Shown here in pieces: positions 1 through 64,000 of a stretch of 64,000 nt of DNA (the first letter of the stretch is position 1; each line of letters opens with the position of its first letter). Below the pieces are notes generated by a model that ran no database searches, was not told where the DNA came from, and worked only from the letters and a program-made list of their open reading frames with translations. The stretch is taken from contig JAJYSZ010000004.1 of the NCBI GenBank assembly GCA_021793315.1, positions 1 to 64,000 on the forward strand, in the 5' to 3' direction. The translations under genes and the position numbers were made by a program. Origin of the DNA: Bacillota bacterium. Lineage in GTDB: Bacteria; Bacillota; Sulfobacillia; JAJZYS01; JAJYTV01.

Positions 1-642
1 CTGGAAGTCCGTGGTGCGGGAGCTGTTGAGCGTGTTCTGGCGGACACGGATGTAGGCCAGAACCCAGGGACCCGACAGGCAGTGCACGCCAGGCTGGAAG
101 TCCGCCTTGCTGTGGATCGGGTCGTAAATCGCTGCGGGAATGTCGATGTTGACGCAGCCTACGGCATCCACCGCGTCGATGAAGCCGTTGAAGTCCGTGG
201 CGATGTAGGCCTTGACCGGCATGCCGGTGAAGTGACTTACGACCTTCATCGCGAGCTCGGGTCCTTGCGCCGGGCCCTCCTGCAGACCCAGGAACAGGGT
301 CTCCTTGATCTTGGGCACGGTGTCGCGCCACTGGGGAAGCGCAATCAGCAGGTCACGCGGGACCGAGATCAGCGTGACCTTGTGATGCTGGGGATCGATG
401 TGGACGAGGATGAGGATATCCGCCTGCCCGCCGGACGTGCCCAGCGAGAGGGGTCCAGTGGCCTTTCGCGCGTTGTTGCCGATGAGCAGGATGTTGTAGG
501 GGACGTTCGTGGACACGGCCGCGACGCGACCGCCCGGACTCGACGTGGAGCTGAACCAGCTCTTCAGGTAGGCGCCGCCCCCGATCAGCACGAGGATGAT
601 GACCAGGAGCCAGATGAACTTGGGTCGCAACCGTCTCTTCAA
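1..642 (-). CDS. LytR-CpsA-Psr (LCP) family protein, C-terminus cut by window edge
   Basis: Minus-strand translation from TTG at 642 with upstream AGGAGGT: LKRRLRPKFIWLLVIILVLIGGG...NILLIGNNARK...DILILVHIDPQHHKVTLISVPRDLLI... Typical LCP motifs and N-terminal TM helix. Not in the ORF track because it runs off the window. Confidence 0.85.
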   Translation of the reverse strand, partial: MKRRLRPKFIWLLVIILVLIGGGAYLKSWFSSTSSPGGRVAAVSTNVPYNILLIGNNARKATGPLSLGTSGGQADILILVHIDPQHHKVTLISVPRDLLIALPQWRDTVPKIKETLFLGLQEGPAQGPELAMKVVSHFTGMPVKAYIATDFNGFIDAVDAVGCVNIDIPAAIYDPIHSKADFQPGVHCLSGPWVLAYIRVRQNTLNSSRTTDFQ

Positions 643-724
643 ACCTTTACCTCCTGCGACCAGGCTCGACGGGCCATCGGCGAACGCTTAGAATTTCTCT
701 CAGTTTCCCGGGGGAGCTATCGCC

Positions 725-1129
725 ATGTTCATGTTACGCTTGCCTGACTTTGGACCGGACGAGCGGGAGCTTGCCTGCAACGCCTTGGCCAACACCCTTG
801 CCTGCTCGCTTGACGAGACCCTCCTGAGCAGGGTGGGAGAATTCGCGTGGATCGATGCTACGGTGGAAAGCCCCGCACCGGCCCTGCAGGCGGTGCCGTC
901 CAACCGCTATGACCGTGCGGCGCTGCATCTTTGGCATGAAGTTCTGGAACCGGACGGCGTGCGGACCACGCGGCGGGAAGCGCAGGCGCTTCTCAACCTG
1001 CTCGAGGACTGCTTCAAGGTGGCCAGCCGGCTGCACGGCGGCAAGCTCTGGCCCATGATGCAGGCGAGCATCTGGCGAAGCCTGCGCGACGGGCTGCAGC
1101 ATGACCTGCAGACGGCCGCGAACGCCTAG
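725..1129 (+). CDS. hypothetical protein (134 aa)
   Basis: ORF with GGGGGAG upstream of ATG; no recognised family. Confidence 0.6.
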
Positions 1130-2751
1130 TCTGAGGCTTCGAGCCAAGCGGCACAAACCGCGCCGTAGCGCTGGCCCGCTAGGTAGAGCGGTACGGAGAA
1201 CAGCGTCGTGATCTGACCGTCGTCCCGCAGGTAGGTCCGCGCGAAGAGCGCGGACTTGCGCTCGGTCAGGCGGTTGCCCGCCCGCTCGAAGTCCCTGCGC
1301 TTGGCAGGGCTGCCGATGCGCTCCGCGCCGACAAGTCCCACGCGGGATGCGGCGACGACGACGGGCTCATCGTAAATCCGCTTCAGTCGGCTGTGCAAGC
1401 CGTCATATTCCGGATTTCCAGTCCAATCCGCCATATTCTCGCTGTTGTGCGTGAAACAGTATGCGTTGAGATCGGCCACGATAAAGAAGAGGTAACGCGG
1501 CGAGCGATCCTTGTAGCGATCAAGGATGCGGGCCGCGTCTTTGTCGAGCAGCTCCGAGTAGCGCGTCTCGTATTTGGGCGGCGCAAAGCCCGCAAGCGGC
1601 ACCCGGTCGACGTTGAACAGGCGTGCCAGGGAGCGGATCCGCGCTCCGGTGATCGGCCTGTACTCCACGTCGAGGACGTCCTCCGCACTCAGGCGCCCGG
1701 TCGTGACCGCCGTCTCGAACAGCTGCTCCACTTCTTTGGCACAGGACTCTAGGTCGCTGCGGACGGCGTCGACGAAGGTCCCGGCGCGCACACGGCCGAG
1801 GGCGCCGTAGGCCGCCTCGGCGCCCTCGGCCAGGCGCTCTGCGGTCCGGGTCAGGGCGGCGGACGCCTGCGAGAGCTCCTGCGTTTCGGCCCGCATGGAC
1901 TGCAGCCGGGCAGCGACGTCCTGAAGCGCCGCGGTCTGCTGTTCGGTGCTGGCCGCGATGCGTTCCACGAGCTCCGAGAACCGGCCCAGGCTGCCCACCA
2001 CGCCACGCACCGCAGCATCGGCGCTTTGGGTGCGCTCCGCGACCGACGTGGCCCGCTCGGCCGACCTGTCCACGGCAGCGGACGTTTCCTGCAGTTCCTG
2101 GCCCACCGCGGCCAGAAGGCTCGCGATCTCCTTGGTAGAGTTCTGCGTGCGGTCGGCCAGTCGGCGGACCTCGTCCGCGACGACACTGAACCCGCGCCCG
2201 TGTTCGCCAGCTCGGGCGGCCTCGATGGCCGCGTTCAGCGAGAGAAGGTTGGTCTGGCGCGCGACGTCGGCGATCAGGCCGCTCATCTGGCCGATCCGGC
2301 CGACCGTCGCCGTCAGGTGCGTCATGAGCTCCCGGGCGGCCCGCACGTCGTCGGCGATCTGTCGGCTGTCCGCCGTGGCCATCGCCAGGAGATCCACACC
2401 CGCTGCGGATTCGCGCGTCACCGCCGCTCCGATCTCCGCGGCGGCGGCGGCGGACTGGGCGATCTCAAGCGCAGCCGCACGAGACTGCGCCGTCATGTCG
2501 GCGGACATCTCCGCGTCGGTCAGCGCCTGTCTTGCGCCAGCCTCCACCTGCGCGATGTCCCGCGTGGTGCGGGCGGTGCGAATGGCGACCTTGGCCGTAT
2601 GTTCGGTGAGCTGCTCGACAACGGTGCGCACTTCCCGGAGCCACCGGTTGACCCGTTCGGCGTCCGGAAGCGAAGGATCCAGACGGATGGTGAGATCCGG
2701 CTGCTCATCGATCAGCTGGGCGAGGCGGAGCAAGGGATCGGGCGTGGCCAA
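1126..2751 (-). CDS. soluble methyl-accepting chemotaxis protein with C-terminal sensor-like domain
   Basis: MCP hairpin motif [40 protein letters not shown]; no TM segment; likely TTG start at 2751 with AAGGTG upstream (the 1107-aa track ORF is over-extended). Confidence 0.85.
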
Positions 2752-2880
2752 TGGGACACCTTCTTCGCTCGGTGGTCGAAAGCGCCAATTCGACATGGGA
2801 CTGCCGCAAAACCTTCCGTCTCCTGGCCCGCCGCTAGGGATTGCCTTCGCGGGAGGCGAACTCCGACCGATCTTGAGGGG

Positions 2881-3930
2881 GTGGCGGTCGCGGACGCCCG
2901 AGGCATCGCACGGGAGCTTCTGGACTGGTTTTCGCATGACGGCCGCGACCTGCCCTGGCGCCGTCCGCCGCGCACGCCATATCGCGTGCTGGTGGCCGAA
3001 ACGATGCTGCAGCAGACGCGGGCCAGCGTGGTGGCGGCACGCTTCGAGGCCTTCCTTCATCGCTATCCGGACTTCGCCACTCTGGCGGCCGCGCAGCTCG
3101 ACGACGTGCTGCGCGCGTGGGAGGGCCTCGGCTACTACCGCCGGGCGGAGGCGCTCTGGCGCACGGCCGGCCTGATCGCGGCAAGGGGCCAGATGCCCAC
3201 CGAACGCGAGGAGCTGCTCAAGCTGCCGGGCATCGGGCCCTACAGCGCGAGCGCCTTGCGGAGCTTTGCCTTTTCCCTTCCCGATCCGGCGCTTGACGCG
3301 AATCTGCGACGCGTCGCCCTCCGGCTCGCCGGCGACCGCACGGACCCGCTGCGGGCCCCTGCGCAGCAGAGGGCGCGCGGCCTTCTCGCGGACGTCCTCG
3401 CCGCGGGACCTCCGGCAGACCTGAGTGACGCGTTGATGGATCTCGGCGCCATGGTCTGCACGGCCCGCCGGCCGCGCTGCGACGACTGTCCCATCGAGAG
3501 ATGGTGCGCCGCGAACAAGAGCGGCGAACCGGAGGCGTTTGGCCGTCCGGCGGCGCGGTCCGCACGCCGGGAACTTCAGATCGTCGCTCTCAGGGTAGAG
3601 TCCGAGCAGGGAGTGCTCTGGCGGCCTCGACCCGCGACGGGCTTGCTCGCTGGCCTTTGGGAACCGCCGCACCTGCTTGCCCCGGAGCAGCCAACCGAGA
3701 CGGCGATCTTGGCCATGCTGCGGGAGTGGGGCGTGCAGGGAGCCCGGGACACGGGCGAGCGCTGGCCGATGTCGCACGCCTTCACGCATCAGAAGTGGTT
3801 CGGGGAGGTGCGGCGCATCGAGGCGGACGCTGTGCCCCCTGCGGCGCCGGCACGCTGGCTCGATCCGCATGGACTCGCTGCCGTCGCATTGCCCAGCGCC
3901 TTTCGCGCAGTTCTCTCGAGGGGATGGTGA
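2881..3930 (+). CDS. mutY: A/G-specific adenine glycosylase
   Basis: Hh[21 protein letters not shown], Fe-S loop [17 protein letters not shown] (C-x6-C-x2-C-x5-C), C-terminal NUDIX-like domain. Confidence 0.9.
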
Positions 3931-3931
3931 G

Positions 3932-4255
3932 GTGGTGGAGATCGAGGAGTTCGGCGCTTGGGCCGTCAGCTGGGCCGAAGAGCACGGCGGGCTCTGGTCC
4001 GTGCAGGAAAATCTGGTCCGCCTAACAGAAGAGGTGGGCGAGATCGCGCGGCATGTCAACGCGCAGAGCGGACGCAAGCACCTGGCCGCCGATGCGGAAC
4101 CTGCCGCGGGCGAGCTGGGCGACGCGCTCTTCGTGCTCGCGCTGCTTGCGCACCAGCTCGGTACCAGTCTCGATGCCGCCGTGCGGGAGGTCCTGCGCAA
4201 GCAGGAGCGGCGCGGTGAGCGCCTGGAGGACGGGGGGACCCGACATGAGGGATGA
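3932..4255 (+). CDS. MazG-like nucleotide pyrophosphohydrolase
   Basis: [17 protein letters not shown]...[17 protein letters not shown]-x-G-E / D metal-binding pattern. Confidence 0.75.
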
Positions 4256-6227
4256 CGCGCAGTCGTTCGCCCACCTGGAGATCGCCTGGCGACCTGACGA
4301 GGCCCAGCGGAAGGAATCTGTGCTCGGCCGCTTCCTGGCGGCGGAGGGGCTCCGTGACGTGGCGGAGCTCTCGGCGCGTGCGGCGCGGGACCCGGAGTGG
4401 TTCTGGGACGCGAGCGTGCGGAGTCTCGGCATCGCGTTCCAGACGCCATACAGCCAGGTGCTCGACCTGTCGCGTGGCCGGGAGTTTCCCCTCTGGTTCC
4501 GCGGCGGTCACTTCAATGTCGCTCATGCCGGGATCGACGTGCATGCGGCGGGAGAGCACGGCGGGGTCACCGCCCTCGCCTGGGAGGGCGAGGACGGCGA
4601 GGTGCGGCGCCTGACGTTCAGGGAGCTTCAGGGCGCGGTCGACGAGATCGCCTCGGGTCTGCAAAAGATCGGCATCGCCCAGGGCGACGCGATCGGCGTC
4701 TACCTGCCGATGCTGCCGGAGACGATGATCATCGCCTACGCGGCCGCCAAGATCGGGGCGATCCTGGTGCCCACGTTCTCCGGTTACGGCGCCGAGGCGG
4801 TGGCGACCCGCCTGCGCGACGCCGGCGCAAAGCTGCTGGTGACAGCCGACGGGTTCTGGCGCCGCGGCCGGCCCATCGCCATGAAGGAGACGGCCGACGA
4901 GGCCGCGCGGCTTGCGCCGAGCGTTGAGCACGTCGCCGTGGTGCGTCGCCTCGGGCGCGACGTGCCTTGGCAGGAGGGCCGGGACATCGACTGGGCAGAC
5001 CTGGGGCGGCTGGGGCATGGCAGCATGACGACGCCCCTCCTGGATCCCGAGACCACCCTGATGATCATCTACACGTCGGGTACGACGGGCCGGCCCAAGG
5101 GTGCCGTCCACGCCCACTGCGGCTTCCCGGTCAAGGCGGCCCAGGATCTTGCGCACGCCTTTGACGTCCGTCCGGGTGACCTCCTCTTCTGGTACACCGA
5201 CATGGGCTGGATGATGGGACCGTGGGCCATCTACGGCGCGCCGCTCCTTGGGGCCGGCGTCATGCTCTACGAAGGTACGCCGGACCATCCCGGCCCTGAT
5301 CGGCTCTGGCAGATCATAGCCCGGCACGGCGTGACCCATTTTGGCATCTCGCCCACGGCCGTACGCAGCCTGATGCCGCACGGTGCGGAGCCGGTGCGGC
5401 GCTGGCCGATGCCGAAGCTCAGGGTGCTCGGCTCGTCCGGCGAGCCCTGGAACCCTGATCCCTGGCGCTGGTTCTTCGAGGTGGTCGGCGGCAGCCGGCT
5501 GCCGATCATCAATTATTCCGGCGGCACGGAGATCTCGGGCGGCATCGTCGGCTGCTTTCCCACAGAGCCGATCAAGCCGTGCTCGTTCCGAGGTCCGATC
5601 CCGGGCATTTCGGCTGACGTCGTCGATGCGGACGGCCGCAGTGTGCGCGGCGAGGTGGGCGAGCTCGTGCTGCGTTCCGTGTGGCCGGGGATGACACGCG
5701 GGTTCTGGCAGGACGACGCGCGTTACCTCGAGACGTATTACGGCAGGATCCCTGGCGTCTGGTACCACGGGGACTGGGCCTACGTCGACGACGACGGCTT
5801 TTGGTACATCCTTGGGCGATCGGACGACACGATCAAGGTTGCAGGCAAGCGGGTCGGCCCGGCGGAGGTGGAATCCGCGCTCGTCGGCCATCCCGACGTC
5901 AAGGAGGCGGCGGCGGTCGGCCAGCCAGACCCGCTCAAGGGCGAGACGATCGCGTGCTTCTGCGTCCTGCGCGAAGGCGCGACACCTGGCGAAGCGCTTG
6001 TGGATGCGCTCAAATCGCAGGTGGCGGGGGTGCTCGGCAAGTCCCTGCGCCCGAGCGCGATCGTGTTCGTCGACGAGTTGCCGCACACGCGCAACGGCAA
6101 GATTCTCAGGCGCCTCGCGCGTCAGGCTTACCTCGGGCAGCCGCTCGGCGACCAGAGCGCGCTCGAGAACCCTGCGGCGTTGGCAGCCCTGGAAGCCGCG
6201 GGCGGGGGGCGGAACACGCACGGATGA
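4245..6227 (+). CDS. acetyl-CoA synthetase / AMP-dependent ligase
   Basis: AMP-binding motif [57 protein letters not shown]-terminal RNGKILRR. Confidence 0.9.
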
Positions 6228-6305
6228 ACGATACGGACCATATGTCCCTCTGCCTGGGTAATAAGGACCCAAGGCAATGAGCCGTCCGTCTGCGCAGTAG
6301 AAGGG

Positions 6306-6379
6306 CCACTCGCCGATATGTAGGTCGTTTGCCGAGACGCACACTGGTCCTGTCGGCAAACGCTTTTATCGGGGAGTGG
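6306..6379 (+). promoter_or_regulatory. nested inverted repeat in 5'UTR, predicted to sequester the ribosome-binding site
   Basis: Outer arms CCACTCGCCGATA (6306-6318) / TATCGGGGAGTGG (6367-6379, 12 of 13 pair); inner arms CGTTTGCCGA (6326-6335) / TCGGCAAACG (6353-6362, perfect). Confidence 0.5.
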
Positions 6380-6383
6380 ACTC

Positions 6384-6968
6384 ATGCCTCACATCTCACG
6401 ACTTGCGAAGATGACCCTCACGGCTGTCGGTGTTCTTTCTCTCACGGCCCTGGCGGCCGGTTGCGGCCAGCAAACGGCCGCAGGCACTGCCCATGCGGCC
6501 CCTCCGGTTAAGTACCACTTTTACGAGACCATTCTGACAGGCGGCATGACCGGCAAGCCGGGCTGGCCGGAGTTCACGCCGGCCGACTTCACGCTGCCCG
6601 CCAACGCGGACGTGACCATGACGATCACGAGCTTCGACGATGGCGCGGCCGCCGTGCCGGCGCAGTACGGCAAGGTCTCCGGCACCACCGGCGGCGACGA
6701 GACGATCAACGGGCAGAGCGCAACGCAGGTGGCCGTCGCTCAGGTGGCGCACACCTTCACGGTCTCGGCCCTCAACCTCAATGTGCCCATTCCGGTCGCC
6801 AAGTCGGCCCAGGATCCGGCCGTGGTGACCTTCTCGTTCCACACGCCGAAGAGCGGAGTCGACACCTGGCAGTGCTACGCGCCGTGCGGTAGCGGCAGCT
6901 CCGGCTGGGGCGGTCCGATGGCGACCGACGGCTACATGACGGGTAAGGTGACGTTCTCGAACGACTGA
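6384..6968 (+). CDS. cupredoxin-like secreted lipoprotein
   Basis: Lipobox LAAGC; AHTFTV (His) and C-terminal WQCYAPCGSGSSGWGGPM, resembling a Cu-binding loop. Confidence 0.65.
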   Translation: MPHISRLAKMTLTAVGVLSLTALAAGCGQQTAAGTAHAAPPVKYHFYETILTGGMTGKPGWPEFTPADFTLPANADVTMTITSFDDGAAAVPAQYGKVSGTTGGDETINGQSATQVAVAQVAHTFTVSALNLNVPIPVAKSAQDPAVVTFSFHTPKSGVDTWQCYAPCGSGSSGWGGPMATDGYMTGKVTFSND

Positions 6969-6983
6969 GTTGGGGGCCCGGCT

Positions 6984-7011
6984 GGCCCGATCGGTGCGAA
7001 TCGGTCGGGCC
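6984..7011 (+). terminator. rho-independent terminator-like hairpin
   Basis: ggcccgatcggt-gcga-atcggtcgggcc then gttcgcttt. Confidence 0.65.
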
Positions 7012-7224
7012 GTTCGCTTTGCGACCGCGGCAAGAGGCCCAGAGCGGCGGCTCCGAACGGCCGTAAGGGACACCGTGCAAATGGACGTATAAATGACAGC
7101 ATGGGTCAGGTAAACGGTGCCGGACAGACTATGGAGTTTCGGTGCCTTTGCCCATCTAGCAAAGTCGCGCCGCCTGCGACAATGAGGCCGTCGAGGAAAT
7201 CTCGTGAGGGGGAGCAGAATCAAA

Positions 7225-7872
7225 ATGATCAACGTGAAGGGTGGTCGCCTCGCAGTCGCAGCCGCGGTCGTCGGTGTCGCAAGCCTTCTGATCGCCGGTT
7301 GCGGACAGCAGCAGGCCGCTGGCAACGCTTCGGCCGCCAGCAAGCCCAAGACGTCGACCACGGCGTCGACGCCGGCTCCGCAGAGCGTCTCGTACAACTG
7401 GGAAGTCGTGGCCGGCGGCAACGCCCAGCACTCAGACTGGCCGTTCTTCTCGGAGGATGGCAAGAACCCGATGCCCGCAACCGTGACGCTGCCGGCGAAC
7501 GCCACCATCACGCTGACGATCAAGAACTACGATGACGGCGGCGGAGACGTCCCGGCGACCTACGCCAAGGTTTCTGGCACGGTCGGCAACACCGAGACGG
7601 TCAACGGCAAGCAGGCGTCCTCGTTCTCGGCGAACGGCGTCATCGCCCACACATTCACCGTCAGTGGGCTCGGCCTCAACATCCCGCTCATCGCGGCGAC
7701 CGACCAGGGCAGCACGGTGGTTCCGTCGGTGACGGTCGTGACGTTCAAGACGCCGGCCAAGGCGGGCACCTACAGCTGGCAGTGCTACCAGCCCTGCGGC
7801 ACCGGTTCGGACGGCTGGGGCGGCCCGATGGTCACGCCGGGCTGGATGATGGGGTCTGTCCAGATCCAGTAG
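7225..7872 (+). CDS. cupredoxin-like secreted lipoprotein, paralog of 6384-6968
   Basis: Lipobox LIAGC; AHTFTVSGLGLNIPL...SWQCYQPCGTGSDGWGGPMVTPGWMMG. Confidence 0.65.
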   Translation: MINVKGGRLAVAAAVVGVASLLIAGCGQQQAAGNASAASKPKTSTTASTPAPQSVSYNWEVVAGGNAQHSDWPFFSEDGKNPMPATVTLPANATITLTIKNYDDGGGDVPATYAKVSGTVGNTETVNGKQASSFSANGVIAHTFTVSGLGLNIPLIAATDQGSTVVPSVTVVTFKTPAKAGTYSWQCYQPCGTGSDGWGGPMVTPGWMMGSVQIQ

Positions 7873-7889
7873 CAAGCATCGGACCCGAG

Positions 7890-7920
7890 GCGCGGGACGG
7901 CATAGGCCGTCCCGCGCTTT
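7890..7920 (+). terminator. rho-independent terminator
   Basis: gcgcgggacggc-atag-gccgtcccgcgc followed by ttt. Confidence 0.8.
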
Positions 7921-7959
7921 GTCCGTCTGGAGTTCTGGCCGTCGCAGGCAAACAGGCGG

Positions 7960-9204
7960 TCAGGTGCCGAGGCGCAGGCGCCTCAGGCCCGAGCGCAGCA
8001 CCGCGCCGCCGCTCATGAGGGTGACCAGGCCGAGCAGCGAGAAGGTGACGGGAATACCGAGGCTCTGCGCCAGTACGCCGGCCAAGGCCCCGCCGACAGG
8101 CAGGGGAAGGTTGACGACCAGCGACTGCATCGCGCTGACCCGGCCGTAAATCGCACTCGCGACCTGGCGCTGCGACAAGGTGGCCATGATGATCGAGACG
8201 GGTGCCACGGCGCCGTCCAGCAGCCCGACCGCCACGATGGCCGCCCAGGGGCTGTGGACGAAGCCCAGCAGGGCCATGCCGAGCCCGGAGAGGCCGAGCG
8301 TCGCGATCAGCAGATGGTCGATGCGCAGCCGCTCCGCGAGGAAGGGGCCGATGATGCCGAGCGCCACCGGGAAGAGGCCCGCCGCCATGCCAACCAGGCC
8401 CACCTCGGCGGCGTTCCAGTGCAGGCTGCTCCGGAAGAAGAAGACCTCGAGCGCGTAGACGCCGCCCCAGGTGAAGTTCCAGAAGGCGAAGACGAGCGTG
8501 ATGTGCAGGACGCTCGGTGCACGGCGCAGGGCGGCCCAGGCCGGACGGAGCACGGCGATGCCCCGTGCGGGTGCCGCCTCGGGTGCCGTGTGCGGCAAAA
8601 AGAGGGATGGCACGAGCACAAAGACGTAGGCGAGGGCGTTGATGCCGAGTGCCCAGGCGATGCCGAGACGGCTGATGGTCGGGCCGGCAAGGCCCGGTGA
8701 GATGTACCATGCGACCGTGAACACGATGGCCGACAGGGCGTTCACGGACACCCTGGCCGGCTCGGGCGTCGCCCGCCTCAGGAGGACGTTCTGCGCATTG
8801 TAGGCCAGCATGCCGAGGCCGGTCGCGAGCATGGCGGAGAGGTAGATCAGCCAGAGGCTGAGCTGACCGCTAAGGAAGAGGAGCAGGGTGGCCAGCGTCA
8901 CGACGATCTGCAGGATGCTGGTCGCGGCGATGACGCGTCGGACGTCGCTGCGGTCGACGAAGGCACCCAGCCATGGCAGGAGGAGCCCGGGCAGGAACTG
9001 TATTGCTGCAAGCGTGCCCAGGGCCTCAGGCGTCCCCTTCAGGTTGTAGACGAGCCACGGCAGGACAAGGCGGAAGAAGCCCTGGCCGACGTCGGAGGCG
9101 AATGTACCGTAAAGGAAGGTGACCACTGGGCGCGGGCAGAGCCGAAGAGCCTGCCAGCCGCCGACCGGACGGAGAGCGTCACGTGCGTCGGGTCGATCAC
9201 GCAT
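7960..9204 (-). CDS. MFS transporter
   Basis: 12-TM-like hydrophobic protein, WLGAFVDRSDVRRV loop. Confidence 0.85.
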   Translation of the reverse strand: MRDRPDARDALRPVGGWQALRLCPRPVVTFLYGTFASDVGQGFFRLVLPWLVYNLKGTPEALGTLAAIQFLPGLLLPWLGAFVDRSDVRRVIAATSILQIVVTLATLLLFLSGQLSLWLIYLSAMLATGLGMLAYNAQNVLLRRATPEPARVSVNALSAIVFTVAWYISPGLAGPTISRLGIAWALGINALAYVFVLVPSLFLPHTAPEAAPARGIAVLRPAWAALRRAPSVLHITLVFAFWNFTWGGVYALEVFFFRSSLHWNAAEVGLVGMAAGLFPVALGIIGPFLAERLRIDHLLIATLGLSGLGMALLGFVHSPWAAIVAVGLLDGAVAPVSIIMATLSQRQVASAIYGRVSAMQSLVVNLPLPVGGALAGVLAQSLGIPVTFSLLGLVTLMSGGAVLRSGLRRLRLGT

Positions 9205-9226
9205 AGAACTTTGACCACCAGAAGAA

Positions 9227-9255
9227 AAGGCAGACTGCTGACTGCAGTCTGCCTT
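9227..9255 (-). terminator. rho-independent terminator
   Basis: aaggcagactgc / gcagtctgcctt perfect stem; T-rich on minus strand (ccttttcttct). Confidence 0.75.
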
Positions 9256-9267
9256 CGCTGCCCGCGT

Positions 9268-9855
9268 CTAAAGACCTGTCGGAGGCGTCCTGCCATGCAG
9301 GTGCGGTTCGAGGGCATAGGCGCCAAGTTGGCCTGCGCCGTACCCAAGGGTGATCGTGCCCGGCAGCAGCCAGGGCCCGACGCCGAGGGTCAGGAAGGCG
9401 AGGGTCAGGGCGAGCCCGATGCCGCCTGTCCAGAGGCCACGGCGCAGCCAGCGCAGCCGCTCGCCGGCTGAAACCGGCGGCCGGGGCGGATCGAACTGCA
9501 GCAGCCCGAGCCGCACGAGCCCGACGAAGAGGGGGATGAGCCCGACGATGAGCCAGGGCCCGAAGCCGACCGGCAGAAGGCCGACCGTGATGCCGAGCCC
9601 GATACCGACCGTGTTGAGGGCCATGGCCAGAGGAGAGGACGGCATGGGGGGCGGGTAGCCGTAGGGCGGCGGGTACGGGTACCCGTTGCCGGGAGCGGGC
9701 GGCGGCTCCGTCGGACGCCCGCCGGTCAGGTACGCCATGCGCTCCTTGTGGCGGAAGTAGAGGACGGCGATGATGATCGCCGCGATGGCGACGAACAGCA
9801 CGAGCGGGATCAGCACGCCGATGAACGCGAGGCCGGTGAGAGGAACGATGTTCAT
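9268..9855 (-). CDS. hypothetical membrane protein
   Basis: Several TM helices, Pro/Tyr-rich linker. Confidence 0.7.
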   Translation of the reverse strand: MNIVPLTGLAFIGVLIPLVLFVAIAAIIIAVLYFRHKERMAYLTGGRPTEPPPAPGNGYPYPPPYGYPPPMPSSPLAMALNTVGIGLGITVGLLPVGFGPWLIVGLIPLFVGLVRLGLLQFDPPRPPVSAGERLRWLRRGLWTGGIGLALTLAFLTLGVGPWLLPGTITLGYGAGQLGAYALEPHLHGRTPPTGL

Positions 9856-9871
9856 GCGTTCTTCGCCCTTT

Positions 9872-10726
9872 CTACTGCGGCGTGATGCTGACGGGGCCCG
9901 TGCTGTCGTCGACCGTCAGGGTGCCCGCCTGCCCTTGGCCGATGGTGCCGGAGAAGACGCCGTTCGTGCCTCCGGAAAGACCTGGGAAGCTTGAACTCAT
10001 CGGGCCGAGATGGGCCGCGGCCTGCACATGGAGCCTGCCATGCGGGGCAAGTTGGAGCGTCAGAGGGCCTGTACCGACCGAGAAGGAGGACTGCAGGCCG
10101 GGATCGCCCGAGAAGTCCAGGGGGCCTGTGCCCACCTGCAGATTCAGCTGCCCCGTGGCCTGAACGGCTTGGGCGCTCAAAGGGCCGGTCGCGACGTCGC
10201 CCGTGAGGCGCCCGCGGAAGTTGCGCACGGTCAAGGCACCGGTGGTGACGTCGGCGGTGACGGCGCGGTAGGTTCCGGTGATCGTCGCCCTGCCGGTAGC
10301 GACGGTGATATCGGCATTCAGGCCGGGCGGCACCTGCACCTGCAGCACGTCCGGCATGGAGCTGAAATTCCATTGCAGCGGCGTGGGCGGCGTATACGTG
10401 AGCGTGAGGACGCCGCCCGCGGCCCTGGCCTGCATCACGCCGTTGCGCGATCCGGCGACGGACCAGCGCCAGGAGACCTGGGAGCCGGGCGCCGTCGTCA
10501 CCTGCACGTCCCCGACGCTCGGAGCCTGGACAGTGACCTGGGTGATGCCCTGCGCAGATTCGCTGCTCGTACCGCGATAGATGGGGCCCTGGGCGCCTAG
10601 TGTGACGTGCCGCCAGGTGGAGACGGCGGGCAGAGGGATCCTGATGCCCTGACGCAGGGCGAGAACCAGAATCACGAGGACTGCGAGGGCCAGCACGAGC
10701 GCGGTGATGCCGATCGGTCGGCGCAA
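9872..10726 (-). CDS. DUF4097-like beta-strand repeat protein
   Basis: N-terminal TM plus repeated GxVTTGxxTVRNFxG / ATGPLSAQAV / VGTGPLDF units. Confidence 0.7.
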   Translation of the reverse strand: MRRPIGITALVLALAVLVILVLALRQGIRIPLPAVSTWRHVTLGAQGPIYRGTSSESAQGITQVTVQAPSVGDVQVTTAPGSQVSWRWSVAGSRNGVMQARAAGGVLTLTYTPPTPLQWNFSSMPDVLQVQVPPGLNADITVATGRATITGTYRAVTADVTTGALTVRNFRGRLTGDVATGPLSAQAVQATGQLNLQVGTGPLDFSGDPGLQSSFSVGTGPLTLQLAPHGRLHVQAAAHLGPMSSSFPGLSGGTNGVFSGTIGQGQAGTLTVDDSTGPVSITPQ

Positions 10727-10815
10727 GGCACATTCACTTCCCTTTATCCTCTAGACCCGCGGGCGGGGTAAGGAGTTTCACCTGGCGAAGGCATCGACCC
10801 CATGGCGGCGAAACC

Positions 10816-11442
10816 ATGAGGCGCCGACGGCGGTCATGCTGGGTAGGGACGGAGGTGTGGCCGTTGGACGCGCGGCAGGCGTCGCTCGTCGCGCGAGCGC
10901 GCGGCGGTGATGCGGGTGCGTTCGATGAACTCGTGCGGCCACTCTGGCCGCGCGCCTACTCCCTTGCCTTGCACTTCGTCCAGGATCCCGGCACGGCGGA
11001 GGACGTCGCCCAGGAGGCTCTGACGCGCGCCTGGCTGCGTATGGGGCAACTTAGGGACGACGCGGCGTTCACCGGATGGCTTTTCCGCATTGTCGCCAAC
11101 CTTGCGCGCAACGTACGCGGCCGCACGCGCGAGACGCCCGTGGAACGCGTGCCCGAGGAGCAGGCCGAGGGCCCTGAGCCCGAGGCAGGTATCGTGGCGC
11201 GCGAGCAGCGTGCCCGGCTGATGGTGGCGCTTTTTGCCTTGCGGCCGGCGGAGCGCGTGGCTGTGGAGCTCGTGCTGCGGGACGAGCTGAGCTACCGCGA
11301 GGCAGCAGGCATTCTCGGCATCCCCACCGGCAGCGTGAAGACGCTCGTCCACAGAGCGAGGGCCAAACTTCAGCAGGTGCTCGCCGAAGACAGGCCCATG
11401 GTCGAAGGAGGTGCTCTGCATGTCCTTGGAGATGTCCGATAG
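10816..11442 (+). CDS. ECF RNA polymerase sigma factor
   Basis: Region 2 DPGTAEDVAQEALTRAW...FTGWLFRIVANLARN; region 4 LSYREAAGILGIPTGSVKTLVHRARAKL. Confidence 0.85.
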   Translation: MRRRRRSCWVGTEVWPLDARQASLVARARGGDAGAFDELVRPLWPRAYSLALHFVQDPGTAEDVAQEALTRAWLRMGQLRDDAAFTGWLFRIVANLARNVRGRTRETPVERVPEEQAEGPEPEAGIVAREQRARLMVALFALRPAERVAVELVLRDELSYREAAGILGIPTGSVKTLVHRARAKLQQVLAEDRPMVEGGALHVLGDVR

Positions 11443-11785
11443 CGAACTGCGGCTCCTGCTGCAGAGCCTGCCGGGCCAGCCTGTCCCGCCCATGCCGGAA
11501 CTCAGGCTGCCGCCGCGGCCGGCCTTGGCGCCGCCGCTACCGGTCTGGCTGCTCTGGTGCGTCGGAGTCGGTGCGGCCATCGTGCTCGCGACGGGAGCTA
11601 TCATCTCGTGGTGGCTCCTACAGGGCGGCGTCGGCGTGATCGTCGGCGAACTGGCGGCGCTGTCGGCGCAAAGCATCCCGGGCGTTGCGGAAGGACTGGG
11701 CTTTACCGACGCCCTGCTGGCGGGCAGCCTGATCGCGCTTCTGCTCTCGCCGGGCAGGCCTTCCCTGGCACCGCCCGGACGCTGA
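11420..11785 (+). CDS. small membrane protein overlapping the ECF sigma gene (possible anti-sigma)
   Basis: RBS GAAGGAGG, overlap with sigma gene, two hydrophobic segments. Confidence 0.55.
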   Translation: MSLEMSDSELRLLLQSLPGQPVPPMPELRLPPRPALAPPLPVWLLWCVGVGAAIVLATGAIISWWLLQGGVGVIVGELAALSAQSIPGVAEGLGFTDALLAGSLIALLLSPGRPSLAPPGR

Positions 11786-11852
11786 CCGGGAGGAAATCCG
11801 GGGACGAGCGCGAATCGTGAGGGCCGAATGACGTGAGCAGAGGGAGAGCGCG

Positions 11853-13055
<1,203 letters not shown>

Positions 13056-13066
13056 GGAGGCGCGCC

Positions 13067-13375
13067 GTGGCCGCCCAAAAGATCCGGATCCGATTGAAGG
13101 CATTCGATCACAAGGTGCTTGACCAGTCCGCGGAGCGCATCGTCGACACGGCACGCAGGACGGGGGCCGGAGTGGCCGGCCCCGTCCCGCTGCCGACCGA
13201 GAAGAGCATCTACACGGTCCTGACCGCGCCGAACGGCGAGAAGGACATCCGCGAGCAGTTCGAGATGCGGACGCACAAACGCCTCATCGACATCCTCGAC
13301 GCCACGCCCAAGACGGTGGATGCGCTGATGCGCCTGGACCTGCCGGCTGGAGTGGACATCGAAATCAAGCTCTAG
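13067..13375 (+). CDS. rpsJ: ribosomal protein S10
   Basis: Sequence and gene order. Confidence 0.97.
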
Positions 13376-13391
13376 CCGGGGGGTAGCAGAG

Positions 13392-14030
13392 GTGAAGGGG
13401 ATCATCGGGCGCAAGCTCGGCATGACGCGCATCTTCGACGAAAGCGGCCGCGCCGTGTCCGTCACGGCGATCGAGGCTGGCCCCTGCCCGGTCGTGCGCG
13501 TCAAGGAGCAGGAGACGGACGGCTACCGTGCCGCCGTGCTCGGCTTCGACCGAGCGCGCCGAGCGACGCGCCCATATAAGGGCCAGTTCAAGGACAGGAC
13601 GGCAGCACCTCTCAAGGTGCTGCGTGAGATGCGGCTCGGGGATGGCGACGAGGCACCGTCTGGTGAGGTGCGCGTCGACATCTTCGAAAACGGCGACATC
13701 GTCGACGTGCGCGGTCGCTCCAAGGGGCGCGGCTTCGCCGGCGGCATCAAGCGCTGGAACTTCCACCGCGGACCGATGACGCACGGTTCGAAGTATCACC
13801 GCGGCCCCGGTTCGCTCTCGTCCCGCATGTCGGGCGGCGGCGGCAGGGTCTTCAAGGGCCGGCGCCTGCCGGGTCACCTCGGCGACGCGCGCGTTACCGT
13901 GCAGGCCCTGGAGGTCGTGCGGGTGGACGTCGAGCGCAACATCCTGCTCGTGCGGGGCGCAATTCCCGGCGTGCGGGGTACGATCGTCGAAATCCGCGAG
14001 AGTTGCAAGTCAGGGGGGCGCAAGGCATGA
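13392..14030 (+). CDS. rplC: ribosomal protein L3
   Basis: KGIIGRKLGMTRIFDESG...GSLSSRMSGGGGRVFKGRRLPGHLG. Confidence 0.97.
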   Translation: MKGIIGRKLGMTRIFDESGRAVSVTAIEAGPCPVVRVKEQETDGYRAAVLGFDRARRATRPYKGQFKDRTAAPLKVLREMRLGDGDEAPSGEVRVDIFENGDIVDVRGRSKGRGFAGGIKRWNFHRGPMTHGSKYHRGPGSLSSRMSGGGGRVFKGRRLPGHLGDARVTVQALEVVRVDVERNILLVRGAIPGVRGTIVEIRESCKSGGRKA

Positions 14031-14644
14031 AGGCCACCGTCTACAACCAGCAGGGCGAGGCGGTCGGCGAAGTCGAGCTCTCTGAGCGCGTCTTCGGCGC
14101 CCCGGTGAACCAGGGACTCATTCATCAGGCGGTCGTCGCCACGCTCGCGAACAAGCGGCAGGGCACGTCCGAGACCAAGACGCGTGCGGTAGTCGCCGGC
14201 GGCGGGCGCAAGCCCTGGCGCCAGAAGGGGACAGGCCGCGCACGTCAGGGCTCGATCCGGAGCCCGCTGTGGCGCAAGGGCGGCATCGTCTTCGGACCGC
14301 ACCCGCGGAGCTACCGCCAGGAGCTGCCGCGCAAGATGCGCCGCGCAGCGCTGCGGGCCGCACTCTCGGCACGTGCGCTCTCCGGCGACATCGTCGTGCT
14401 GGACCGCCTTGAGCTGGAGGCACCGAAGACGAAGGTCTTCGCCTCGGTGCTGAAGGCGCTGGGCGCCCCGCAGGCCCTCTTTGTCAGCGAGGCCCACCGG
14501 CCTGAGCTGGCACTCTCCGCTCGCAACGTCGCCAAGGCCGAGGCCGTGGTGGCCCAGAACCTCAGTGCCTATCAGGTTCTGAGGTATCCGAAGCTCATCT
14601 GCACCAGGGACGCCCTGGCGCGCCTCGAGGAGGTGCTCGGCTGA
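14027..14644 (+). CDS. rplD: ribosomal protein L4
   Basis: RKPWRQKGTGRARQGSIRSPLWRKGGIVFGP. Confidence 0.97.
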   Translation: MKATVYNQQGEAVGEVELSERVFGAPVNQGLIHQAVVATLANKRQGTSETKTRAVVAGGGRKPWRQKGTGRARQGSIRSPLWRKGGIVFGPHPRSYRQELPRKMRRAALRAALSARALSGDIVVLDRLELEAPKTKVFASVLKALGAPQALFVSEAHRPELALSARNVAKAEAVVAQNLSAYQVLRYPKLICTRDALARLEEVLG

Positions 14645-14928
14645 TGGACGTGCACGAGGTACTCGAGCGCCCCATCGTCACCGAGAAGTCGAACGACCAG
14701 ATGGCCCTCGGCAAGTACACCTTCCGCGTGGCGCTCACCGCCACCAAGCCTGAGATCAAGCGGGCCGTGGAGGAGATCTTCAAGGTGCAGGTCGTGAGCG
14801 TGCAGACGATGCGCGTTCGCGGAAAGCTGCGCCGCCAGGGCCGCACCTATGGCTATCGCTCCGACTGGAAGAAGGCCGTCGTGCAGTTGAAGGCCGGCCA
14901 GAGCATCCAGATCTTCGAGGGGGTGTAG
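14644..14928 (+). CDS. rplW: ribosomal protein L23
   Basis: [21 protein letters not shown]. Confidence 0.96.
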
Positions 14929-14930
14929 AG

Positions 14931-15758
14931 ATGGCTGTGCGCAAGCTCAAGCCGACATCCCCCGGCGTCCGCGCTGTGGCTCTGCCCAGCTTCGTGGAGA
15001 TCACGAAGGGGCGGCCCGAGAAGGCGCTCGTGCGGGGGCACGGCACCAAGGGCGGCCGCAACGCCCAAGGGCGCATGACCGTCCGCTTCCGCGGCGGGGG
15101 ACACAAGCGCCTTCAGCGCCAAATCGACTTCCTGCGGCGCAAGGACGGCGTGCCGGCCAAGGTCGTGGCGATCGAGTACGACCCGAACCGCTCCGCCAAC
15201 ATCGCCCTGCTGCACTACGCCGATGGCGAGAAGACGTACATCCTGGCCCCGGTGGGCGTCGCGGTGGGCGATACCCTCCAGTCGGGCGAGGGTTCGGACA
15301 TCCGCCCGGGCAACGCGATGGAGATCCGTCACATGCCCGTCGGCACGCAGGTCCACTGCATCGAGATGACCCCCGGCCGCGGCGCGCAGATGGTGCGGTC
15401 CGCCGGTACGAGCGCTCAGGTCATGGCCCGCGAAAACGGTATGGCGCTTCTGCGTCTGCCTTCCGGCGAGCAGCGCTACGTACGCGAGAACTGCCGCGCG
15501 ACGATCGGTCAGGTCGGCAACGTCGACCACGAGAACCGGCAGATCGGCAAGGCCGGCCGCAAGCGCTGGCTCGGCCACAAGCCGCACAACCGCGGCGTTG
15601 TCATGAACCCTGTCGACCACCCGCACGGCGGCGGTGAGGGCAAGAGCCCGATCGGCCGCAAGGCGCCGGTCTCGCCGTGGGGCCTCAAGATGGGTCAGAA
15701 GACCCGCAAGAAGAAGAAGCACTCCGAGCGCTACATCGTCTCCCGGCGCAAGAAGTAA
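14931..15758 (+). CDS. rplB: ribosomal protein L2
   Basis: [14 protein letters not shown]...[26 protein letters not shown]. Confidence 0.98.
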
Positions 15759-15771
15759 GGAGGGATCCAGG

Positions 15772-16056
15772 ATGGGACGCTCGCTCAAGAAGGGGCCGTA
15801 CGTGCCGGATCACCTCGTGAAGAAGATCCGGGACATGAACGAGAGTGGCCAGAAGCGCATCATCAAGGTCTGGGCCCGCGCGGCGCAGATCACGCCGGAG
15901 ATGATCGGCCACACCATCGCCGTTCACGACGGCCGCAAGCACATTCCCGTCTACGTCACCGAGGACATGGTGGGCCACCGGCTCGGGGAGTTCGCCCCGA
16001 CCCGGACCTTCCGTGGCCACGGCAACCACACCGAGCGCTCCTCGGCGCTCAAGTAA
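15772..16056 (+). CDS. rpsS: ribosomal protein S19
   Basis: [19 protein letters not shown]...[12 protein letters not shown]. Confidence 0.97.
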
Positions 16057-16066
16057 GGTGGCGACC

Positions 16067-16417
16067 ATGGAGAAGCAGATCGGTGCCCGCGCGGTCCTGC
16101 GCTACGTGCGCATCGCCCCGCGCAAGTGCCGCATCGTCGTCGACGCCATCCGCGGCAAGGACCTGGACGAGGCGCTGGCGATCCTGCAGTACACGCCGAA
16201 GCGCGCGGCGCCTGTGATCGAGAAGCTCGTGCGCTCCGCGGCCGCCAACGCCACGGAGAACCACGAGATGCGGCGCGAGGACCTCTACGTCGCGGAGGCG
16301 TATGTCGACCAGGGACCGACGTTCAAGCGTGCCCACCCGCGCTACCGCGGGCAGTCGTATCCGATCCTGAAGCGTACGTCCCACATTACTGTGGTCGTGC
16401 GCGAGAGAGGGGTGTAA
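16067..16417 (+). CDS. rplV: ribosomal protein L22
   Basis: Sequence and gene order. Confidence 0.96.
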
Positions 16418-16419
16418 CG

Positions 16420-17073
16420 GTGGGTCAGAAGGTACACCCGAAGGGCATGCGCATCGGCGTGATCAAGGACTGGGACTCGCGCTGGTACGCCAGCGCGAAG
16501 AACTTCCCCGATCAGCTCGCCGAAGACCTCTGGCTGCGCCGCCTCATCAAGCGGGCCAACTACCAGGCCGGCATCGCCCGCATCGAGATCGAACGTGCCG
16601 CGAACCGCCTGAAGGTCTTCATCCACACCGCCAAGCCCGGCATCGTGATCGGCAAGGGCGGCGCGGGCGTCGACGGCCTGCGGCGCATGCTGGAGCAGAA
16701 GACTGGCAAGCAGGTGCACATCAACATCATCGAGATCAAGACCCCGGACACCGACGCCCAGTTGGTGGCGGAGTCGATCGCCTCGCAGCTCGAGAAGCGC
16801 GTCGCCTTCAAGCGGGCGATGAAGCAGGCCGTGCAGCGGGCGATGCGCCAGAACGCCAAGGGCATCAAGGTGATGTCCTCGGGTCGCCTGGGCGGCGCCG
16901 AGATGCACCGCCGCGAGTGGTACTGGGAGGGCTCCGTTCCTCTCCACACGCTGCGGGCCGACATCGACTACGGCTTCGCCGAGGCACACACTACCTACGG
17001 CCAAATCGGCGTCAAGGTATGGATCTACAAGGGCGAGATCTTCGGATCGCGCACCGCGCAGGGAGGGCAGTGA
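16420..17073 (+). CDS. rpsC: ribosomal protein S3
   Basis: GTG start; [25 protein letters not shown] domain [15 protein letters not shown]. Confidence 0.97.
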
Positions 17074-17074
17074 G

Positions 17075-17515
17075 ATGCTGCAGCCCAAGCGCACCAAGTT
17101 CCGTAAGCTGCACCGCGGCCGCCGGGCCGGCTACGCGACGCGCGGCAACCGCATCATCGAGGGCGAGTACGGCCTCGTGGCGCTGGAAGCCGCCTGGATC
17201 ACCGACCGGCAGATCGAGGCCGCGCGTGTTGCCCTGACACGCTACATCCGCCGTGGCGGCAAGGTCTGGATCAAGATCTTCCCCGACCACCCGTACACGA
17301 AGAAGCCGGCCGAGACCCGCATGGGTTCCGGCAAGGGCTCGCCGGAGTACTGGGTTGCGGTGGTGAAGCCGGGTCGCGTGCTGTTCGAGCTCAGCGGCGT
17401 GCCCGAAGAGGTGGCGCGCGAGGCCATGCGCCTTGCGGGGCACAAGCTGCCGATCCGCACCAGGTTCGAGGTGCGGCAGCAGCCGGGGGAGGGTGTGGCG
17501 GATGAAGCCGAATGA
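17075..17515 (+). CDS. rplP: ribosomal protein L16
   Basis: [19 protein letters not shown]. Confidence 0.97.
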
Positions 17516-17702
17516 ACTCAGCCGGCTCTCGGGCGACGAGATCGACAAGAAGGTCAAGGACCTGAAGGGCGAACTCTTCAACCTGCGCTTCCAGGCGGCG
17601 ACGGGCCAGCTCGAGAACCCCATGCGCATCCGCGAGGTGCGGCGGTCGATCGCACAGTTGAAGACCGTACAGCGCCTGCGCGAGCTCGGGCTCGACGCCT
17701 AG
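17502..17702 (+). CDS. rpmC: ribosomal protein L29
   Basis: [47 protein letters not shown]. Confidence 0.95.
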
Positions 17703-17712
17703 GAGGGACGAA

Positions 17713-17973
17713 GTGGTGGAGGAGCGCAAGGACCGCAAGACCCGGATCGGGCGGGTAGTGTCCGACAAGATGGACAAGACGGTTGTCGTGGCCATCGAGG
17801 AGATCACTGCCCATCCGGTGTACGGGCGGCGCATCCGGAGAACCAAGAAGCTGAAGGCCCACGACGAGGAGAACCAGGCCAGACAGGGCGATACCGTACG
17901 CGTCATGGAGACGCGGCCGCTCTCGCGCGAGAAGCGCTGGCGCGTGGTCGAGATCGTCGAGCGGGCGCGGTAG
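17713..17973 (+). CDS. rpsQ: ribosomal protein S17
   Basis: [19 protein letters not shown]. Confidence 0.96.
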
Positions 17974-17986
17974 GAGGGTCTGCAAG

Positions 17987-18355
17987 GTGATCCAGGTACA
18001 GACCCGTCTGACGGTGGCGGACAACACAGGGGCCAAGGAGCTGCAGTGCATCAAGGTGCTTGGCGGGTCGCTCAGGCGCTACGCCAACATCGGCGACGTG
18101 ATCGTCTGCGCAGTCAAGCAGGCGGCGCCGGGCGGCGTCGTCAAGAAGGGTGACGTCGTCAAGGCGGTCGTCGTGCGCACGCGCGACGGATTGCAGCGTA
18201 AGGACGGCTCGCACATCCGCTTCGACGACAATGCGGCCGTCATTTTGCGCGACGAGCGCGAGCCACGCGGCACGCGCATCTTCGGACCGGTCGCGCGCGA
18301 ACTCCGCGAGCGCGAATTCATGAAGATCATCTCGCTCGCCCCGGAGGTGCTGTAA
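17987..18355 (+). CDS. rplN: ribosomal protein L14
   Basis: [28 protein letters not shown]. Confidence 0.98.
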
Positions 18356-18673
18356 ATGGCTGACCGCATTCGCAAGGGCGACCAGGTGGAAGTCATTGCG
18401 GGCAAGGACAAGGGGCACCGCGGCAAGGTACTGCAGGTGCTGCCGAAGGCGGGGCGGGTGATCGTCGAGGGCGCCAACAAGCAGAAGCGCCACCAGAAGG
18501 CCACGCAAAAGGTGATGCAGGCAGGCATCGTGACGAAAGAGGGGCCGATCGACCTCTCGAACGTCATGCTCTACTGCAGCCACTGCGGCAAGCCGACCCG
18601 CGTCGGCATCCATGTGGACGGTGACGTCCGCGAACGCGTCTGCCGCAGCTGCGGCGAGCCGTTCGCACGCTAG
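18356..18673 (+). CDS. rplX: ribosomal protein L24
   Basis: KOW motif [22 protein letters not shown]. Confidence 0.96.
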
Positions 18674-18682
18674 GAGGAGACC

Positions 18683-19222
18683 ATGCCGACGATGAAGGAG
18701 CGGTACCTTGGGGAGGCGGTTCCGGCGCTGACGAAGCGCTTTGAATACCGCAATCCAATGCAGGTGCCCAAGCTGGAGAAGATCGTGCTCAACGTGGGCG
18801 TCGGCGACGCCGTCCAGAACCCGAAGCTCCTGGAGTCCGCGGTCGCCGAGATGGGCCTGATCGCGGGCCAGCGCCCTGTCGTCACCAAGGCCAAGCGTTC
18901 CATCTCCACGTTCAAGATCCGCGAGGGGATGTCGATTGGCGCCAAGGTGACCCTGCGCGGACAGCGCATGTACGACTTCCTCGATCGCCTGCTGAATGTC
19001 GCGCTGCCGCGCGTGCGCGACTTTCGCGGCATCTCGGGCAAAGGATTCGATGGCCGGGGCAACTTCGCCCTCGGCCTCAAGGAACAGCTTATCTTCCCGG
19101 AAATCGACTACGACAAGGTAGAGAAGATCCGGGGCATGGACATCGTGATCGTAACGAGCGCCCGGTCGGACGAGGAAGCCAAAGAGCTCCTACGCCTTCT
19201 CGGGATGCCTTTCCGCGACTAG
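18683..19222 (+). CDS. rplE: ribosomal protein L5
   Basis: Sequence and gene order. Confidence 0.97.
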
Positions 19223-19234
19223 GAGGGAAGAGGA

Positions 19235-19420
19235 TTGGCCAAGAAGTCGCTGATCGAAAAGTCCCAGGGCCCACAGAAGTTCAAGGTGCGCGGCTACCAC
19301 CGCTGCCGGGAATGCGGGCGCCCACGGGCTTACCTGCGTCACTTCGGCCTCTGCCGTCACTGCTTCCGCCAACACGCGCTGCGCGGGGAGATCCCGGGCG
19401 TGCGCAAGGCCAGCTGGTAA
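19235..19420 (+). CDS. rpsN: ribosomal protein S14 type Z
   Basis: 61 aa, zinc ligands CRECGRPR...CRHCF. Confidence 0.96.
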
Positions 19421-19433
19421 GGAGGACCGGAGC

Positions 19434-19832
19434 ATGGTCATGACCGATCCAATCGCCGACATGCTGACCCGCGTGCGCAATGCGTCGCACGCGCGCCACG
19501 AGCAGGTCGACATCCCGGCCTCCCGCGTCAAGGAGGCGGTCGCCCGCATCCTGCGCGAGGAAGGCTTCATTCAGGGTTACGAGCGCATCGAAGAGGGCCC
19601 GCAGGGCATCCTGCGCGTGCACCTCAAGTACGGGCAGGACCGCAAGCGCGTCCTGATGGGCCTTCGGCGCATCTCACGGCCGGGTCTCAGGGTGTACGCC
19701 CGCAAGGACCAGATGCCGCGCGTCCTCGGCGGCCTCGGCATCGCAGTCGTCTCAACGTCCAAGGGCATTGTCACCGACGCGGAGGCTCGGCGCCTCGGCC
19801 TCGGCGGCGAGGTGCTCTGCTACATCTGGTAG
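19434..19832 (+). CDS. rpsH: ribosomal protein S8
   Basis: [15 protein letters not shown]. Confidence 0.97.
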
Positions 19833-19844
19833 GGAGGTGATGAC

Positions 19845-20384
19845 GTGTCCCGCATTGGCAAGGTGCCCATCCCCGTCCCGCCCGGCGTGACGGTGGAGAT
19901 CGACGGGAACGCCGTGCGCGTCAAGGGACCGCGGGGCGAGCTCTCGCGCAAGTTGAGCGACGAGATCTCTGTTCGCCTCGAGGGCCAGACGCTCGTCGTC
20001 ACCCGTCCCTCCGACGCCCCCAGGCATCGCGCGCTGCACGGGCTGACGCGCACGCTGGTCGCCAACATGGTGGAGGGCGTGACGAAGGGATTCGAAAAGC
20101 GGCTCGAACTGGTCGGCGTCGGCTACCGCGCGTCGCGCCAGGGTGAGAAGCTCGTGCTGACCGTCGGCTTCTCCCACCCGGTGGAGATCATGCCGCCCCA
20201 GGGCATCGAGTTCCAGGTCCCGGCCGCGAACGCCGTCGTCGTCCAGGGTGCGGACCGCGAGCAGGTTGGAGAGACCGCGGCGCGCATCCACAGGGTGCGG
20301 CCGCCCGAGCCCTACCAGGGCAAGGGCATCCGCTACCAGGGCGAGCATGTGCGGCGCAAGGTCGGCAAGACCGGCAAGAAGTAG
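19845..20384 (+). CDS. rplF: ribosomal protein L6
   Basis: [15 protein letters not shown]. Confidence 0.97.
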
Positions 20385-20393
20385 GAGGGCCCC

Positions 20394-20750
20394 ATGGCTA
20401 AGGAACTCAGCGCGCGCGACCGGCGCCACCGCCGGGTGCGCAAGCGGATCTTCGGGACGGTGGAGCGGCCGCGCCTCGCGGTCTACCGCTCGCTGCAGCA
20501 CATCTACGCGCAGCTGATCATCGACGGCGAGGGCCGCACCCTGGTGCAGGTCTCGTCGCTCGACGGCGCGCTGCGCGACCAGGAAGCCGAGGGCAAGGTC
20601 GACATGGCGCGTCGCGTCGGTCGGCTGCTTGCCGAACGGGCCAAGGCGCAGGGCATCGAAGCCTGTGTCTTCGACCGCGGCGGCTATCTCTACCATGGCC
20701 GGGTCGCGGCGCTCGCTGAGGGCGCACGCGAAGCCGGACTCCGGTTCTAG
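20394..20750 (+). CDS. rplR: ribosomal protein L18
   Basis: Sequence and gene order. Confidence 0.96.
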
Positions 20751-20761
20751 GGAGGCGTCGT

Positions 20762-21331
20762 ATGCCCAGAGGAAGAGACCGCCGACAGGATAGGGATCAG
20801 GAGTTCCAGGAGAAGGTCGTGTCCATCAACCGCGTCGCCAAGGTCGTCAAGGGCGGCCGCCGCTTCAGCTTCTCGGTCGTCGTCGTCGTCGGTGACCAGA
20901 ACGGACGCGTCGGTGCCGGCCTCGGTAAGGCGCAAGAGATCCCGGACGCCATCAAGAAGGGCATCGAGACGGCCAAGAAGCACCTTGTCAAGGTGCCGCG
21001 CGTCGGCACCACCATTCCGCATGAGGTGCTCGGGAAGTTTGGCGCCGGGTCCGTGCTGCTGAAGCCCGCCCGCGCGGGTACCGGCGTGATCGCCGGCGGC
21101 GCGGTGCGCGCGATCATGGAACTGGCCGGCATCCGCGACATCACGACGAAGTCCCTCGGCACGTCCAACCCGAACAACGTCGTCTACGCCACCATGGAGG
21201 GACTGAGCCAGTTGCGCTCGGCCGAGGACGTGATGCGTCTTCGCGGCAAGATCGCCGCGGCCCCGGTGGCAGCGCCGGAGTCCGAGGCTGGAGCCGAGGA
21301 CGAGCCCCAAGAGCCGGCGCAGGCGCTGTAG
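20762..21331 (+). CDS. rpsE: ribosomal protein S5
   Basis: [29 protein letters not shown]. Confidence 0.97.
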
Positions 21332-21340
21332 CAGGAGGAA

Positions 21341-21544
21341 ATGATGCTCAAGATCACGCTCACGCGCTCGCCGATCGGCTATGCCGGCGACCAGCGGGCG
21401 ACCGCCGAGGCCCTGGGCCTCCGCAAGCTGCACCACAGCGTGATGCAGCAGGATACCCCGGCCGTGCGCGGCATGCTTCACAAGATCAGGCACCTGGTAA
21501 CCGTCGAGGAAGTCGAGGAGGGATCCGGCGATGCGGCTCGATGA
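21341..21544 (+). CDS. rpmD: ribosomal protein L30
   Basis: [32 protein letters not shown]. Confidence 0.95.
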
Positions 21545-21971
21545 TCTGAAGCCGAATCCCGGGGCGCGTACCGCGCCGAAGCGGCTCGGCCGAGGCATCG
21601 GCTCAGGGCTGGGCAAGACTTCCGGCAAGGGCCACAAGGGACAGAACGCCCGCGCCGGCGGCGGCGTCCGGCCAGGCTTCGAGGGTGGCCAGCTGCCCCT
21701 GCAGCGCCGCCTGCCGAAGCGCGGCTTCCGCAACCCGGAGCACACCGTCTACACGCTCCTGAACCTGGAGCGGCTCGAGGACGTGCCCGCAGGCACCGTT
21801 GTCAACCCGGAGTACCTGCTGCGCGAGGGCATCCTGCGGCGCATCGGCGGCCGCGTCAAGGTGCTCGGGCGCGGCGAATTGACGCAGGCCATCACCGTGC
21901 AGGCGCACGCATTCAGCCAAGCGGCCAAGGAGAAGATCGAAGCTCTGGGCGGCAAGGCCGAGGTACTCTGA
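21531..21971 (+). CDS. rplO: ribosomal protein L15
   Basis: Sequence and gene order. Confidence 0.96.
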
Positions 21972-23236
21972 TGTTTCAGAACATGGAGAACATCGCGCGG
22001 GCAGGTGACCTTCGTCGCAGGCTGCTCTTCACGCTGCTGATGTTCGCAGTGTTCCGACTCGGCGTGTACATTCCCGTTCCGGGCGTGGATGCGGCGGCGC
22101 TGCAGACGTTCGTCAAGTCGAATGAGGTCACGCTGTTCGGCCTGCTGAACCTCTTCTCGGGTGGCGCGTTCTTCACGTTCTCGATCTTTGCGATGAGCAT
22201 CGTGCCCTACATCAACGCGTCGATCATCATGCAGCTCCTCACCGTGGTCATCCCGCGGGTCGAGGAACTGCAGAAAGAGGGCGCGGACGGCCAGAAGAAG
22301 ATCAACGAGTGGACCCGCTACCTCACCGTGATCCTGGCGGTCATCCAGGCGTTTGGCACGACGGTGACGCTGAATCGCCTGGCGGGGGTCGTCAACTCAC
22401 CCGGCATCGGCTCGATCCTGCTCATCACGCTGATCCTCGCCGCGGGCTCGGTGTTCCTGATGTGGATCGGCGAGATGATCACCGAGTTCGGCATCGGCAA
22501 CGGCGCCTCGCTGATCATCTTCATCGGCATCGTGTCGCGCATGCCATCGGGCATCTCGGCAGCCATCCAGTACCTGCAGGCGGGTACCATCTCCCCAGTG
22601 GAGATGATCGTCCTCCTGGTGCTCGCGGCGCTCGTGATCGGCGTGGTCGTCATGATGCAGGAGGCGGAGCGGCGGATTCCGGTGCAGTACGCCAAGCGGC
22701 TTGTCGGCCGGCGCATGTACCAGGGCTCCACATCGCACATTCCGATCAAGGTCAACGCCGCCGGCGTCATCCCTCTGATCTTCGCGGTGTCGCTCCTGTT
22801 CCTGCCGCAGACCCTGGCCTCGTTCTTCCCGAAGCTCTCCGTAGTCGCCCAGATGCTTTCCATGAACAACTGGCCGATGGTCATCGTCGAGTTCGTTCTG
22901 GTCGTCGCGTTCACGTTCTTCTACACCGGCGTCGTCTTCAAGCCGCATGACGTGGCCGACAACATCCGCAAGCTCGGCGGCTTCATCCCGGGCATCCGGC
23001 CCGGTCACCCGACAGCCCAGTACCTCGAGCGGGTCTCGACCCGCATCACGGTGCTCGGCGCCGTCTTCCTCGGGCTCATCGCCATCCTGCCGTTCCTGGT
23101 CGTCAAGGTCACGAACATCAACGTGTACTTCGGCGGCACGGCGCTCCTGATCGTCGTCGGCGTCGCCCTCGACACCATGAAGCAGATCCAGGCGCAGCTC
23201 GTGATGCGCAACTACCAGGGCTTCCTCAAGTCCTAG
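21971..23236 (+). CDS. secY: preprotein translocase subunit SecY
   Basis: Multi-TM, GVYIPVPGVD, SIVPYINASIIMQLL. Confidence 0.98.
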   Translation: MFQNMENIARAGDLRRRLLFTLLMFAVFRLGVYIPVPGVDAAALQTFVKSNEVTLFGLLNLFSGGAFFTFSIFAMSIVPYINASIIMQLLTVVIPRVEELQKEGADGQKKINEWTRYLTVILAVIQAFGTTVTLNRLAGVVNSPGIGSILLITLILAAGSVFLMWIGEMITEFGIGNGASLIIFIGIVSRMPSGISAAIQYLQAGTISPVEMIVLLVLAALVIGVVVMMQEAERRIPVQYAKRLVGRRMYQGSTSHIPIKVNAAGVIPLIFAVSLLFLPQTLASFFPKLSVVAQMLSMNNWPMVIVEFVLVVAFTFFYTGVVFKPHDVADNIRKLGGFIPGIRPGHPTAQYLERVSTRITVLGAVFLGLIAILPFLVVKVTNINVYFGGTALLIVVGVALDTMKQIQAQLVMRNYQGFLKS

Positions 23237-23245
23237 GGGAGGAGA

Positions 23246-23896
23246 ATGCGGATGCGCGCTGTTCTGATGGGCCCGCCCGGTGCGGGCAAGGGAACCCAGG
23301 CGCAGGTGCTCGCACAGGGCGCCGGTGTGCCGCAGGTCGCCACCGGCGACATCCTCCGCCGAGCGCGAGAGGAAGGCACCGCGCTCGGCCGCTCTGCTCA
23401 GTCCTACATGGACAAGGGCGAGCTCGTGCCGGACGAGGTGATGGTCGGCATCATCGAGGAGCGCCTGCGCCAACCGGACGCCAAGGCGGGATTCCTGCTG
23501 GACGGCTTCCCTCGCACGGTGCCGCAGGCCGAGGCCTTGGACCGTCTCCTCCTGCAGCTCGCCATGCCGCTTGAGGCGGTCCTGCTGCTGGAGGTTCCGG
23601 AGGACGCGATCGTGCGTCGTCTCTCCGGCCGGCGGACCTGCCCGAACTGCGGTCGCAGCTACCACGTCGAGAACGACCCGCCGCCTGCGGACGGACACTG
23701 CGGGACGTGCGGCTCCGAGCTCGTGACGCGCACGGACGACCGGCCGGAGACGGTGCTCTCTCGGCTGGAGGTGTACCGGCGCAGTACGGCGCCGCTCAAG
23801 ACCTACTACCAGGGGCGCGGCATCTTGCGCTCCGTTGAGGGCGTCGGAACAGTCGAGGAGGTGACAGCGCGCCTTAGGGCGTCGCTGCGCGATTGA
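23246..23896 (+). CDS. adk: adenylate kinase (Zn-lid type)
   Basis: GPPGAGKGTQAQ; lid CPNC...CGTC. Confidence 0.97.
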   Translation: MRMRAVLMGPPGAGKGTQAQVLAQGAGVPQVATGDILRRAREEGTALGRSAQSYMDKGELVPDEVMVGIIEERLRQPDAKAGFLLDGFPRTVPQAEALDRLLLQLAMPLEAVLLLEVPEDAIVRRLSGRRTCPNCGRSYHVENDPPPADGHCGTCGSELVTRTDDRPETVLSRLEVYRRSTAPLKTYYQGRGILRSVEGVGTVEEVTARLRASLRD

Positions 23897-24636
23897 TCAT
23901 CCTCAAGTCGGAGCAGGAGATCGAGAAGATGCGCAAGGCTGGTGCCTTGACCGCGCAGGCCCGCGACTACGTCGCCGGGCTCGTGCGACCGGGCATCACG
24001 ACGCGCGAACTCGATCACGCCGCACGCCGCTACATCGAGGAGCGCGGCGGCACCCCCTCCTTCCTCGGCTACCAGGGCTATCCCGCCAGCATCTGCGCTT
24101 CCGTGAACGGTGTCGTCGTGCACGGCATTCCGGGCAAGCAGACGCTGCGCGAGGGCGACATCATCTCGCTTGACCTCGGTGCCCTGCTCGGCGGCTACCA
24201 CGGCGACACGGCCATCACGGTGGCGGTCGGCAAGATCCCCGAGCGGACGCGGGAACTCCTCGAGGTCACGAAGCGGGCCCTCTTCGCCGGCATCGAGCAG
24301 GCGAGACCGGGCAGGCATCTTAGTGACATCTCGCACGCCGTGCAGGAAGTCGCCGAAGGCGCGGGCTTCTCCGTCGTCGTGGACTATGTCGGCCACGGCA
24401 TCGGGCGGGAGATGCACGAGGACCCCCAGGTGCCCAACCACGGCCCGGCAGGGCGCGGCGTCCTCTTGCGGCGCGGCATGGTCCTTGCCATCGAGCCGAT
24501 GATCAACCAGGGCGGCGCCGACGTCATGGTGCATGACGACGGCTGGACGGTCGAAACCACGGACGGGCTGCCGTCGGCCCACTTCGAGCACACGGTGGCC
24601 GTCGGCGACCCGCCTGAGCTCCTCACCGCGCCATGA
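23893..24636 (+). CDS. map: type I methionine aminopeptidase
   Basis: VNGVVVHGIPG, SLDLGALLGGYHGDTAIT, GHGIGREMHEDPQVPNHG. Confidence 0.97.
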   Translation: MIILKSEQEIEKMRKAGALTAQARDYVAGLVRPGITTRELDHAARRYIEERGGTPSFLGYQGYPASICASVNGVVVHGIPGKQTLREGDIISLDLGALLGGYHGDTAITVAVGKIPERTRELLEVTKRALFAGIEQARPGRHLSDISHAVQEVAEGAGFSVVVDYVGHGIGREMHEDPQVPNHGPAGRGVLLRRGMVLAIEPMINQGGADVMVHDDGWTVETTDGLPSAHFEHTVAVGDPPELLTAP

Positions 24637-24648
24637 GGCAAGTGGGCC

Positions 24649-24927
24649 ATGGAAATCGGTGACGTGGTGCTGAGCCTCCGGGGACGTGACCAGGGACGGC
24701 TGTTCCTGGTGGTCGGGCAAAGCCTGGACCGGGTGCTCGTGACCGACGGCGACCTGAGGCCAGTCACCAAACCCAAGGCGAAGAACCCGCGACACGTGGC
24801 GGCGGCCGGCCGGCTGAGGGAGGCCGAGCGCGAACGGCTGAGGCAAGGTCCGAAGCCGGGCGACGACGAGGTGCGCAGATGGCTCCAAGACCTGCAGGAA
24901 GGAGGCGATGCGGATGCCGAGGGATGA
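24649..24927 (+). CDS. KOW-domain protein (L14e-like), common between map and infA
   Basis: [23 protein letters not shown]. Confidence 0.75.
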
Positions 24928-25132
24928 TGCCATCGAAGTGGAGGGCAAGGTGATCGAGCCCCTGCCGAACGCGATGTTCCGGGTGGAGCTCGAGAACGGA
25001 CACAAAGTTTTGGCGCACGTTTCCGGCAAGCTGCGCATGCACTTCATACGCATCCTGCCGGGGGACCGCGTGACCATCGAGTTGTCGCCCTATGATCTAA
25101 CCCGTGGCCGGATCACCTACCGGCTTAAGTAG
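24914..25132 (+). CDS. infA: translation initiation factor IF-1
   Basis: [36 protein letters not shown]. Confidence 0.97.
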
Positions 25133-25143
25133 GAGGGATCCCA

Positions 25144-25257
25144 GTGAAGGTGCGACCTTCCGTGAAAGTCATGTGCGAGAAGTGTAAGATCATTAGACGG
25201 CACGGCGTCGTGATGGTGATCTGCGAGAACCCGAAGCACAAGCAGAGGCAAGGCTAG
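25144..25257 (+). CDS. rpmJ: ribosomal protein L36
   Basis: GTG start, [37 protein letters not shown]; below the size cut-off of the ORF track. Confidence 0.96.
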
Positions 25258-25269
25258 GAGGGAGCACTC

Positions 25270-25641
25270 GTGGCGAGAATCGCTGGCGTAGACCTGCCGC
25301 GCGACAAGCGCGTCGAAGCCGCCCTGCCGTATATCTACGGCATCGGCTTGAGTCTTGGACGCCGCATCCTGAAGGAGACTGGCGTCAACCCCGACACGCG
25401 CGTGCGGGACCTCTCGGAAGATGAGGTCTCCCGCCTTCGTGACGTGATCGAGAAGCAGTACCGCGTCGAGGGCGAGTTGCAGCGCGCGGTGCAGCTGAAC
25501 ATCAAGCGACTGATCGAGATCGGCTCCTATCGGGGCATCCGGCACCGCAGGGGTCTGCCTGTGCGTGGCCAGCGCACCCAGACCAACGCGCGCACGCGCA
25601 AGGGACCGGCCCGCACCGTCGGCGTGCGGCGCAAGAAGTAA
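25270..25641 (+). CDS. rpsM: ribosomal protein S13
   Basis: [16 protein letters not shown]. Confidence 0.97.
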
Positions 25642-25653
25642 GGAGGCAGGAAC

Positions 25654-26055
<402 letters not shown>

Positions 26056-26088
26056 CGAGCGTATAGAAAGGGAGGGATCGCAGCAAAG

Positions 26089-26721
26089 ATGGCCCGTAAC
26101 ACTGGCCCCACCTGCCGGCTCTGCCGGCGCGAGGGCATGAAGCTGTTCCTTAAGGGTGACCGCTGCTTCTCCGACAAGTGCCCCATCGTCAAGAAGCAGC
26201 GCAACCAGCCTCCCGGCCAGCACGGCCTGGGACGTCGCAAGGCTTCCGAGTATGGCCTGCAGTTGCGCGAGAAGCAGAAGGTGCGGCGCTTCTACAGCGT
26301 CATGGAGACGCAGTTCCGCCGCTACGTCGACCGCGCGCAGCGCAGCAAGCAGCCCACCGGCGACGTGATGCTGTCGCTCCTTGAGCGCAGACTCGACAAC
26401 GTCGTCTACCGCATGGGTTTCGCGCTCTCGCGCCCCCAGGCGCGTCAGCTGGTCCGGCACGGTCACTTCAGCGTCAACGGCCGCAAGGTCTCCATACCTT
26501 CGTTCATCGTCCGGCAGGGCGACGAGATCGAGGTGCGGCCCCGTTCGCGCGAGAAGGCCTCGATCAAGGAGATCGTCGAGCGCGGCCACGGCCGGCTGGT
26601 GCCGGAGTGGGTCGAGGTGCAGCGCGACCAGTACAAGGGACGCGTCATCCGCCTGCCTGAGCGGCAGGACGTGGATGTACCGGTGGAGGAGCACCTCATC
26701 GTCGAGCTCTACTCCCGCTAA
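26089..26721 (+). CDS. rpsD: ribosomal protein S4
   Basis: S4 domain [22 protein letters not shown]-terminal Cys residues TCRLCRRE...CFSDKC. Confidence 0.97.
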
Positions 26722-26738
26722 GCAGGGGAGGACAGTAC

Positions 26739-27686
26739 GTGAACGAGTTTCAGACGCCTCAGATCGAATGCCTCGAGCTGCAGGAAGCCATGGGTTACGG
26801 CCGCTTCGTCGTCGAGCCTCTGGAGCGCGGGTTCGGCATCACACTGGCGAACGGCCTCCGGCGCATCCTCCTCTCCTCGCTCACGGGCGCCGCGGTTACG
26901 TCGGTGCGCATCCAGAGTGTCCTGCATGAATTCACGACCGTCCCGGGCGTGCGCGAGGATGTCACGGACATCGTCCTCAACCTCAAGTCCCTGGCGCTCA
27001 AGATGCACGGCGAGGGACCCAAGAGCCTGCGCGTCGAGGTGCACCAGGAAGGGCCGCTGACGGCCGGTGAGGCCATCCAGGACCCCGAGATCGAGGTGCT
27101 GAACCCTGACCTCGTGCTCTGTACCCTCGACAAGGACGCGGAGCTCGTCATGGACCTGACGATCGAGAAGAATCGCGGCTACGTCTCCGCCGACCGCAAC
27201 AAGCGCCCCGACCAGCCGATCGGCGTCATCGCGATGGACGCCATGTTCTCGCCGATCCGACGCGTCAACTACACCATCGAAGACACGCGTGTCGGGCAGA
27301 TCACCGACTACGACAAGCTGACGCTCGAGATCTGGACGAACGGCGGCATCCGCCCCGATGAGGCGCTTGTAGAGTCCGCGAGGATCCTCGAGGACCACCT
27401 CTCGCTCTTCACCGGGCTGTCCGTCGACGCGCGCCGCCCCGCCACCACGCAGGACCAGCCGGGTGACAAGCGCGACCGCTTGCGCGAGATGCCGATTGAG
27501 GAACTCGAGCTCTCGGTGCGCTCGTTCAACTGCCTGAAGCGCGCCGGCATCAACACCGTCGCGGAGCTCGTCTCGCGTACCGACGAAGAGATGATGAAGG
27601 TCAGGAACCTCGGCAAGAAGTCACTTGAAGAGGTCAAGCAGAAGCTGGCGGACGCCGGGCTCAGCCTGGCCAAGTCCGAAGACTGA
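26739..27686 (+). CDS. rpoA: RNA polymerase alpha subunit
   Basis: FVVEPLERGFGITLANGLRRILLSSLTGAAVTSV. Confidence 0.98.
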   Translation: MNEFQTPQIECLELQEAMGYGRFVVEPLERGFGITLANGLRRILLSSLTGAAVTSVRIQSVLHEFTTVPGVREDVTDIVLNLKSLALKMHGEGPKSLRVEVHQEGPLTAGEAIQDPEIEVLNPDLVLCTLDKDAELVMDLTIEKNRGYVSADRNKRPDQPIGVIAMDAMFSPIRRVNYTIEDTRVGQITDYDKLTLEIWTNGGIRPDEALVESARILEDHLSLFTGLSVDARRPATTQDQPGDKRDRLREMPIEELELSVRSFNCLKRAGINTVAELVSRTDEEMMKVRNLGKKSLEEVKQKLADAGLSLAKSED

Positions 27687-27711
27687 GGAAAGCCCGAAGG
27701 GAGGGATACCC

Positions 27712-28050
27712 GTGCCCATGCGCAAGCTCGGCCGACGCTCGGACGTGCGCAAGATGCTGCTCAGGAACCAGGTCACGTCGTTTCTGCACGACGAGCGGTT
27801 CGTGACGACGGAGGCCAAGGCCAAGGAGGTCTCGGCCCTCGTGGAGCACCTCATCACCATGGCGCGCGAGGACACGGTGTCGAACCGTCGCGCCGCTGCC
27901 GCCTACATCCTCAACGAGGACGTCGTGCGCAAGCTGTTCACCAACATCGCACCCAAGTACAAGGAGCGTCAGGGCGGCTACACGCGCGTCGTGCGGATCG
28001 GTCCCCGCCGCGGCGATGCTGCTCCCATGGCGGTGCTCGAGCTCGTCTGA
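27712..28050 (+). CDS. rplQ: ribosomal protein L17
   Basis: GTG start, MRKLGRRSDVRKMLLRNQVTSF. Confidence 0.97.
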   Translation: MPMRKLGRRSDVRKMLLRNQVTSFLHDERFVTTEAKAKEVSALVEHLITMAREDTVSNRRAAAAYILNEDVVRKLFTNIAPKYKERQGGYTRVVRIGPRRGDAAPMAVLELV

Positions 28051-28760
28051 TGCTCGAGGCCGTGGCCGTCGCCCTGCGCCGCGGCGCGTTTCGCCTGGAG
28101 GTACCCCGCTTCCGTGCGGCTCCGGGCGAGATGGTCGCGGTCGCAGGCCGGAACGGCTCCGGCAAGTCGACGTTCCTCCTGGCCTTGGCCGGGATTCTGC
28201 CCCCCGAGGCTGGCGAGGTCCGGCTCGCCGGGGAACCCTGTCTGCCGCCCCAGGTTGCCTATCTGCCGGCGCGCGCCGAGGATGTCGTCCTCGGGGCGCG
28301 TCGCGTACTTGAGGTGGCCCTGACGCTCGGCCTGCAGGGTCGCTCCGATGGAGATCCCGCGGCAGTGCTGCGGGAGATCGAACTGCTGCTCGACCTGCCG
28401 CGCGAGGACCTCGAGGATGCCGCGGAGCCGACCTACCGTGCCCTTTGCGGCCTGCTCGCGACCGGCGCAGCCTGCCTTCTGTTGGACGAGCCGACAGCCA
28501 GGGTGGCGCCGCGCGCCCAGGCTGTGCTGCGCAGGGCGCTCGGACGCCTGCGTGACGCGGGCCGGATCGTCGTCGTCGCAAGCCATGACCCTGAGCTTGT
28601 GCGACGCGCCGACCGCGCCTACCGGGTCGAGGAGGGCACGGTCGCCGAAGACAGCCTGGCCGCGCTCGTGCGCGACCGCGTGCTGCGCGGACCATCCCTC
28701 TGGACGGAGTTCGGCGGGCCTTCGGCGGGCGACGTGCTGCGGGAGATCTGGACGCCGTGA
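28050..28760 (+). CDS. ECF transporter ATPase with degenerate signature motif
   Basis: Walker A GRNGSGKST, Walker B LLLDEPTA, His switch ASHD; LSGGQ position is divergent; upstream of a second ATPase and an EcfT-like gene. Confidence 0.8.
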   Translation: MLEAVAVALRRGAFRLEVPRFRAAPGEMVAVAGRNGSGKSTFLLALAGILPPEAGEVRLAGEPCLPPQVAYLPARAEDVVLGARRVLEVALTLGLQGRSDGDPAAVLREIELLLDLPREDLEDAAEPTYRALCGLLATGAACLLLDEPTARVAPRAQAVLRRALGRLRDAGRIVVVASHDPELVRRADRAYRVEEGTVAEDSLAALVRDRVLRGPSLWTEFGGPSAGDVLREIWTP

Positions 28761-29458
28761 TCGAATTCAAGAAGTTCTCGCTCGGGGCGTCCGGGCCGTA
28801 CAGCCTCATGCTGGCGAAAGGCGCCATTCTGGGCCTCGTGGCCTGGCAGGGCTTGGACGCCACGCATCTTCTCGAGGCTATGGCCGGCGTGCGCCGTCAC
28901 AAGGGTGAGATCCTTGTGGCTGGACGGCCGCGCAGACCGGCGGATGTCGCCTACGCGCCCGAGGAGGTCGAGCAGATCCTGTTCGGGCGCACGGCGGCTG
29001 AGGCGATCGGCCCTCTGGGAGAGGCGTTCACGGGGCGGCTCGGTGCCCAGCATCTGCTCGCGCGGCCGCCGCAGGAACTCTCGAGCGGCGAGCGCAGGCG
29101 GCTCGCGCTGGCCGCGGTCTTCGGCAGCGGGCGGCCGCTGCTGCTCATGGACAGGCCCACGGCGGGCCTCGATCCCGAGGGTCAGGAGCTGTTCTGGCAG
29201 GCGGCCCTCGCCTATCCGGGAGTGCTGCAGATGACGCTCTCATCCCAGGCGGAGGCGACGTTTTGCACGGCTCTCCTACCGGTTCCGGGCCAGGGCGATG
29301 CGTGGCCGGGCGGCGCCATCCCCGCGGAGCGCCAGCGGCTGGTGCGCTGGCCACCGGACGAGGCGTCGGACCTTGCCTGGACCTTGGGAACCCCGGATGA
29401 CACAAGCGACATCAGGCGGGAGGTGGAGCGTTGGCGCGCAAGGCGGAAGCGCAGGTGA
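28757..29458 (+). CDS. ECF transporter ATPase with degenerate Walker A
   Basis: Signature ELSSGERRRLALAAVF and D-loop PTAGLDPEG intact; Walker A replaced by AWQGLDAT, Walker B LLLMDR. Confidence 0.8.
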   Translation: MIEFKKFSLGASGPYSLMLAKGAILGLVAWQGLDATHLLEAMAGVRRHKGEILVAGRPRRPADVAYAPEEVEQILFGRTAAEAIGPLGEAFTGRLGAQHLLARPPQELSSGERRRLALAAVFGSGRPLLLMDRPTAGLDPEGQELFWQAALAYPGVLQMTLSSQAEATFCTALLPVPGQGDAWPGGAIPAERQRLVRWPPDEASDLAWTLGTPDDTSDIRREVERWRARRKRR

Positions 29459-30099
29459 TCGTGCTGGTGGCCTGGGTGCTCGTCACCTGGACCGACCAGG
29501 CGATCTGGCCCTCCGTACTGGCCCTTGCCCTGGCGCTGGGCTACCTCGTATGGCGGGAGGGACTGAGCCGGGTGCCTTGGCGGAGCATGCTCGCGCTCGG
29601 CCTGCTCGCCGTGCTGGCCCACCTCTTTGCGCCCGGCGGCCTGCCGCTGCGCCTGCACGAGGGCCTGTCCACCGCCTTGCGGCTCTGGGCTGTGCTCTGC
29701 GAGGGGCAGGTCGTGCTGGGCATCGTCGGCCCGATCGGCCTTGCCGGAAGTCTCGGCCGGCTCGGACGGTTCCTTCGACCCTTCGGCGTCGGCGCCCGCG
29801 ACCTCGAGGTGATGGCGTTCGTGACATTGCGCATGATCCCGGAGACGGCGCGCAGCGCGCGCAGCATCTGGCTCGCGCGCAGGTTCCTTGCGGGACGCTC
29901 GGGCCTGCGGCAGTGGACGGCACTCGCCGGTGCCTGGGTCGCGCAGAGCATGCGCACGGCGGGCGCCCTGGGTGAGGCGCTCGTCCTGCGCGGATTCGGC
30001 CCGGAGCGCAGGCCACCGCGCATCGACTGGCGGGGGCTCGCGCTCGGCTGGCTGCCGCTTCTGACCGCAGCCTTCGCCTTGCCCTGGTGGCCAAGATGA
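29455..30099 (+). CDS. ecfT: ECF transporter transmembrane subunit EcfT
   Basis: Multi-TM, MAFVTLRMIPETARSARSIWLARR; gene order. Confidence 0.8.
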   Translation: MIVLVAWVLVTWTDQAIWPSVLALALALGYLVWREGLSRVPWRSMLALGLLAVLAHLFAPGGLPLRLHEGLSTALRLWAVLCEGQVVLGIVGPIGLAGSLGRLGRFLRPFGVGARDLEVMAFVTLRMIPETARSARSIWLARRFLAGRSGLRQWTALAGAWVAQSMRTAGALGEALVLRGFGPERRPPRIDWRGLALGWLPLLTAAFALPWWPR

Positions 30100-30857
30100 G
30101 GTTCGTCGTCGCCTACGAAGGCACGCGATACTGCGGCTGGCAGCTGCAGGCCAGTGAGCCCACGGTGCAGCTCGTGATGGAGACGGCGGTATCCGCGATC
30201 GAAGGGCAGCCCGTGCGGGTGCTCGGCGCCTCGCGCACCGATCAGGGCGTCCATGCCCTGGGCCAGGTGGCGTGGGCCCGCACCGAGCGCGACCTTGCTC
30301 CTGCGCGCTACCGCGCGGCCATGAACCACTTCCTACCCGAAGACGTGCGCGTCCGCTTGTGCGATCTGCCCGGCGAGGAGTTCCGGCCGCTTCATGGGGT
30401 TATCGAGAAGACCTACGCCTACCGCCTCGACCTTGGGGAGGTGGCTGATCCGCGCCTGCGCCGCATCGCCCTCCACCGGCCGGGCCCGCTCGATGCCATG
30501 GCCATGCGGGCGGCGCTTGAGCCGCTCCTGGGCCGTCACGACTTCTTCGCCTATGGCGGGGCCGGCAGCCAACGCCGCAGCACGGTGCGCACCCTCAGGG
30601 CGGCGCAGGTCCTGGAGACGGACGGAGGGCTCGAGGTGCGCCTCACGGCGGACGGCTTCCTCTACCACATGGCCCGCCATGTCGTCGGGGCGCTGCTGCT
30701 TGTCGGTCAGGGGCGTGCGGAGGCCGGGAGCCTTGGCCGGATGATGGACGCGGGACCGCCACCGCAGGGCATGCCCCTGGCACCCGCGCATGGCCTCAGT
30801 CTGCTCGGCATTGCCTATGGCCCGCCGAACCCGCTTGACAGCCGCTACGTCGGATGA
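30096..30857 (+). CDS. truA: tRNA pseudouridine(38-40) synthase
   Basis: [39 protein letters not shown]. Confidence 0.95.
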
Positions 30858-30864
30858 CTACCAT
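30835..30864 (+). promoter_or_regulatory. putative sigma-A promoter for rplM-rpsI inside the truA 3' end
   Basis: TTGACA (30835-30840), 18 nt spacer, TACCAT. Confidence 0.4.
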
Positions 30865-30930
30865 TGCATTATGCGCCATCCTGGGGATGGTACGTTTCGG
30901 GGAGGCTTGCCCGCTTTGCAGCGCACGCTA

Positions 30931-31362
30931 ATGACGAGGCGCGAGGATGTTGTCCCGCGCTGGCACATCGTGGATGCGGATGGAATGGTTCTGGGCCGTC
31001 TGGCGACGGAGGTGGCCGCGGTGCTTCGCGGCAAGCACCTGCCGACCTACACGCCGTCGATCGACAACGGCGACTACGTGATCGTGATCAACGCCGAGAA
31101 GGTGCGGGTCACAGGCAACAAGTTCGAGGACAAGATCTACTACCACCACACCGGTTATCCCGGCGGGATCCGTGAGACGAGCCTGCGCCACATGCAGGAA
31201 CGTTTCCCCGAGCGCGTGATCGAGAAGGCGGTGCGCGGCATGTTGCCCAAGAACCGCCTCGGCCGCGATCTCTTCCGCAAGCTCAAGGTGTACAGCGGGC
31301 CGGCGCACCCGCATGAGGCGCAGCAGCCCACCGAGCTCAAGCTGGGAGGTACGAAGTCCTAA
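30931..31362 (+). CDS. rplM: ribosomal protein L13
   Basis: [33 protein letters not shown]. Confidence 0.97.
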
Positions 31363-31751
31363 TGGCGTTACAGCTTTACGGCACAGGCCGACGCAAGAGC
31401 GCGACAGCGCGTGTGCGCCTCGTTGCGGGCAACGGCAAATTCATCGTCAACGGCCGTCCGGTGGAGGAGTACTTCCCGATCAGCACGCTGCAGATGCTCG
31501 TCATGGCGCCGTTGCGCACCGTTTCGGCCGAAGGCCGGTACGACGTGATCTGCCGGGTCGAGGGCGGCGGCGTGGCTGGTCAGGCCGGCGCCGTGCGACA
31601 CGGCATCGCGCGGGCTCTCTTGACCGTGGACCCGGAGTACAGGGTGCCGCTGAAGCGCCTGGGCTTCCTTCGCCGCGATCCGCGCATGAAGGAGCGCAAG
31701 AAGTACGGTCTCAAGGCTGCGCGCAAGCGGCCGCAGTTCTCGAAGCGCTAA
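31362..31751 (+). CDS. rpsI: ribosomal protein S9
   Basis: [15 protein letters not shown]...[26 protein letters not shown]. Confidence 0.98.
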
Positions 31752-31756
31752 AATGG

Positions 31757-31782
31757 GGCCCCGCCGCAGGCGGGGCCTTCTT
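31757..31782 (+). terminator. rho-independent terminator
   Basis: ggccccgcc-gca-ggcggggcc then ttctt. Confidence 0.85.
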
Positions 31783-31799
31783 GTTGGGGGAAGGCAAAC

Positions 31800-32645
31800 G
31801 TGGATGCGATCGATCTCGTCGTCTTTGACGTCGACGGCGTGCTGGTCGACGTGCGTGCGTCTTACAACGAGGCCGCGCGGCAAACCGTCGAGCAGTTTCT
31901 CGGACCGCGCGCCGGTGGCTGGCTGACGGACGGCGAGATGGCGGCCTTGCGCGTTGCGGGCGGTTTCAACGACGAGTGGGATGTCGCGGCGGCGGCGATC
32001 TGGGCGCAGATCGGCGGCCGGCGGGATCTCGCTGCGCTGGCGCGTGCGGCGAAGGCGCTGGGCGGCGGCCTTGACGGCGCGGTCCGTGCGGCGGGTCTTG
32101 GGCAGGAGCCGGCGCGCGAGCAGGTGCTCTCGGTGTTTTGCGAGATCTACGCCGGCACCGCCAGGGTTGGTGAGATGTATGGGCGGTCGCCCGTTCTGGA
32201 CGTGGCGCGGGATGGCCTCTGGCAGAAGGAGCGACGCCTCGTGGAGGCGGCGGAACTTCTCCTGCTGCGGGCGTCGAAGGCGATCTACACGGGACGCACC
32301 CTGGGGGAATTGCGTGCGGCCATGGAGCGCTTCGGCTTCGGCATCCACTTTCCGGAGAACTTCTGCCTGACAGGCGACGGGCCGTACCGCAAGCCGGACG
32401 GCCGAGGACTCAAGTATCTCGCGGAGGCCGCGCGGGCCACTCACGTGCTGATGGTCGGCGACAACGTCGACGACTTCCTGACCGTCGAGAGCGCGCGCCA
32501 GCGCGACAGCGCGCGCAGCTACGACTTCTGCGGCATCGTGGGCGGCGCCTTGGGCGACATGGCTTCCGACGTCTTTGCCGAGCTTGGTGTCGAGGCGATC
32601 GCGCCGTCGACGTCGGAACTGCTCAGATGGCTGCGCGACGCCTGA
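31800..32645 (+). CDS. HAD-superfamily hydrolase
   Basis: VVFDVDGVLVD; YTGRT; MVGDNVDD. Confidence 0.8.
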   Translation: MDAIDLVVFDVDGVLVDVRASYNEAARQTVEQFLGPRAGGWLTDGEMAALRVAGGFNDEWDVAAAAIWAQIGGRRDLAALARAAKALGGGLDGAVRAAGLGQEPAREQVLSVFCEIYAGTARVGEMYGRSPVLDVARDGLWQKERRLVEAAELLLLRASKAIYTGRTLGELRAAMERFGFGIHFPENFCLTGDGPYRKPDGRGLKYLAEAARATHVLMVGDNVDDFLTVESARQRDSARSYDFCGIVGGALGDMASDVFAELGVEAIAPSTSELLRWLRDA

Positions 32646-33766
32646 AGCGGGAGAACCTGCCCGGCCGGCTGCCCGAGCCGGTGAGGTCCGCGTGGCAGGT
32701 TCTCGCGCGCGAAGGTGAGACCTACCTCGTGGGCGGCGCCTTGCGCGACCTCCTGCTCGGACGCACGCCCCACGACTACGATCTCGCCACGTCCCTGCTG
32801 CCCGAACGGGCGAGGGAGATGCTCGGCTGGCCGGCGCGGGCCCTCGACGCGTTCGGGGTGCTCCACGGGCCCGAGGCCGCCCTCGAGGTGGTGTCGCTGC
32901 GCAGCGAGGGCGGCTACCGGGACCGTCGCCACCCCGATGTGGTGCGCTTCGGCGCAAGCCTCGAGGAGGACCTCGGCCGTCGCGACTTCACGGCGAATGC
33001 GCTCGCGCTCGATGCCTCTGGGCGCCTGCACGACCCGTCTGGCGGCCTCGGCGACCTCCGCCGCGGTCTCCTGCGTACTGTGGGCCCGGCAGCCGAGCGG
33101 CTGCAGGAAGACCTCTTGCGCATCCTGCGTGCCTATCGCCTGGCCGCAGAACTCGGCTGGCGGCTGGAGCCCCAGCTCAGGCAGGCGGCACGGCAGCTTG
33201 CGCCGAGCCTGACGGACGTGTCGCCCGAACGGGTAGGCGAGGAGCTTTGGCGCCTCCTCCAGGCAGCGGGCGGCTATCAGCCGCTGCGCTGGGCGGCCGA
33301 GGACGGCGTGCTCGGCGTGGTGCTGCCGTCCCTGCGCCCGACCCGGCCCATCGCGGGGCCTGTGCCGCGGCTTGTGGGCTGGACGCGAGACGATTCTCGC
33401 CAGGCCGCTCTCCGCTGGCGCGCGTTTGCCTGGCCGCGCGACGCGAGGCGCCTCGCAGAGGCGACGCTCGAGCTCCGCGCGACGGTCTCGGGCACGGCGG
33501 ACCGCCGTGTCTGGCGCGAGGCGCTCGCGCGGGCGGGTGCCGAGGCCGCGGATGTCCTGGTGCTCGCCGGTGGCAGCCGGCGCATCGCCGCATTTGCCGG
33601 CCTCTACGGCCGCGAAGGTGTGCTGGATCGTCAGAGGCTCCCCCTCCGCGGTGCGGCGCTCGCGGCGACCGAGGGCCTGCGGGGTGCGGAGATCGGGGCC
33701 CGCGAGGCGGAACTGCTGCGAGAGGTGTGGCGCAACCCGGCTCGCCTGCGCCCGGTCAGCCGCTAG
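32627..33766 (+). CDS. CCA tRNA nucleotidyltransferase / poly(A) polymerase family
   Basis: TYLVGGALRDLLLGRTPHDYDLAT; RRDFTANALALD. Confidence 0.9.
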   Translation: MAARRLKRENLPGRLPEPVRSAWQVLAREGETYLVGGALRDLLLGRTPHDYDLATSLLPERAREMLGWPARALDAFGVLHGPEAALEVVSLRSEGGYRDRRHPDVVRFGASLEEDLGRRDFTANALALDASGRLHDPSGGLGDLRRGLLRTVGPAAERLQEDLLRILRAYRLAAELGWRLEPQLRQAARQLAPSLTDVSPERVGEELWRLLQAAGGYQPLRWAAEDGVLGVVLPSLRPTRPIAGPVPRLVGWTRDDSRQAALRWRAFAWPRDARRLAEATLELRATVSGTADRRVWREALARAGAEAADVLVLAGGSRRIAAFAGLYGREGVLDRQRLPLRGAALAATEGLRGAEIGAREAELLREVWRNPARLRPVSR

Positions 33767-34559
33767 GTTCTGAGACGGCCCGCCTGGAGGGGCCGGTCGG
33801 CGCCAGCTGCGGCGAACGCCCAGGGCCGCGCCGGGCAAGCAGCACAGGCCGGCCGTGGGCGGGCGCGTGATGCCCGCGATCTTGCGTCGGCTGGCTGGAT
33901 GCCTTCTGCAACCAGGGCGGATCGACGCGCTTCGGCGGGTAGAGGCCGAGCGCCTCGTAGGTCGGGCGGTGCACGACGCCGTCCACCCTGAGGCCATGAC
34001 GGGCCTGGAACCTCTCCACCGCCTGCGTCAGCTGGGATGTGTAGACTCCCGAGATCGGACCGGCGTAGTCGCCGGTGGCCAGAAGCGCCCGCTGGATGTC
34101 GCTCACTTCGCTGCCGCGGGAGCCTTCAGCGACGGCGCGCCGAGGCGGCGTTCCGACGATGTCGACGGGCGTGCCCTCCTCGACCCAGGCGTAGACCTGC
34201 TCGACGTCACGGTTGCGCATGCGCACGCAGCCGTGGGACGCGAAATGGCCGACCGAGCCGGGATTGTTGGTGCCGTGCACGCCGTAGATGCCGTAGGGGA
34301 TCGAGAGGCGCATCCAGCGGGTGCCGAACGCGCCGCCCCAGATGGCCTTCTCCGCGATCTGCCAGCTGCCGAGCGGCGTCGGCGTGGATGACTTGCCGAC
34401 GGCGACCGGGAACGTGCGGTAAAGCTTCTGGTTCGCGTAAACGCTCAAGGTGCGGTTGTCTGTGTCGATCACGAGGCGTACGGGCTCTTTCGGACGCGGA
34501 TCGGCGGGCAGGCTCAGGATCGCGGCCGGCGGTGGCACAAGTGCTAGGCAGGGCAGCAA
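33756..34559 (-). CDS. L,D-transpeptidase (YkuD) with PG_binding_1 domain
   Basis: YGVHGTNNPGSVGHFASHGCVRMRNRDVE; SEVSDIQRALLATGDYAGPISGVYTSQLTQAVERFQ. Confidence 0.9.
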   Translation of the reverse strand: MLPCLALVPPPAAILSLPADPRPKEPVRLVIDTDNRTLSVYANQKLYRTFPVAVGKSSTPTPLGSWQIAEKAIWGGAFGTRWMRLSIPYGIYGVHGTNNPGSVGHFASHGCVRMRNRDVEQVYAWVEEGTPVDIVGTPPRRAVAEGSRGSEVSDIQRALLATGDYAGPISGVYTSQLTQAVERFQARHGLRVDGVVHRPTYEALGLYPPKRVDPPWLQKASSQPTQDRGHHAPAHGRPVLLARRGPGRSPQLAPTGPSRRAVSEPSG

Positions 34560-34690
34560 GGCTAGTCCTCCTGACGTACATCATCCCCGCTAGCGTGTGC
34601 GTCAGGTCAGGCTCCTAAGCCGAGGCGCAACCGGGACTTGGCCGCTCTGGCATGGTGCTTGGGAACCGGCGTGCCGACAGGACCGTGGAA

Positions 34691-34919
34691 GACGACCTCG
34701 CTCTGCCATGTCCGCGTGGGCAGGCCTCCTTCGGCGAAGAGACCGCGCTCCTCTCGTGGGATTGCGTCCGCATGAGCCCCGCCCGGGATGCCGTGCAGGC
34801 CGATCGCTGCCAGGCTCCGGTGGACGCGCACCGCACCGATTGCGCGCTCGAGCAGCAGGGACAGGGTGTGCCGTTGTCGGGGCAGCGCACCGAAACGCGG
34901 CACGATCGCCGAAGCCGAA
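34691..34919. repeat. direct repeat, left copy
   Basis: About 0.23 kb near-identical (with small indels) to 36539-36778, same orientation. Confidence 0.85.
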
Positions 34920-34961
34920 CGCTCTGTTCAAGGTTTTTGTGGGCAAGTACATAAGATTGGC

Positions 34962-34984
34962 GGCAACGCCGACACGGCGTTGCC
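34962..34984 (-). terminator. hairpin downstream of the lipoprotein gene
   Basis: ggcaacgcc-gacac-ggcgttgcc perfect stem, just after the stop at 35005 on the minus strand; no strong T-run. Confidence 0.45.
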
Positions 34985-35004
34985 GTATCGTAGTGTGGTC
35001 AGGA

Positions 35005-36003
35005 TCAGGGACCAGTCCCTTCGCTTTGGATCTTCCACATCGACGCCCCCGGAGGGCGAGCCATCACGTAGAACATGTACTGAAGCCCGTTGCCCGCGAG
35101 GGTCTTGGGCGGGAAGTTGCGCCAGTGCGGCCACAGCGCCACGCCGAACTCCTGCTGCGTTTGCGGGTCCGGAGGGGTCACGCCGGGAAACTGGCTGATT
35201 CCCATGGGAACCAAGGCGAGCAGAGGATCCGGACTCGTGGTCTGCTGGGGCTGCTCGTAGTAGGTGGCGAGCAGCTGAGCTCTCTGAGCGTCCGACAGCG
35301 ACTGGTCGTTCATCACTGCGAACATGTTCTCCAGGGCCCGCTCCGCTGTAAAACTGCTGTTGTTTGGAACTGCGTGAGGAGAGTAGTAGCCTTTCTGGAT
35401 CAACCATGACAGGAAGTCGGTTCCCGCGAGACTTTGAAAGGTTTCGTCCCTGGCGGAAACGAGAAACTCAGGCTGCGCTGTGTACCCGCTTTGTTGGCCC
35501 CACATACCTGCTACCTGATCGTTTTTCTCAAGGCATACATAGCCAGCCATGCCTTGCCGCCCACCAGAAAGGTCGACCTCTGTGACTGTGGTGCCCAGAT
35601 ACCCGGTGAGCGGATATCCTACGGCGGATGACAGGAAGTTCTCGTAGGCCGCCTGCAATGGAGACATGTATGCTCTTTGAGCTGAAGCCACCCCCTGCAC
35701 CTCGGGTCCCCCTGTGAGCATTGGGGAGAGACGGACCTTCCTCCATGAGGGGGCGCTTCCACTGACGGACTCTGGTAACGAAAGACTCTGCTCAGGTACG
35801 CCCACAGCTTTTAGCGCTAGCGCACAAGCCTTGGATGCCTGATCTGGGAACGCCGACGTTGCGGTCGTTTGCTGTTCAGTAGGTGTGGAGACAGCCTTCG
35901 ATTTGATCACCTTCTTTGACGCCAAGCTATGACCGCATCCAGCATTGGCGATAGCGATTAGCGCCACGACAATGACTATTTTAGAACCTCTCACTTTCGT
36001 CAC
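35005..36003 (-). CDS. hypothetical lipoprotein, lower-GC cargo gene
   Basis: GTG start with GGAAGG; signal peptide and lipobox VALIAIANAGC; no known domain recognised. Confidence 0.65.
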   Translation of the reverse strand: MTKVRGSKIVIVVALIAIANAGCGHSLASKKVIKSKAVSTPTEQQTTATSAFPDQASKACALALKAVGVPEQSLSLPESVSGSAPSWRKVRLSPMLTGGPEVQGVASAQRAYMSPLQAAYENFLSSAVGYPLTGYLGTTVTEVDLSGGRQGMAGYVCLEKNDQVAGMWGQQSGYTAQPEFLVSARDETFQSLAGTDFLSWLIQKGYYSPHAVPNNSSFTAERALENMFAVMNDQSLSDAQRAQLLATYYEQPQQTTSPDPLLALVPMGISQFPGVTPPDPQTQQEFGVALWPHWRNFPPKTLAGNGLQYMFYVMARPPGASMWKIQSEGTGP

Positions 36004-36038
36004 ATCACCTTCCATTTCCAGCATACTCCATTTATTTA

Positions 36039-36060
36039 GGGGCTCAAGTCTAAAGTAGCC
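36039..36060. repeat. possible terminal inverted repeat end of the IS remnant
   Basis: ggggctcaagtctaaagtagcc at the 3' side of the transposase remnant; no partner end found. Confidence 0.3.
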
Positions 36061-36149
36061 TGTTCGTTGTAGTGAACACCGTGGGCAGGTGGCTGTGATC
36101 CACAAGACGGTTCGCAACCGCCGAACGCGGCAGCATCCCATGGAATCTT

Positions 36150-36535
36150 GCCGCTGGAACCAGACCAGGTAGTTCGGCAGGTACTTGGTGCTCACGCCGT
36201 CGAAGGGGTTGATCCAGCGCTTTAAACGGCTGTGGTAGGCGTTCACGTTCTTGAGGTGGTAGAGACCGTACTTCTTCGCTCCCCGCGTGGCGTTCAGGAC
36301 CTGCAGCGGGATCTGCTTCGTGCTTGCGTACTTGCGGTAGCCCGCTGCCGCATCGCTGCAGAGTACGCAGTCATGCAGGACGCCGTCCAGGACGGTCTCG
36401 ATCTGCTGCGCTGTCACGTGCCTGCGACCTCTGACTCTGAAACTGTGGCTGCTTGCCGGTCGCGCGCGACGAGGACGCAGACCTGGTGGTGGCTGATGCC
36501 TCGGAGCGGTGCCGAAGCACCCCTGCGGCGGGGTT
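36150..36535 (-). pseudogene. IS1595-family (ISXO2-like) transposase remnant, 5'-truncated and frameshifted
   Basis: HLKNVNAYHSRLKRWINPFDGVSTKYLPNYLVWFQ in one frame, RRRGASAPLRGISHHQVCVLVARDRQ in another. Confidence 0.75.
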
Positions 36536-36538
36536 GGC

Positions 36539-36778
36539 GACGACTTCGCTCTGCCATGCGAGATTGCCCGCGTGGGCAGGCCTCCTTCGGCGAAGAGACC
36601 GCGCTCCTCTCGTGGGATTGCGTCCGCACCGCCCGGGATGCCGTGCAGGCCGATCGCTGCCAGGCTCCGGTGGACGCGCACCGCACCGATTGCGCGCTCG
36701 AGCAGCGGAGCCAGGCTCCCCCCAGTGTGCCGTTGCCGGGGCAGCGCACCGAAACGAGGCACGGTCGCCGAAGCCGAA
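36539..36778. repeat. direct repeat, right copy
   Basis: See 34691-34919. Confidence 0.85.
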
Positions 36779-36813
36779 AGCGAGCAGGAGATTGTCGTGG
36801 AAGCTCCCGCCCG

Positions 36814-39087
36814 CTAGGGTGTCAGCCTCCGGACCGCCTGCGCCAGTTCAAGGTCTGCCGCGCTGCCGATGCGTGCGAATACGGCCGGCTGACCGAGCGG
36901 CGCCAACACCCGCCTGAATGTTCCGCGCGACAGCCGGTAGGTTTGGTTCGTCCAGATCTCCCGCCAGTCACCCTCGGGCAGGTAGGCCTGCACCGCGCGC
37001 ACGCCTGGCGCATAGACGGGCACGACGAGCACGTCCTGCCCCAGCATGAACTCGCTGCTGCCCAACCGGTAGGTCTGCGCGTCATGCGGATAGTTGAAGA
37101 AGACGGGCCGGTCGAGCGGCGCATCAGTCCGCTGCGCCACCCGCATCAACTGCACGCGGTACGGCGCGAGCGCGGTGTAGATGTCCGTCATGCGCCTGAG
37201 TTCGCGCATGACGGCGGGCGAGCTCCAGGCCTGGGTGTTCTTCGCCGGCAGGTTGCCTTCGTGGCTCCGCATGAGGCTTGTGAAGGCGTCCACCTCTGCC
37301 CAGCGCATCAGGAGTTCAGGGGTGCGCTCGTAGTGCAGCGGGAACTGGACGAACGAGGTGTAGCCGCCGAGATCGCCGTAGGCCGTCGGAAAGCCGGAGA
37401 GTCCGGCGCTGAGGAGTGCGGTGACGGAGGATTCGAGGCCGTTCTCGCCGCCCCAGCTCTCGAGCTGGTCGCCGAGCCAGATGGACGGCAGATGCTTCTG
37501 GCTGCCGGAGAAGGCGGAACGCAGGAAGACGAGCGCCTTGCCTTCGAGTCCCGCGCTCTTCACGACGTCCTGGTTCAGCTTGGCCCAGAGCACGGGGTAG
37601 AGGTTGTGCGCCGCGGCCCCGGCGATACCGTTCGCTGTTCTGGCCCCGATCGGCAGCTCCTCGCCGAAGTCGGCCATCCAGCCGTCGAAGCCGCTACCGA
37701 CGAGTTCGCGCTGCATGATGCCCTCGAGCCAGGCGGCAGCTTTCGGATTGCCAAGGTCCACGAGATAGGCGGTGTTGCCCGGGTACTGGAACGCGTAGGG
37801 AACGCCCTGGGCGGTCTCCACAAGGTAGCCCTTGGCCTTCGCGACCAGGTAGAGGTTCTGCGGGCCCATCGGCTTGCCGGTGTTGGTCAGGAACGGATTG
37901 ATGTAGCCGAGCAGCTTGATGCCGTGCCGGTGCAGGAAGCTGAGCAGTTCCTGCCAGTGGGGATAATGGGACCGGTCGAGCTGCCAGTTCCATACGACCT
38001 GGTCACCGAAGCTCGTGCGATGAAGGCCCGTCCAGTCCTGGATCCAGAGGCCCTTTACCGGAACACCGTGGACCAGAAGCGTCTTGAGATCCGCGAGCAC
38101 CGCCTGGGTGCCGCCCTCCGCCCCGACAATCAGGCCCCTCTGTGTCCAGGCGGGCAAGGGCTGCATCTGGCCCGATGCTCTGCCGTAAGCCCGCAGGAGC
38201 TTGGCCGGCGAAGAGCCCTGGAAGATGAGGCCGTGGGCCGATGACCCGTCGACCTCCAGTTGGCCGAGGTCAGGGTCGGTGAAGTTGAAGGCCTGATAGC
38301 CGGGATTTTCGCTGTAAAGCGCCTGCATGTCGCTCGTGAGGAAGAACGGCACGGGAGCGTACGTGTTGTAGTAGTGTCCGCCGGCGCCGCCGTCGACGAC
38401 GTCCGCGAGCATGGTGAGAGGCTGCCTGCCCCGGCCGTAGCCGTGCTCCTCCGGCAGCATCGGCACCACTTCGCCCTGCATGTCGAGCAGACTGAACTGC
38501 ACGCCGAAGCCGAAGTAGCCCTCGCCCGGCTGCGAGCGCCAGCTGAGGTAGACCCGTGTGGCGGGGTGGCCCACCTGGATGCGGTAGGCGAGTGCATCCT
38601 GCCCGGTCGCTTCCAGCCGAAGCTCGTACGGGATGCTCCTGCCGAAGGAGGCGAGCAGCCGCCCGCGGATGAGGACGGCGCCGTGCGATGCGCCGACCGA
38701 CGTGACGGTCTGTCTCGCGTAGCGGAGCGTGGTCCAACGCTGGAGGTCGAAGTAGCCGAGGTGCTCAGGGGCCGACATGCCACCGGCGGATGCGGAAACG
38801 AACGCGGTGTGGATCGGCGTGGCGAAGAGCGGGTGCCGGGCTTCCCCTGTGCCGAGCACGGTGAGCTCGCCGGCCTGGCCGTCCCAGCGCACCTGGAAGG
38901 TACCGGTGCGGAGCACGAGCGTGCGGTCGAGCGAATGCGGCACGATCAGGGCGCCGGCGACCGGAGCGTCGGCTCCCCAGCGGGAGGCTGAGAGCCAGAC
39001 GGCTGGGACCAAGGCCAAAAGCAGCAGGACCGCAAGGGCGGCCAGAGGTGCCAGGGTCATGGTGCGTCTCTCATACCGGCGAGACAC
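36814..39087 (-). CDS. glycoside hydrolase family 31 (YihQ-like clade), membrane-anchored or secreted
   Basis: GLWIQDWTGLHRTSFGDQVVWNW, WMADFGEELP, FLRSAFSGSQKHLPSIWLGDQ, MRSHEGN; N-terminal TM. Confidence 0.85.
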   Translation of the reverse strand: MSRRYERRTMTLAPLAALAVLLLLALVPAVWLSASRWGADAPVAGALIVPHSLDRTLVLRTGTFQVRWDGQAGELTVLGTGEARHPLFATPIHTAFVSASAGGMSAPEHLGYFDLQRWTTLRYARQTVTSVGASHGAVLIRGRLLASFGRSIPYELRLEATGQDALAYRIQVGHPATRVYLSWRSQPGEGYFGFGVQFSLLDMQGEVVPMLPEEHGYGRGRQPLTMLADVVDGGAGGHYYNTYAPVPFFLTSDMQALYSENPGYQAFNFTDPDLGQLEVDGSSAHGLIFQGSSPAKLLRAYGRASGQMQPLPAWTQRGLIVGAEGGTQAVLADLKTLLVHGVPVKGLWIQDWTGLHRTSFGDQVVWNWQLDRSHYPHWQELLSFLHRHGIKLLGYINPFLTNTGKPMGPQNLYLVAKAKGYLVETAQGVPYAFQYPGNTAYLVDLGNPKAAAWLEGIMQRELVGSGFDGWMADFGEELPIGARTANGIAGAAAHNLYPVLWAKLNQDVVKSAGLEGKALVFLRSAFSGSQKHLPSIWLGDQLESWGGENGLESSVTALLSAGLSGFPTAYGDLGGYTSFVQFPLHYERTPELLMRWAEVDAFTSLMRSHEGNLPAKNTQAWSSPAVMRELRRMTDIYTALAPYRVQLMRVAQRTDAPLDRPVFFNYPHDAQTYRLGSSEFMLGQDVLVVPVYAPGVRAVQAYLPEGDWREIWTNQTYRLSRGTFRRVLAPLGQPAVFARIGSAADLELAQAVRRLTP

Positions 39088-39153
39088 GATCAGTCCTCTT
39101 TTCCTGCGATCATCCCGCCGACCAGGGGAGTGCAGACGCCCGCGACGGGTCCC

Positions 39154-39633
39154 TTACAGAGGTCTCGTCCACCATTCGCTGGCCACTGTGAAGGATTCGC
39201 TCCGCAGCATGCTCCGCTTCGGCTCGTCCTGCTGCGCGCAGACGGCCACCAGCTGCGCGGCGCCAAAAGCCTCCTTGGCCATGCGCGAGGCCTGGGCGAT
39301 CAGCGACCGGCCGAGCGTGTCCCAGGCGGCAGGGTCGGCCAGCCAATAGTCGTCGATGACGCAGGTCGGGCCGCCGGGGGCGTAGACGGACGGCGATGGC
39401 CGGACCCTCGCGATCAGGGCGCCAGCCAGGCCGCCGTCGTCCGCCTCCGCGGCCAGGGCGATGGTGTCGGGGCGCGCGAGCACGTCCCGCAGGTAGGGAG
39501 CCTGCTGCGCGACGGCATCAGCAGCCACGCGCCAGAAGGTCGGCTGATAAGTGGCGTACTGCAGGCGCTTCAGCTGAATCAGTTCCGCGATGGCCGTGGC
39601 GTCGTCGGCAGTCGCCTTGCGCACTTTCGGCAT
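39154..39633 (-). CDS. GNAT-like N-acetyltransferase
   Basis: RKATADDATAIAELIQLKRLQ...VIDDYWLADPAAWDTLGRSLIAQASRMAKEAFGAAQLVAVC; RBS GGGAGGAG. Confidence 0.65.
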   Translation of the reverse strand: MPKVRKATADDATAIAELIQLKRLQYATYQPTFWRVAADAVAQQAPYLRDVLARPDTIALAAEADDGGLAGALIARVRPSPSVYAPGGPTCVIDDYWLADPAAWDTLGRSLIAQASRMAKEAFGAAQLVAVCAQQDEPKRSMLRSESFTVASEWWTRPL

Positions 39634-39818
39634 GTGCCCGCTCCTCCCGAGACCGTACGGAATGAGAAGTTTCTGGCGTCGTGCCCAGGTTCCTTCCGGC
39701 GGGCGGCCAGCCGTCTGCGGCCGGCAGGACATGCTAGCCGAGGGGGATTCGTACGCATCTGCTCTGGCCTCTTGCGGTCTGGTTCCTGCTGCCTTCACCG
39801 CGTCCCGCCCCTGCCGAC

Positions 39819-40382
39819 GTGCTCACGCACGTCGCGACGAGGCGGCCTGTCATCGCCATCACCATCAACGATGGCCCGGAGGGCCGCATCGTGCCTGCCA
39901 TGCTTCAGCTCCTGCGCAGCCATGGGGCCCGGGCCACCTTCTTTGTCAGCGGCCAGGCGATCGCCGATGATCCGCAGATGCTGCTTGAGATCCAGGACGC
40001 GCGCTGCGAGGTTGGAAACCACGCGTATCACCACAAGAGACTTGAGGGACTGTCCGAGCGGCAGGTGCGGCGGGAGGTGTCCTCGACAGCCCAGCTCGTC
40101 GAGGATGCGCTCGGCGCGGGGCCACGCTATCTGCGCCCGCCCTACGGCCAGTTCGACCGCACCCTGCAGCGGGTGGCGCAGGCCGAGGGAGAGCGCCTGG
40201 TGCTCTGGAACGTCGGCGGTACGGACGAAACGGTGCACGTCTGGCCGAGTACGTTGCGTTCCGGGGACATCATCGCACTGCGTGACGACGCGGAAGGTCT
40301 GAGGCGGCTGCGGCAGGCGCTCGCCATGGCTGAGCAGCTGAAGCTCCAGCCCGTGATCCTGAGTGCCCTGATCGGCAGCTGA
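39819..40382 (+). CDS. polysaccharide deacetylase-like (NodB fold) protein with degenerate active site
   Basis: ITINDGPEGRIVPAML, GNHAYHHKRL, YLRPPYGQFD; the signal-peptide-like frame extends upstream to 39738 without a canonical start. Confidence 0.7.
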   Translation: MLTHVATRRPVIAITINDGPEGRIVPAMLQLLRSHGARATFFVSGQAIADDPQMLLEIQDARCEVGNHAYHHKRLEGLSERQVRREVSSTAQLVEDALGAGPRYLRPPYGQFDRTLQRVAQAEGERLVLWNVGGTDETVHVWPSTLRSGDIIALRDDAEGLRRLRQALAMAEQLKLQPVILSALIGS

Positions 40383-40421
40383 CATCCAAGCCAAGGCCCC
40401 TGCTTGCCAACCAGCGGTACA

Positions 40422-41567
40422 ATGGTGGCAACCGAGCCCTTGGGGGAGTACTGGGACTTGGCACGCAGCTTCTTTGCGCGGCACTGGCGCCATGCGGCGC
40501 TACTGTTCGCGTTTATCCTTACAGGCCTCGGCATCTTCTCGGCGCCGCTGCGCAGCGCCCTTGGTCCGGCGTTGCCCTGGGTGCAGGCCCTGCACACGTA
40601 CGGAGGGCTCCTCTACGGAGCCGGACTCCTGGTGGCGTCGCTGCGTCTCTTCCCGTGGCCGCCGAAGGGCGGGACGGCAAGCCACCGCACGGCGTTCGCC
40701 CTCGTCGTGGTGCTGGTTCTGAGCGGGCTGGGACTGCTCTTCGGGCGAGGTGCGATCCCGGCGGTGGCCACGTGGGTCCACGCCTTGGCTGCCGCCGGCC
40801 TTGTGGTCTGGCTGATCGTGCACCTCGTCGACGAACGTCCGAAACGCTGGTTCCACCAGTATCGGGCGGACGGGACGGAGCGCCCCGGGATCTCGCGGCG
40901 CAATCTCCTGCGCTGGGGGTTCGGCGGCCTTCTCGCGCTGCCGGCCGCCTACTACCTGCCGGGCATGCTGCGCCTGGGCGTCGGCGCGGCCCTCGGCGGG
41001 GGACCTTCGGGACCCCTCAGCGAGAGTGGCGGCACCCTGCCCGGTTTCGTGCCGTACACCGTCACCGACGGCTACCCCGCCATCTCGCGGGCGGCCTACC
41101 GCCTGCGCATCGAAGGTCTCGCGGACGGCCCCAGGGCGTTCACCTACCCGGATCTCACGGCGATGCGCGCCGAGACCCGCCGCCTGGACTTCACCTGCGT
41201 CACGGGCTGGGCGGTGGATGGCGTGGCGTTCCGCGGCATCGATCTCCAGGACATGCTGCTCACGCTCGGGTGGCAGCCGGCACGCCAGCCGTGGGTGACC
41301 TTCAGGTCCGGCGACCGGGTCTACTGGGATGGCCTCGACGCGCGGCAGATCGCGCGCTACCGGCCACTGGTCGCGTGGGAGATCAATGGGCGGCCCCTGC
41401 CGCGGACCCAGGGAGCGCCGGTGCGCCTCGTGGTGCCGGGCATGTACGGGTACAAGTCCGTCAAGTGGCTGACCGGCATCGGCCTCGGCCAGGACGTGGT
41501 CATGGGCTATTGGGAGGACCGCGGCTACCCCGAGAACGCCTACATCGGCAGTTACCAGGGTCTCTGA
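40422..41567 (+). CDS. cytochrome-b561-like membrane domain fused to a sulfite-oxidase-family molybdopterin domain
   Basis: Four N-terminal TM helices with His; RLDFTCVTGWAVDGVAFRGIDLQDML; GMYGYKSVKWLTGIG. Confidence 0.85.
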   Translation: MVATEPLGEYWDLARSFFARHWRHAALLFAFILTGLGIFSAPLRSALGPALPWVQALHTYGGLLYGAGLLVASLRLFPWPPKGGTASHRTAFALVVVLVLSGLGLLFGRGAIPAVATWVHALAAAGLVVWLIVHLVDERPKRWFHQYRADGTERPGISRRNLLRWGFGGLLALPAAYYLPGMLRLGVGAALGGGPSGPLSESGGTLPGFVPYTVTDGYPAISRAAYRLRIEGLADGPRAFTYPDLTAMRAETRRLDFTCVTGWAVDGVAFRGIDLQDMLLTLGWQPARQPWVTFRSGDRVYWDGLDARQIARYRPLVAWEINGRPLPRTQGAPVRLVVPGMYGYKSVKWLTGIGLGQDVVMGYWEDRGYPENAYIGSYQGL

Positions 41568-41608
41568 GCGCGCGGGCTGGCGGCGGCAAGCAGGGCAGAC
41601 TTCTCAGT

Positions 41609-41682
41609 ATGCAACCCAAACCACCCGTCTTGGGGCAGAAAGCTTTTCCACCAAGGCGGCGACGTTTATACTATGGTTGCAT
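41609..41682 (+). promoter_or_regulatory. putative rocF promoter/operator region
   Basis: Inverted half-sites ATGCAACC (41609-41616) and GGTTGCAT (41675-41682) around a TATACT -10-like element (41667-41672). Confidence 0.35.
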
Positions 41683-41714
41683 AAACCAGCCTGGTGCAGG
41701 AAGGATCTTGACTT

Positions 41715-42611
41715 GTGGACCGTCCCATCGCAGTCGTCGGCGTGCCGATGGATCTCGGTGCCGGCCGGCGCGGCGTCGACATGGGCCCGTCGGCGATCCG
41801 CTACGCGGGGCTCAAGCAGCGCCTGGAAGAGATCGGACGCACCGTGCGGGACCTTGGCGACATGAAGGTGCCCCTGCCTGAGGAAAGCCACATCGGGAAC
41901 CCGAAGCTCAAGTACCTTGAGGAGATCGTCGAGAGCTGCCAGCGTCTCGGCGAGGTCGTGGACGGCATCATCGAACGTCAGGAGTTTCCCCTCGTGCTCG
42001 GCGGCGACCACGCCATCGCGATCGGCACGATCGCCGGAGTGGCGCGGGCCGAGTCGGACGCGGCCGTCCTCTGGTTCGACACGCACGGAGACTTCAACAC
42101 CGACGAGACCACCCCGTCGGGCAACATCCACGGCATGCCGCTGGCGGCGTCGGTCGGGCGCGGCAACCCGGCCCTGCTGGCGGCGCGGGCAGGTGCCCCG
42201 GCGATCCGCGAGGAGCGCGTCGTGGCGATCGGTATCCGCGAGCTCGACCCGCTCGAGCGCGAGGCGATGCGCAACTCGCGCATCCACGTCTACACCATGA
42301 GCGACATCGACAAGCTCGGCATGCGCGAGGTGATGCGGCGCTCGCTGAAGCACGTCGAAGGGGCTTCCGGCGTCCACGTGAGCTTCGACATGGATGTGAT
42401 GGACCCGGACAGCGCGCCGGGCGTCGGCACGCCGCACCAGGGGGGTATCACCTACCGCGAGGCGCATCTCGCGATGGAAATGCTCTACGATGCGGGCATC
42501 CTAAGGTCCATGGAGATCGTCGAGGTGAATCCGATCCTGGACATCCAGAACCGCACCGGTCGGCTCGCCGCCGAACTAGCGCTGTCCGCCCTCGGCCAGC
42601 GCATCCTTTGA
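41715..42611 (+). CDS. rocF: arginase
   Basis: VLGGDHAIAIG, WFDTHGDFNTDETTPSGNIHGMPLA, SFDMDVMDPDSAPGVGTPHQGG. Confidence 0.93.
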   Translation: MDRPIAVVGVPMDLGAGRRGVDMGPSAIRYAGLKQRLEEIGRTVRDLGDMKVPLPEESHIGNPKLKYLEEIVESCQRLGEVVDGIIERQEFPLVLGGDHAIAIGTIAGVARAESDAAVLWFDTHGDFNTDETTPSGNIHGMPLAASVGRGNPALLAARAGAPAIREERVVAIGIRELDPLEREAMRNSRIHVYTMSDIDKLGMREVMRRSLKHVEGASGVHVSFDMDVMDPDSAPGVGTPHQGGITYREAHLAMEMLYDAGILRSMEIVEVNPILDIQNRTGRLAAELALSALGQRIL

Positions 42612-43819
42612 GCCGGGGCCCCGTGTGGGCTGCGGCGGCGATCATCCTCGCCGCAGCCCTCGCCGCCGGTTTGAGCGGCATCGAGTCGCGCGGCCCCGTC
42701 CTGTGGCAGGTGTCGCCGGAACCCGGCGCGACCCTGATGCTGCGCAAGCCTCCGATCGAGGCGCAGCTTTCGAAGCCCTACACAGGTTACGGCACGCTCT
42801 ACGTGGACGGCCGGCCGCTGCTTTCGGGGCTGCCATCGCCCTATCTCAGCTCTCTGCCCGGCGCACCGCTGGCGACGGGTCGCCACGCGCTGCGGGTGGA
42901 CGTTGTGATGCCCGGGCGTTCCTTCAGCTACACCTGGCACATCAAGGTGGCCAAGAACGCGCAGAAATCGGTCGGGCCGTACGACCCCGCCAGCTACGAG
43001 GCCTTGGCCGCGGTCAACCAGATCCGGACCGCCGCTGGCGTTCCGCCCTGGCGGCTGTCGCTTTCTCTCGAAGGGGCATCGCGAGCCCACAGCCGCTACT
43101 TCTACGACAACCTGAGGCGCTACGGCACCCTGACCGACGCGGTGCACAACGAGAATCCGTCCTGGCCGCTCTTCACCGGCCGCACGCCGTGGGCGAGGGA
43201 CCTCGCGTTCGGCTACAACGGCGACGGCGACAGCGAGGTGATGGCGTTCGGCGTCGGCACCGAGGAGGCGGTCGGGCTCTGGCTGGACTCCATCTACCAC
43301 CGCTTCGGCCTGATCGATCCGGGACTCACCAGCATGGGCTTCGGCATCGCGGGCAAGGCGTCGAAGAGCGACGACCTGCCGGTGACGACCCTGAATGCCG
43401 GCTGGGAGAGTCGCGCCGAGGTGCCGAACGGTCGCGCGATCGTCTGGCCGGTTCCCGGGCAGGAGCAGATCCCCCGCACGTTCGAGGCGGGTGAGATCCC
43501 GGACCCGCTCGCCAATTTCCCGGGGGCCAAGTATCCTGCCGGCTATCCCGTCACGGTGTCGTTCTTCGGGGACGGCGTGAAGGCGCTCCAAGTCTCGGCG
43601 GCTGGCCTGACGCGGAATGGGCGCCCGGTGCCGTACCATCTTCTGACGCCGCAAGTGGACCAAAACCCGCAGGAACTCGGCATGAGTGCGGCCATCCTGC
43701 CCGTCAGTCCGCTCGCGAAGGGTGCGCAGTACGAGGCCCGCTTCCAGGGACGCTACCGCGACGCCCACGGCTGGCACCCCTTCACAGTCAAGACGATGTT
43801 CACCACCGCCACCGCCTGA
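42608..43819 (+). CDS. CAP/SCP-domain secreted protein
   Basis: AVNQIRTAAGVPPWRLSLSLEGASRAHSRYFYDN...NENPSW. Confidence 0.75.
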   Translation: MSRGPVWAAAAIILAAALAAGLSGIESRGPVLWQVSPEPGATLMLRKPPIEAQLSKPYTGYGTLYVDGRPLLSGLPSPYLSSLPGAPLATGRHALRVDVVMPGRSFSYTWHIKVAKNAQKSVGPYDPASYEALAAVNQIRTAAGVPPWRLSLSLEGASRAHSRYFYDNLRRYGTLTDAVHNENPSWPLFTGRTPWARDLAFGYNGDGDSEVMAFGVGTEEAVGLWLDSIYHRFGLIDPGLTSMGFGIAGKASKSDDLPVTTLNAGWESRAEVPNGRAIVWPVPGQEQIPRTFEAGEIPDPLANFPGAKYPAGYPVTVSFFGDGVKALQVSAAGLTRNGRPVPYHLLTPQVDQNPQELGMSAAILPVSPLAKGAQYEARFQGRYRDAHGWHPFTVKTMFTTATA

Positions 43820-43843
43820 CGCAAAACTGAACGTGAATAGGTA

Positions 43844-43872
43844 TTGCATGAAATACAAAGCTCCCGTATACT
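43844..43872 (+). promoter_or_regulatory. sigma-A promoter of the argF leader
   Basis: TTGCAT, 17 nt spacer, TATACT. Confidence 0.65.
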
Positions 43873-43902
43873 GAGCCCACAGGCGGAAGGGGAGGGGTTG
43901 TC

Positions 43903-43965
43903 TTGCTGAAGGGACGGCGGCAGGCAGCCTCTCCCGTTTCCCTGGCTATTTCGACGCGACGATAG
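43903..43965 (+). CDS. arginine leader peptide MLKGRRQAASPVSLAISTRR*
   Basis: GGAGGGG 5 nt before TTG; 4 Arg in 20 aa, ending in tandem CGA CGA TAG overlapping the terminator 5' arm. Confidence 0.6.
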   Translation: MLKGRRQAASPVSLAISTRR

Positions 43966-44028
43966 ACAGGTTCGCCCGCTGTTTCCGCCATCTTGGACGG
44001 CGGCTCGGGTGGACCTGTCTATCGTTTT
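43942..44028 (+). promoter_or_regulatory. transcription attenuator: terminator hairpin plus competing hairpin
   Basis: Terminator arms cgatagacaggt (43960-43971) / acctgtctatcg (44013-44024) then tttt; alternative pairing CCTGgCTATttCG (43942-43954) with CGATAGACAGG (43960-43970). Confidence 0.65.
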
Positions 44029-44058
44029 ATGCATGACGTATGAAGGGAGAGGATCCCC

Positions 44059-44976
44059 GTGTCCATGACCACTCTCAGCCTGCAGGGCCAGGATCTCCTG
44101 ACGCTCGGGGACCTGTCCGCCGGGCAGATCGTGGCCTTGCTCGAGGCTGCCACGAGCCTTGAAGGCCGGCAGGGCGACGTTCTGCGCGGCCAGACGATCG
44201 GCCTTCTCTTCCGCAAGCCCTCGACGCGCACGCGGGTGAGCTTCGAGGTGGCGGCGAGGCATCTCGGCGCCAGCACGATCTACATGACCGAGGACCAGAC
44301 GCAGCTCTCGCGCGGCGAGACGGTGGCCGACACGGCAAGGGTGCTCTCCAGGTATCTTCAGGCGCTGGTGGTGCGCACGGGGGCGCACGAGGAGATCGAG
44401 GAACTCGCGGCGTCGGCCGACATCCCGGTGCTGAACGCGCTCACGGATCATTACCACCCCTGCCAGGTGCTTGCCGACCTCAAGACGATTCGCGAGATCA
44501 AGGGCACCTTGAACGGGATCGAGATCGCCTATGTCGGTGACGGCAACAACATGCTGCAGGAGTGGATCCAAGCGGCCGCAAAGCTGGGGCTCTCGCTGCG
44601 CGCCGCGACGCCTGACGGCTACGGCCCGGCGCCGGAGGTGCTCGACCTGCCGCACGTCAAGGCGCACCCGCCGACGCTGCTGACGGACCCCGCGGCGGCC
44701 GTGGCCGGCGCGGATGTCGTGATCACGGACACCTGGGTCTCGATGGGACAGAAGGATTCCGACCGCAAGCGCGAGGCGTTCGCGGGCTTCACCGTGGACC
44801 AGGGGCTGATGGCCAAGGCGCATCCCGAGGCCATCTTCCTGCACTGCCTGCCCGCCCACCGCGGCGAGGAGGTCACGGACGAGGTCCTGGAGGGTCCGCA
44901 GTCCCGGGTGTTCGACGAGGCAGAAAACCGCTTGCACGTGCAGAAGGCCGTGCTCTGGGCCGTACTGGCCGCCTAG
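44059..44976 (+). CDS. argF: ornithine carbamoyltransferase
   Basis: FRKPSTRTRVSFEVA, TDHYHPCQVLADL, FLHCLPAHRGEEV. Confidence 0.96.
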   Translation: MSMTTLSLQGQDLLTLGDLSAGQIVALLEAATSLEGRQGDVLRGQTIGLLFRKPSTRTRVSFEVAARHLGASTIYMTEDQTQLSRGETVADTARVLSRYLQALVVRTGAHEEIEELAASADIPVLNALTDHYHPCQVLADLKTIREIKGTLNGIEIAYVGDGNNMLQEWIQAAAKLGLSLRAATPDGYGPAPEVLDLPHVKAHPPTLLTDPAAAVAGADVVITDTWVSMGQKDSDRKREAFAGFTVDQGLMAKAHPEAIFLHCLPAHRGEEVTDEVLEGPQSRVFDEAENRLHVQKAVLWAVLAA

Positions 44977-44988
44977 GAGGATCACGAG

Positions 44989-46185
44989 ATGGCGAAGAGA
45001 CTGGTTCTGGCGTACTCGGGTGGACTCGACACGTCCGTGGCGATTCATTGGCTGACAGCCAGGGGCTACGAGGTGATCGCGACGACGATCGACGTCGGCG
45101 AAGCCAAGGACACCTCCGTCCTGATGCAGCGGGCGGTCGGGGCCGGCGCGGTGGACGTGCGCATCATCGACCTCAAGCAGGAGTTCGCGAGCCAGTTCCT
45201 CTGGCCGGCGCTCCAGGCCAACGCCCTCTACCAGGGCCGCTACCCCTTGGCGACCGCCCTGGCGCGGCCGCTGCTCGCGCAGGCTCTCTGCGCAGTGGCG
45301 GACGAGACGGGGGCGCAGGCGATCGCCCACGGTTCGACGGGCAAGGGCAACGACCAGGTGCGGTTCGACGTCGCGATCGCGACGCTCCGGCCAGGCACCG
45401 AGATCGTGGCGCCCGCGCGGGAGTGGGGCCTGACACGGGCGGACGAGATCGCCTACGCCGCGCAGTACGGCATTCCTGTGCAGGCGACCCTGGACGCGCC
45501 GTTCAGCGTGGACGCGAACCTCTGGGGACGCAGCGTCGAGGGCGGCGTGCTCGAAGATCCCTGGAACGCGCCGCCCGAGGAGTGCTACGAGTGGACGGCC
45601 GATCCCGAGACGGCCGAGGCCAAGGAGGTCACGGTGGCCTTCGAGGCGGGGGTGCCTGTCGCGATCGACGGCGTGGCCCTCGGGCCCGTGCCGCTGATCG
45701 CGGAGGCGCAGGCGGTCGCCGGAGCCGCGGGCGTCGGCCGCATCGACCTGATGGAAGACCGGCTCGTCGGCATCAAGTCCCGGGAGATCTACGAAGCCCC
45801 TGCCGCCACGTTGCTGATCGCGGCGCACCAGGAACTCGAGTTCCTGACGCTCCCGCGGGAGCTCCTCCAGCACAAGGCCGGCATCGAGCAGACGTTCGCC
45901 CAGACGGTCTACAACGGACTCTGGTTCTCTCCGCTGCGCGAGGCCCTGCAGGCGTATATCGCGTCCACGCAGCAGGCCGTGTCCGGCGAGGTGCGCCTCA
46001 AGCTCGCGCACGGCAAGGTGACCGTGCTCGGCAGGAAGTCGCCGAGCGCAGTCTACAGCCACGACCTTGCCACCTACGGCGCGGGAGACCTCTTCGATCA
46101 CCAGGCGGCCGTCGGCTTCATCAAACTCTACGGGCTCCAGTCCCAGGCATACGCCAAGGCCCAGGCCGCGAAGGCCCATGCCTGA
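44989..46185 (+). CDS. argG: argininosuccinate synthase
   Basis: LAYSGGLDTSVAIHWL; AHGSTGKGNDQVRFD. Confidence 0.97.
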   Translation: MAKRLVLAYSGGLDTSVAIHWLTARGYEVIATTIDVGEAKDTSVLMQRAVGAGAVDVRIIDLKQEFASQFLWPALQANALYQGRYPLATALARPLLAQALCAVADETGAQAIAHGSTGKGNDQVRFDVAIATLRPGTEIVAPAREWGLTRADEIAYAAQYGIPVQATLDAPFSVDANLWGRSVEGGVLEDPWNAPPEECYEWTADPETAEAKEVTVAFEAGVPVAIDGVALGPVPLIAEAQAVAGAAGVGRIDLMEDRLVGIKSREIYEAPAATLLIAAHQELEFLTLPRELLQHKAGIEQTFAQTVYNGLWFSPLREALQAYIASTQQAVSGEVRLKLAHGKVTVLGRKSPSAVYSHDLATYGAGDLFDHQAAVGFIKLYGLQSQAYAKAQAAKAHA

Positions 46186-47554
46186 GCGCGGGGAGAAGTC
46201 GCCGATCTGGGGCAGCCGCTTCGCCGAAGGGCCCGATCCGCTCTTCTTCGCCTACGGGCGATCGGTGGCGTGGGATCGGCGGCTGGCGCCCGAGGACATC
46301 CGCGGGTCCCTGGCCCACGTGCATGCGCTGGCGGCGGCAGGCGTCCTCGCGCCCGACGTCGCCGCGGAGCTCGCATCGGCCCTGCAAAGTCTCGGGGACC
46401 GGCTGGCCAAAGGCTTCGAGCTGCCGATCGAGCCGCAGGACGAGGACGTGCACGGCGCAATCGAGCGACTGCTCGGTCCGATCGGCGGCTACCTGCATGC
46501 CGGTCGCTCGCGCAACGACCAGGTCGCCCTGGACTTTCACCTGTTCTGCAAGGCGGCCGCCGAGGAGCTGGCCGCGGCAGTGAAGGAACTGCAGGCGGCC
46601 ATCCTCGCGCTATGCGAGGCGCAGGGCGACAAGCTCTGGTGGGGCATGACGCACCTGCAGCCGGCGCAGCCGGTCCTGGTGGCGCACCATTGGCTCGCCT
46701 ACTTCTGGATGTTCGAGCGGGACCGCGGCCGCTTTCTCTGGGCTGCCGGCCAGGCCGACCGTTCGCCGCTGGGCGCCGGCGCCCTCGCCGGGGCGGGGTT
46801 GCCGGTCGACCCCTTGCAGACAGCCCGGGAACTCGGCCTTTCCGCCGTCTACGACAACAGCATGGACGCCGTCTCGGACCGCGATTTCGCCCTGGACCTC
46901 GGCCATGCGGCCGCCACGACGGCGCTTCATCTCTCGCGCCTCGGCGAGGAGATCGTGCTGTTCGCCTCACCCGCGTTCGGACGCTTGGAGTTGCCCGACG
47001 CCTTTGCCACCGGCTCGTCGATGATGCCGCAGAAGAAGAACGCGGACGGTGCCGAGCTGCTGCGCGGCAGGGCGGGACGCGTGCTCGGTGCGCACCTTGG
47101 CCTGATGACGACCTTGAAAGGTTTGCCGCTGGCGTACGTGCGGGACCTCCAGGAGGACAAGGAGGCCGTCTTCGGCATCGTCGACACGACGCGCGCCGGG
47201 GTCCGCCTCGCGGCAGCCATGCTGCCCAGGCTGAAGCTCCTTGAGGCCCGCATTCCGCGCGGCGATCTCAGCCTCGCAACCGATCTCGCCGATTACCTGG
47301 TGCGCTGCGGCGAGCCGTTCCGCGAGGCGCACCACATCGTGGGCCGGGCCGTGCAGGCCGCCGTGGCGGCGGGCGGGGACTTCACGTGCCTCGACGACCC
47401 GACATGGCGCAGCATGTCGGCGCACTTCACGCCAGAGGCGCTCTCGAACCTGCTTGACCCGTCCCTCTCGCCGGGCCGGCGCGCGGTGCCGATGGGCACG
47501 GCACCGGCGGAGGTGGCCAAGCAGCTTGCGCGCGCCTACCAGGCCCTGGCCTGA
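46178..47554 (+). CDS. argH: argininosuccinate lyase
   Basis: SRNDQVALDFH; TGSSMMPQKKNADGAEL. Confidence 0.95.
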   Translation: MPERGEKSPIWGSRFAEGPDPLFFAYGRSVAWDRRLAPEDIRGSLAHVHALAAAGVLAPDVAAELASALQSLGDRLAKGFELPIEPQDEDVHGAIERLLGPIGGYLHAGRSRNDQVALDFHLFCKAAAEELAAAVKELQAAILALCEAQGDKLWWGMTHLQPAQPVLVAHHWLAYFWMFERDRGRFLWAAGQADRSPLGAGALAGAGLPVDPLQTARELGLSAVYDNSMDAVSDRDFALDLGHAAATTALHLSRLGEEIVLFASPAFGRLELPDAFATGSSMMPQKKNADGAELLRGRAGRVLGAHLGLMTTLKGLPLAYVRDLQEDKEAVFGIVDTTRAGVRLAAAMLPRLKLLEARIPRGDLSLATDLADYLVRCGEPFREAHHIVGRAVQAAVAAGGDFTCLDDPTWRSMSAHFTPEALSNLLDPSLSPGRRAVPMGTAPAEVAKQLARAYQALA

Positions 47555-47564
47555 CAAGGGCGTC

Positions 47565-47999
47565 TCAAGTTCGCGGCCAGTCCCGCAGCAGGAGGTAGGA
47601 GCCGAGGCCCAGGGCAGCGACGCCGACGAGGCGCCAAGCTGAAAAGGGCTGCGCGCGCAGGCCAAGCAGCCCGAAAACGTCGATCGCGGCCGCCGTGAGG
47701 ACCTGGGCCACGACGATGAACGTCGTCGTGCGCACCATGCCGAGCCGGGGCACGGCGGCGGCCACCAGCAAGGTGATGCCGATGCCGGCCGGGGCCGAGA
47801 GCCAGAGGTATGGCCCGCCGCGGCTCAGTTGCAGAGGCTGCGACGCGAACAGGAGCGCGACGGCGAGCGCGACGATGCTGCCGACGACGAAGACCGAGGC
47901 CAACATCCAAAGCAGGCCCATCGCGCGCCCGAGTGTTGCGTTCATCGCCCCCTGGACGGCCATGAGCGCGCCGGAGAGAGCTGCCAGCAAGATACCCAT
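47565..47999 (-). CDS. DMT-type small transporter (DUF606/YdcZ-like)
   Basis: GALMAVQGAMNATLGRAMGLLWMLASVFVVGSIVALA; 4-5 TM. Confidence 0.75.
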   Translation of the reverse strand: MGILLAALSGALMAVQGAMNATLGRAMGLLWMLASVFVVGSIVALAVALLFASQPLQLSRGGPYLWLSAPAGIGITLLVAAAVPRLGMVRTTTFIVVAQVLTAAAIDVFGLLGLRAQPFSAWRLVGVAALGLGSYLLLRDWPRT

Positions 48000-48045
48000 G
48001 ATGAAGAGTCTGCCGCCCGTGCCCGGGGGTATGCAGCGCCGGGCG

Positions 48046-48094
48046 GCATGCGAGGAGCGGACCGGGCTTTGTGCCCCGTCCGCTCCTCGCATGC
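48046..48094. repeat. long perfect inverted repeat (intergenic hairpin)
   Basis: gcatgcgaggagcggac (48046-48062) / gtccgctcctcgcatgc (48078-48094). Confidence 0.8.
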
Positions 48095-48101
48095 GAGTTG
48101 C

Positions 48102-50012
48102 TCAGTCGCCGATCTCGGCCTGGATCTCGCGCCATGCCTCGCGGGCGTCGTCCACGGAGCCCTCGTCCTCGATCGTCGAGATGTCGCCCGGGTCCTTCTT
48201 CAGGATGACCGCCTTGAAGACGCGCCGCATGATCTTGCCGCTACGCGTCTTCGGGAGCGAGTGGACGAAGTTGATCTCGCCCACGACGACCAGGGCGCCA
48301 AGCTCGGTGCGCACCGTCTGCAGCAGTTCCTTCTTGAGCTCCTCGGAGGGGTTGTTGCCCTGGCGCAGCACGATGAACGCCGACGCCACCTCGCCCCTCA
48401 GATCGTCGGGACGGCCCGTCACGCCTGCCTCGGCGACGGCGGGGTGGCGCAGGAAGGCGGTCTCCACCTCGATGGTGCCGATGCGGTGGCCGGCGATTTT
48501 GATGATCTCGTCGGCGCGCCCGCTGAACCAGATGTAGCCGTCCTCGTCGACGTGCACGGCATCGCCCGTGAAGTAGGTGCCGGGGATGCGCTGCCAGTAC
48601 TCGCGCGCGTAGCGCTCCGGGTCCTGCCAGATCGTCGGCGTCAGGGAGGGGAAGGGACGCGTCAGGATGAGGATGCCCTTCTCGCCCTGCGGCACGGGGT
48701 CGCCCTCCGGCGTGCGGACCTCCGCGAAGCAGCCCGGAATCGGGATGCCCGCCGCGCCGGGTTTGATCGCGCCGAGGCCAAGGCCCCAGGGATTGGCCAT
48801 CACCGGTCCGCCGGTTTCCGTCTGCCACCAGTGGTCGATGACGGGGATGCGATCCTGGAAGAGTTCCCTCTGCATCCACTCCCAGGCGGGCGGGTTCAGA
48901 ACCTCGCCCGCCGAGAAGACGCGCTCAAGCGCCGAGAAGTCGCAGCCGGCTGCCGGGGCCGTGCCATGCGCCATCAGCATGCGGACAGCCGTCGGCGCCG
49001 TGAAGACGCCGCTGACCTTCTCGCGCTCGATGATGCGGTAGAAGCTGCTCGGGGAGGGGTAGTCGATCGCGCCCTCGTAGGCGATGGTCGTCGCCCCCAC
49101 GAGGAGAGGCGCGTACACGATGTAGCTATGGCCGACGACCCAGCCGATGTCGGAGGTGGACCACCAGACGTCCTCCGGCTTGAGCCCGAAGACGACGCGC
49201 GCCGCCGAGTGGATGCCGACGGCGTAGCCGCCGTGTACGTGCACGGCCAGCTTGGGGCTCGCCGTGGTGCCGGAGGTGGCGAGAATGTAGGCCGGCTCGT
49301 TCGACTCCATCTCCTCGCAGGCGTCGGACTGCCCTTCGCCGCCGGCGATGAAGTCCGGCCAGTCGACGTCGCGCCCTGGCACCAGGTCCGGCTGCCCCGC
49401 GCCGCGGCGCAGCAGCACGACTCGCTCGACCTGCACCTGCTCGAGGGCCTTCTCGACGATCGGCATCAGCCAGATCGTCTTGCCCTTGCGCTGGGTCCTG
49501 TCGGCCGCAAGGAGCAGCTTGGCGCCGGCCAGGCGGATCCTCTCCGCCAGGGCGGAGCCGCCGAAGCCGGCGAAGATCACGATGTGGATGGCGCCGATGC
49601 GTGCGCAGGCCAGCATGGCGATGATCGCCTCGGGCATCGTGGGCATGTAGATCGCGACGCGGTCGCCCCGCTGCACGCCGAGGCCTCTCAGGCCGCGCGC
49701 CACCTGCTTGACCTCGTCCTGGAGCTGGGCATAGGTGTACGTCCGGCGCTCGCCCCACTCGTTGAGGCCGATCAGCGCCGCGTGTCCGGCGCGTCCGTGC
49801 CGCACGTGATGATCCACCGCATTGTAGGAGAGATTGGTGCGGCCACCCTCGAACCAGCGGAAGGTCGGCGGCGTCCAGTTGAAGACGCGGTCCCACTTGC
49901 GGAACCAGGGAAGCTCCTCCGCCTGGGCTGCCCAATAGCTGTCCGGATCCGACTGAGCCTCGAGCATGGCGCGCTTCACCGACGGATGAATCACTTCCAC
50001 CGATTCCACCAT
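48102..50012 (-). CDS. acsA: acetyl-CoA synthetase
   Basis: YILATSGTTASPKLAVHVHGGYAVG, WWQTETGG, KTRSGKIMRRVFKA; exact start uncertain (50012 or 50021). Confidence 0.93.
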   Translation of the reverse strand: MVESVEVIHPSVKRAMLEAQSDPDSYWAAQAEELPWFRKWDRVFNWTPPTFRWFEGGRTNLSYNAVDHHVRHGRAGHAALIGLNEWGERRTYTYAQLQDEVKQVARGLRGLGVQRGDRVAIYMPTMPEAIIAMLACARIGAIHIVIFAGFGGSALAERIRLAGAKLLLAADRTQRKGKTIWLMPIVEKALEQVQVERVVLLRRGAGQPDLVPGRDVDWPDFIAGGEGQSDACEEMESNEPAYILATSGTTASPKLAVHVHGGYAVGIHSAARVVFGLKPEDVWWSTSDIGWVVGHSYIVYAPLLVGATTIAYEGAIDYPSPSSFYRIIEREKVSGVFTAPTAVRMLMAHGTAPAAGCDFSALERVFSAGEVLNPPAWEWMQRELFQDRIPVIDHWWQTETGGPVMANPWGLGLGAIKPGAAGIPIPGCFAEVRTPEGDPVPQGEKGILILTRPFPSLTPTIWQDPERYAREYWQRIPGTYFTGDAVHVDEDGYIWFSGRADEIIKIAGHRIGTIEVETAFLRHPAVAEAGVTGRPDDLRGEVASAFIVLRQGNNPSEELKKELLQTVRTELGALVVVGEINFVHSLPKTRSGKIMRRVFKAVILKKDPGDISTIEDEGSVDDAREAWREIQAEIGD

Positions 50013-50227
50013 CCTTTGCATGTGGTATAAAGGAGATTCGCTGGGCACGGCGAACCTACCTGCCAACTAGAAGGAAGTGGAGGGTCGAAGCCGGCGGGAC
50101 CGATCGCACGAGGCCGATGTCAGGTGCAGTACCCCCGGGGGGCGATAGCCCAGTCGCCTTGTCGGCTTCGTGGGCCCAAGCCAGAGAAGCCAGTTGCAAG
50201 ACACGATGCATGGAGGGAGACTGCACG

Positions 50228-50809
50228 ATGCCTGAGAACCGTTCGCTGTCCGTGGCGGACCCTGGCCCTCTTGGACTCGCCGCCTTCGCTCTGACGACGT
50301 TTCTTCTTGGCCTTGCCTTCACCGGCATCCTGAAGGGGACGTTTCCGAACATCGTCATCCCGGTGGCCCTATTCTACGGCGGTGCGGCGCAGATCGTGGC
50401 CGGCATCTTCGAGTTCTTCAACCGCAACACGTTCGGCGCCACCGCGTTCACGTCGTACGGCGCGTTCTGGATGGCGTTCGCCGGCGTCTTCATCCTCCCT
50501 GGCGTGGCGCCTGCCCTCGGGTCCAACTCCGTGGCGCTGTTCGACCTCGCATTCACTATCTTCACGCTCTACATGATGATCGGCAGCTTCCGTGTCAACA
50601 CCGCCTTGAGCGTGGTGTTCGTCCTGTTGTTCCTCGCGTTCCTGACGCTCACGATCGGCGCCTTCGGCAGCGCGTCGATGACGACGATCGGCGGCTGGCT
50701 CGCCATTCTGACCGCGATCGCAGCTTGGTACACGTCGTTTGCCGGCGTCCTCAACAGCGTCTCCGGCAAGGTAGTGCTGCCGGTCAGACCGTACAGCCAC
50801 TCCGCCTGA
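50228..50809 (+). CDS. satP: acetate uptake transporter (GPR1/FUN34/YaaH, SatP family)
   Basis: PLGLAAFALTTFLLGLAFTG, ALFYGGAAQIVAGIFEFFNRNTFGATAFTSYGAFW. Confidence 0.9.
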   Translation: MPENRSLSVADPGPLGLAAFALTTFLLGLAFTGILKGTFPNIVIPVALFYGGAAQIVAGIFEFFNRNTFGATAFTSYGAFWMAFAGVFILPGVAPALGSNSVALFDLAFTIFTLYMMIGSFRVNTALSVVFVLLFLAFLTLTIGAFGSASMTTIGGWLAILTAIAAWYTSFAGVLNSVSGKVVLPVRPYSHSA

Positions 50810-50848
50810 GCCCAGCAGGGACGGCCGTCCCTGACCTAGATGCAAAGC

Positions 50849-50874
50849 AAGGGGGCCGCAAGTGCGGCCCCCTT
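50849..50874. terminator. bidirectional terminator hairpin between convergent genes
   Basis: aagggggccgca-ag-tgcggccccctt. Confidence 0.75.
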
Positions 50875-50887
50875 GGCATGCGCGTTG

Positions 50888-52657
50888 TCAGTCGGTCGAT
50901 TCGAGCGCCGCTGCCCTTGAGCTTGCCTCGCTGCGGTCGCGCTCGGGCTGCGCGTCCGGCTCTCCAGCCCCGCGCGGGCCGTGGATCTCCTCGATGTAGT
51001 GCCGGCCGCGCAGGAGCGAGGCCAAGGCTGCCACAAGCGAAAGTCCGATCGACATGAAGAACACGGTGCGCAGGCTCTCGCCGAACGGCTGCGAGATCAG
51101 TTGGGCGAAGAAGTGCGGCGCCAGGAGCTTTGCCGATACGGCGCTCGGCAGCACGTGCAGCACCTTCGCCGGCAGGAGGCTGCCGAGCGGGTTGTAGCCG
51201 AGCAGGGCGGAGAACAGCGCCGCCACCGGCGGCAGGTGCGAGATTCCGGTCGCGAGCGGTGCGGGCATGCCGGCCGCCGTCAGCCCGTTCCGCAGGGCCG
51301 GCGGCAGGTGCACCGCGAGCCCGGAGATCACGATCGTGAAGAAGACCGCCATGCTCATCACGGTACCGGCGTTCTGGAAGGTTGCGCGCATGCCTGAGGC
51401 GACGCCGCGGTGCTCAGCCGGCACCGACGACATGATCGACGAGGTGTTCGGCGAGGCGAAGAGGCCCATGCCGATGCCCATCAGCAGGAGGTAGACCGCG
51501 AAGACCCAGAACGTGAAGTCCGCTGGCAAGGTGGTGAGCAGGTAGAAGCCGGCGGCCGTCACCAGCATGCCGAGGGTGGAGAACGTACGGGCGCCGTAGC
51601 GGTCCGAAAGCCAGCCGCTGATCGGTCCGGCGATCACGAAGCCGACCATCATCGGCAGGGTGTCGAGACCGGCGTCGAGCGGCGTCTGGGCGAAGCTGAC
51701 ACCGTGCAGCGGCAGCCAGATGCCCTGCAGCCAGATGATCAGCATGAACTGCAGGCCGCCGCGGCCCAGGGAGCCGAGAAAGCCGCTCAGATTGCCCGCC
51801 CAGAAGGGGCGGATGCGGAAGAGCTTCAGCTCGAACATCGGATCGGGCACGTGCTGCTCGACGAAGATGAATGCGACCAGCAGGACGACGCCAAAGGCGA
51901 TGGCGGCCTGGATCCAGGGATTGCCCCAGCCCATCGACGCGTTCTTGTAAGGCATCAGCGCATAGGTGAGGCCGACCATCAGGGAGGTGAGGCCGACGCC
52001 GAAGGTGAGGTTGCCCCAGCCATCCAGCCGGCGCGGCGTGCGCACCCCGAGTTCCTTGAGACGCAGGTAGGCCCAGATGGTTCCAACCAGGCCGACCGGC
52101 ACCGAGACGAGGAAGACGAAGCGCCAGTCGTAGGTGGCCACGACGCCGCCCAGCACGAGTCCGACGACGCTGCCTCCGATCGCCGCGATCTGGTTGACGC
52201 CGAGAGCGAGACCTCGCTGCGTCGCAGGGAATGCGTCCGTGATGATCGCAGCGCTGTTGGCGAAGAGGAACGCGCCGCCGATGCCCTGCACGATGCGGAA
52301 GATGATGAGTTCGATTTCGCCGGCCATGCCTGTACCGGGCGTAAAGGCCGACAGGATGGATCCGAGCGTGAAGATGATGAAGCCGAGATTGTAGAACCGC
52401 ACCTTGCCGTAGGTGTCCGAGATGCGCCCGAACGTCACGAGCAGGACCGTCGTCGCCGTGTTGTATCCCATGAGAACCCAGAGCAGCAGACCCGTCTGCC
52501 CGGCGCCGAGGGGGTTGACATGCAGGCCGCGGAAGATGACCGGCAGGGAAATCATGACGATCGTGCCGTTCATGGCGGCCATGAGCACACCCAAGGTGGT
52601 GTTGGAAAGGGCGATCCACTTATAGGCGAGACCGCGTGCCTTCGGTTCCTGAACCAA
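50888..52657 (-). CDS. MFS transporter, DHA2/EmrB-like
   Basis: About 14 TM; GAFLFANSAAIITDAFPATQRGLALGVNQIAAIGGSVVGLVLGG. Confidence 0.88.
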   Translation of the reverse strand: MVQEPKARGLAYKWIALSNTTLGVLMAAMNGTIVMISLPVIFRGLHVNPLGAGQTGLLLWVLMGYNTATTVLLVTFGRISDTYGKVRFYNLGFIIFTLGSILSAFTPGTGMAGEIELIIFRIVQGIGGAFLFANSAAIITDAFPATQRGLALGVNQIAAIGGSVVGLVLGGVVATYDWRFVFLVSVPVGLVGTIWAYLRLKELGVRTPRRLDGWGNLTFGVGLTSLMVGLTYALMPYKNASMGWGNPWIQAAIAFGVVLLVAFIFVEQHVPDPMFELKLFRIRPFWAGNLSGFLGSLGRGGLQFMLIIWLQGIWLPLHGVSFAQTPLDAGLDTLPMMVGFVIAGPISGWLSDRYGARTFSTLGMLVTAAGFYLLTTLPADFTFWVFAVYLLLMGIGMGLFASPNTSSIMSSVPAEHRGVASGMRATFQNAGTVMSMAVFFTIVISGLAVHLPPALRNGLTAAGMPAPLATGISHLPPVAALFSALLGYNPLGSLLPAKVLHVLPSAVSAKLLAPHFFAQLISQPFGESLRTVFFMSIGLSLVAALASLLRGRHYIEEIHGPRGAGEPDAQPERDRSEASSRAAALESTD

Positions 52658-52677
52658 GGTAAGCCCTCCCAGAAAAT

Positions 52678-53151
52678 CTAGCTTTCCATTTTGTCTTTGT
52701 CGTGCTGCGCGTCCAACACCTTGACCACAAAGCTTCGCACGACACGTACGAACTCGAGACGCTCCTCGGCCGACATGCTCCTGACCGCGTCGACGAACGC
52801 CGTGCCCTGCCAGATGCTCTGATCACCCAACAGGGTCTCCCCCTGCGGGAGAATGCGCACCGAAATGCGGCGGCGATCCGACTGGTCCGCAAGGCGCGCG
52901 ACGAGCCCGAGTTCTTCGAGCCGGTCAAGGACGCGCGTCAGCGAGGGAGCCGACAGACCTGCACGACCGGCGAGCTCACTGGCCGAGCAGGGACCCTCGC
53001 GCAGCACGCGCAGGATTCGCAGCTGGGTCAGCGTCACGCCGGCCGTCTTCCACACTTTGAGCTGCATCGGCTCGGCCAGGACGATGGCGTCCATGTAAGC
53101 CCGCAGCACAGAGTGAACTTCGGCCGGTAGGGCACCACTCTTGCTTAGCAT
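52678..53151 (-). CDS. MarR-family transcriptional regulator
   Basis: LTQLRILRVLREGPCSASELAGRAGLSAPSLTRVLDRLEELGLVARLADQSDRRRISVRI. Confidence 0.9.
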   Translation of the reverse strand: MLSKSGALPAEVHSVLRAYMDAIVLAEPMQLKVWKTAGVTLTQLRILRVLREGPCSASELAGRAGLSAPSLTRVLDRLEELGLVARLADQSDRRRISVRILPQGETLLGDQSIWQGTAFVDAVRSMSAEERLEFVRVVRSFVVKVLDAQHDKDKMES

Positions 53152-53212
53152 AGCATCAATTATACACGTGGCCGCAACCAAAGCAACCGAGTCCCGCTGA
53201 CGGCGCGAAAAC

Positions 53213-53245
53213 GGCAGGACCCGGCCAATCAGGCCGGGTCCTGCC
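53213..53245 (-). terminator. rho-independent terminator of pstS
   Basis: ggcaggacccggcc-aatca-ggccgggtcctgcc; gttttc follows on minus strand. Confidence 0.85.
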
Positions 53246-53255
53246 AAAAGTGCCG

Positions 53256-54317
53256 CTAGTTGATTTCGCGGATTTGCGTCCGGCTCAGTGGCAGCACGTT
53301 CTGCGGCAGCGGCAGGAAGTGCACCGGCGCGAGGAACTTGGCCGCATTGCCCTCCTTGGGGTTGGAGGCCCAGAGCAGGAAGGCCCTCACGGCGGCGGCG
53401 GTCTGCGCGTTTGGCTGCGTCTTGGGGACGATCGCGTACTCGTAGTTGATGATCGGATACGAGTTCTTGCCTGCAGAGAAGATCAGCGAGATGCGCTCGC
53501 TCTTCGGCGTGTGCTTCGCCATGACCGCGACCGCGGCGCCGATCGTCTGGTTGGTCGGCAGCAGGAACTGCCCGGCGCGGTTCTCCACCGCGGCCTCGCC
53601 CAGCCCATCCTTCAGCGCGGGCGTCAGCCAGGAGATGCCGACGTATGCGATGCCGCCGGGGTACTGCGTGAGCTCCTGCACCATGCCCTGGTTGCCGGTG
53701 GCGCTGACGCTGCCCGGCACTGCGGGCCAGCTGATCGAGGTGCCAAAGCCAGGTCCGTGGTTCCAGCCAGGCGTCGTAAAGCTGAGGTACTGGCTGAAGA
53801 GGAAGGTGTCGCCCGAGCCGTCGGCACGGTGGATCGGTACCACCGGGAGGTTCGGCAGCTTGACGCCCGGGTTCATCTTCTTAATGGCCGCATCGTCCCA
53901 GTTCTTGATCCTGCCGTCGTAGATGCCGGCGAGCACCGGCCCGCTGAGACGCAGGTGCTGCTTGTTGAGACCGGGCAGGTTGTACATGATCTGCTGTGCG
54001 GAGACGGCCAGCGGGATGTTCAAGAGGTTCGGGTGCTGCGCCTCAAGGGCGGTGGCAACGTACGCGTCCGAGGCACCGATGTTGACCGTGGCGTTTTCGG
54101 CGTCCGAGATCCCGGTGCCCGACCCCGTGGACTGCGGCGTGATCTCAACGCCCGCGAGCTTCTGGTAGGCCGGGGCCCACTCCTGAAACAGCGGGAAGAG
54201 CAGGGACGATCCGGTCTCCGTGATCTGGAGGGAACCCGCGGCCGCGGAGCCGGCCAGACCGACCGTGGCCACCACGGCGAGCGCGGCGCTGGCCCAGAGC
54301 CTCCTGCCAGGGAACAT
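53256..54317 (-). CDS. pstS: phosphate ABC transporter substrate-binding protein
   Basis: ITETGSSLLFPLFQEWAPAY, GSGTGISDAENATVNIGASDA, HRADGSGDTFLFSQYLS. Confidence 0.9.
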   Translation of the reverse strand: MFPGRRLWASAALAVVATVGLAGSAAAGSLQITETGSSLLFPLFQEWAPAYQKLAGVEITPQSTGSGTGISDAENATVNIGASDAYVATALEAQHPNLLNIPLAVSAQQIMYNLPGLNKQHLRLSGPVLAGIYDGRIKNWDDAAIKKMNPGVKLPNLPVVPIHRADGSGDTFLFSQYLSFTTPGWNHGPGFGTSISWPAVPGSVSATGNQGMVQELTQYPGGIAYVGISWLTPALKDGLGEAAVENRAGQFLLPTNQTIGAAVAVMAKHTPKSERISLIFSAGKNSYPIINYEYAIVPKTQPNAQTAAAVRAFLLWASNPKEGNAAKFLAPVHFLPLPQNVLPLSRTQIREIN

Positions 54318-54403
54318 GCGGACACTCCTTTCAGCTCGGTTCAGCTGAAGTGTAGAAGCGTTCGCTGAAGATTCTGAGAATTTTGTCCTAAAATTGTGTT
54401 GCG

Positions 54404-55072
54404 CTACTGCCGGAGCGGCGGCTTGGGCACGACGCACAGAGGGCCGGCGTCCGGAAGGTCGCGCGTCTCGAAGCTGGGACCTTCCTTCGGGCGTACGTCC
54501 TGCCAGAGGGCAAGGAAGGGATCCACGGGCTCGAGGAAGTTGACGGCCGGCGTGCGGTAGTGCATCGGCACCACGTAGCGGGCCTCGAGCGCCCGGGCAA
54601 TCTCCGCGGCCGCCTCCGGACCGATCGTCGGGCCCGCGCCGACCGGCAGGAACACGAGATCCAGCGGGCCGATCTGCTCGAACTGCTCGGCCCTCAGTTC
54701 CTTCTGGCCGAAGTCGCCGAAGTGCGCTATGCGCAATCCCTCGAGCTGGAAACGGAAGATGGTGTTCGGCCCGCGCTTCGTGCCAGCCACGTCGTCGTGC
54801 TCGCCGGCGATGGCCACGACCTCGCCGATCGGCGTCTTGAAGCGGCCGGCGGTCGAGCGGATGGCCATTTTCGGCTCCTGAAGCGCCTGGAGCCCGTTAT
54901 GGTCGAAGTGCTCGTGCGTGATCAGGACGAGATCGGGCGAGAGCCTGGGCAGCGCCGGGTAGTCGAAGACCATGCCCGGGCGCGGCGACATCGCCGCGAA
55001 CGGGTCGATGAAGACCGTGCCTTCAGCTGCCTGCAGGAAGAAGGCGGCTTGGCCATACCAGGTTACTTGCAT
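54404..55072 (-). CDS. MBL-fold metal-dependent hydrolase (UlaG/YtkL-like)
   Basis: VTWYGQAAFFLQAAEGTVFIDPF; LITHEHFDHNG; HFGDFGQ. Confidence 0.85.
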   Translation of the reverse strand: MQVTWYGQAAFFLQAAEGTVFIDPFAAMSPRPGMVFDYPALPRLSPDLVLITHEHFDHNGLQALQEPKMAIRSTAGRFKTPIGEVVAIAGEHDDVAGTKRGPNTIFRFQLEGLRIAHFGDFGQKELRAEQFEQIGPLDLVFLPVGAGPTIGPEAAAEIARALEARYVVPMHYRTPAVNFLEPVDPFLALWQDVRPKEGPSFETRDLPDAGPLCVVPKPPLRQ

Positions 55073-55197
55073 CCGAGTTCCCCCTTGTTGCCTGTCCCAC
55101 GGCTCTGTGAAAGAGGCTATCATAGGCGGGGGGAGACGTGCATCCTGGTGGCCTTGCGGGGCCCCCGCAGTATCCCGACGATGCTGGAGGTGGCGGC

Positions 55198-56103
55198 TTG
55201 GACGTCGCGCAGAGCGTCCTCGATTTGATCGGTCGGACTCCCGTGATGGAACTTCACCCGGCGGAAATCCCCGACGGCGTGCACCTTTACGCAAAACTGG
55301 AAATGTTCAATCCCGGCGGAAGCATCAAGGACCGTCTCGGCCAGTACATGATCGAAACCGCCCTCAAGGATGGCCGGCTGAAGCCCGGCGGAACGGTGAT
55401 CGAGCCGACGGCCGGCAACACAGGCATCGGACTCGCCCTCGCCGCCATCGGACGGGGGATCAAGGTCGTGCTGGTGGTGCCCGAGCATTTCTCGAAGGAG
55501 AAGCAGGATCTGATGCGCGCCCTGGGCGGTGAGGTGGTCAACACGCCGCGTTCCGGCGGCATGGCCGCCGCGATCGACGAGGCCCACCGGCTCGCCGCGG
55601 AATGCGGCGGCTATGTGCCGCAGCAGTTCGCCAACCCGGACAACCCCGATGCCCACTACCGCTCGACGGGGCCGGAGCTCTTCGAGCAGCTCGACGGGCA
55701 CGTCGACGTCCTGGTGGCTGGTGCCGGCACCGGCGGCACCTTGACGGGCGTCGCGCGCTACCTGAAGGAGCAGCGCTCCTCCACCAAGATCGTGCTGGTG
55801 CAGCCGGAGGGCTCCGTGTTTGCGGGCGACCCGGCGGGCAGCCACCGCGTAGAGGGCATCGGTAACGACTTCGTGCCGCAGACGCTCGATCTCTCCCTGG
55901 TCGACGAGATCGAGACCGTGACCGACGACGAAGCCTTCAAGGCCGTGGGAACGCTCGGCAAGGAGTTCGGCCTGCTCGTCGGCTCGTCGTCCGGAGCGGC
56001 CTACATCGCCGCGCTGCGTCAAGCCAGGAGCCTGCGTCGCGGCAACGTCGCGACGATCTTCGTCGACAGCTCCGAGCGCTACCTGAGCTGCCACATCTAC
56101 TGA
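55198..56103 (+). CDS. PLP-dependent cysteine synthase / O-acetylserine-dependent cystathionine beta-synthase-like
   Basis: TTG start with GGAGGTGG; EMFNPGGSIKDRLGQYMI; EPTAGNTGIGLAL; AGAGTGGTLTGVARYL. Confidence 0.88.
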   Translation: MDVAQSVLDLIGRTPVMELHPAEIPDGVHLYAKLEMFNPGGSIKDRLGQYMIETALKDGRLKPGGTVIEPTAGNTGIGLALAAIGRGIKVVLVVPEHFSKEKQDLMRALGGEVVNTPRSGGMAAAIDEAHRLAAECGGYVPQQFANPDNPDAHYRSTGPELFEQLDGHVDVLVAGAGTGGTLTGVARYLKEQRSSTKIVLVQPEGSVFAGDPAGSHRVEGIGNDFVPQTLDLSLVDEIETVTDDEAFKAVGTLGKEFGLLVGSSSGAAYIAALRQARSLRRGNVATIFVDSSERYLSCHIY

Positions 56104-57254
56104 ATCCCTGCCTCCGCCCGGTCTAGCGCCTGACGCAGATCGCCTTCGATGTCGGCAAGCTCCTCAAGCCCGACGGAGAAGCGCAGGATCTCGCCCGTCA
56201 GGCGCCTTTCTTCGCGCTCGGACGCCGTGAGGGCGGCGTGGCAGTGAAGCTCCGGCAGGGAGATCGTCGTCTCGGGCCCGCCGAAGCCGGCCCCCACCCG
56301 GATCATCTCCAGATGCCGCGCCATCGGCGCGACCAGACGCCTGTCCTCCAGGCGTACCGTGACCATGTTGGAAAAGCCGCGCACCGTGCGCGCCGCCGTC
56401 GCGCGCCCCGGGTCCTCGCTGAGGCCGGGATAGTGGACCAAGGCTACCTCGGGCTGCCCGAGGAGCCATTCGGCCAGGCCCTGGGCGGTCGCCTGCGCCC
56501 GCTCCATGCGGATCGGCAGCGTGTGCAGGCCGCGCAGCACCTGGTAGCTGTCGTCCGGCGAGAGCATGCCGCCGGTGGCGTTCTGCACAGTGTAGAGCGC
56601 CCGGCCGAGCTCCTCGTCGGCCGTGGCGGCAAGTCCTGCGGTGACGTCGCCGTGCCCCGCGATCATCTTGGTCGCGCTGTGCAGCACCAGGTCCGCCCCG
56701 AGGCTGAGCGGCGCCTGCAGGTACGGCGTGAGGAATGTGTTGTCGACGATCAGCTTGAGCCCCTGCCGGTGTGCGAACGCCGCGAGCGCGGGAATGTCGC
56801 TGACGCGCAGAAAAGGGTTCGAGAAGTTTTCGACGAGGAGCGCCTTGGTCTCCGGGCGGACGGCCTCGCGCACGGCGTCGAGGTCGTCGGTGTCGACATA
56901 GGTCACCTTGATGCCGAAGCGGCCAAGCACGGCCCGCACCAGGCGTTGCGTCCCGCCCTGGCAGTCCCGCGTGGCGATCAGGTGGTCTCCAGCCGCGAAG
57001 AGCAGGAAGGCGGCCGTGATCGCCTGGTTGCCCGAGGCGAAGGCGAAGCCGCGCACACCGCCCTCAAGTGCCGCGATGGCCCCCTCGAGCGCGTCGCGGG
57101 TGGGGTTGCCGGAGCGCGAATAGTCCCAGCGCAGGTGTTGATCCGGGTCCTGGTGGTGAAAGCTGACGGCGCGGTAGATTGCGGGGGTCAGGGCACCCGT
57201 GGCGGGATCGCGCTCGAAACCGGTATGTACGAAGCGGCTTGTGCGATGAGGCAT
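56097..57254 (-). CDS. cystathionine gamma-lyase/synthase family PLP enzyme (mccB/metB-like)
   Basis: YSRSGNPTRDALEGAIAALEGG; VDNTFLTPYLQAPLSLGADLVLHSATKMIAGHGDVTAG. Confidence 0.9.
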   Translation of the reverse strand: MPHRTSRFVHTGFERDPATGALTPAIYRAVSFHHQDPDQHLRWDYSRSGNPTRDALEGAIAALEGGVRGFAFASGNQAITAAFLLFAAGDHLIATRDCQGGTQRLVRAVLGRFGIKVTYVDTDDLDAVREAVRPETKALLVENFSNPFLRVSDIPALAAFAHRQGLKLIVDNTFLTPYLQAPLSLGADLVLHSATKMIAGHGDVTAGLAATADEELGRALYTVQNATGGMLSPDDSYQVLRGLHTLPIRMERAQATAQGLAEWLLGQPEVALVHYPGLSEDPGRATAARTVRGFSNMVTVRLEDRRLVAPMARHLEMIRVGAGFGGPETTISLPELHCHAALTASEREERRLTGEILRFSVGLEELADIEGDLRQALDRAEAGIQ

Positions 57255-57464
57255 GCACGCTACCTGCCTTCCGACGATGTCGGGACCGGGCTCCCCGGCC
57301 GGGCATGTCCCTTCCACGCCCGCGCGACGCTCCCCTGCCCAGGGAGGGAGGATCGGGCCCCGCCCATGGTAGGATGGTCGCAAAGCCAGGTTGCGTAGAG
57401 ACCCAGGAATCACCACAGAAGCCTGCGCCTGTGTGGCCGGGCTCGGTTATTGCGAGGTGACGGG

Positions 57465-58247
57465 ATGAACATCGGCGACGTGCTCTCGCTCTACGATCGC
57501 GACGAGCGCCAGGATACCGAGGAGATGGGCATGCGGCGCGAGGTGGCGCCAGGCGTGGTGCGCCTGGTGGACACGCAAGGCACGCAAAGCGCGATCGTGT
57601 ACTCAGAGCTCGACGAGACCACGGCCGACGCCGTGATCGAGCGGGAGATCAGGCACTTCACGGGCCTCGGGCACGTGCTGGAATGGAAGCTCTTCGGCCA
57701 CGATCGACCACAGGGACTCCACCAGCGCCTGGTCGACCGCGGCTTCGCGGCCGAGGAGCGGGAGTCGGTGATGGTGCTGGACCTTGGCCAGGTGCCGCCG
57801 GCCCTTCTGCGCCCGGTGCCCGCCACGGTGCGCCGGATCCGTACACCTGCGGAGCTCAAGGACGTCACGAAGGTGCGCGAGGCGGTCTGGCCCGGCCAGC
57901 ATCCCTGGCTCGAGGAGCGCATCGCGTACATCCTGCGCACCGATCCGCAGAGGATGAGCGTCTATGCCGTCTACGACGGGGACGAGCCGGTCAGCGCCGG
58001 GCGCATCCACTTTCCCGCCATGAGCCGCTTTGCGAGCATCTGGGGCGGCGCGACCCTGCCGGACCGGCGCGGCCGGGGATTCTACACGGCTCTGCTCGCC
58101 GCCCGCGTGCAGGAGGCCATCGGGCGCCAGGTGCGCTACCTGACGATCGACGCTGGCGCCATGAGCCGGCCGATCGTGGAGAAGCTCGGCTTCCGGGAGA
58201 TCACATGGGCCCAGGCGCACGTCTACGCTTCGGATGGCAGGGTTTGA
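57465..58247 (+). CDS. GNAT family N-acetyltransferase
   Basis: IWGGATLPDRRGRGFYTALLAARVQEAI; EKLGFREI. Confidence 0.8.
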   Translation: MNIGDVLSLYDRDERQDTEEMGMRREVAPGVVRLVDTQGTQSAIVYSELDETTADAVIEREIRHFTGLGHVLEWKLFGHDRPQGLHQRLVDRGFAAEERESVMVLDLGQVPPALLRPVPATVRRIRTPAELKDVTKVREAVWPGQHPWLEERIAYILRTDPQRMSVYAVYDGDEPVSAGRIHFPAMSRFASIWGGATLPDRRGRGFYTALLAARVQEAIGRQVRYLTIDAGAMSRPIVEKLGFREITWAQAHVYASDGRV

Positions 58248-58254
58248 GGCGCGA

Positions 58255-58281
58255 AGCTTCGACCGCGCATCCTTCGAAGCT
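58255..58281 (+). terminator. hairpin downstream of the GNAT gene
   Basis: agcttcga / tcgaagct arms; no T-run. Confidence 0.4.
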
Positions 58282-58291
58282 GCCCGCCAAC

Positions 58292-58318
58292 TGTCACAAA
58301 TGCCACCCTCGCGGTGCT
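58292..58318 (+). promoter_or_regulatory. possible ECF-type promoter
   Basis: TGTCACA, 16 nt, TGCT, upstream of an ECF sigma gene. Confidence 0.3.
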
Positions 58319-58352
58319 TAGGCACTGGGAGGAGGCGACAGCGGAGGTGTCG

Positions 58353-58886
58353 ATGGCGCTGGACGATCGCAGCAGGCCGCCGGCAAGGCAGCCCCAGACG
58401 TTTGCTGACCTGTTCCTGCGGGAATGGCCGCGCGTCGTGGGTATCGCGCAGCAGATCATGCACAGCCCCTCGCGCAGCGAGGAAGTGGCGCAGGAGGCCT
58501 TTTTGGCCTTCTACAGGCGTTTTGGCGACGACCTGCCGGAGCGACCCGGGGCTTGGCTCCACCGCGCCGCTGCCCATGGTGCCCTCAACGTGCTGCGGGG
58601 CGAGGATCGGCGGCGGCTGCGGGAGGAGCGCGAAGCGCGGCTCGATGCGCAGAGCGCGCCCGATCCCGGCGACCTCGTCGCGGCCCGCGAAGAGGTCCTT
58701 CAGGTCCGACGGGCCCTGCTGCGCCTCAAGGAGCCCCAGGCGACCCTCCTGGTCCTGCGCTACGGCGGCTTCAGCTACAACGAGATTGCGCAGGCGCTGG
58801 GTCTGCCCGTGACGCAGATCGGCACGCGCCTCAGGCGCGCGGAGCTTCAGCTGAGAAAGGAGATCGACCATGCGGCACGCCGATGA
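58353..58886 (+). CDS. ECF RNA polymerase sigma factor
   Basis: SEEVAQEAFLAFYRRF; FSYNEIAQALGLPVTQIGTRLRRAELQL. Confidence 0.85.
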   Translation: MALDDRSRPPARQPQTFADLFLREWPRVVGIAQQIMHSPSRSEEVAQEAFLAFYRRFGDDLPERPGAWLHRAAAHGALNVLRGEDRRRLREEREARLDAQSAPDPGDLVAAREEVLQVRRALLRLKEPQATLLVLRYGGFSYNEIAQALGLPVTQIGTRLRRAELQLRKEIDHAARR

Positions 58887-59973
58887 CGGCAGCCTGCGCA
58901 GACTCCTCGATGAAGAGTGGGCGGTAGGCGAGCCGGTGCGTCAACACATTGCCGGCTGCACGCGCTGCCAGCAGCGGCTACGGGCGATGGAGGAGCTGCG
59001 CGGTGACACCCGGCGCCTGCTGGGCGTGCACGCCGCGCCGGGCGATGCTGCAGCCGCGCTTCAGCGGCAGCGCCTGCTGCAATCCGAAGGGCGGCGAGCC
59101 AGGATGGCCGTGCCTTGGCCGCGCTTCGACGGTGGACTGCGCTGGGCCGCGGGACTCGCGGCCTTCGCCGCCCTGCTCGGCCTGGTGAGCGCGACACCCG
59201 TCGGCGGGTATGCGAGGAACCTGCTGCTGATCTTCGAACCGGTACACTTCAAGGCGGTGACGGTCAAGCCGGACCAGGCCAGGAGCCTCCTGCAGCTCAG
59301 CAGTCTTGGCAGCCTGCAGACCACGGCAACTCCCCAGCTGACGGCGGAGCCCGGGCTCGGGGCGATGCAGGCCGCGGTCGGCTTCCAGGTCCACGTGCCG
59401 GCGAGCGTGCCGGCGGGACTGCCGCAGCCCTCCTTCGCCTTCCTCGGCGCGCAGACGCAGAGCCTGACCTTGAGCCAGCAGAAGCTGGCCGCGTACGAGG
59501 CGAAGCACCACGTGCAGCTGCCGTCGATGCCGGCGGACATCTCCGGCAGCGTCGTCAACGTGACCACGGGTCGGGCAGCGGTGATAAGTTACGGCACGCC
59601 GGCCGCCCAGCTCGGGCATGCCAGTCAGCTGCCACAGCTCATCGTGGCCGAGGCGCCCTTGCCGAAGGTGTACTCCACCGGCGCGACGGTGGCGGAGATC
59701 GAGCGGTACCTTCTCGCCTTGCCAGGCGTTTCGCCGCAGGTGGCGGCCGAGATCCAGACGATCGCCAATCCGTCCACCACTATGCCCGTCCCCGTACCCT
59801 TGGGGCAGGCGACGTCCCAGTCCGTCATGGTGGGCTCGTCGCAGGGCCTTTGGCTGCAGCAGAACCAGGGTGGCGCGGGTGGTGTCGTGTGGACGCATGG
59901 CGGCTACGTATATGGCGTGGGCGGGACCCTCAGCCGCAGGGAGCTCCTCTCCATCGCGGCGTCGATGCGCTGA
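58870..59973 (+). CDS. anti-sigma factor with zinc-finger (ZAS-like) domain and large extracytoplasmic region
   Basis: HIAGCTRC motif, overlap with sigma gene, one TM near residue 100. Confidence 0.75.
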   Translation: MRHADDGSLRRLLDEEWAVGEPVRQHIAGCTRCQQRLRAMEELRGDTRRLLGVHAAPGDAAAALQRQRLLQSEGRRARMAVPWPRFDGGLRWAAGLAAFAALLGLVSATPVGGYARNLLLIFEPVHFKAVTVKPDQARSLLQLSSLGSLQTTATPQLTAEPGLGAMQAAVGFQVHVPASVPAGLPQPSFAFLGAQTQSLTLSQQKLAAYEAKHHVQLPSMPADISGSVVNVTTGRAAVISYGTPAAQLGHASQLPQLIVAEAPLPKVYSTGATVAEIERYLLALPGVSPQVAAEIQTIANPSTTMPVPVPLGQATSQSVMVGSSQGLWLQQNQGGAGGVVWTHGGYVYGVGGTLSRRELLSIAASMR

Positions 59974-60010
59974 ATTTCGCGAACTTGAAGGTACAAGGAA
60001 GTGTCCTGGC

Positions 60011-61027
60011 GTGCATATATCCCGTAAGGCCTGGCTCGCGGGCCTGCTCGGCTCCGCGGCGGTTCTGGCCTCGTTCCCGTTCGCTGCGGCGGTGCAGGCC
60101 GCCCCTGCTCATGGCCTCGTGCGCTCGGAGGTTCAGCGCGTCCTGACCTCGGCCCAGGAGACGAGCCACGGCAAGGCGACCGGCGAGCACCTCGCCATCA
60201 GCGGCAAGATCGTCACCGTGCCGGATGGTTTCGGCGGCACGTTGACGGCGGTGCCGGCGGTCAGGTTCCCGACCGCCGACGGCTATGGGCAGCTGGTGCT
60301 CTTCTGGCACAATCAGACGCTCATCGGTTCGGATCGGCTCGCCAAGCTGCCAAACCTCGGCGAGGAGTCCTCGCAGCTGAAGATCGTCGCTTCGGGTACG
60401 GGCTACATCACGGTGCGGTTCTGGCGCTATAAGTCGACGGACCCCATGTACGCCCCGTCCCTGACGCCCGAGGATGTCACCTATCGCTGGACCGGCAAGG
60501 GTCTCGAGGCGTCGGCGGCCGTAGCCGCGGACAGCGGCAACGGACTTGGCATGCGCCTGCCATACCTCGGCCTGACGCGCTCCGCGGTGCTCAAGGTGAC
60601 CCAGAGCGCGGTCGAGTACGGCTCGCAGGGCATCACGGGTGAGCACCTGCAGCCCTTCGGCAAGGTCGTCACCGTTCCTGACGGGTTCGGCGGCACCTTG
60701 ACAGCGGTGCCGGTGGTGCGCTGGCCGACGGCGGACGCCTACGGACAGATGGTTCTCTTCTGGCACGACACGACGCTGATCGGCTCGATGCAGCTCGCAA
60801 AGCTGCCAAGCCTCGGCCAGGAGGTCACGCAGCTCGGGATCGTCGCCTCCGGCACCGGCTACGTCACGGTGCGCTTTGCGCGCTACCGGCCGCAGGATCC
60901 CCTGGCCGGCCCGTCGCTGCCGCCGCAGGACATCACCTATCGCTGGAACGGCCAGCGGCTCGTGGCATCTGCGCCTGTGCCCAAGGCGGCCAGCGACGAC
61001 AACGGCACGGTGAAGCTCGGCCAGTAG
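60011..61027 (+). CDS. secreted protein with two tandem copies of a ~110-aa LppP/LprE-like domain
   Basis: GTG start, signal peptide; GKIVTVPDGFGGTLTAVPAVRFPTADGYGQLVLFWH repeated as GKVVTVPDGFGGTLTAVPVVRWPTADAYGQMVLFWH. Confidence 0.7.
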   Translation: MHISRKAWLAGLLGSAAVLASFPFAAAVQAAPAHGLVRSEVQRVLTSAQETSHGKATGEHLAISGKIVTVPDGFGGTLTAVPAVRFPTADGYGQLVLFWHNQTLIGSDRLAKLPNLGEESSQLKIVASGTGYITVRFWRYKSTDPMYAPSLTPEDVTYRWTGKGLEASAAVAADSGNGLGMRLPYLGLTRSAVLKVTQSAVEYGSQGITGEHLQPFGKVVTVPDGFGGTLTAVPVVRWPTADAYGQMVLFWHDTTLIGSMQLAKLPSLGQEVTQLGIVASGTGYVTVRFARYRPQDPLAGPSLPPQDITYRWNGQRLVASAPVPKAASDDNGTVKLGQ

Positions 61028-61086
61028 GGGGACGACAGCTCGCCAGCGAATGCCCCGTCAAGCGGTCGCTGGGCTGGAGGTATCTT

Positions 61087-62013
61087 GTGACGAAGCCGGA
61101 GGACGACGTGGGCGGTGCGACGCCGCCCCCCGCGATCCGCACCGAGCTCCTGGAACGACGCTACGGCCGCCACGTCGCCTTGCACGGTCTCAGCCTCGTC
61201 GTGCCGCGCGGTCGTGTGTTCGGCTTTCTCGGCCCGAACGGCGCCGGCAAGACGACCGCCGTCAAGCTCCTTCTGGGACTCGTGCGGGCCACGGGCGGCG
61301 AAGGCATGGTGCTGGGCCTGCCGCTCGGCGACCCGGCCGCCAGGCGTCGCATCGGCTACCTGCCCGAGCTCTTCCGCTACCAGGACTGGCTCACGGGGTG
61401 CGAGGTGCTCGGGGCGCATGCGGCCCTCGCGGGCATCGCAAAGGCGCAGCGCCGCGAGGCGGCAGAGCGCGCGCTGGCGACGGTCGGCCTTGCGGGCGAG
61501 GGTCTGCGGCGCGTCGGCACGTACTCGAAGGGCATGCAGCAGAGGCTCGGCCTTGCCGTGGCCCTCCTGGGCGAGCCGGAACTCGTCGTCCTCGATGAGC
61601 CGACATCCGCCCTCGATCCTGTCGGCCGGCACGACGTGCGCGGCATCATGCACGACCTCAAGGCACGCGGTGCGACGGTCTTCCTGAACTCGCACCTGCT
61701 GTCGGAGGTCGAGGCGGTCTGCGACGAGGTAGCGGTGATCGACCGCGGCAGGGTGATCGCGCAGGGTGAAATGACAGACCTTCTGCGGGCGGTAGGGGTC
61801 GACCTCGAGGTCGAGGGCGTCTCCGAGCAGGAGATCCTGCGCCTGGGGGGCATCTTCACGCCGCCGCGCGCGGCAAGTTTTCCGCAGCTTGCGGAGAGCG
61901 CTGTGCCCGAACTTGTGGCGGCGATCGTGGGCCTCGGCGGCAGGATCCATGCCGTCAGGCCGCGGCGCGCCACCCTGGAGCAGCGCTTTCTCGACTGGCT
62001 GGAGGTGCCCTGA
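61087..62013 (+). CDS. ABC transporter ATP-binding protein
   Basis: LGPNGAGKTTAVKLLLGL, YSKGMQQRLGLAVAL, LVVLDEPTSALDP. Confidence 0.92.
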   Translation: MTKPEDDVGGATPPPAIRTELLERRYGRHVALHGLSLVVPRGRVFGFLGPNGAGKTTAVKLLLGLVRATGGEGMVLGLPLGDPAARRRIGYLPELFRYQDWLTGCEVLGAHAALAGIAKAQRREAAERALATVGLAGEGLRRVGTYSKGMQQRLGLAVALLGEPELVVLDEPTSALDPVGRHDVRGIMHDLKARGATVFLNSHLLSEVEAVCDEVAVIDRGRVIAQGEMTDLLRAVGVDLEVEGVSEQEILRLGGIFTPPRAASFPQLAESAVPELVAAIVGLGGRIHAVRPRRATLEQRFLDWLEVP

Positions 62014-62849
62014 TGCTCGAGATCTGCCGCCTGACGATCATCGAGAGCCTGCGGCGCCGCCTGACGCTTGCGCTGTTCGCGACGACACTGCTGCTCGTCG
62101 CCTTCACCGGCTGGGCGTTTGCGGAGATCAGCCGCCTCACCTCGCTGCAGGGCGTGGAGCGGGTGGCCCAGTTCTCGGTGCTGCTTGTGTTCCTGATGCT
62201 GCTCTTTACCGGCATGATCGCGCTGACGGCCGTGTTCACCGCGGCGGCGGCCGTGGCCGGCGAGCTCGAATCCGGGGTGGCGGCGGCGATTCTGGCGCGT
62301 CCTCTGCGGCGTGGCGCCTACCTCTGCGGCAAGTGGCTCGGCCTTGCGGTCGTGGTCGGCGGCTTCGCGCTGATCGCCGGGAGCGGCGAACTGTTCGTCG
62401 TAAGCCATGTGGCCGCCTACGCGCCACCCGAGCCCGTGGCCGCGCTCGCCCTGATCACGGCGCAGGCCCTGCTCCTGATGACGCTCACAATGGCGCTCGC
62501 GACGCGCCTTTCGGCAGTCACATCCGCGATTGTCGCCACCGTCGGGTTCTTTCTTGCCTGGATGCTCGGCACCATCGACCTGATGGGCGTGGCGCTCAAG
62601 TATCCCTCCCTCATGACCGTGGGGGAGGTCGGCAAGATCCTCCTCCCGACCAACGCCCTCTGGCAGGCGGCGGAGTACTATCTCGAACCTCGCGCCCTGC
62701 TGTCCTTGGTCCAGGGTTTTGGCGCGCTGAGCGGCGATCCGTTCGTGGCCCTCGGTCCGCAGCCGCCAGCCGTCCTCGTCTGGGCGGCGATCTGGGGAGT
62801 CATCGTGCTCGGCCTCGGTATCTGGGGGCTCGGACGCCGTCAGATCTGA
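62013..62849 (+). CDS. ABC-2 type permease (NosY-like)
   Basis: Six TM-like segments, overlaps the ATPase gene stop. Confidence 0.85.
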   Translation: MLEICRLTIIESLRRRLTLALFATTLLLVAFTGWAFAEISRLTSLQGVERVAQFSVLLVFLMLLFTGMIALTAVFTAAAAVAGELESGVAAAILARPLRRGAYLCGKWLGLAVVVGGFALIAGSGELFVVSHVAAYAPPEPVAALALITAQALLLMTLTMALATRLSAVTSAIVATVGFFLAWMLGTIDLMGVALKYPSLMTVGEVGKILLPTNALWQAAEYYLEPRALLSLVQGFGALSGDPFVALGPQPPAVLVWAAIWGVIVLGLGIWGLGRRQI

Positions 62850-62855
62850 GGCGTC

Positions 62856-63158
62856 TCAGCGCATCATGCCGCGCAAGAGGTTCCTGAAGAAGTCGTCGAG
62901 GAACTCGTCGTCATCCTTGCGGCGCCGCCATAGCCCATGCCGCGCCTGGAGTTCCAGGTCTAGAGCCTTGCGCCGCACCGGATCGGACAACACGAGATAC
63001 GCCTCCTGCAGCTGCAGGAAGCGCTCGTGCATCGCCTCGCGCCGCCAGGCCGGGGCGGTGTCCGGGTGACAGGCCTTGGCCTTGCGGCGATAGGCTTTGC
63101 GTATCTCATCATCGCTGGCTCCCCGGCGCACGCCGAGGACGCGGTAGGGATCGGGCAT
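62856..63158 (-). CDS. small J-domain protein
   Basis: DPYRVLGVRRGASDDEIRKAYRRKAKACHPDTAP (HPD motif). Confidence 0.88.
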   Translation of the reverse strand: MPDPYRVLGVRRGASDDEIRKAYRRKAKACHPDTAPAWRREAMHERFLQLQEAYLVLSDPVRRKALDLELQARHGLWRRRKDDDEFLDDFFRNLLRGMMR

Positions 63159-63282
63159 GGGCCACCTCCGACGGGGTGGTCCTGGGGGCTTCTCGGCTCG
63201 CCGTCCGCAATCCTGCGCTGCAGCGTCCGGACGTGCGGGGAGCACGTACAGGAAGCAGAACGCAGATGGGGCGTTTAGGGGT

Positions 63283-64000
63283 TCAGCTCCTGTCGCCCGC
63301 GCCTTCGCCGGCCTCCCGGATCTCTGCGAGGTCCGGATCGTCGAGCATGCTCGCAAAGCTCTTGCGCTCGATGTCCAGGTGGTGCCTGGCGCGGAACACC
63401 GAGAATGCCTCCGCCATGGCCTCGTCGTCCGCCGTCAGCGAGCGTCGCGAGAAGCGGTAGCGCACATCTGGGCCGGCCCTGCGGCCCAGCGGCACGCCGG
63501 CCTCCTGCAGCCGCAGGAAGAGATCCCACGCCTCGTAGCGCCTGAGCGACGGGTCGAAGCCGCCCACCCGCCAGAAGGCGGCGCGGCTCACGCCCACCGT
63601 GGAGAGGATGATGGGATTCGTCCGGCGCAGCAGCTGCGGCGTAAAGCGGAAGGCGAACGGACGCGTCCAGCCTTCACCCTCGTGGTGCAACCAGGCATCC
63701 GTGAACAAGAGACCATCCGCCAACGCCTCGCTCAAGTGGGCGAGGTGTAGGGGCAGCCACTCGTCGTCGTCGTCCAGGAAAGCCAGGTGCTCCGCGCTGG
63801 CGGCCGCCGCCAGCATGTTGCGGGCCAGGGCCGGACCCAGCCTGGGCTGGATGCCGTAGCTTTGCAGCGGCAACGGCCATTGGCCAAGTTCGATGCGCGG
63901 CCCGCCGTCATGAAGCACCAGGACTTCCGCTGGCGGGACGCTCTGGGCCTCTACAGACCTGAGGGCCCGCGGCAGGAGATCGGGTCGGGTCGTGGGGATC
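63283..64000 (-). CDS. family 2 glycosyltransferase (N-terminus beyond window)
   Basis: IPTTRPDLLPRALRSVEAQSVPPAEVLVLHDGG...ARNMLAAAASAEHLAFLDDDDEWLP. Confidence 0.82.
   Translation of the reverse strand, partial: IPTTRPDLLPRALRSVEAQSVPPAEVLVLHDGGPRIELGQWPLPLQSYGIQPRLGPALARNMLAAAASAEHLAFLDDDDEWLPLHLAHLSEALADGLLFTDAWLHHEGEGWTRPFAFRFTPQLLRRTNPIILSTVGVSRAAFWRVGGFDPSLRRYEAWDLFLRLQEAGVPLGRRAGPDVRYRFSRRSLTADDEAMAEAFSVFRARHHLDIERKSFASMLDDPDLAEIREAGEGAGDRS

Follow-up and report, generated by a model that had tools for sequence, protein, structure and literature searches.

The gene that starts at position 6384 of the window, by which we mean the whole 64,000-nucleotide stretch of DNA analysed here, is preceded by a long hairpin that holds the gene's Shine-Dalgarno (SD) sequence in its 3' arm. 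In our computations this hairpin forms, buries the SD in three species, is under purifying selection in both stems and loops, is present in a single copy, and loses its constraint where the gene is lost. Because the hairpin sequence is kept in four species and SD burial is strong in three of them, the element could plausibly act as a switch or brake on production of the gene 1 protein. The reading we prefer, though tentatively and with slightly less than even confidence, is that the gene 1 transcript carries a genus-specific hairpin in its 5' leader, which reduces the initiation of translation or gates it. The features on which the argument draws are as follows.

6257-6278, + strand: putative promoter region, GGGTAATAAGGACC...GGCAAT (GGGCAAAAGGGACC...GATAAT in G003), from species comparison only
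6306-6318, + strand: 5' arm of the outer stem, CCACTCGCCGATA, from repeat match and predicted fold
6319-6325, + strand: 5' side of the internal loop, TGTAGGT, nearly invariant
6326-6335, + strand: 5' arm of the inner stem, CGTTTGCCGA, with CGTTTGC invariant in four species
6336-6352, + strand: terminal loop region, GACGCACACTGGTCCTG, conserved about as well as the stems
6353-6362, + strand: 3' arm of the inner stem, TCGGCAAACG, with GCAAACG invariant in four species
6367-6379, + strand: 3' arm of the outer stem with the SD inside, TATCGGGGAGTGG, from repeat match and predicted fold
6371-6376, + strand: SD (GGGGAG) of the gene at 6384, sequestered according to the opening-cost computation
6384-6968, + strand: gene 1, CuA/cupredoxin-like lipoprotein of 194 aa with lipobox LAAGC, His123, CxxxC and Met
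7228-7872, + strand: gene 2, tandem paralogue of gene 1, its own upstream region (7085-7227) conserved across two genera

The nested stems described in the sequence-only reading lie exactly where it had placed them: the arms of the outer stem pair with one mismatch and those of the inner stem perfectly, and the two stack into a single extended hairpin with a minimum free energy (MFE) of -45.9 kcal/mol (fold of 6300-6400). None of 200 dinucleotide shuffles was as stable (z -4.96). When stability was corrected for GC content, the 80-nt hairpin ranked 19th among 12,784 overlapping 80-nt windows taken on both strands (z -4.4); raw MFE alone sets it less apart, as 306 windows equal or exceed its stability. 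The centroid structure equals the MFE structure, a single unbranched hairpin without a junction pocket. No competing alternative fold was found in the predicted ensemble, so no switching partner is visible.

Several other features of the window deserve mention. Two very strong inverted repeats, at 48046-48094 (22 nt, 95% complementary) and 1781-1844 (27 nt, 78% complementary), are among its most stable predicted hairpins. On the minus strand, a 767-aa open frame at 4056-6359 runs antisense to an acetyl-CoA-synthetase-like gene and is probably a high-GC shadow frame. Within the hairpin itself, A6318 and the internal loop TGTAGGT together spell an ATG TAG start-stop (6318-6323), which is conserved in the genus, reads GTG TAG in G005 and is lost in the pseudogene leader of G002; the sole SD-like sequence for this AUG UAG is about 13 nt off and not well placed.

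The SD lies 7 nt ahead of the ATG at 6384. Opening it is predicted to cost 16.0 kcal/mol, the highest value among the 61 open reading frames of the window that served as baseline, their starts picked automatically (next highest 11.0, median 6.0), which bears out the earlier claim that the gene's only SD is hidden in the 3' arm. A stem that pairs with the SD, and is much costlier to open than is usual for genes of the window, is what the gene 1 leader shares with known SD-sequestering leaders, such as translational riboswitches, thermometers and protein-repressed leaders. Unlike those, it has no known sensor domain, alternative fold or covariation, and the sequestration does not extend to all relatives. 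The cost is 11.5-13.5 kcal/mol in G001 and G003, giving 11.5-16 kcal/mol for these two and the window (G000) together. It falls to 4.4 kcal/mol in G005, the most diverged species, where it is ordinary for these genomes and like that of an average gene, and to 4.3 kcal/mol for the orthologue in G007, of a neighbouring genus; in distant actinobacterial homologues it is mostly low (0.8-9.7 kcal/mol). Strong burial is thus found in G000, G001 and G003 and not in G005 or G007. We would class the hairpin leader as a genus-restricted example of an already known kind, with a predicted function.

In the mechanism we propose, the leader would be transcribed with the gene 1 mRNA from a promoter at about 6257-6278, with transcription starting at about 6285; a sigma-70 scan of the region gave no consensus promoter match, and we infer this promoter-like region from its counterpart in other species. 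The leader would then fold into one long hairpin with the SD in its 3' arm, and ribosome binding would be strongly reduced unless the hairpin were opened. Translation would be lowered or gated as a result, by either a conditional switch or a fixed brake, and the conserved loops may be read by some putative factor.

A leader that sequesters the SD and carries a conserved internal loop could also be an RNA thermometer, as the sequence-only reading had suggested among its options, or a riboswitch. The predicted energetics speak against a thermometer: even at 55°C the SD takes about 12 kcal/mol to open, and at 70°C 8 kcal/mol, so the stem would not melt in the physiological range. The single unbranched hairpin, with neither a junction pocket nor a competing fold, likewise argues against a riboswitch, as do the accessible SD in G005 and the lack of an Rfam match, and we consider both very improbable. 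A search of the window against Rfam 15 at the gathering threshold returned 0 matches, and at a permissive threshold the region 6200-7300 gave only sub-threshold matches, none of them on the hairpin. The hairpin therefore belongs to no known riboswitch or leader family in Rfam 15, as had been supposed from the sequence, and literature searches for such a leader found nothing.

The inner stem is followed by CUUUU, and this terminator-like arrangement could act as a transcription attenuator: the inner hairpin is stable in three species (-20.1, -19.0 and -13.7 kcal/mol in G000, G003 and G005, respectively) and precedes a U4 tract in each. However, the tract has only four U, and a terminator scan found no match, although its loop limit excludes a hairpin of this shape. 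The outer stem is coaxial with the inner and extends it rather than offering an alternative pairing; there is consequently no antiterminator, and we give attenuation only a slim chance.

Evidence for constraint on the element comes from its relatives. The leader accompanies an intact gene 1 in four species of one genus: G000 (the window), G001 (L006), G003 (L005) and G005 (L007). Compared with the window, the hairpin of G003 has diverged by 9%, against 32% at 4-fold sites, and that of G005 by 25%, against 52%. As the hairpin changes more slowly than 4-fold sites, it has been subject to purifying selection. The G002 copy of gene 1 is a frameshifted and gapped pseudogene, whose hairpin (32% diverged) has fared no better than the spacer beside it (30%), so the constraint on the leader goes with the gene. 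Judged by these divergences, the hairpin is under selection and tied to gene 1. Around this pseudogene (L067, G002:C398, about 3500-4190), gene 2 and the acetyl-CoA-synthetase-like gene upstream appear undamaged.

This constraint is not confined to paired positions. All four species with an intact gene 1 share the half-sites CGTTTGC and GCAAACG without change, the internal loop TGTAGG is intact, and the terminal loop has changed at 2 of 17 and, in G005, at 3 of 17 positions; the loops are therefore about as well conserved as the stems. Conservation of both suggests recognition of the sequence, by a protein or other factor acting on RNA or on DNA, and that of the loops is as compatible with a site recognised by its sequence, in RNA or in DNA, as with a simple lid on the SD.

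The evidence for selection on the hairpin structure itself is mixed. G001 is identical to G003 over the hairpin, which leaves only three distinct intact sequences and low power, and among these we found no two-sided compensatory change at any hairpin pair. The seven substitutions in G003 leave a fold more stable than 96% of random placements. The G005 leader, in which 9 of the 28 pairs compared fail (one gap counted), does not exceed random mutants (p 0.32) or shuffles (z -0.98) in stability. The plus strand folds more stably than the minus strand in G000, in G003 (and so in G001, identical here) and in G005. The sequence-only reading had named missing compensatory changes in homologues as a result that would tell against it; with none found and SD burial absent in G005 and G007, the outcome of this low-power covariation test is neutral to negative. 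Its proposal of translational control by RNA structure thus holds up in part: the burial in the window and its two close relatives and the purifying selection favour it, while the lack of compensation and the weak burial in G005 and G007 do not.

The main rival to translational control, which we regard as rather unlikely but worth weighing, is a DNA operator, an option that the sequence-only reading had named as well. Here CGTTTGC-N23-GCAAACG and its flanks would bind a transcription factor in a region common to the tandem paralogues, and the hairpin and SD burial would be by-products. Conservation at the level of sequence, loops included, without compensation is what an operator would produce, and its half-sites are the invariant ones. 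However, an operator would have to lie downstream of the predicted transcription start, by about 40-75 bp, and it gives no reason for the plus strand to fold better than the minus strand. The exact site also gives no sign of a regulon: a search for the exact half-sites found it a single time in each genome of the genus, and once in G011, about the control rate, rather than before several genes.

The hairpin has no further copy in the 3.5-Mb genome and so does not behave as a repeat element of the REP or MITE kind. A covariance model of it, run over 154 genomes of the class and also over 15 genomes of the order, recovered at E below 0.01 only the four leaders of the one genus, always before gene 1. 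A further match in G003 (G003:C87, L078; E 0.011) appears to border an unrelated coding frame on its upstream side, and we treat it as a chance hit.

The region upstream of gene 2 (7085-7227) also bears on the operator. It contains the strongly conserved blocks GGACAGACTAT..TTTCGGTGCCTTTGCCC and CCTGCGACAATGAGGCCGTC in two genera and is probably a regulated promoter; its consensus RNA structure is not credible (-6.96 kcal/mol over 148 columns), as would be expected if the conserved unit were DNA. The upstream regions of genes 1 and 2 align colinearly in several species pairs (p<0.001 to 0.003 against dinucleotide shuffles, the best of 40 comparisons made), suggesting, as a lead only, that the tandem copies may share an ancestral regulatory region. 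If true, this would favour a DNA-level regulatory region, with the hairpin of gene 1 built in later. Against this, a profile of the gene 2 region found no match to the gene 1 leader, so homology of the two regions rests on the pairwise alignments.

It could also be that the hairpin is a constitutive 5'-end structure shielding the mRNA from RNases, the overlap with the SD being incidental. In ompA-type 5' stabilising stem-loops, a stable hairpin stands in the leader of an envelope-protein gene, and the gene 1 leader shares both traits; it differs in having conserved loops and in enclosing the SD within the stem. Such a role would suit the G007 orthologue (L008), which, in the other genus, has a stronger, perfect 18-bp hairpin, different in sequence, in a similar part of the leader, with the SD outside it. 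This inverted repeat (CCGTTCGGCCCCATGGAC / GTCCATGGGGCCGAACGG, L008 4900-4965) has a further inverted match just upstream. However, a stabiliser could do without a conserved loop sequence, and what it gained would be offset by an SD buried at 16 kcal/mol. With a weak hairpin in G005 and only a putative transcription start, we find this explanation improbable.

The gene 1 product is a probable secreted copper protein. It has no Pfam match at E 1 or better; a profile of 14 gene 1 relatives gave a weak match to the CuA domains of cytochrome oxidase (E 0.016), and the structures nearest to its AlphaFold model (mean pLDDT 71) in Foldseek were ba3-oxidase CuA, nitrous oxide reductase and rusticyanin (E 2e-4 to 1e-3). 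To have called the gene cupredoxin-like was broadly right, since its best fold and profile matches, weak as they are, are to the CuA domains of cytochrome oxidase and to rusticyanin. Like rusticyanin and the CuA domain of cytochrome oxidase subunit II, the product has a predicted cupredoxin fold, and its HTF, CxxxCG and GxM regions align with those of CuA (profile E 0.016; Foldseek E 2e-4). Unlike CuA, it is a lipoprotein without a Pfam match above cut-off, and the CuA histidine after CxxxC is replaced (CGSGSSGWGG stands in its place). The invariant His, CxxxC and Met residues would fit a copper site.

Gene 2 has only a sub-threshold Pfam match, to Cupredoxin_1, and the lipoprotein family formed by the two genes is below the cut-offs of both Pfam and NCBIfam. 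The lipoproteins at 6384-6968 and 7228-7872, which have CxxxC and Met but lack the second CuA histidine, thus possibly represent an undescribed CuA-like family. The nearest relatives of gene 1 are in uncultured Bacillota metagenome-assembled genomes (MAGs), and actinobacterial MAGs contain more distant relatives. Our guess, given the type of MAG and of protein, is an acid-mine-drainage habitat.

It is tempting to speculate that the leader represents a class of cis-regulatory RNA that is new and confined to the genus: its conserved internal (UGUAGG) and terminal (GAyGCAmACUGG) loops would bind a putative factor, or sense metal or redox state, and an uncultured Bacillota lineage would in this way free the SD of its CuA-like electron-transfer lipoprotein. 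We consider this a long shot. Regulation would be of an ordinary kind if the element proved to be no more than a DNA site or a fixed brake. If the leader does gate translation of a copper electron-transfer lipoprotein, an uncultured bacterial lineage would have an RNA-based control point, so far uncharacterised, in its electron-transfer chain.
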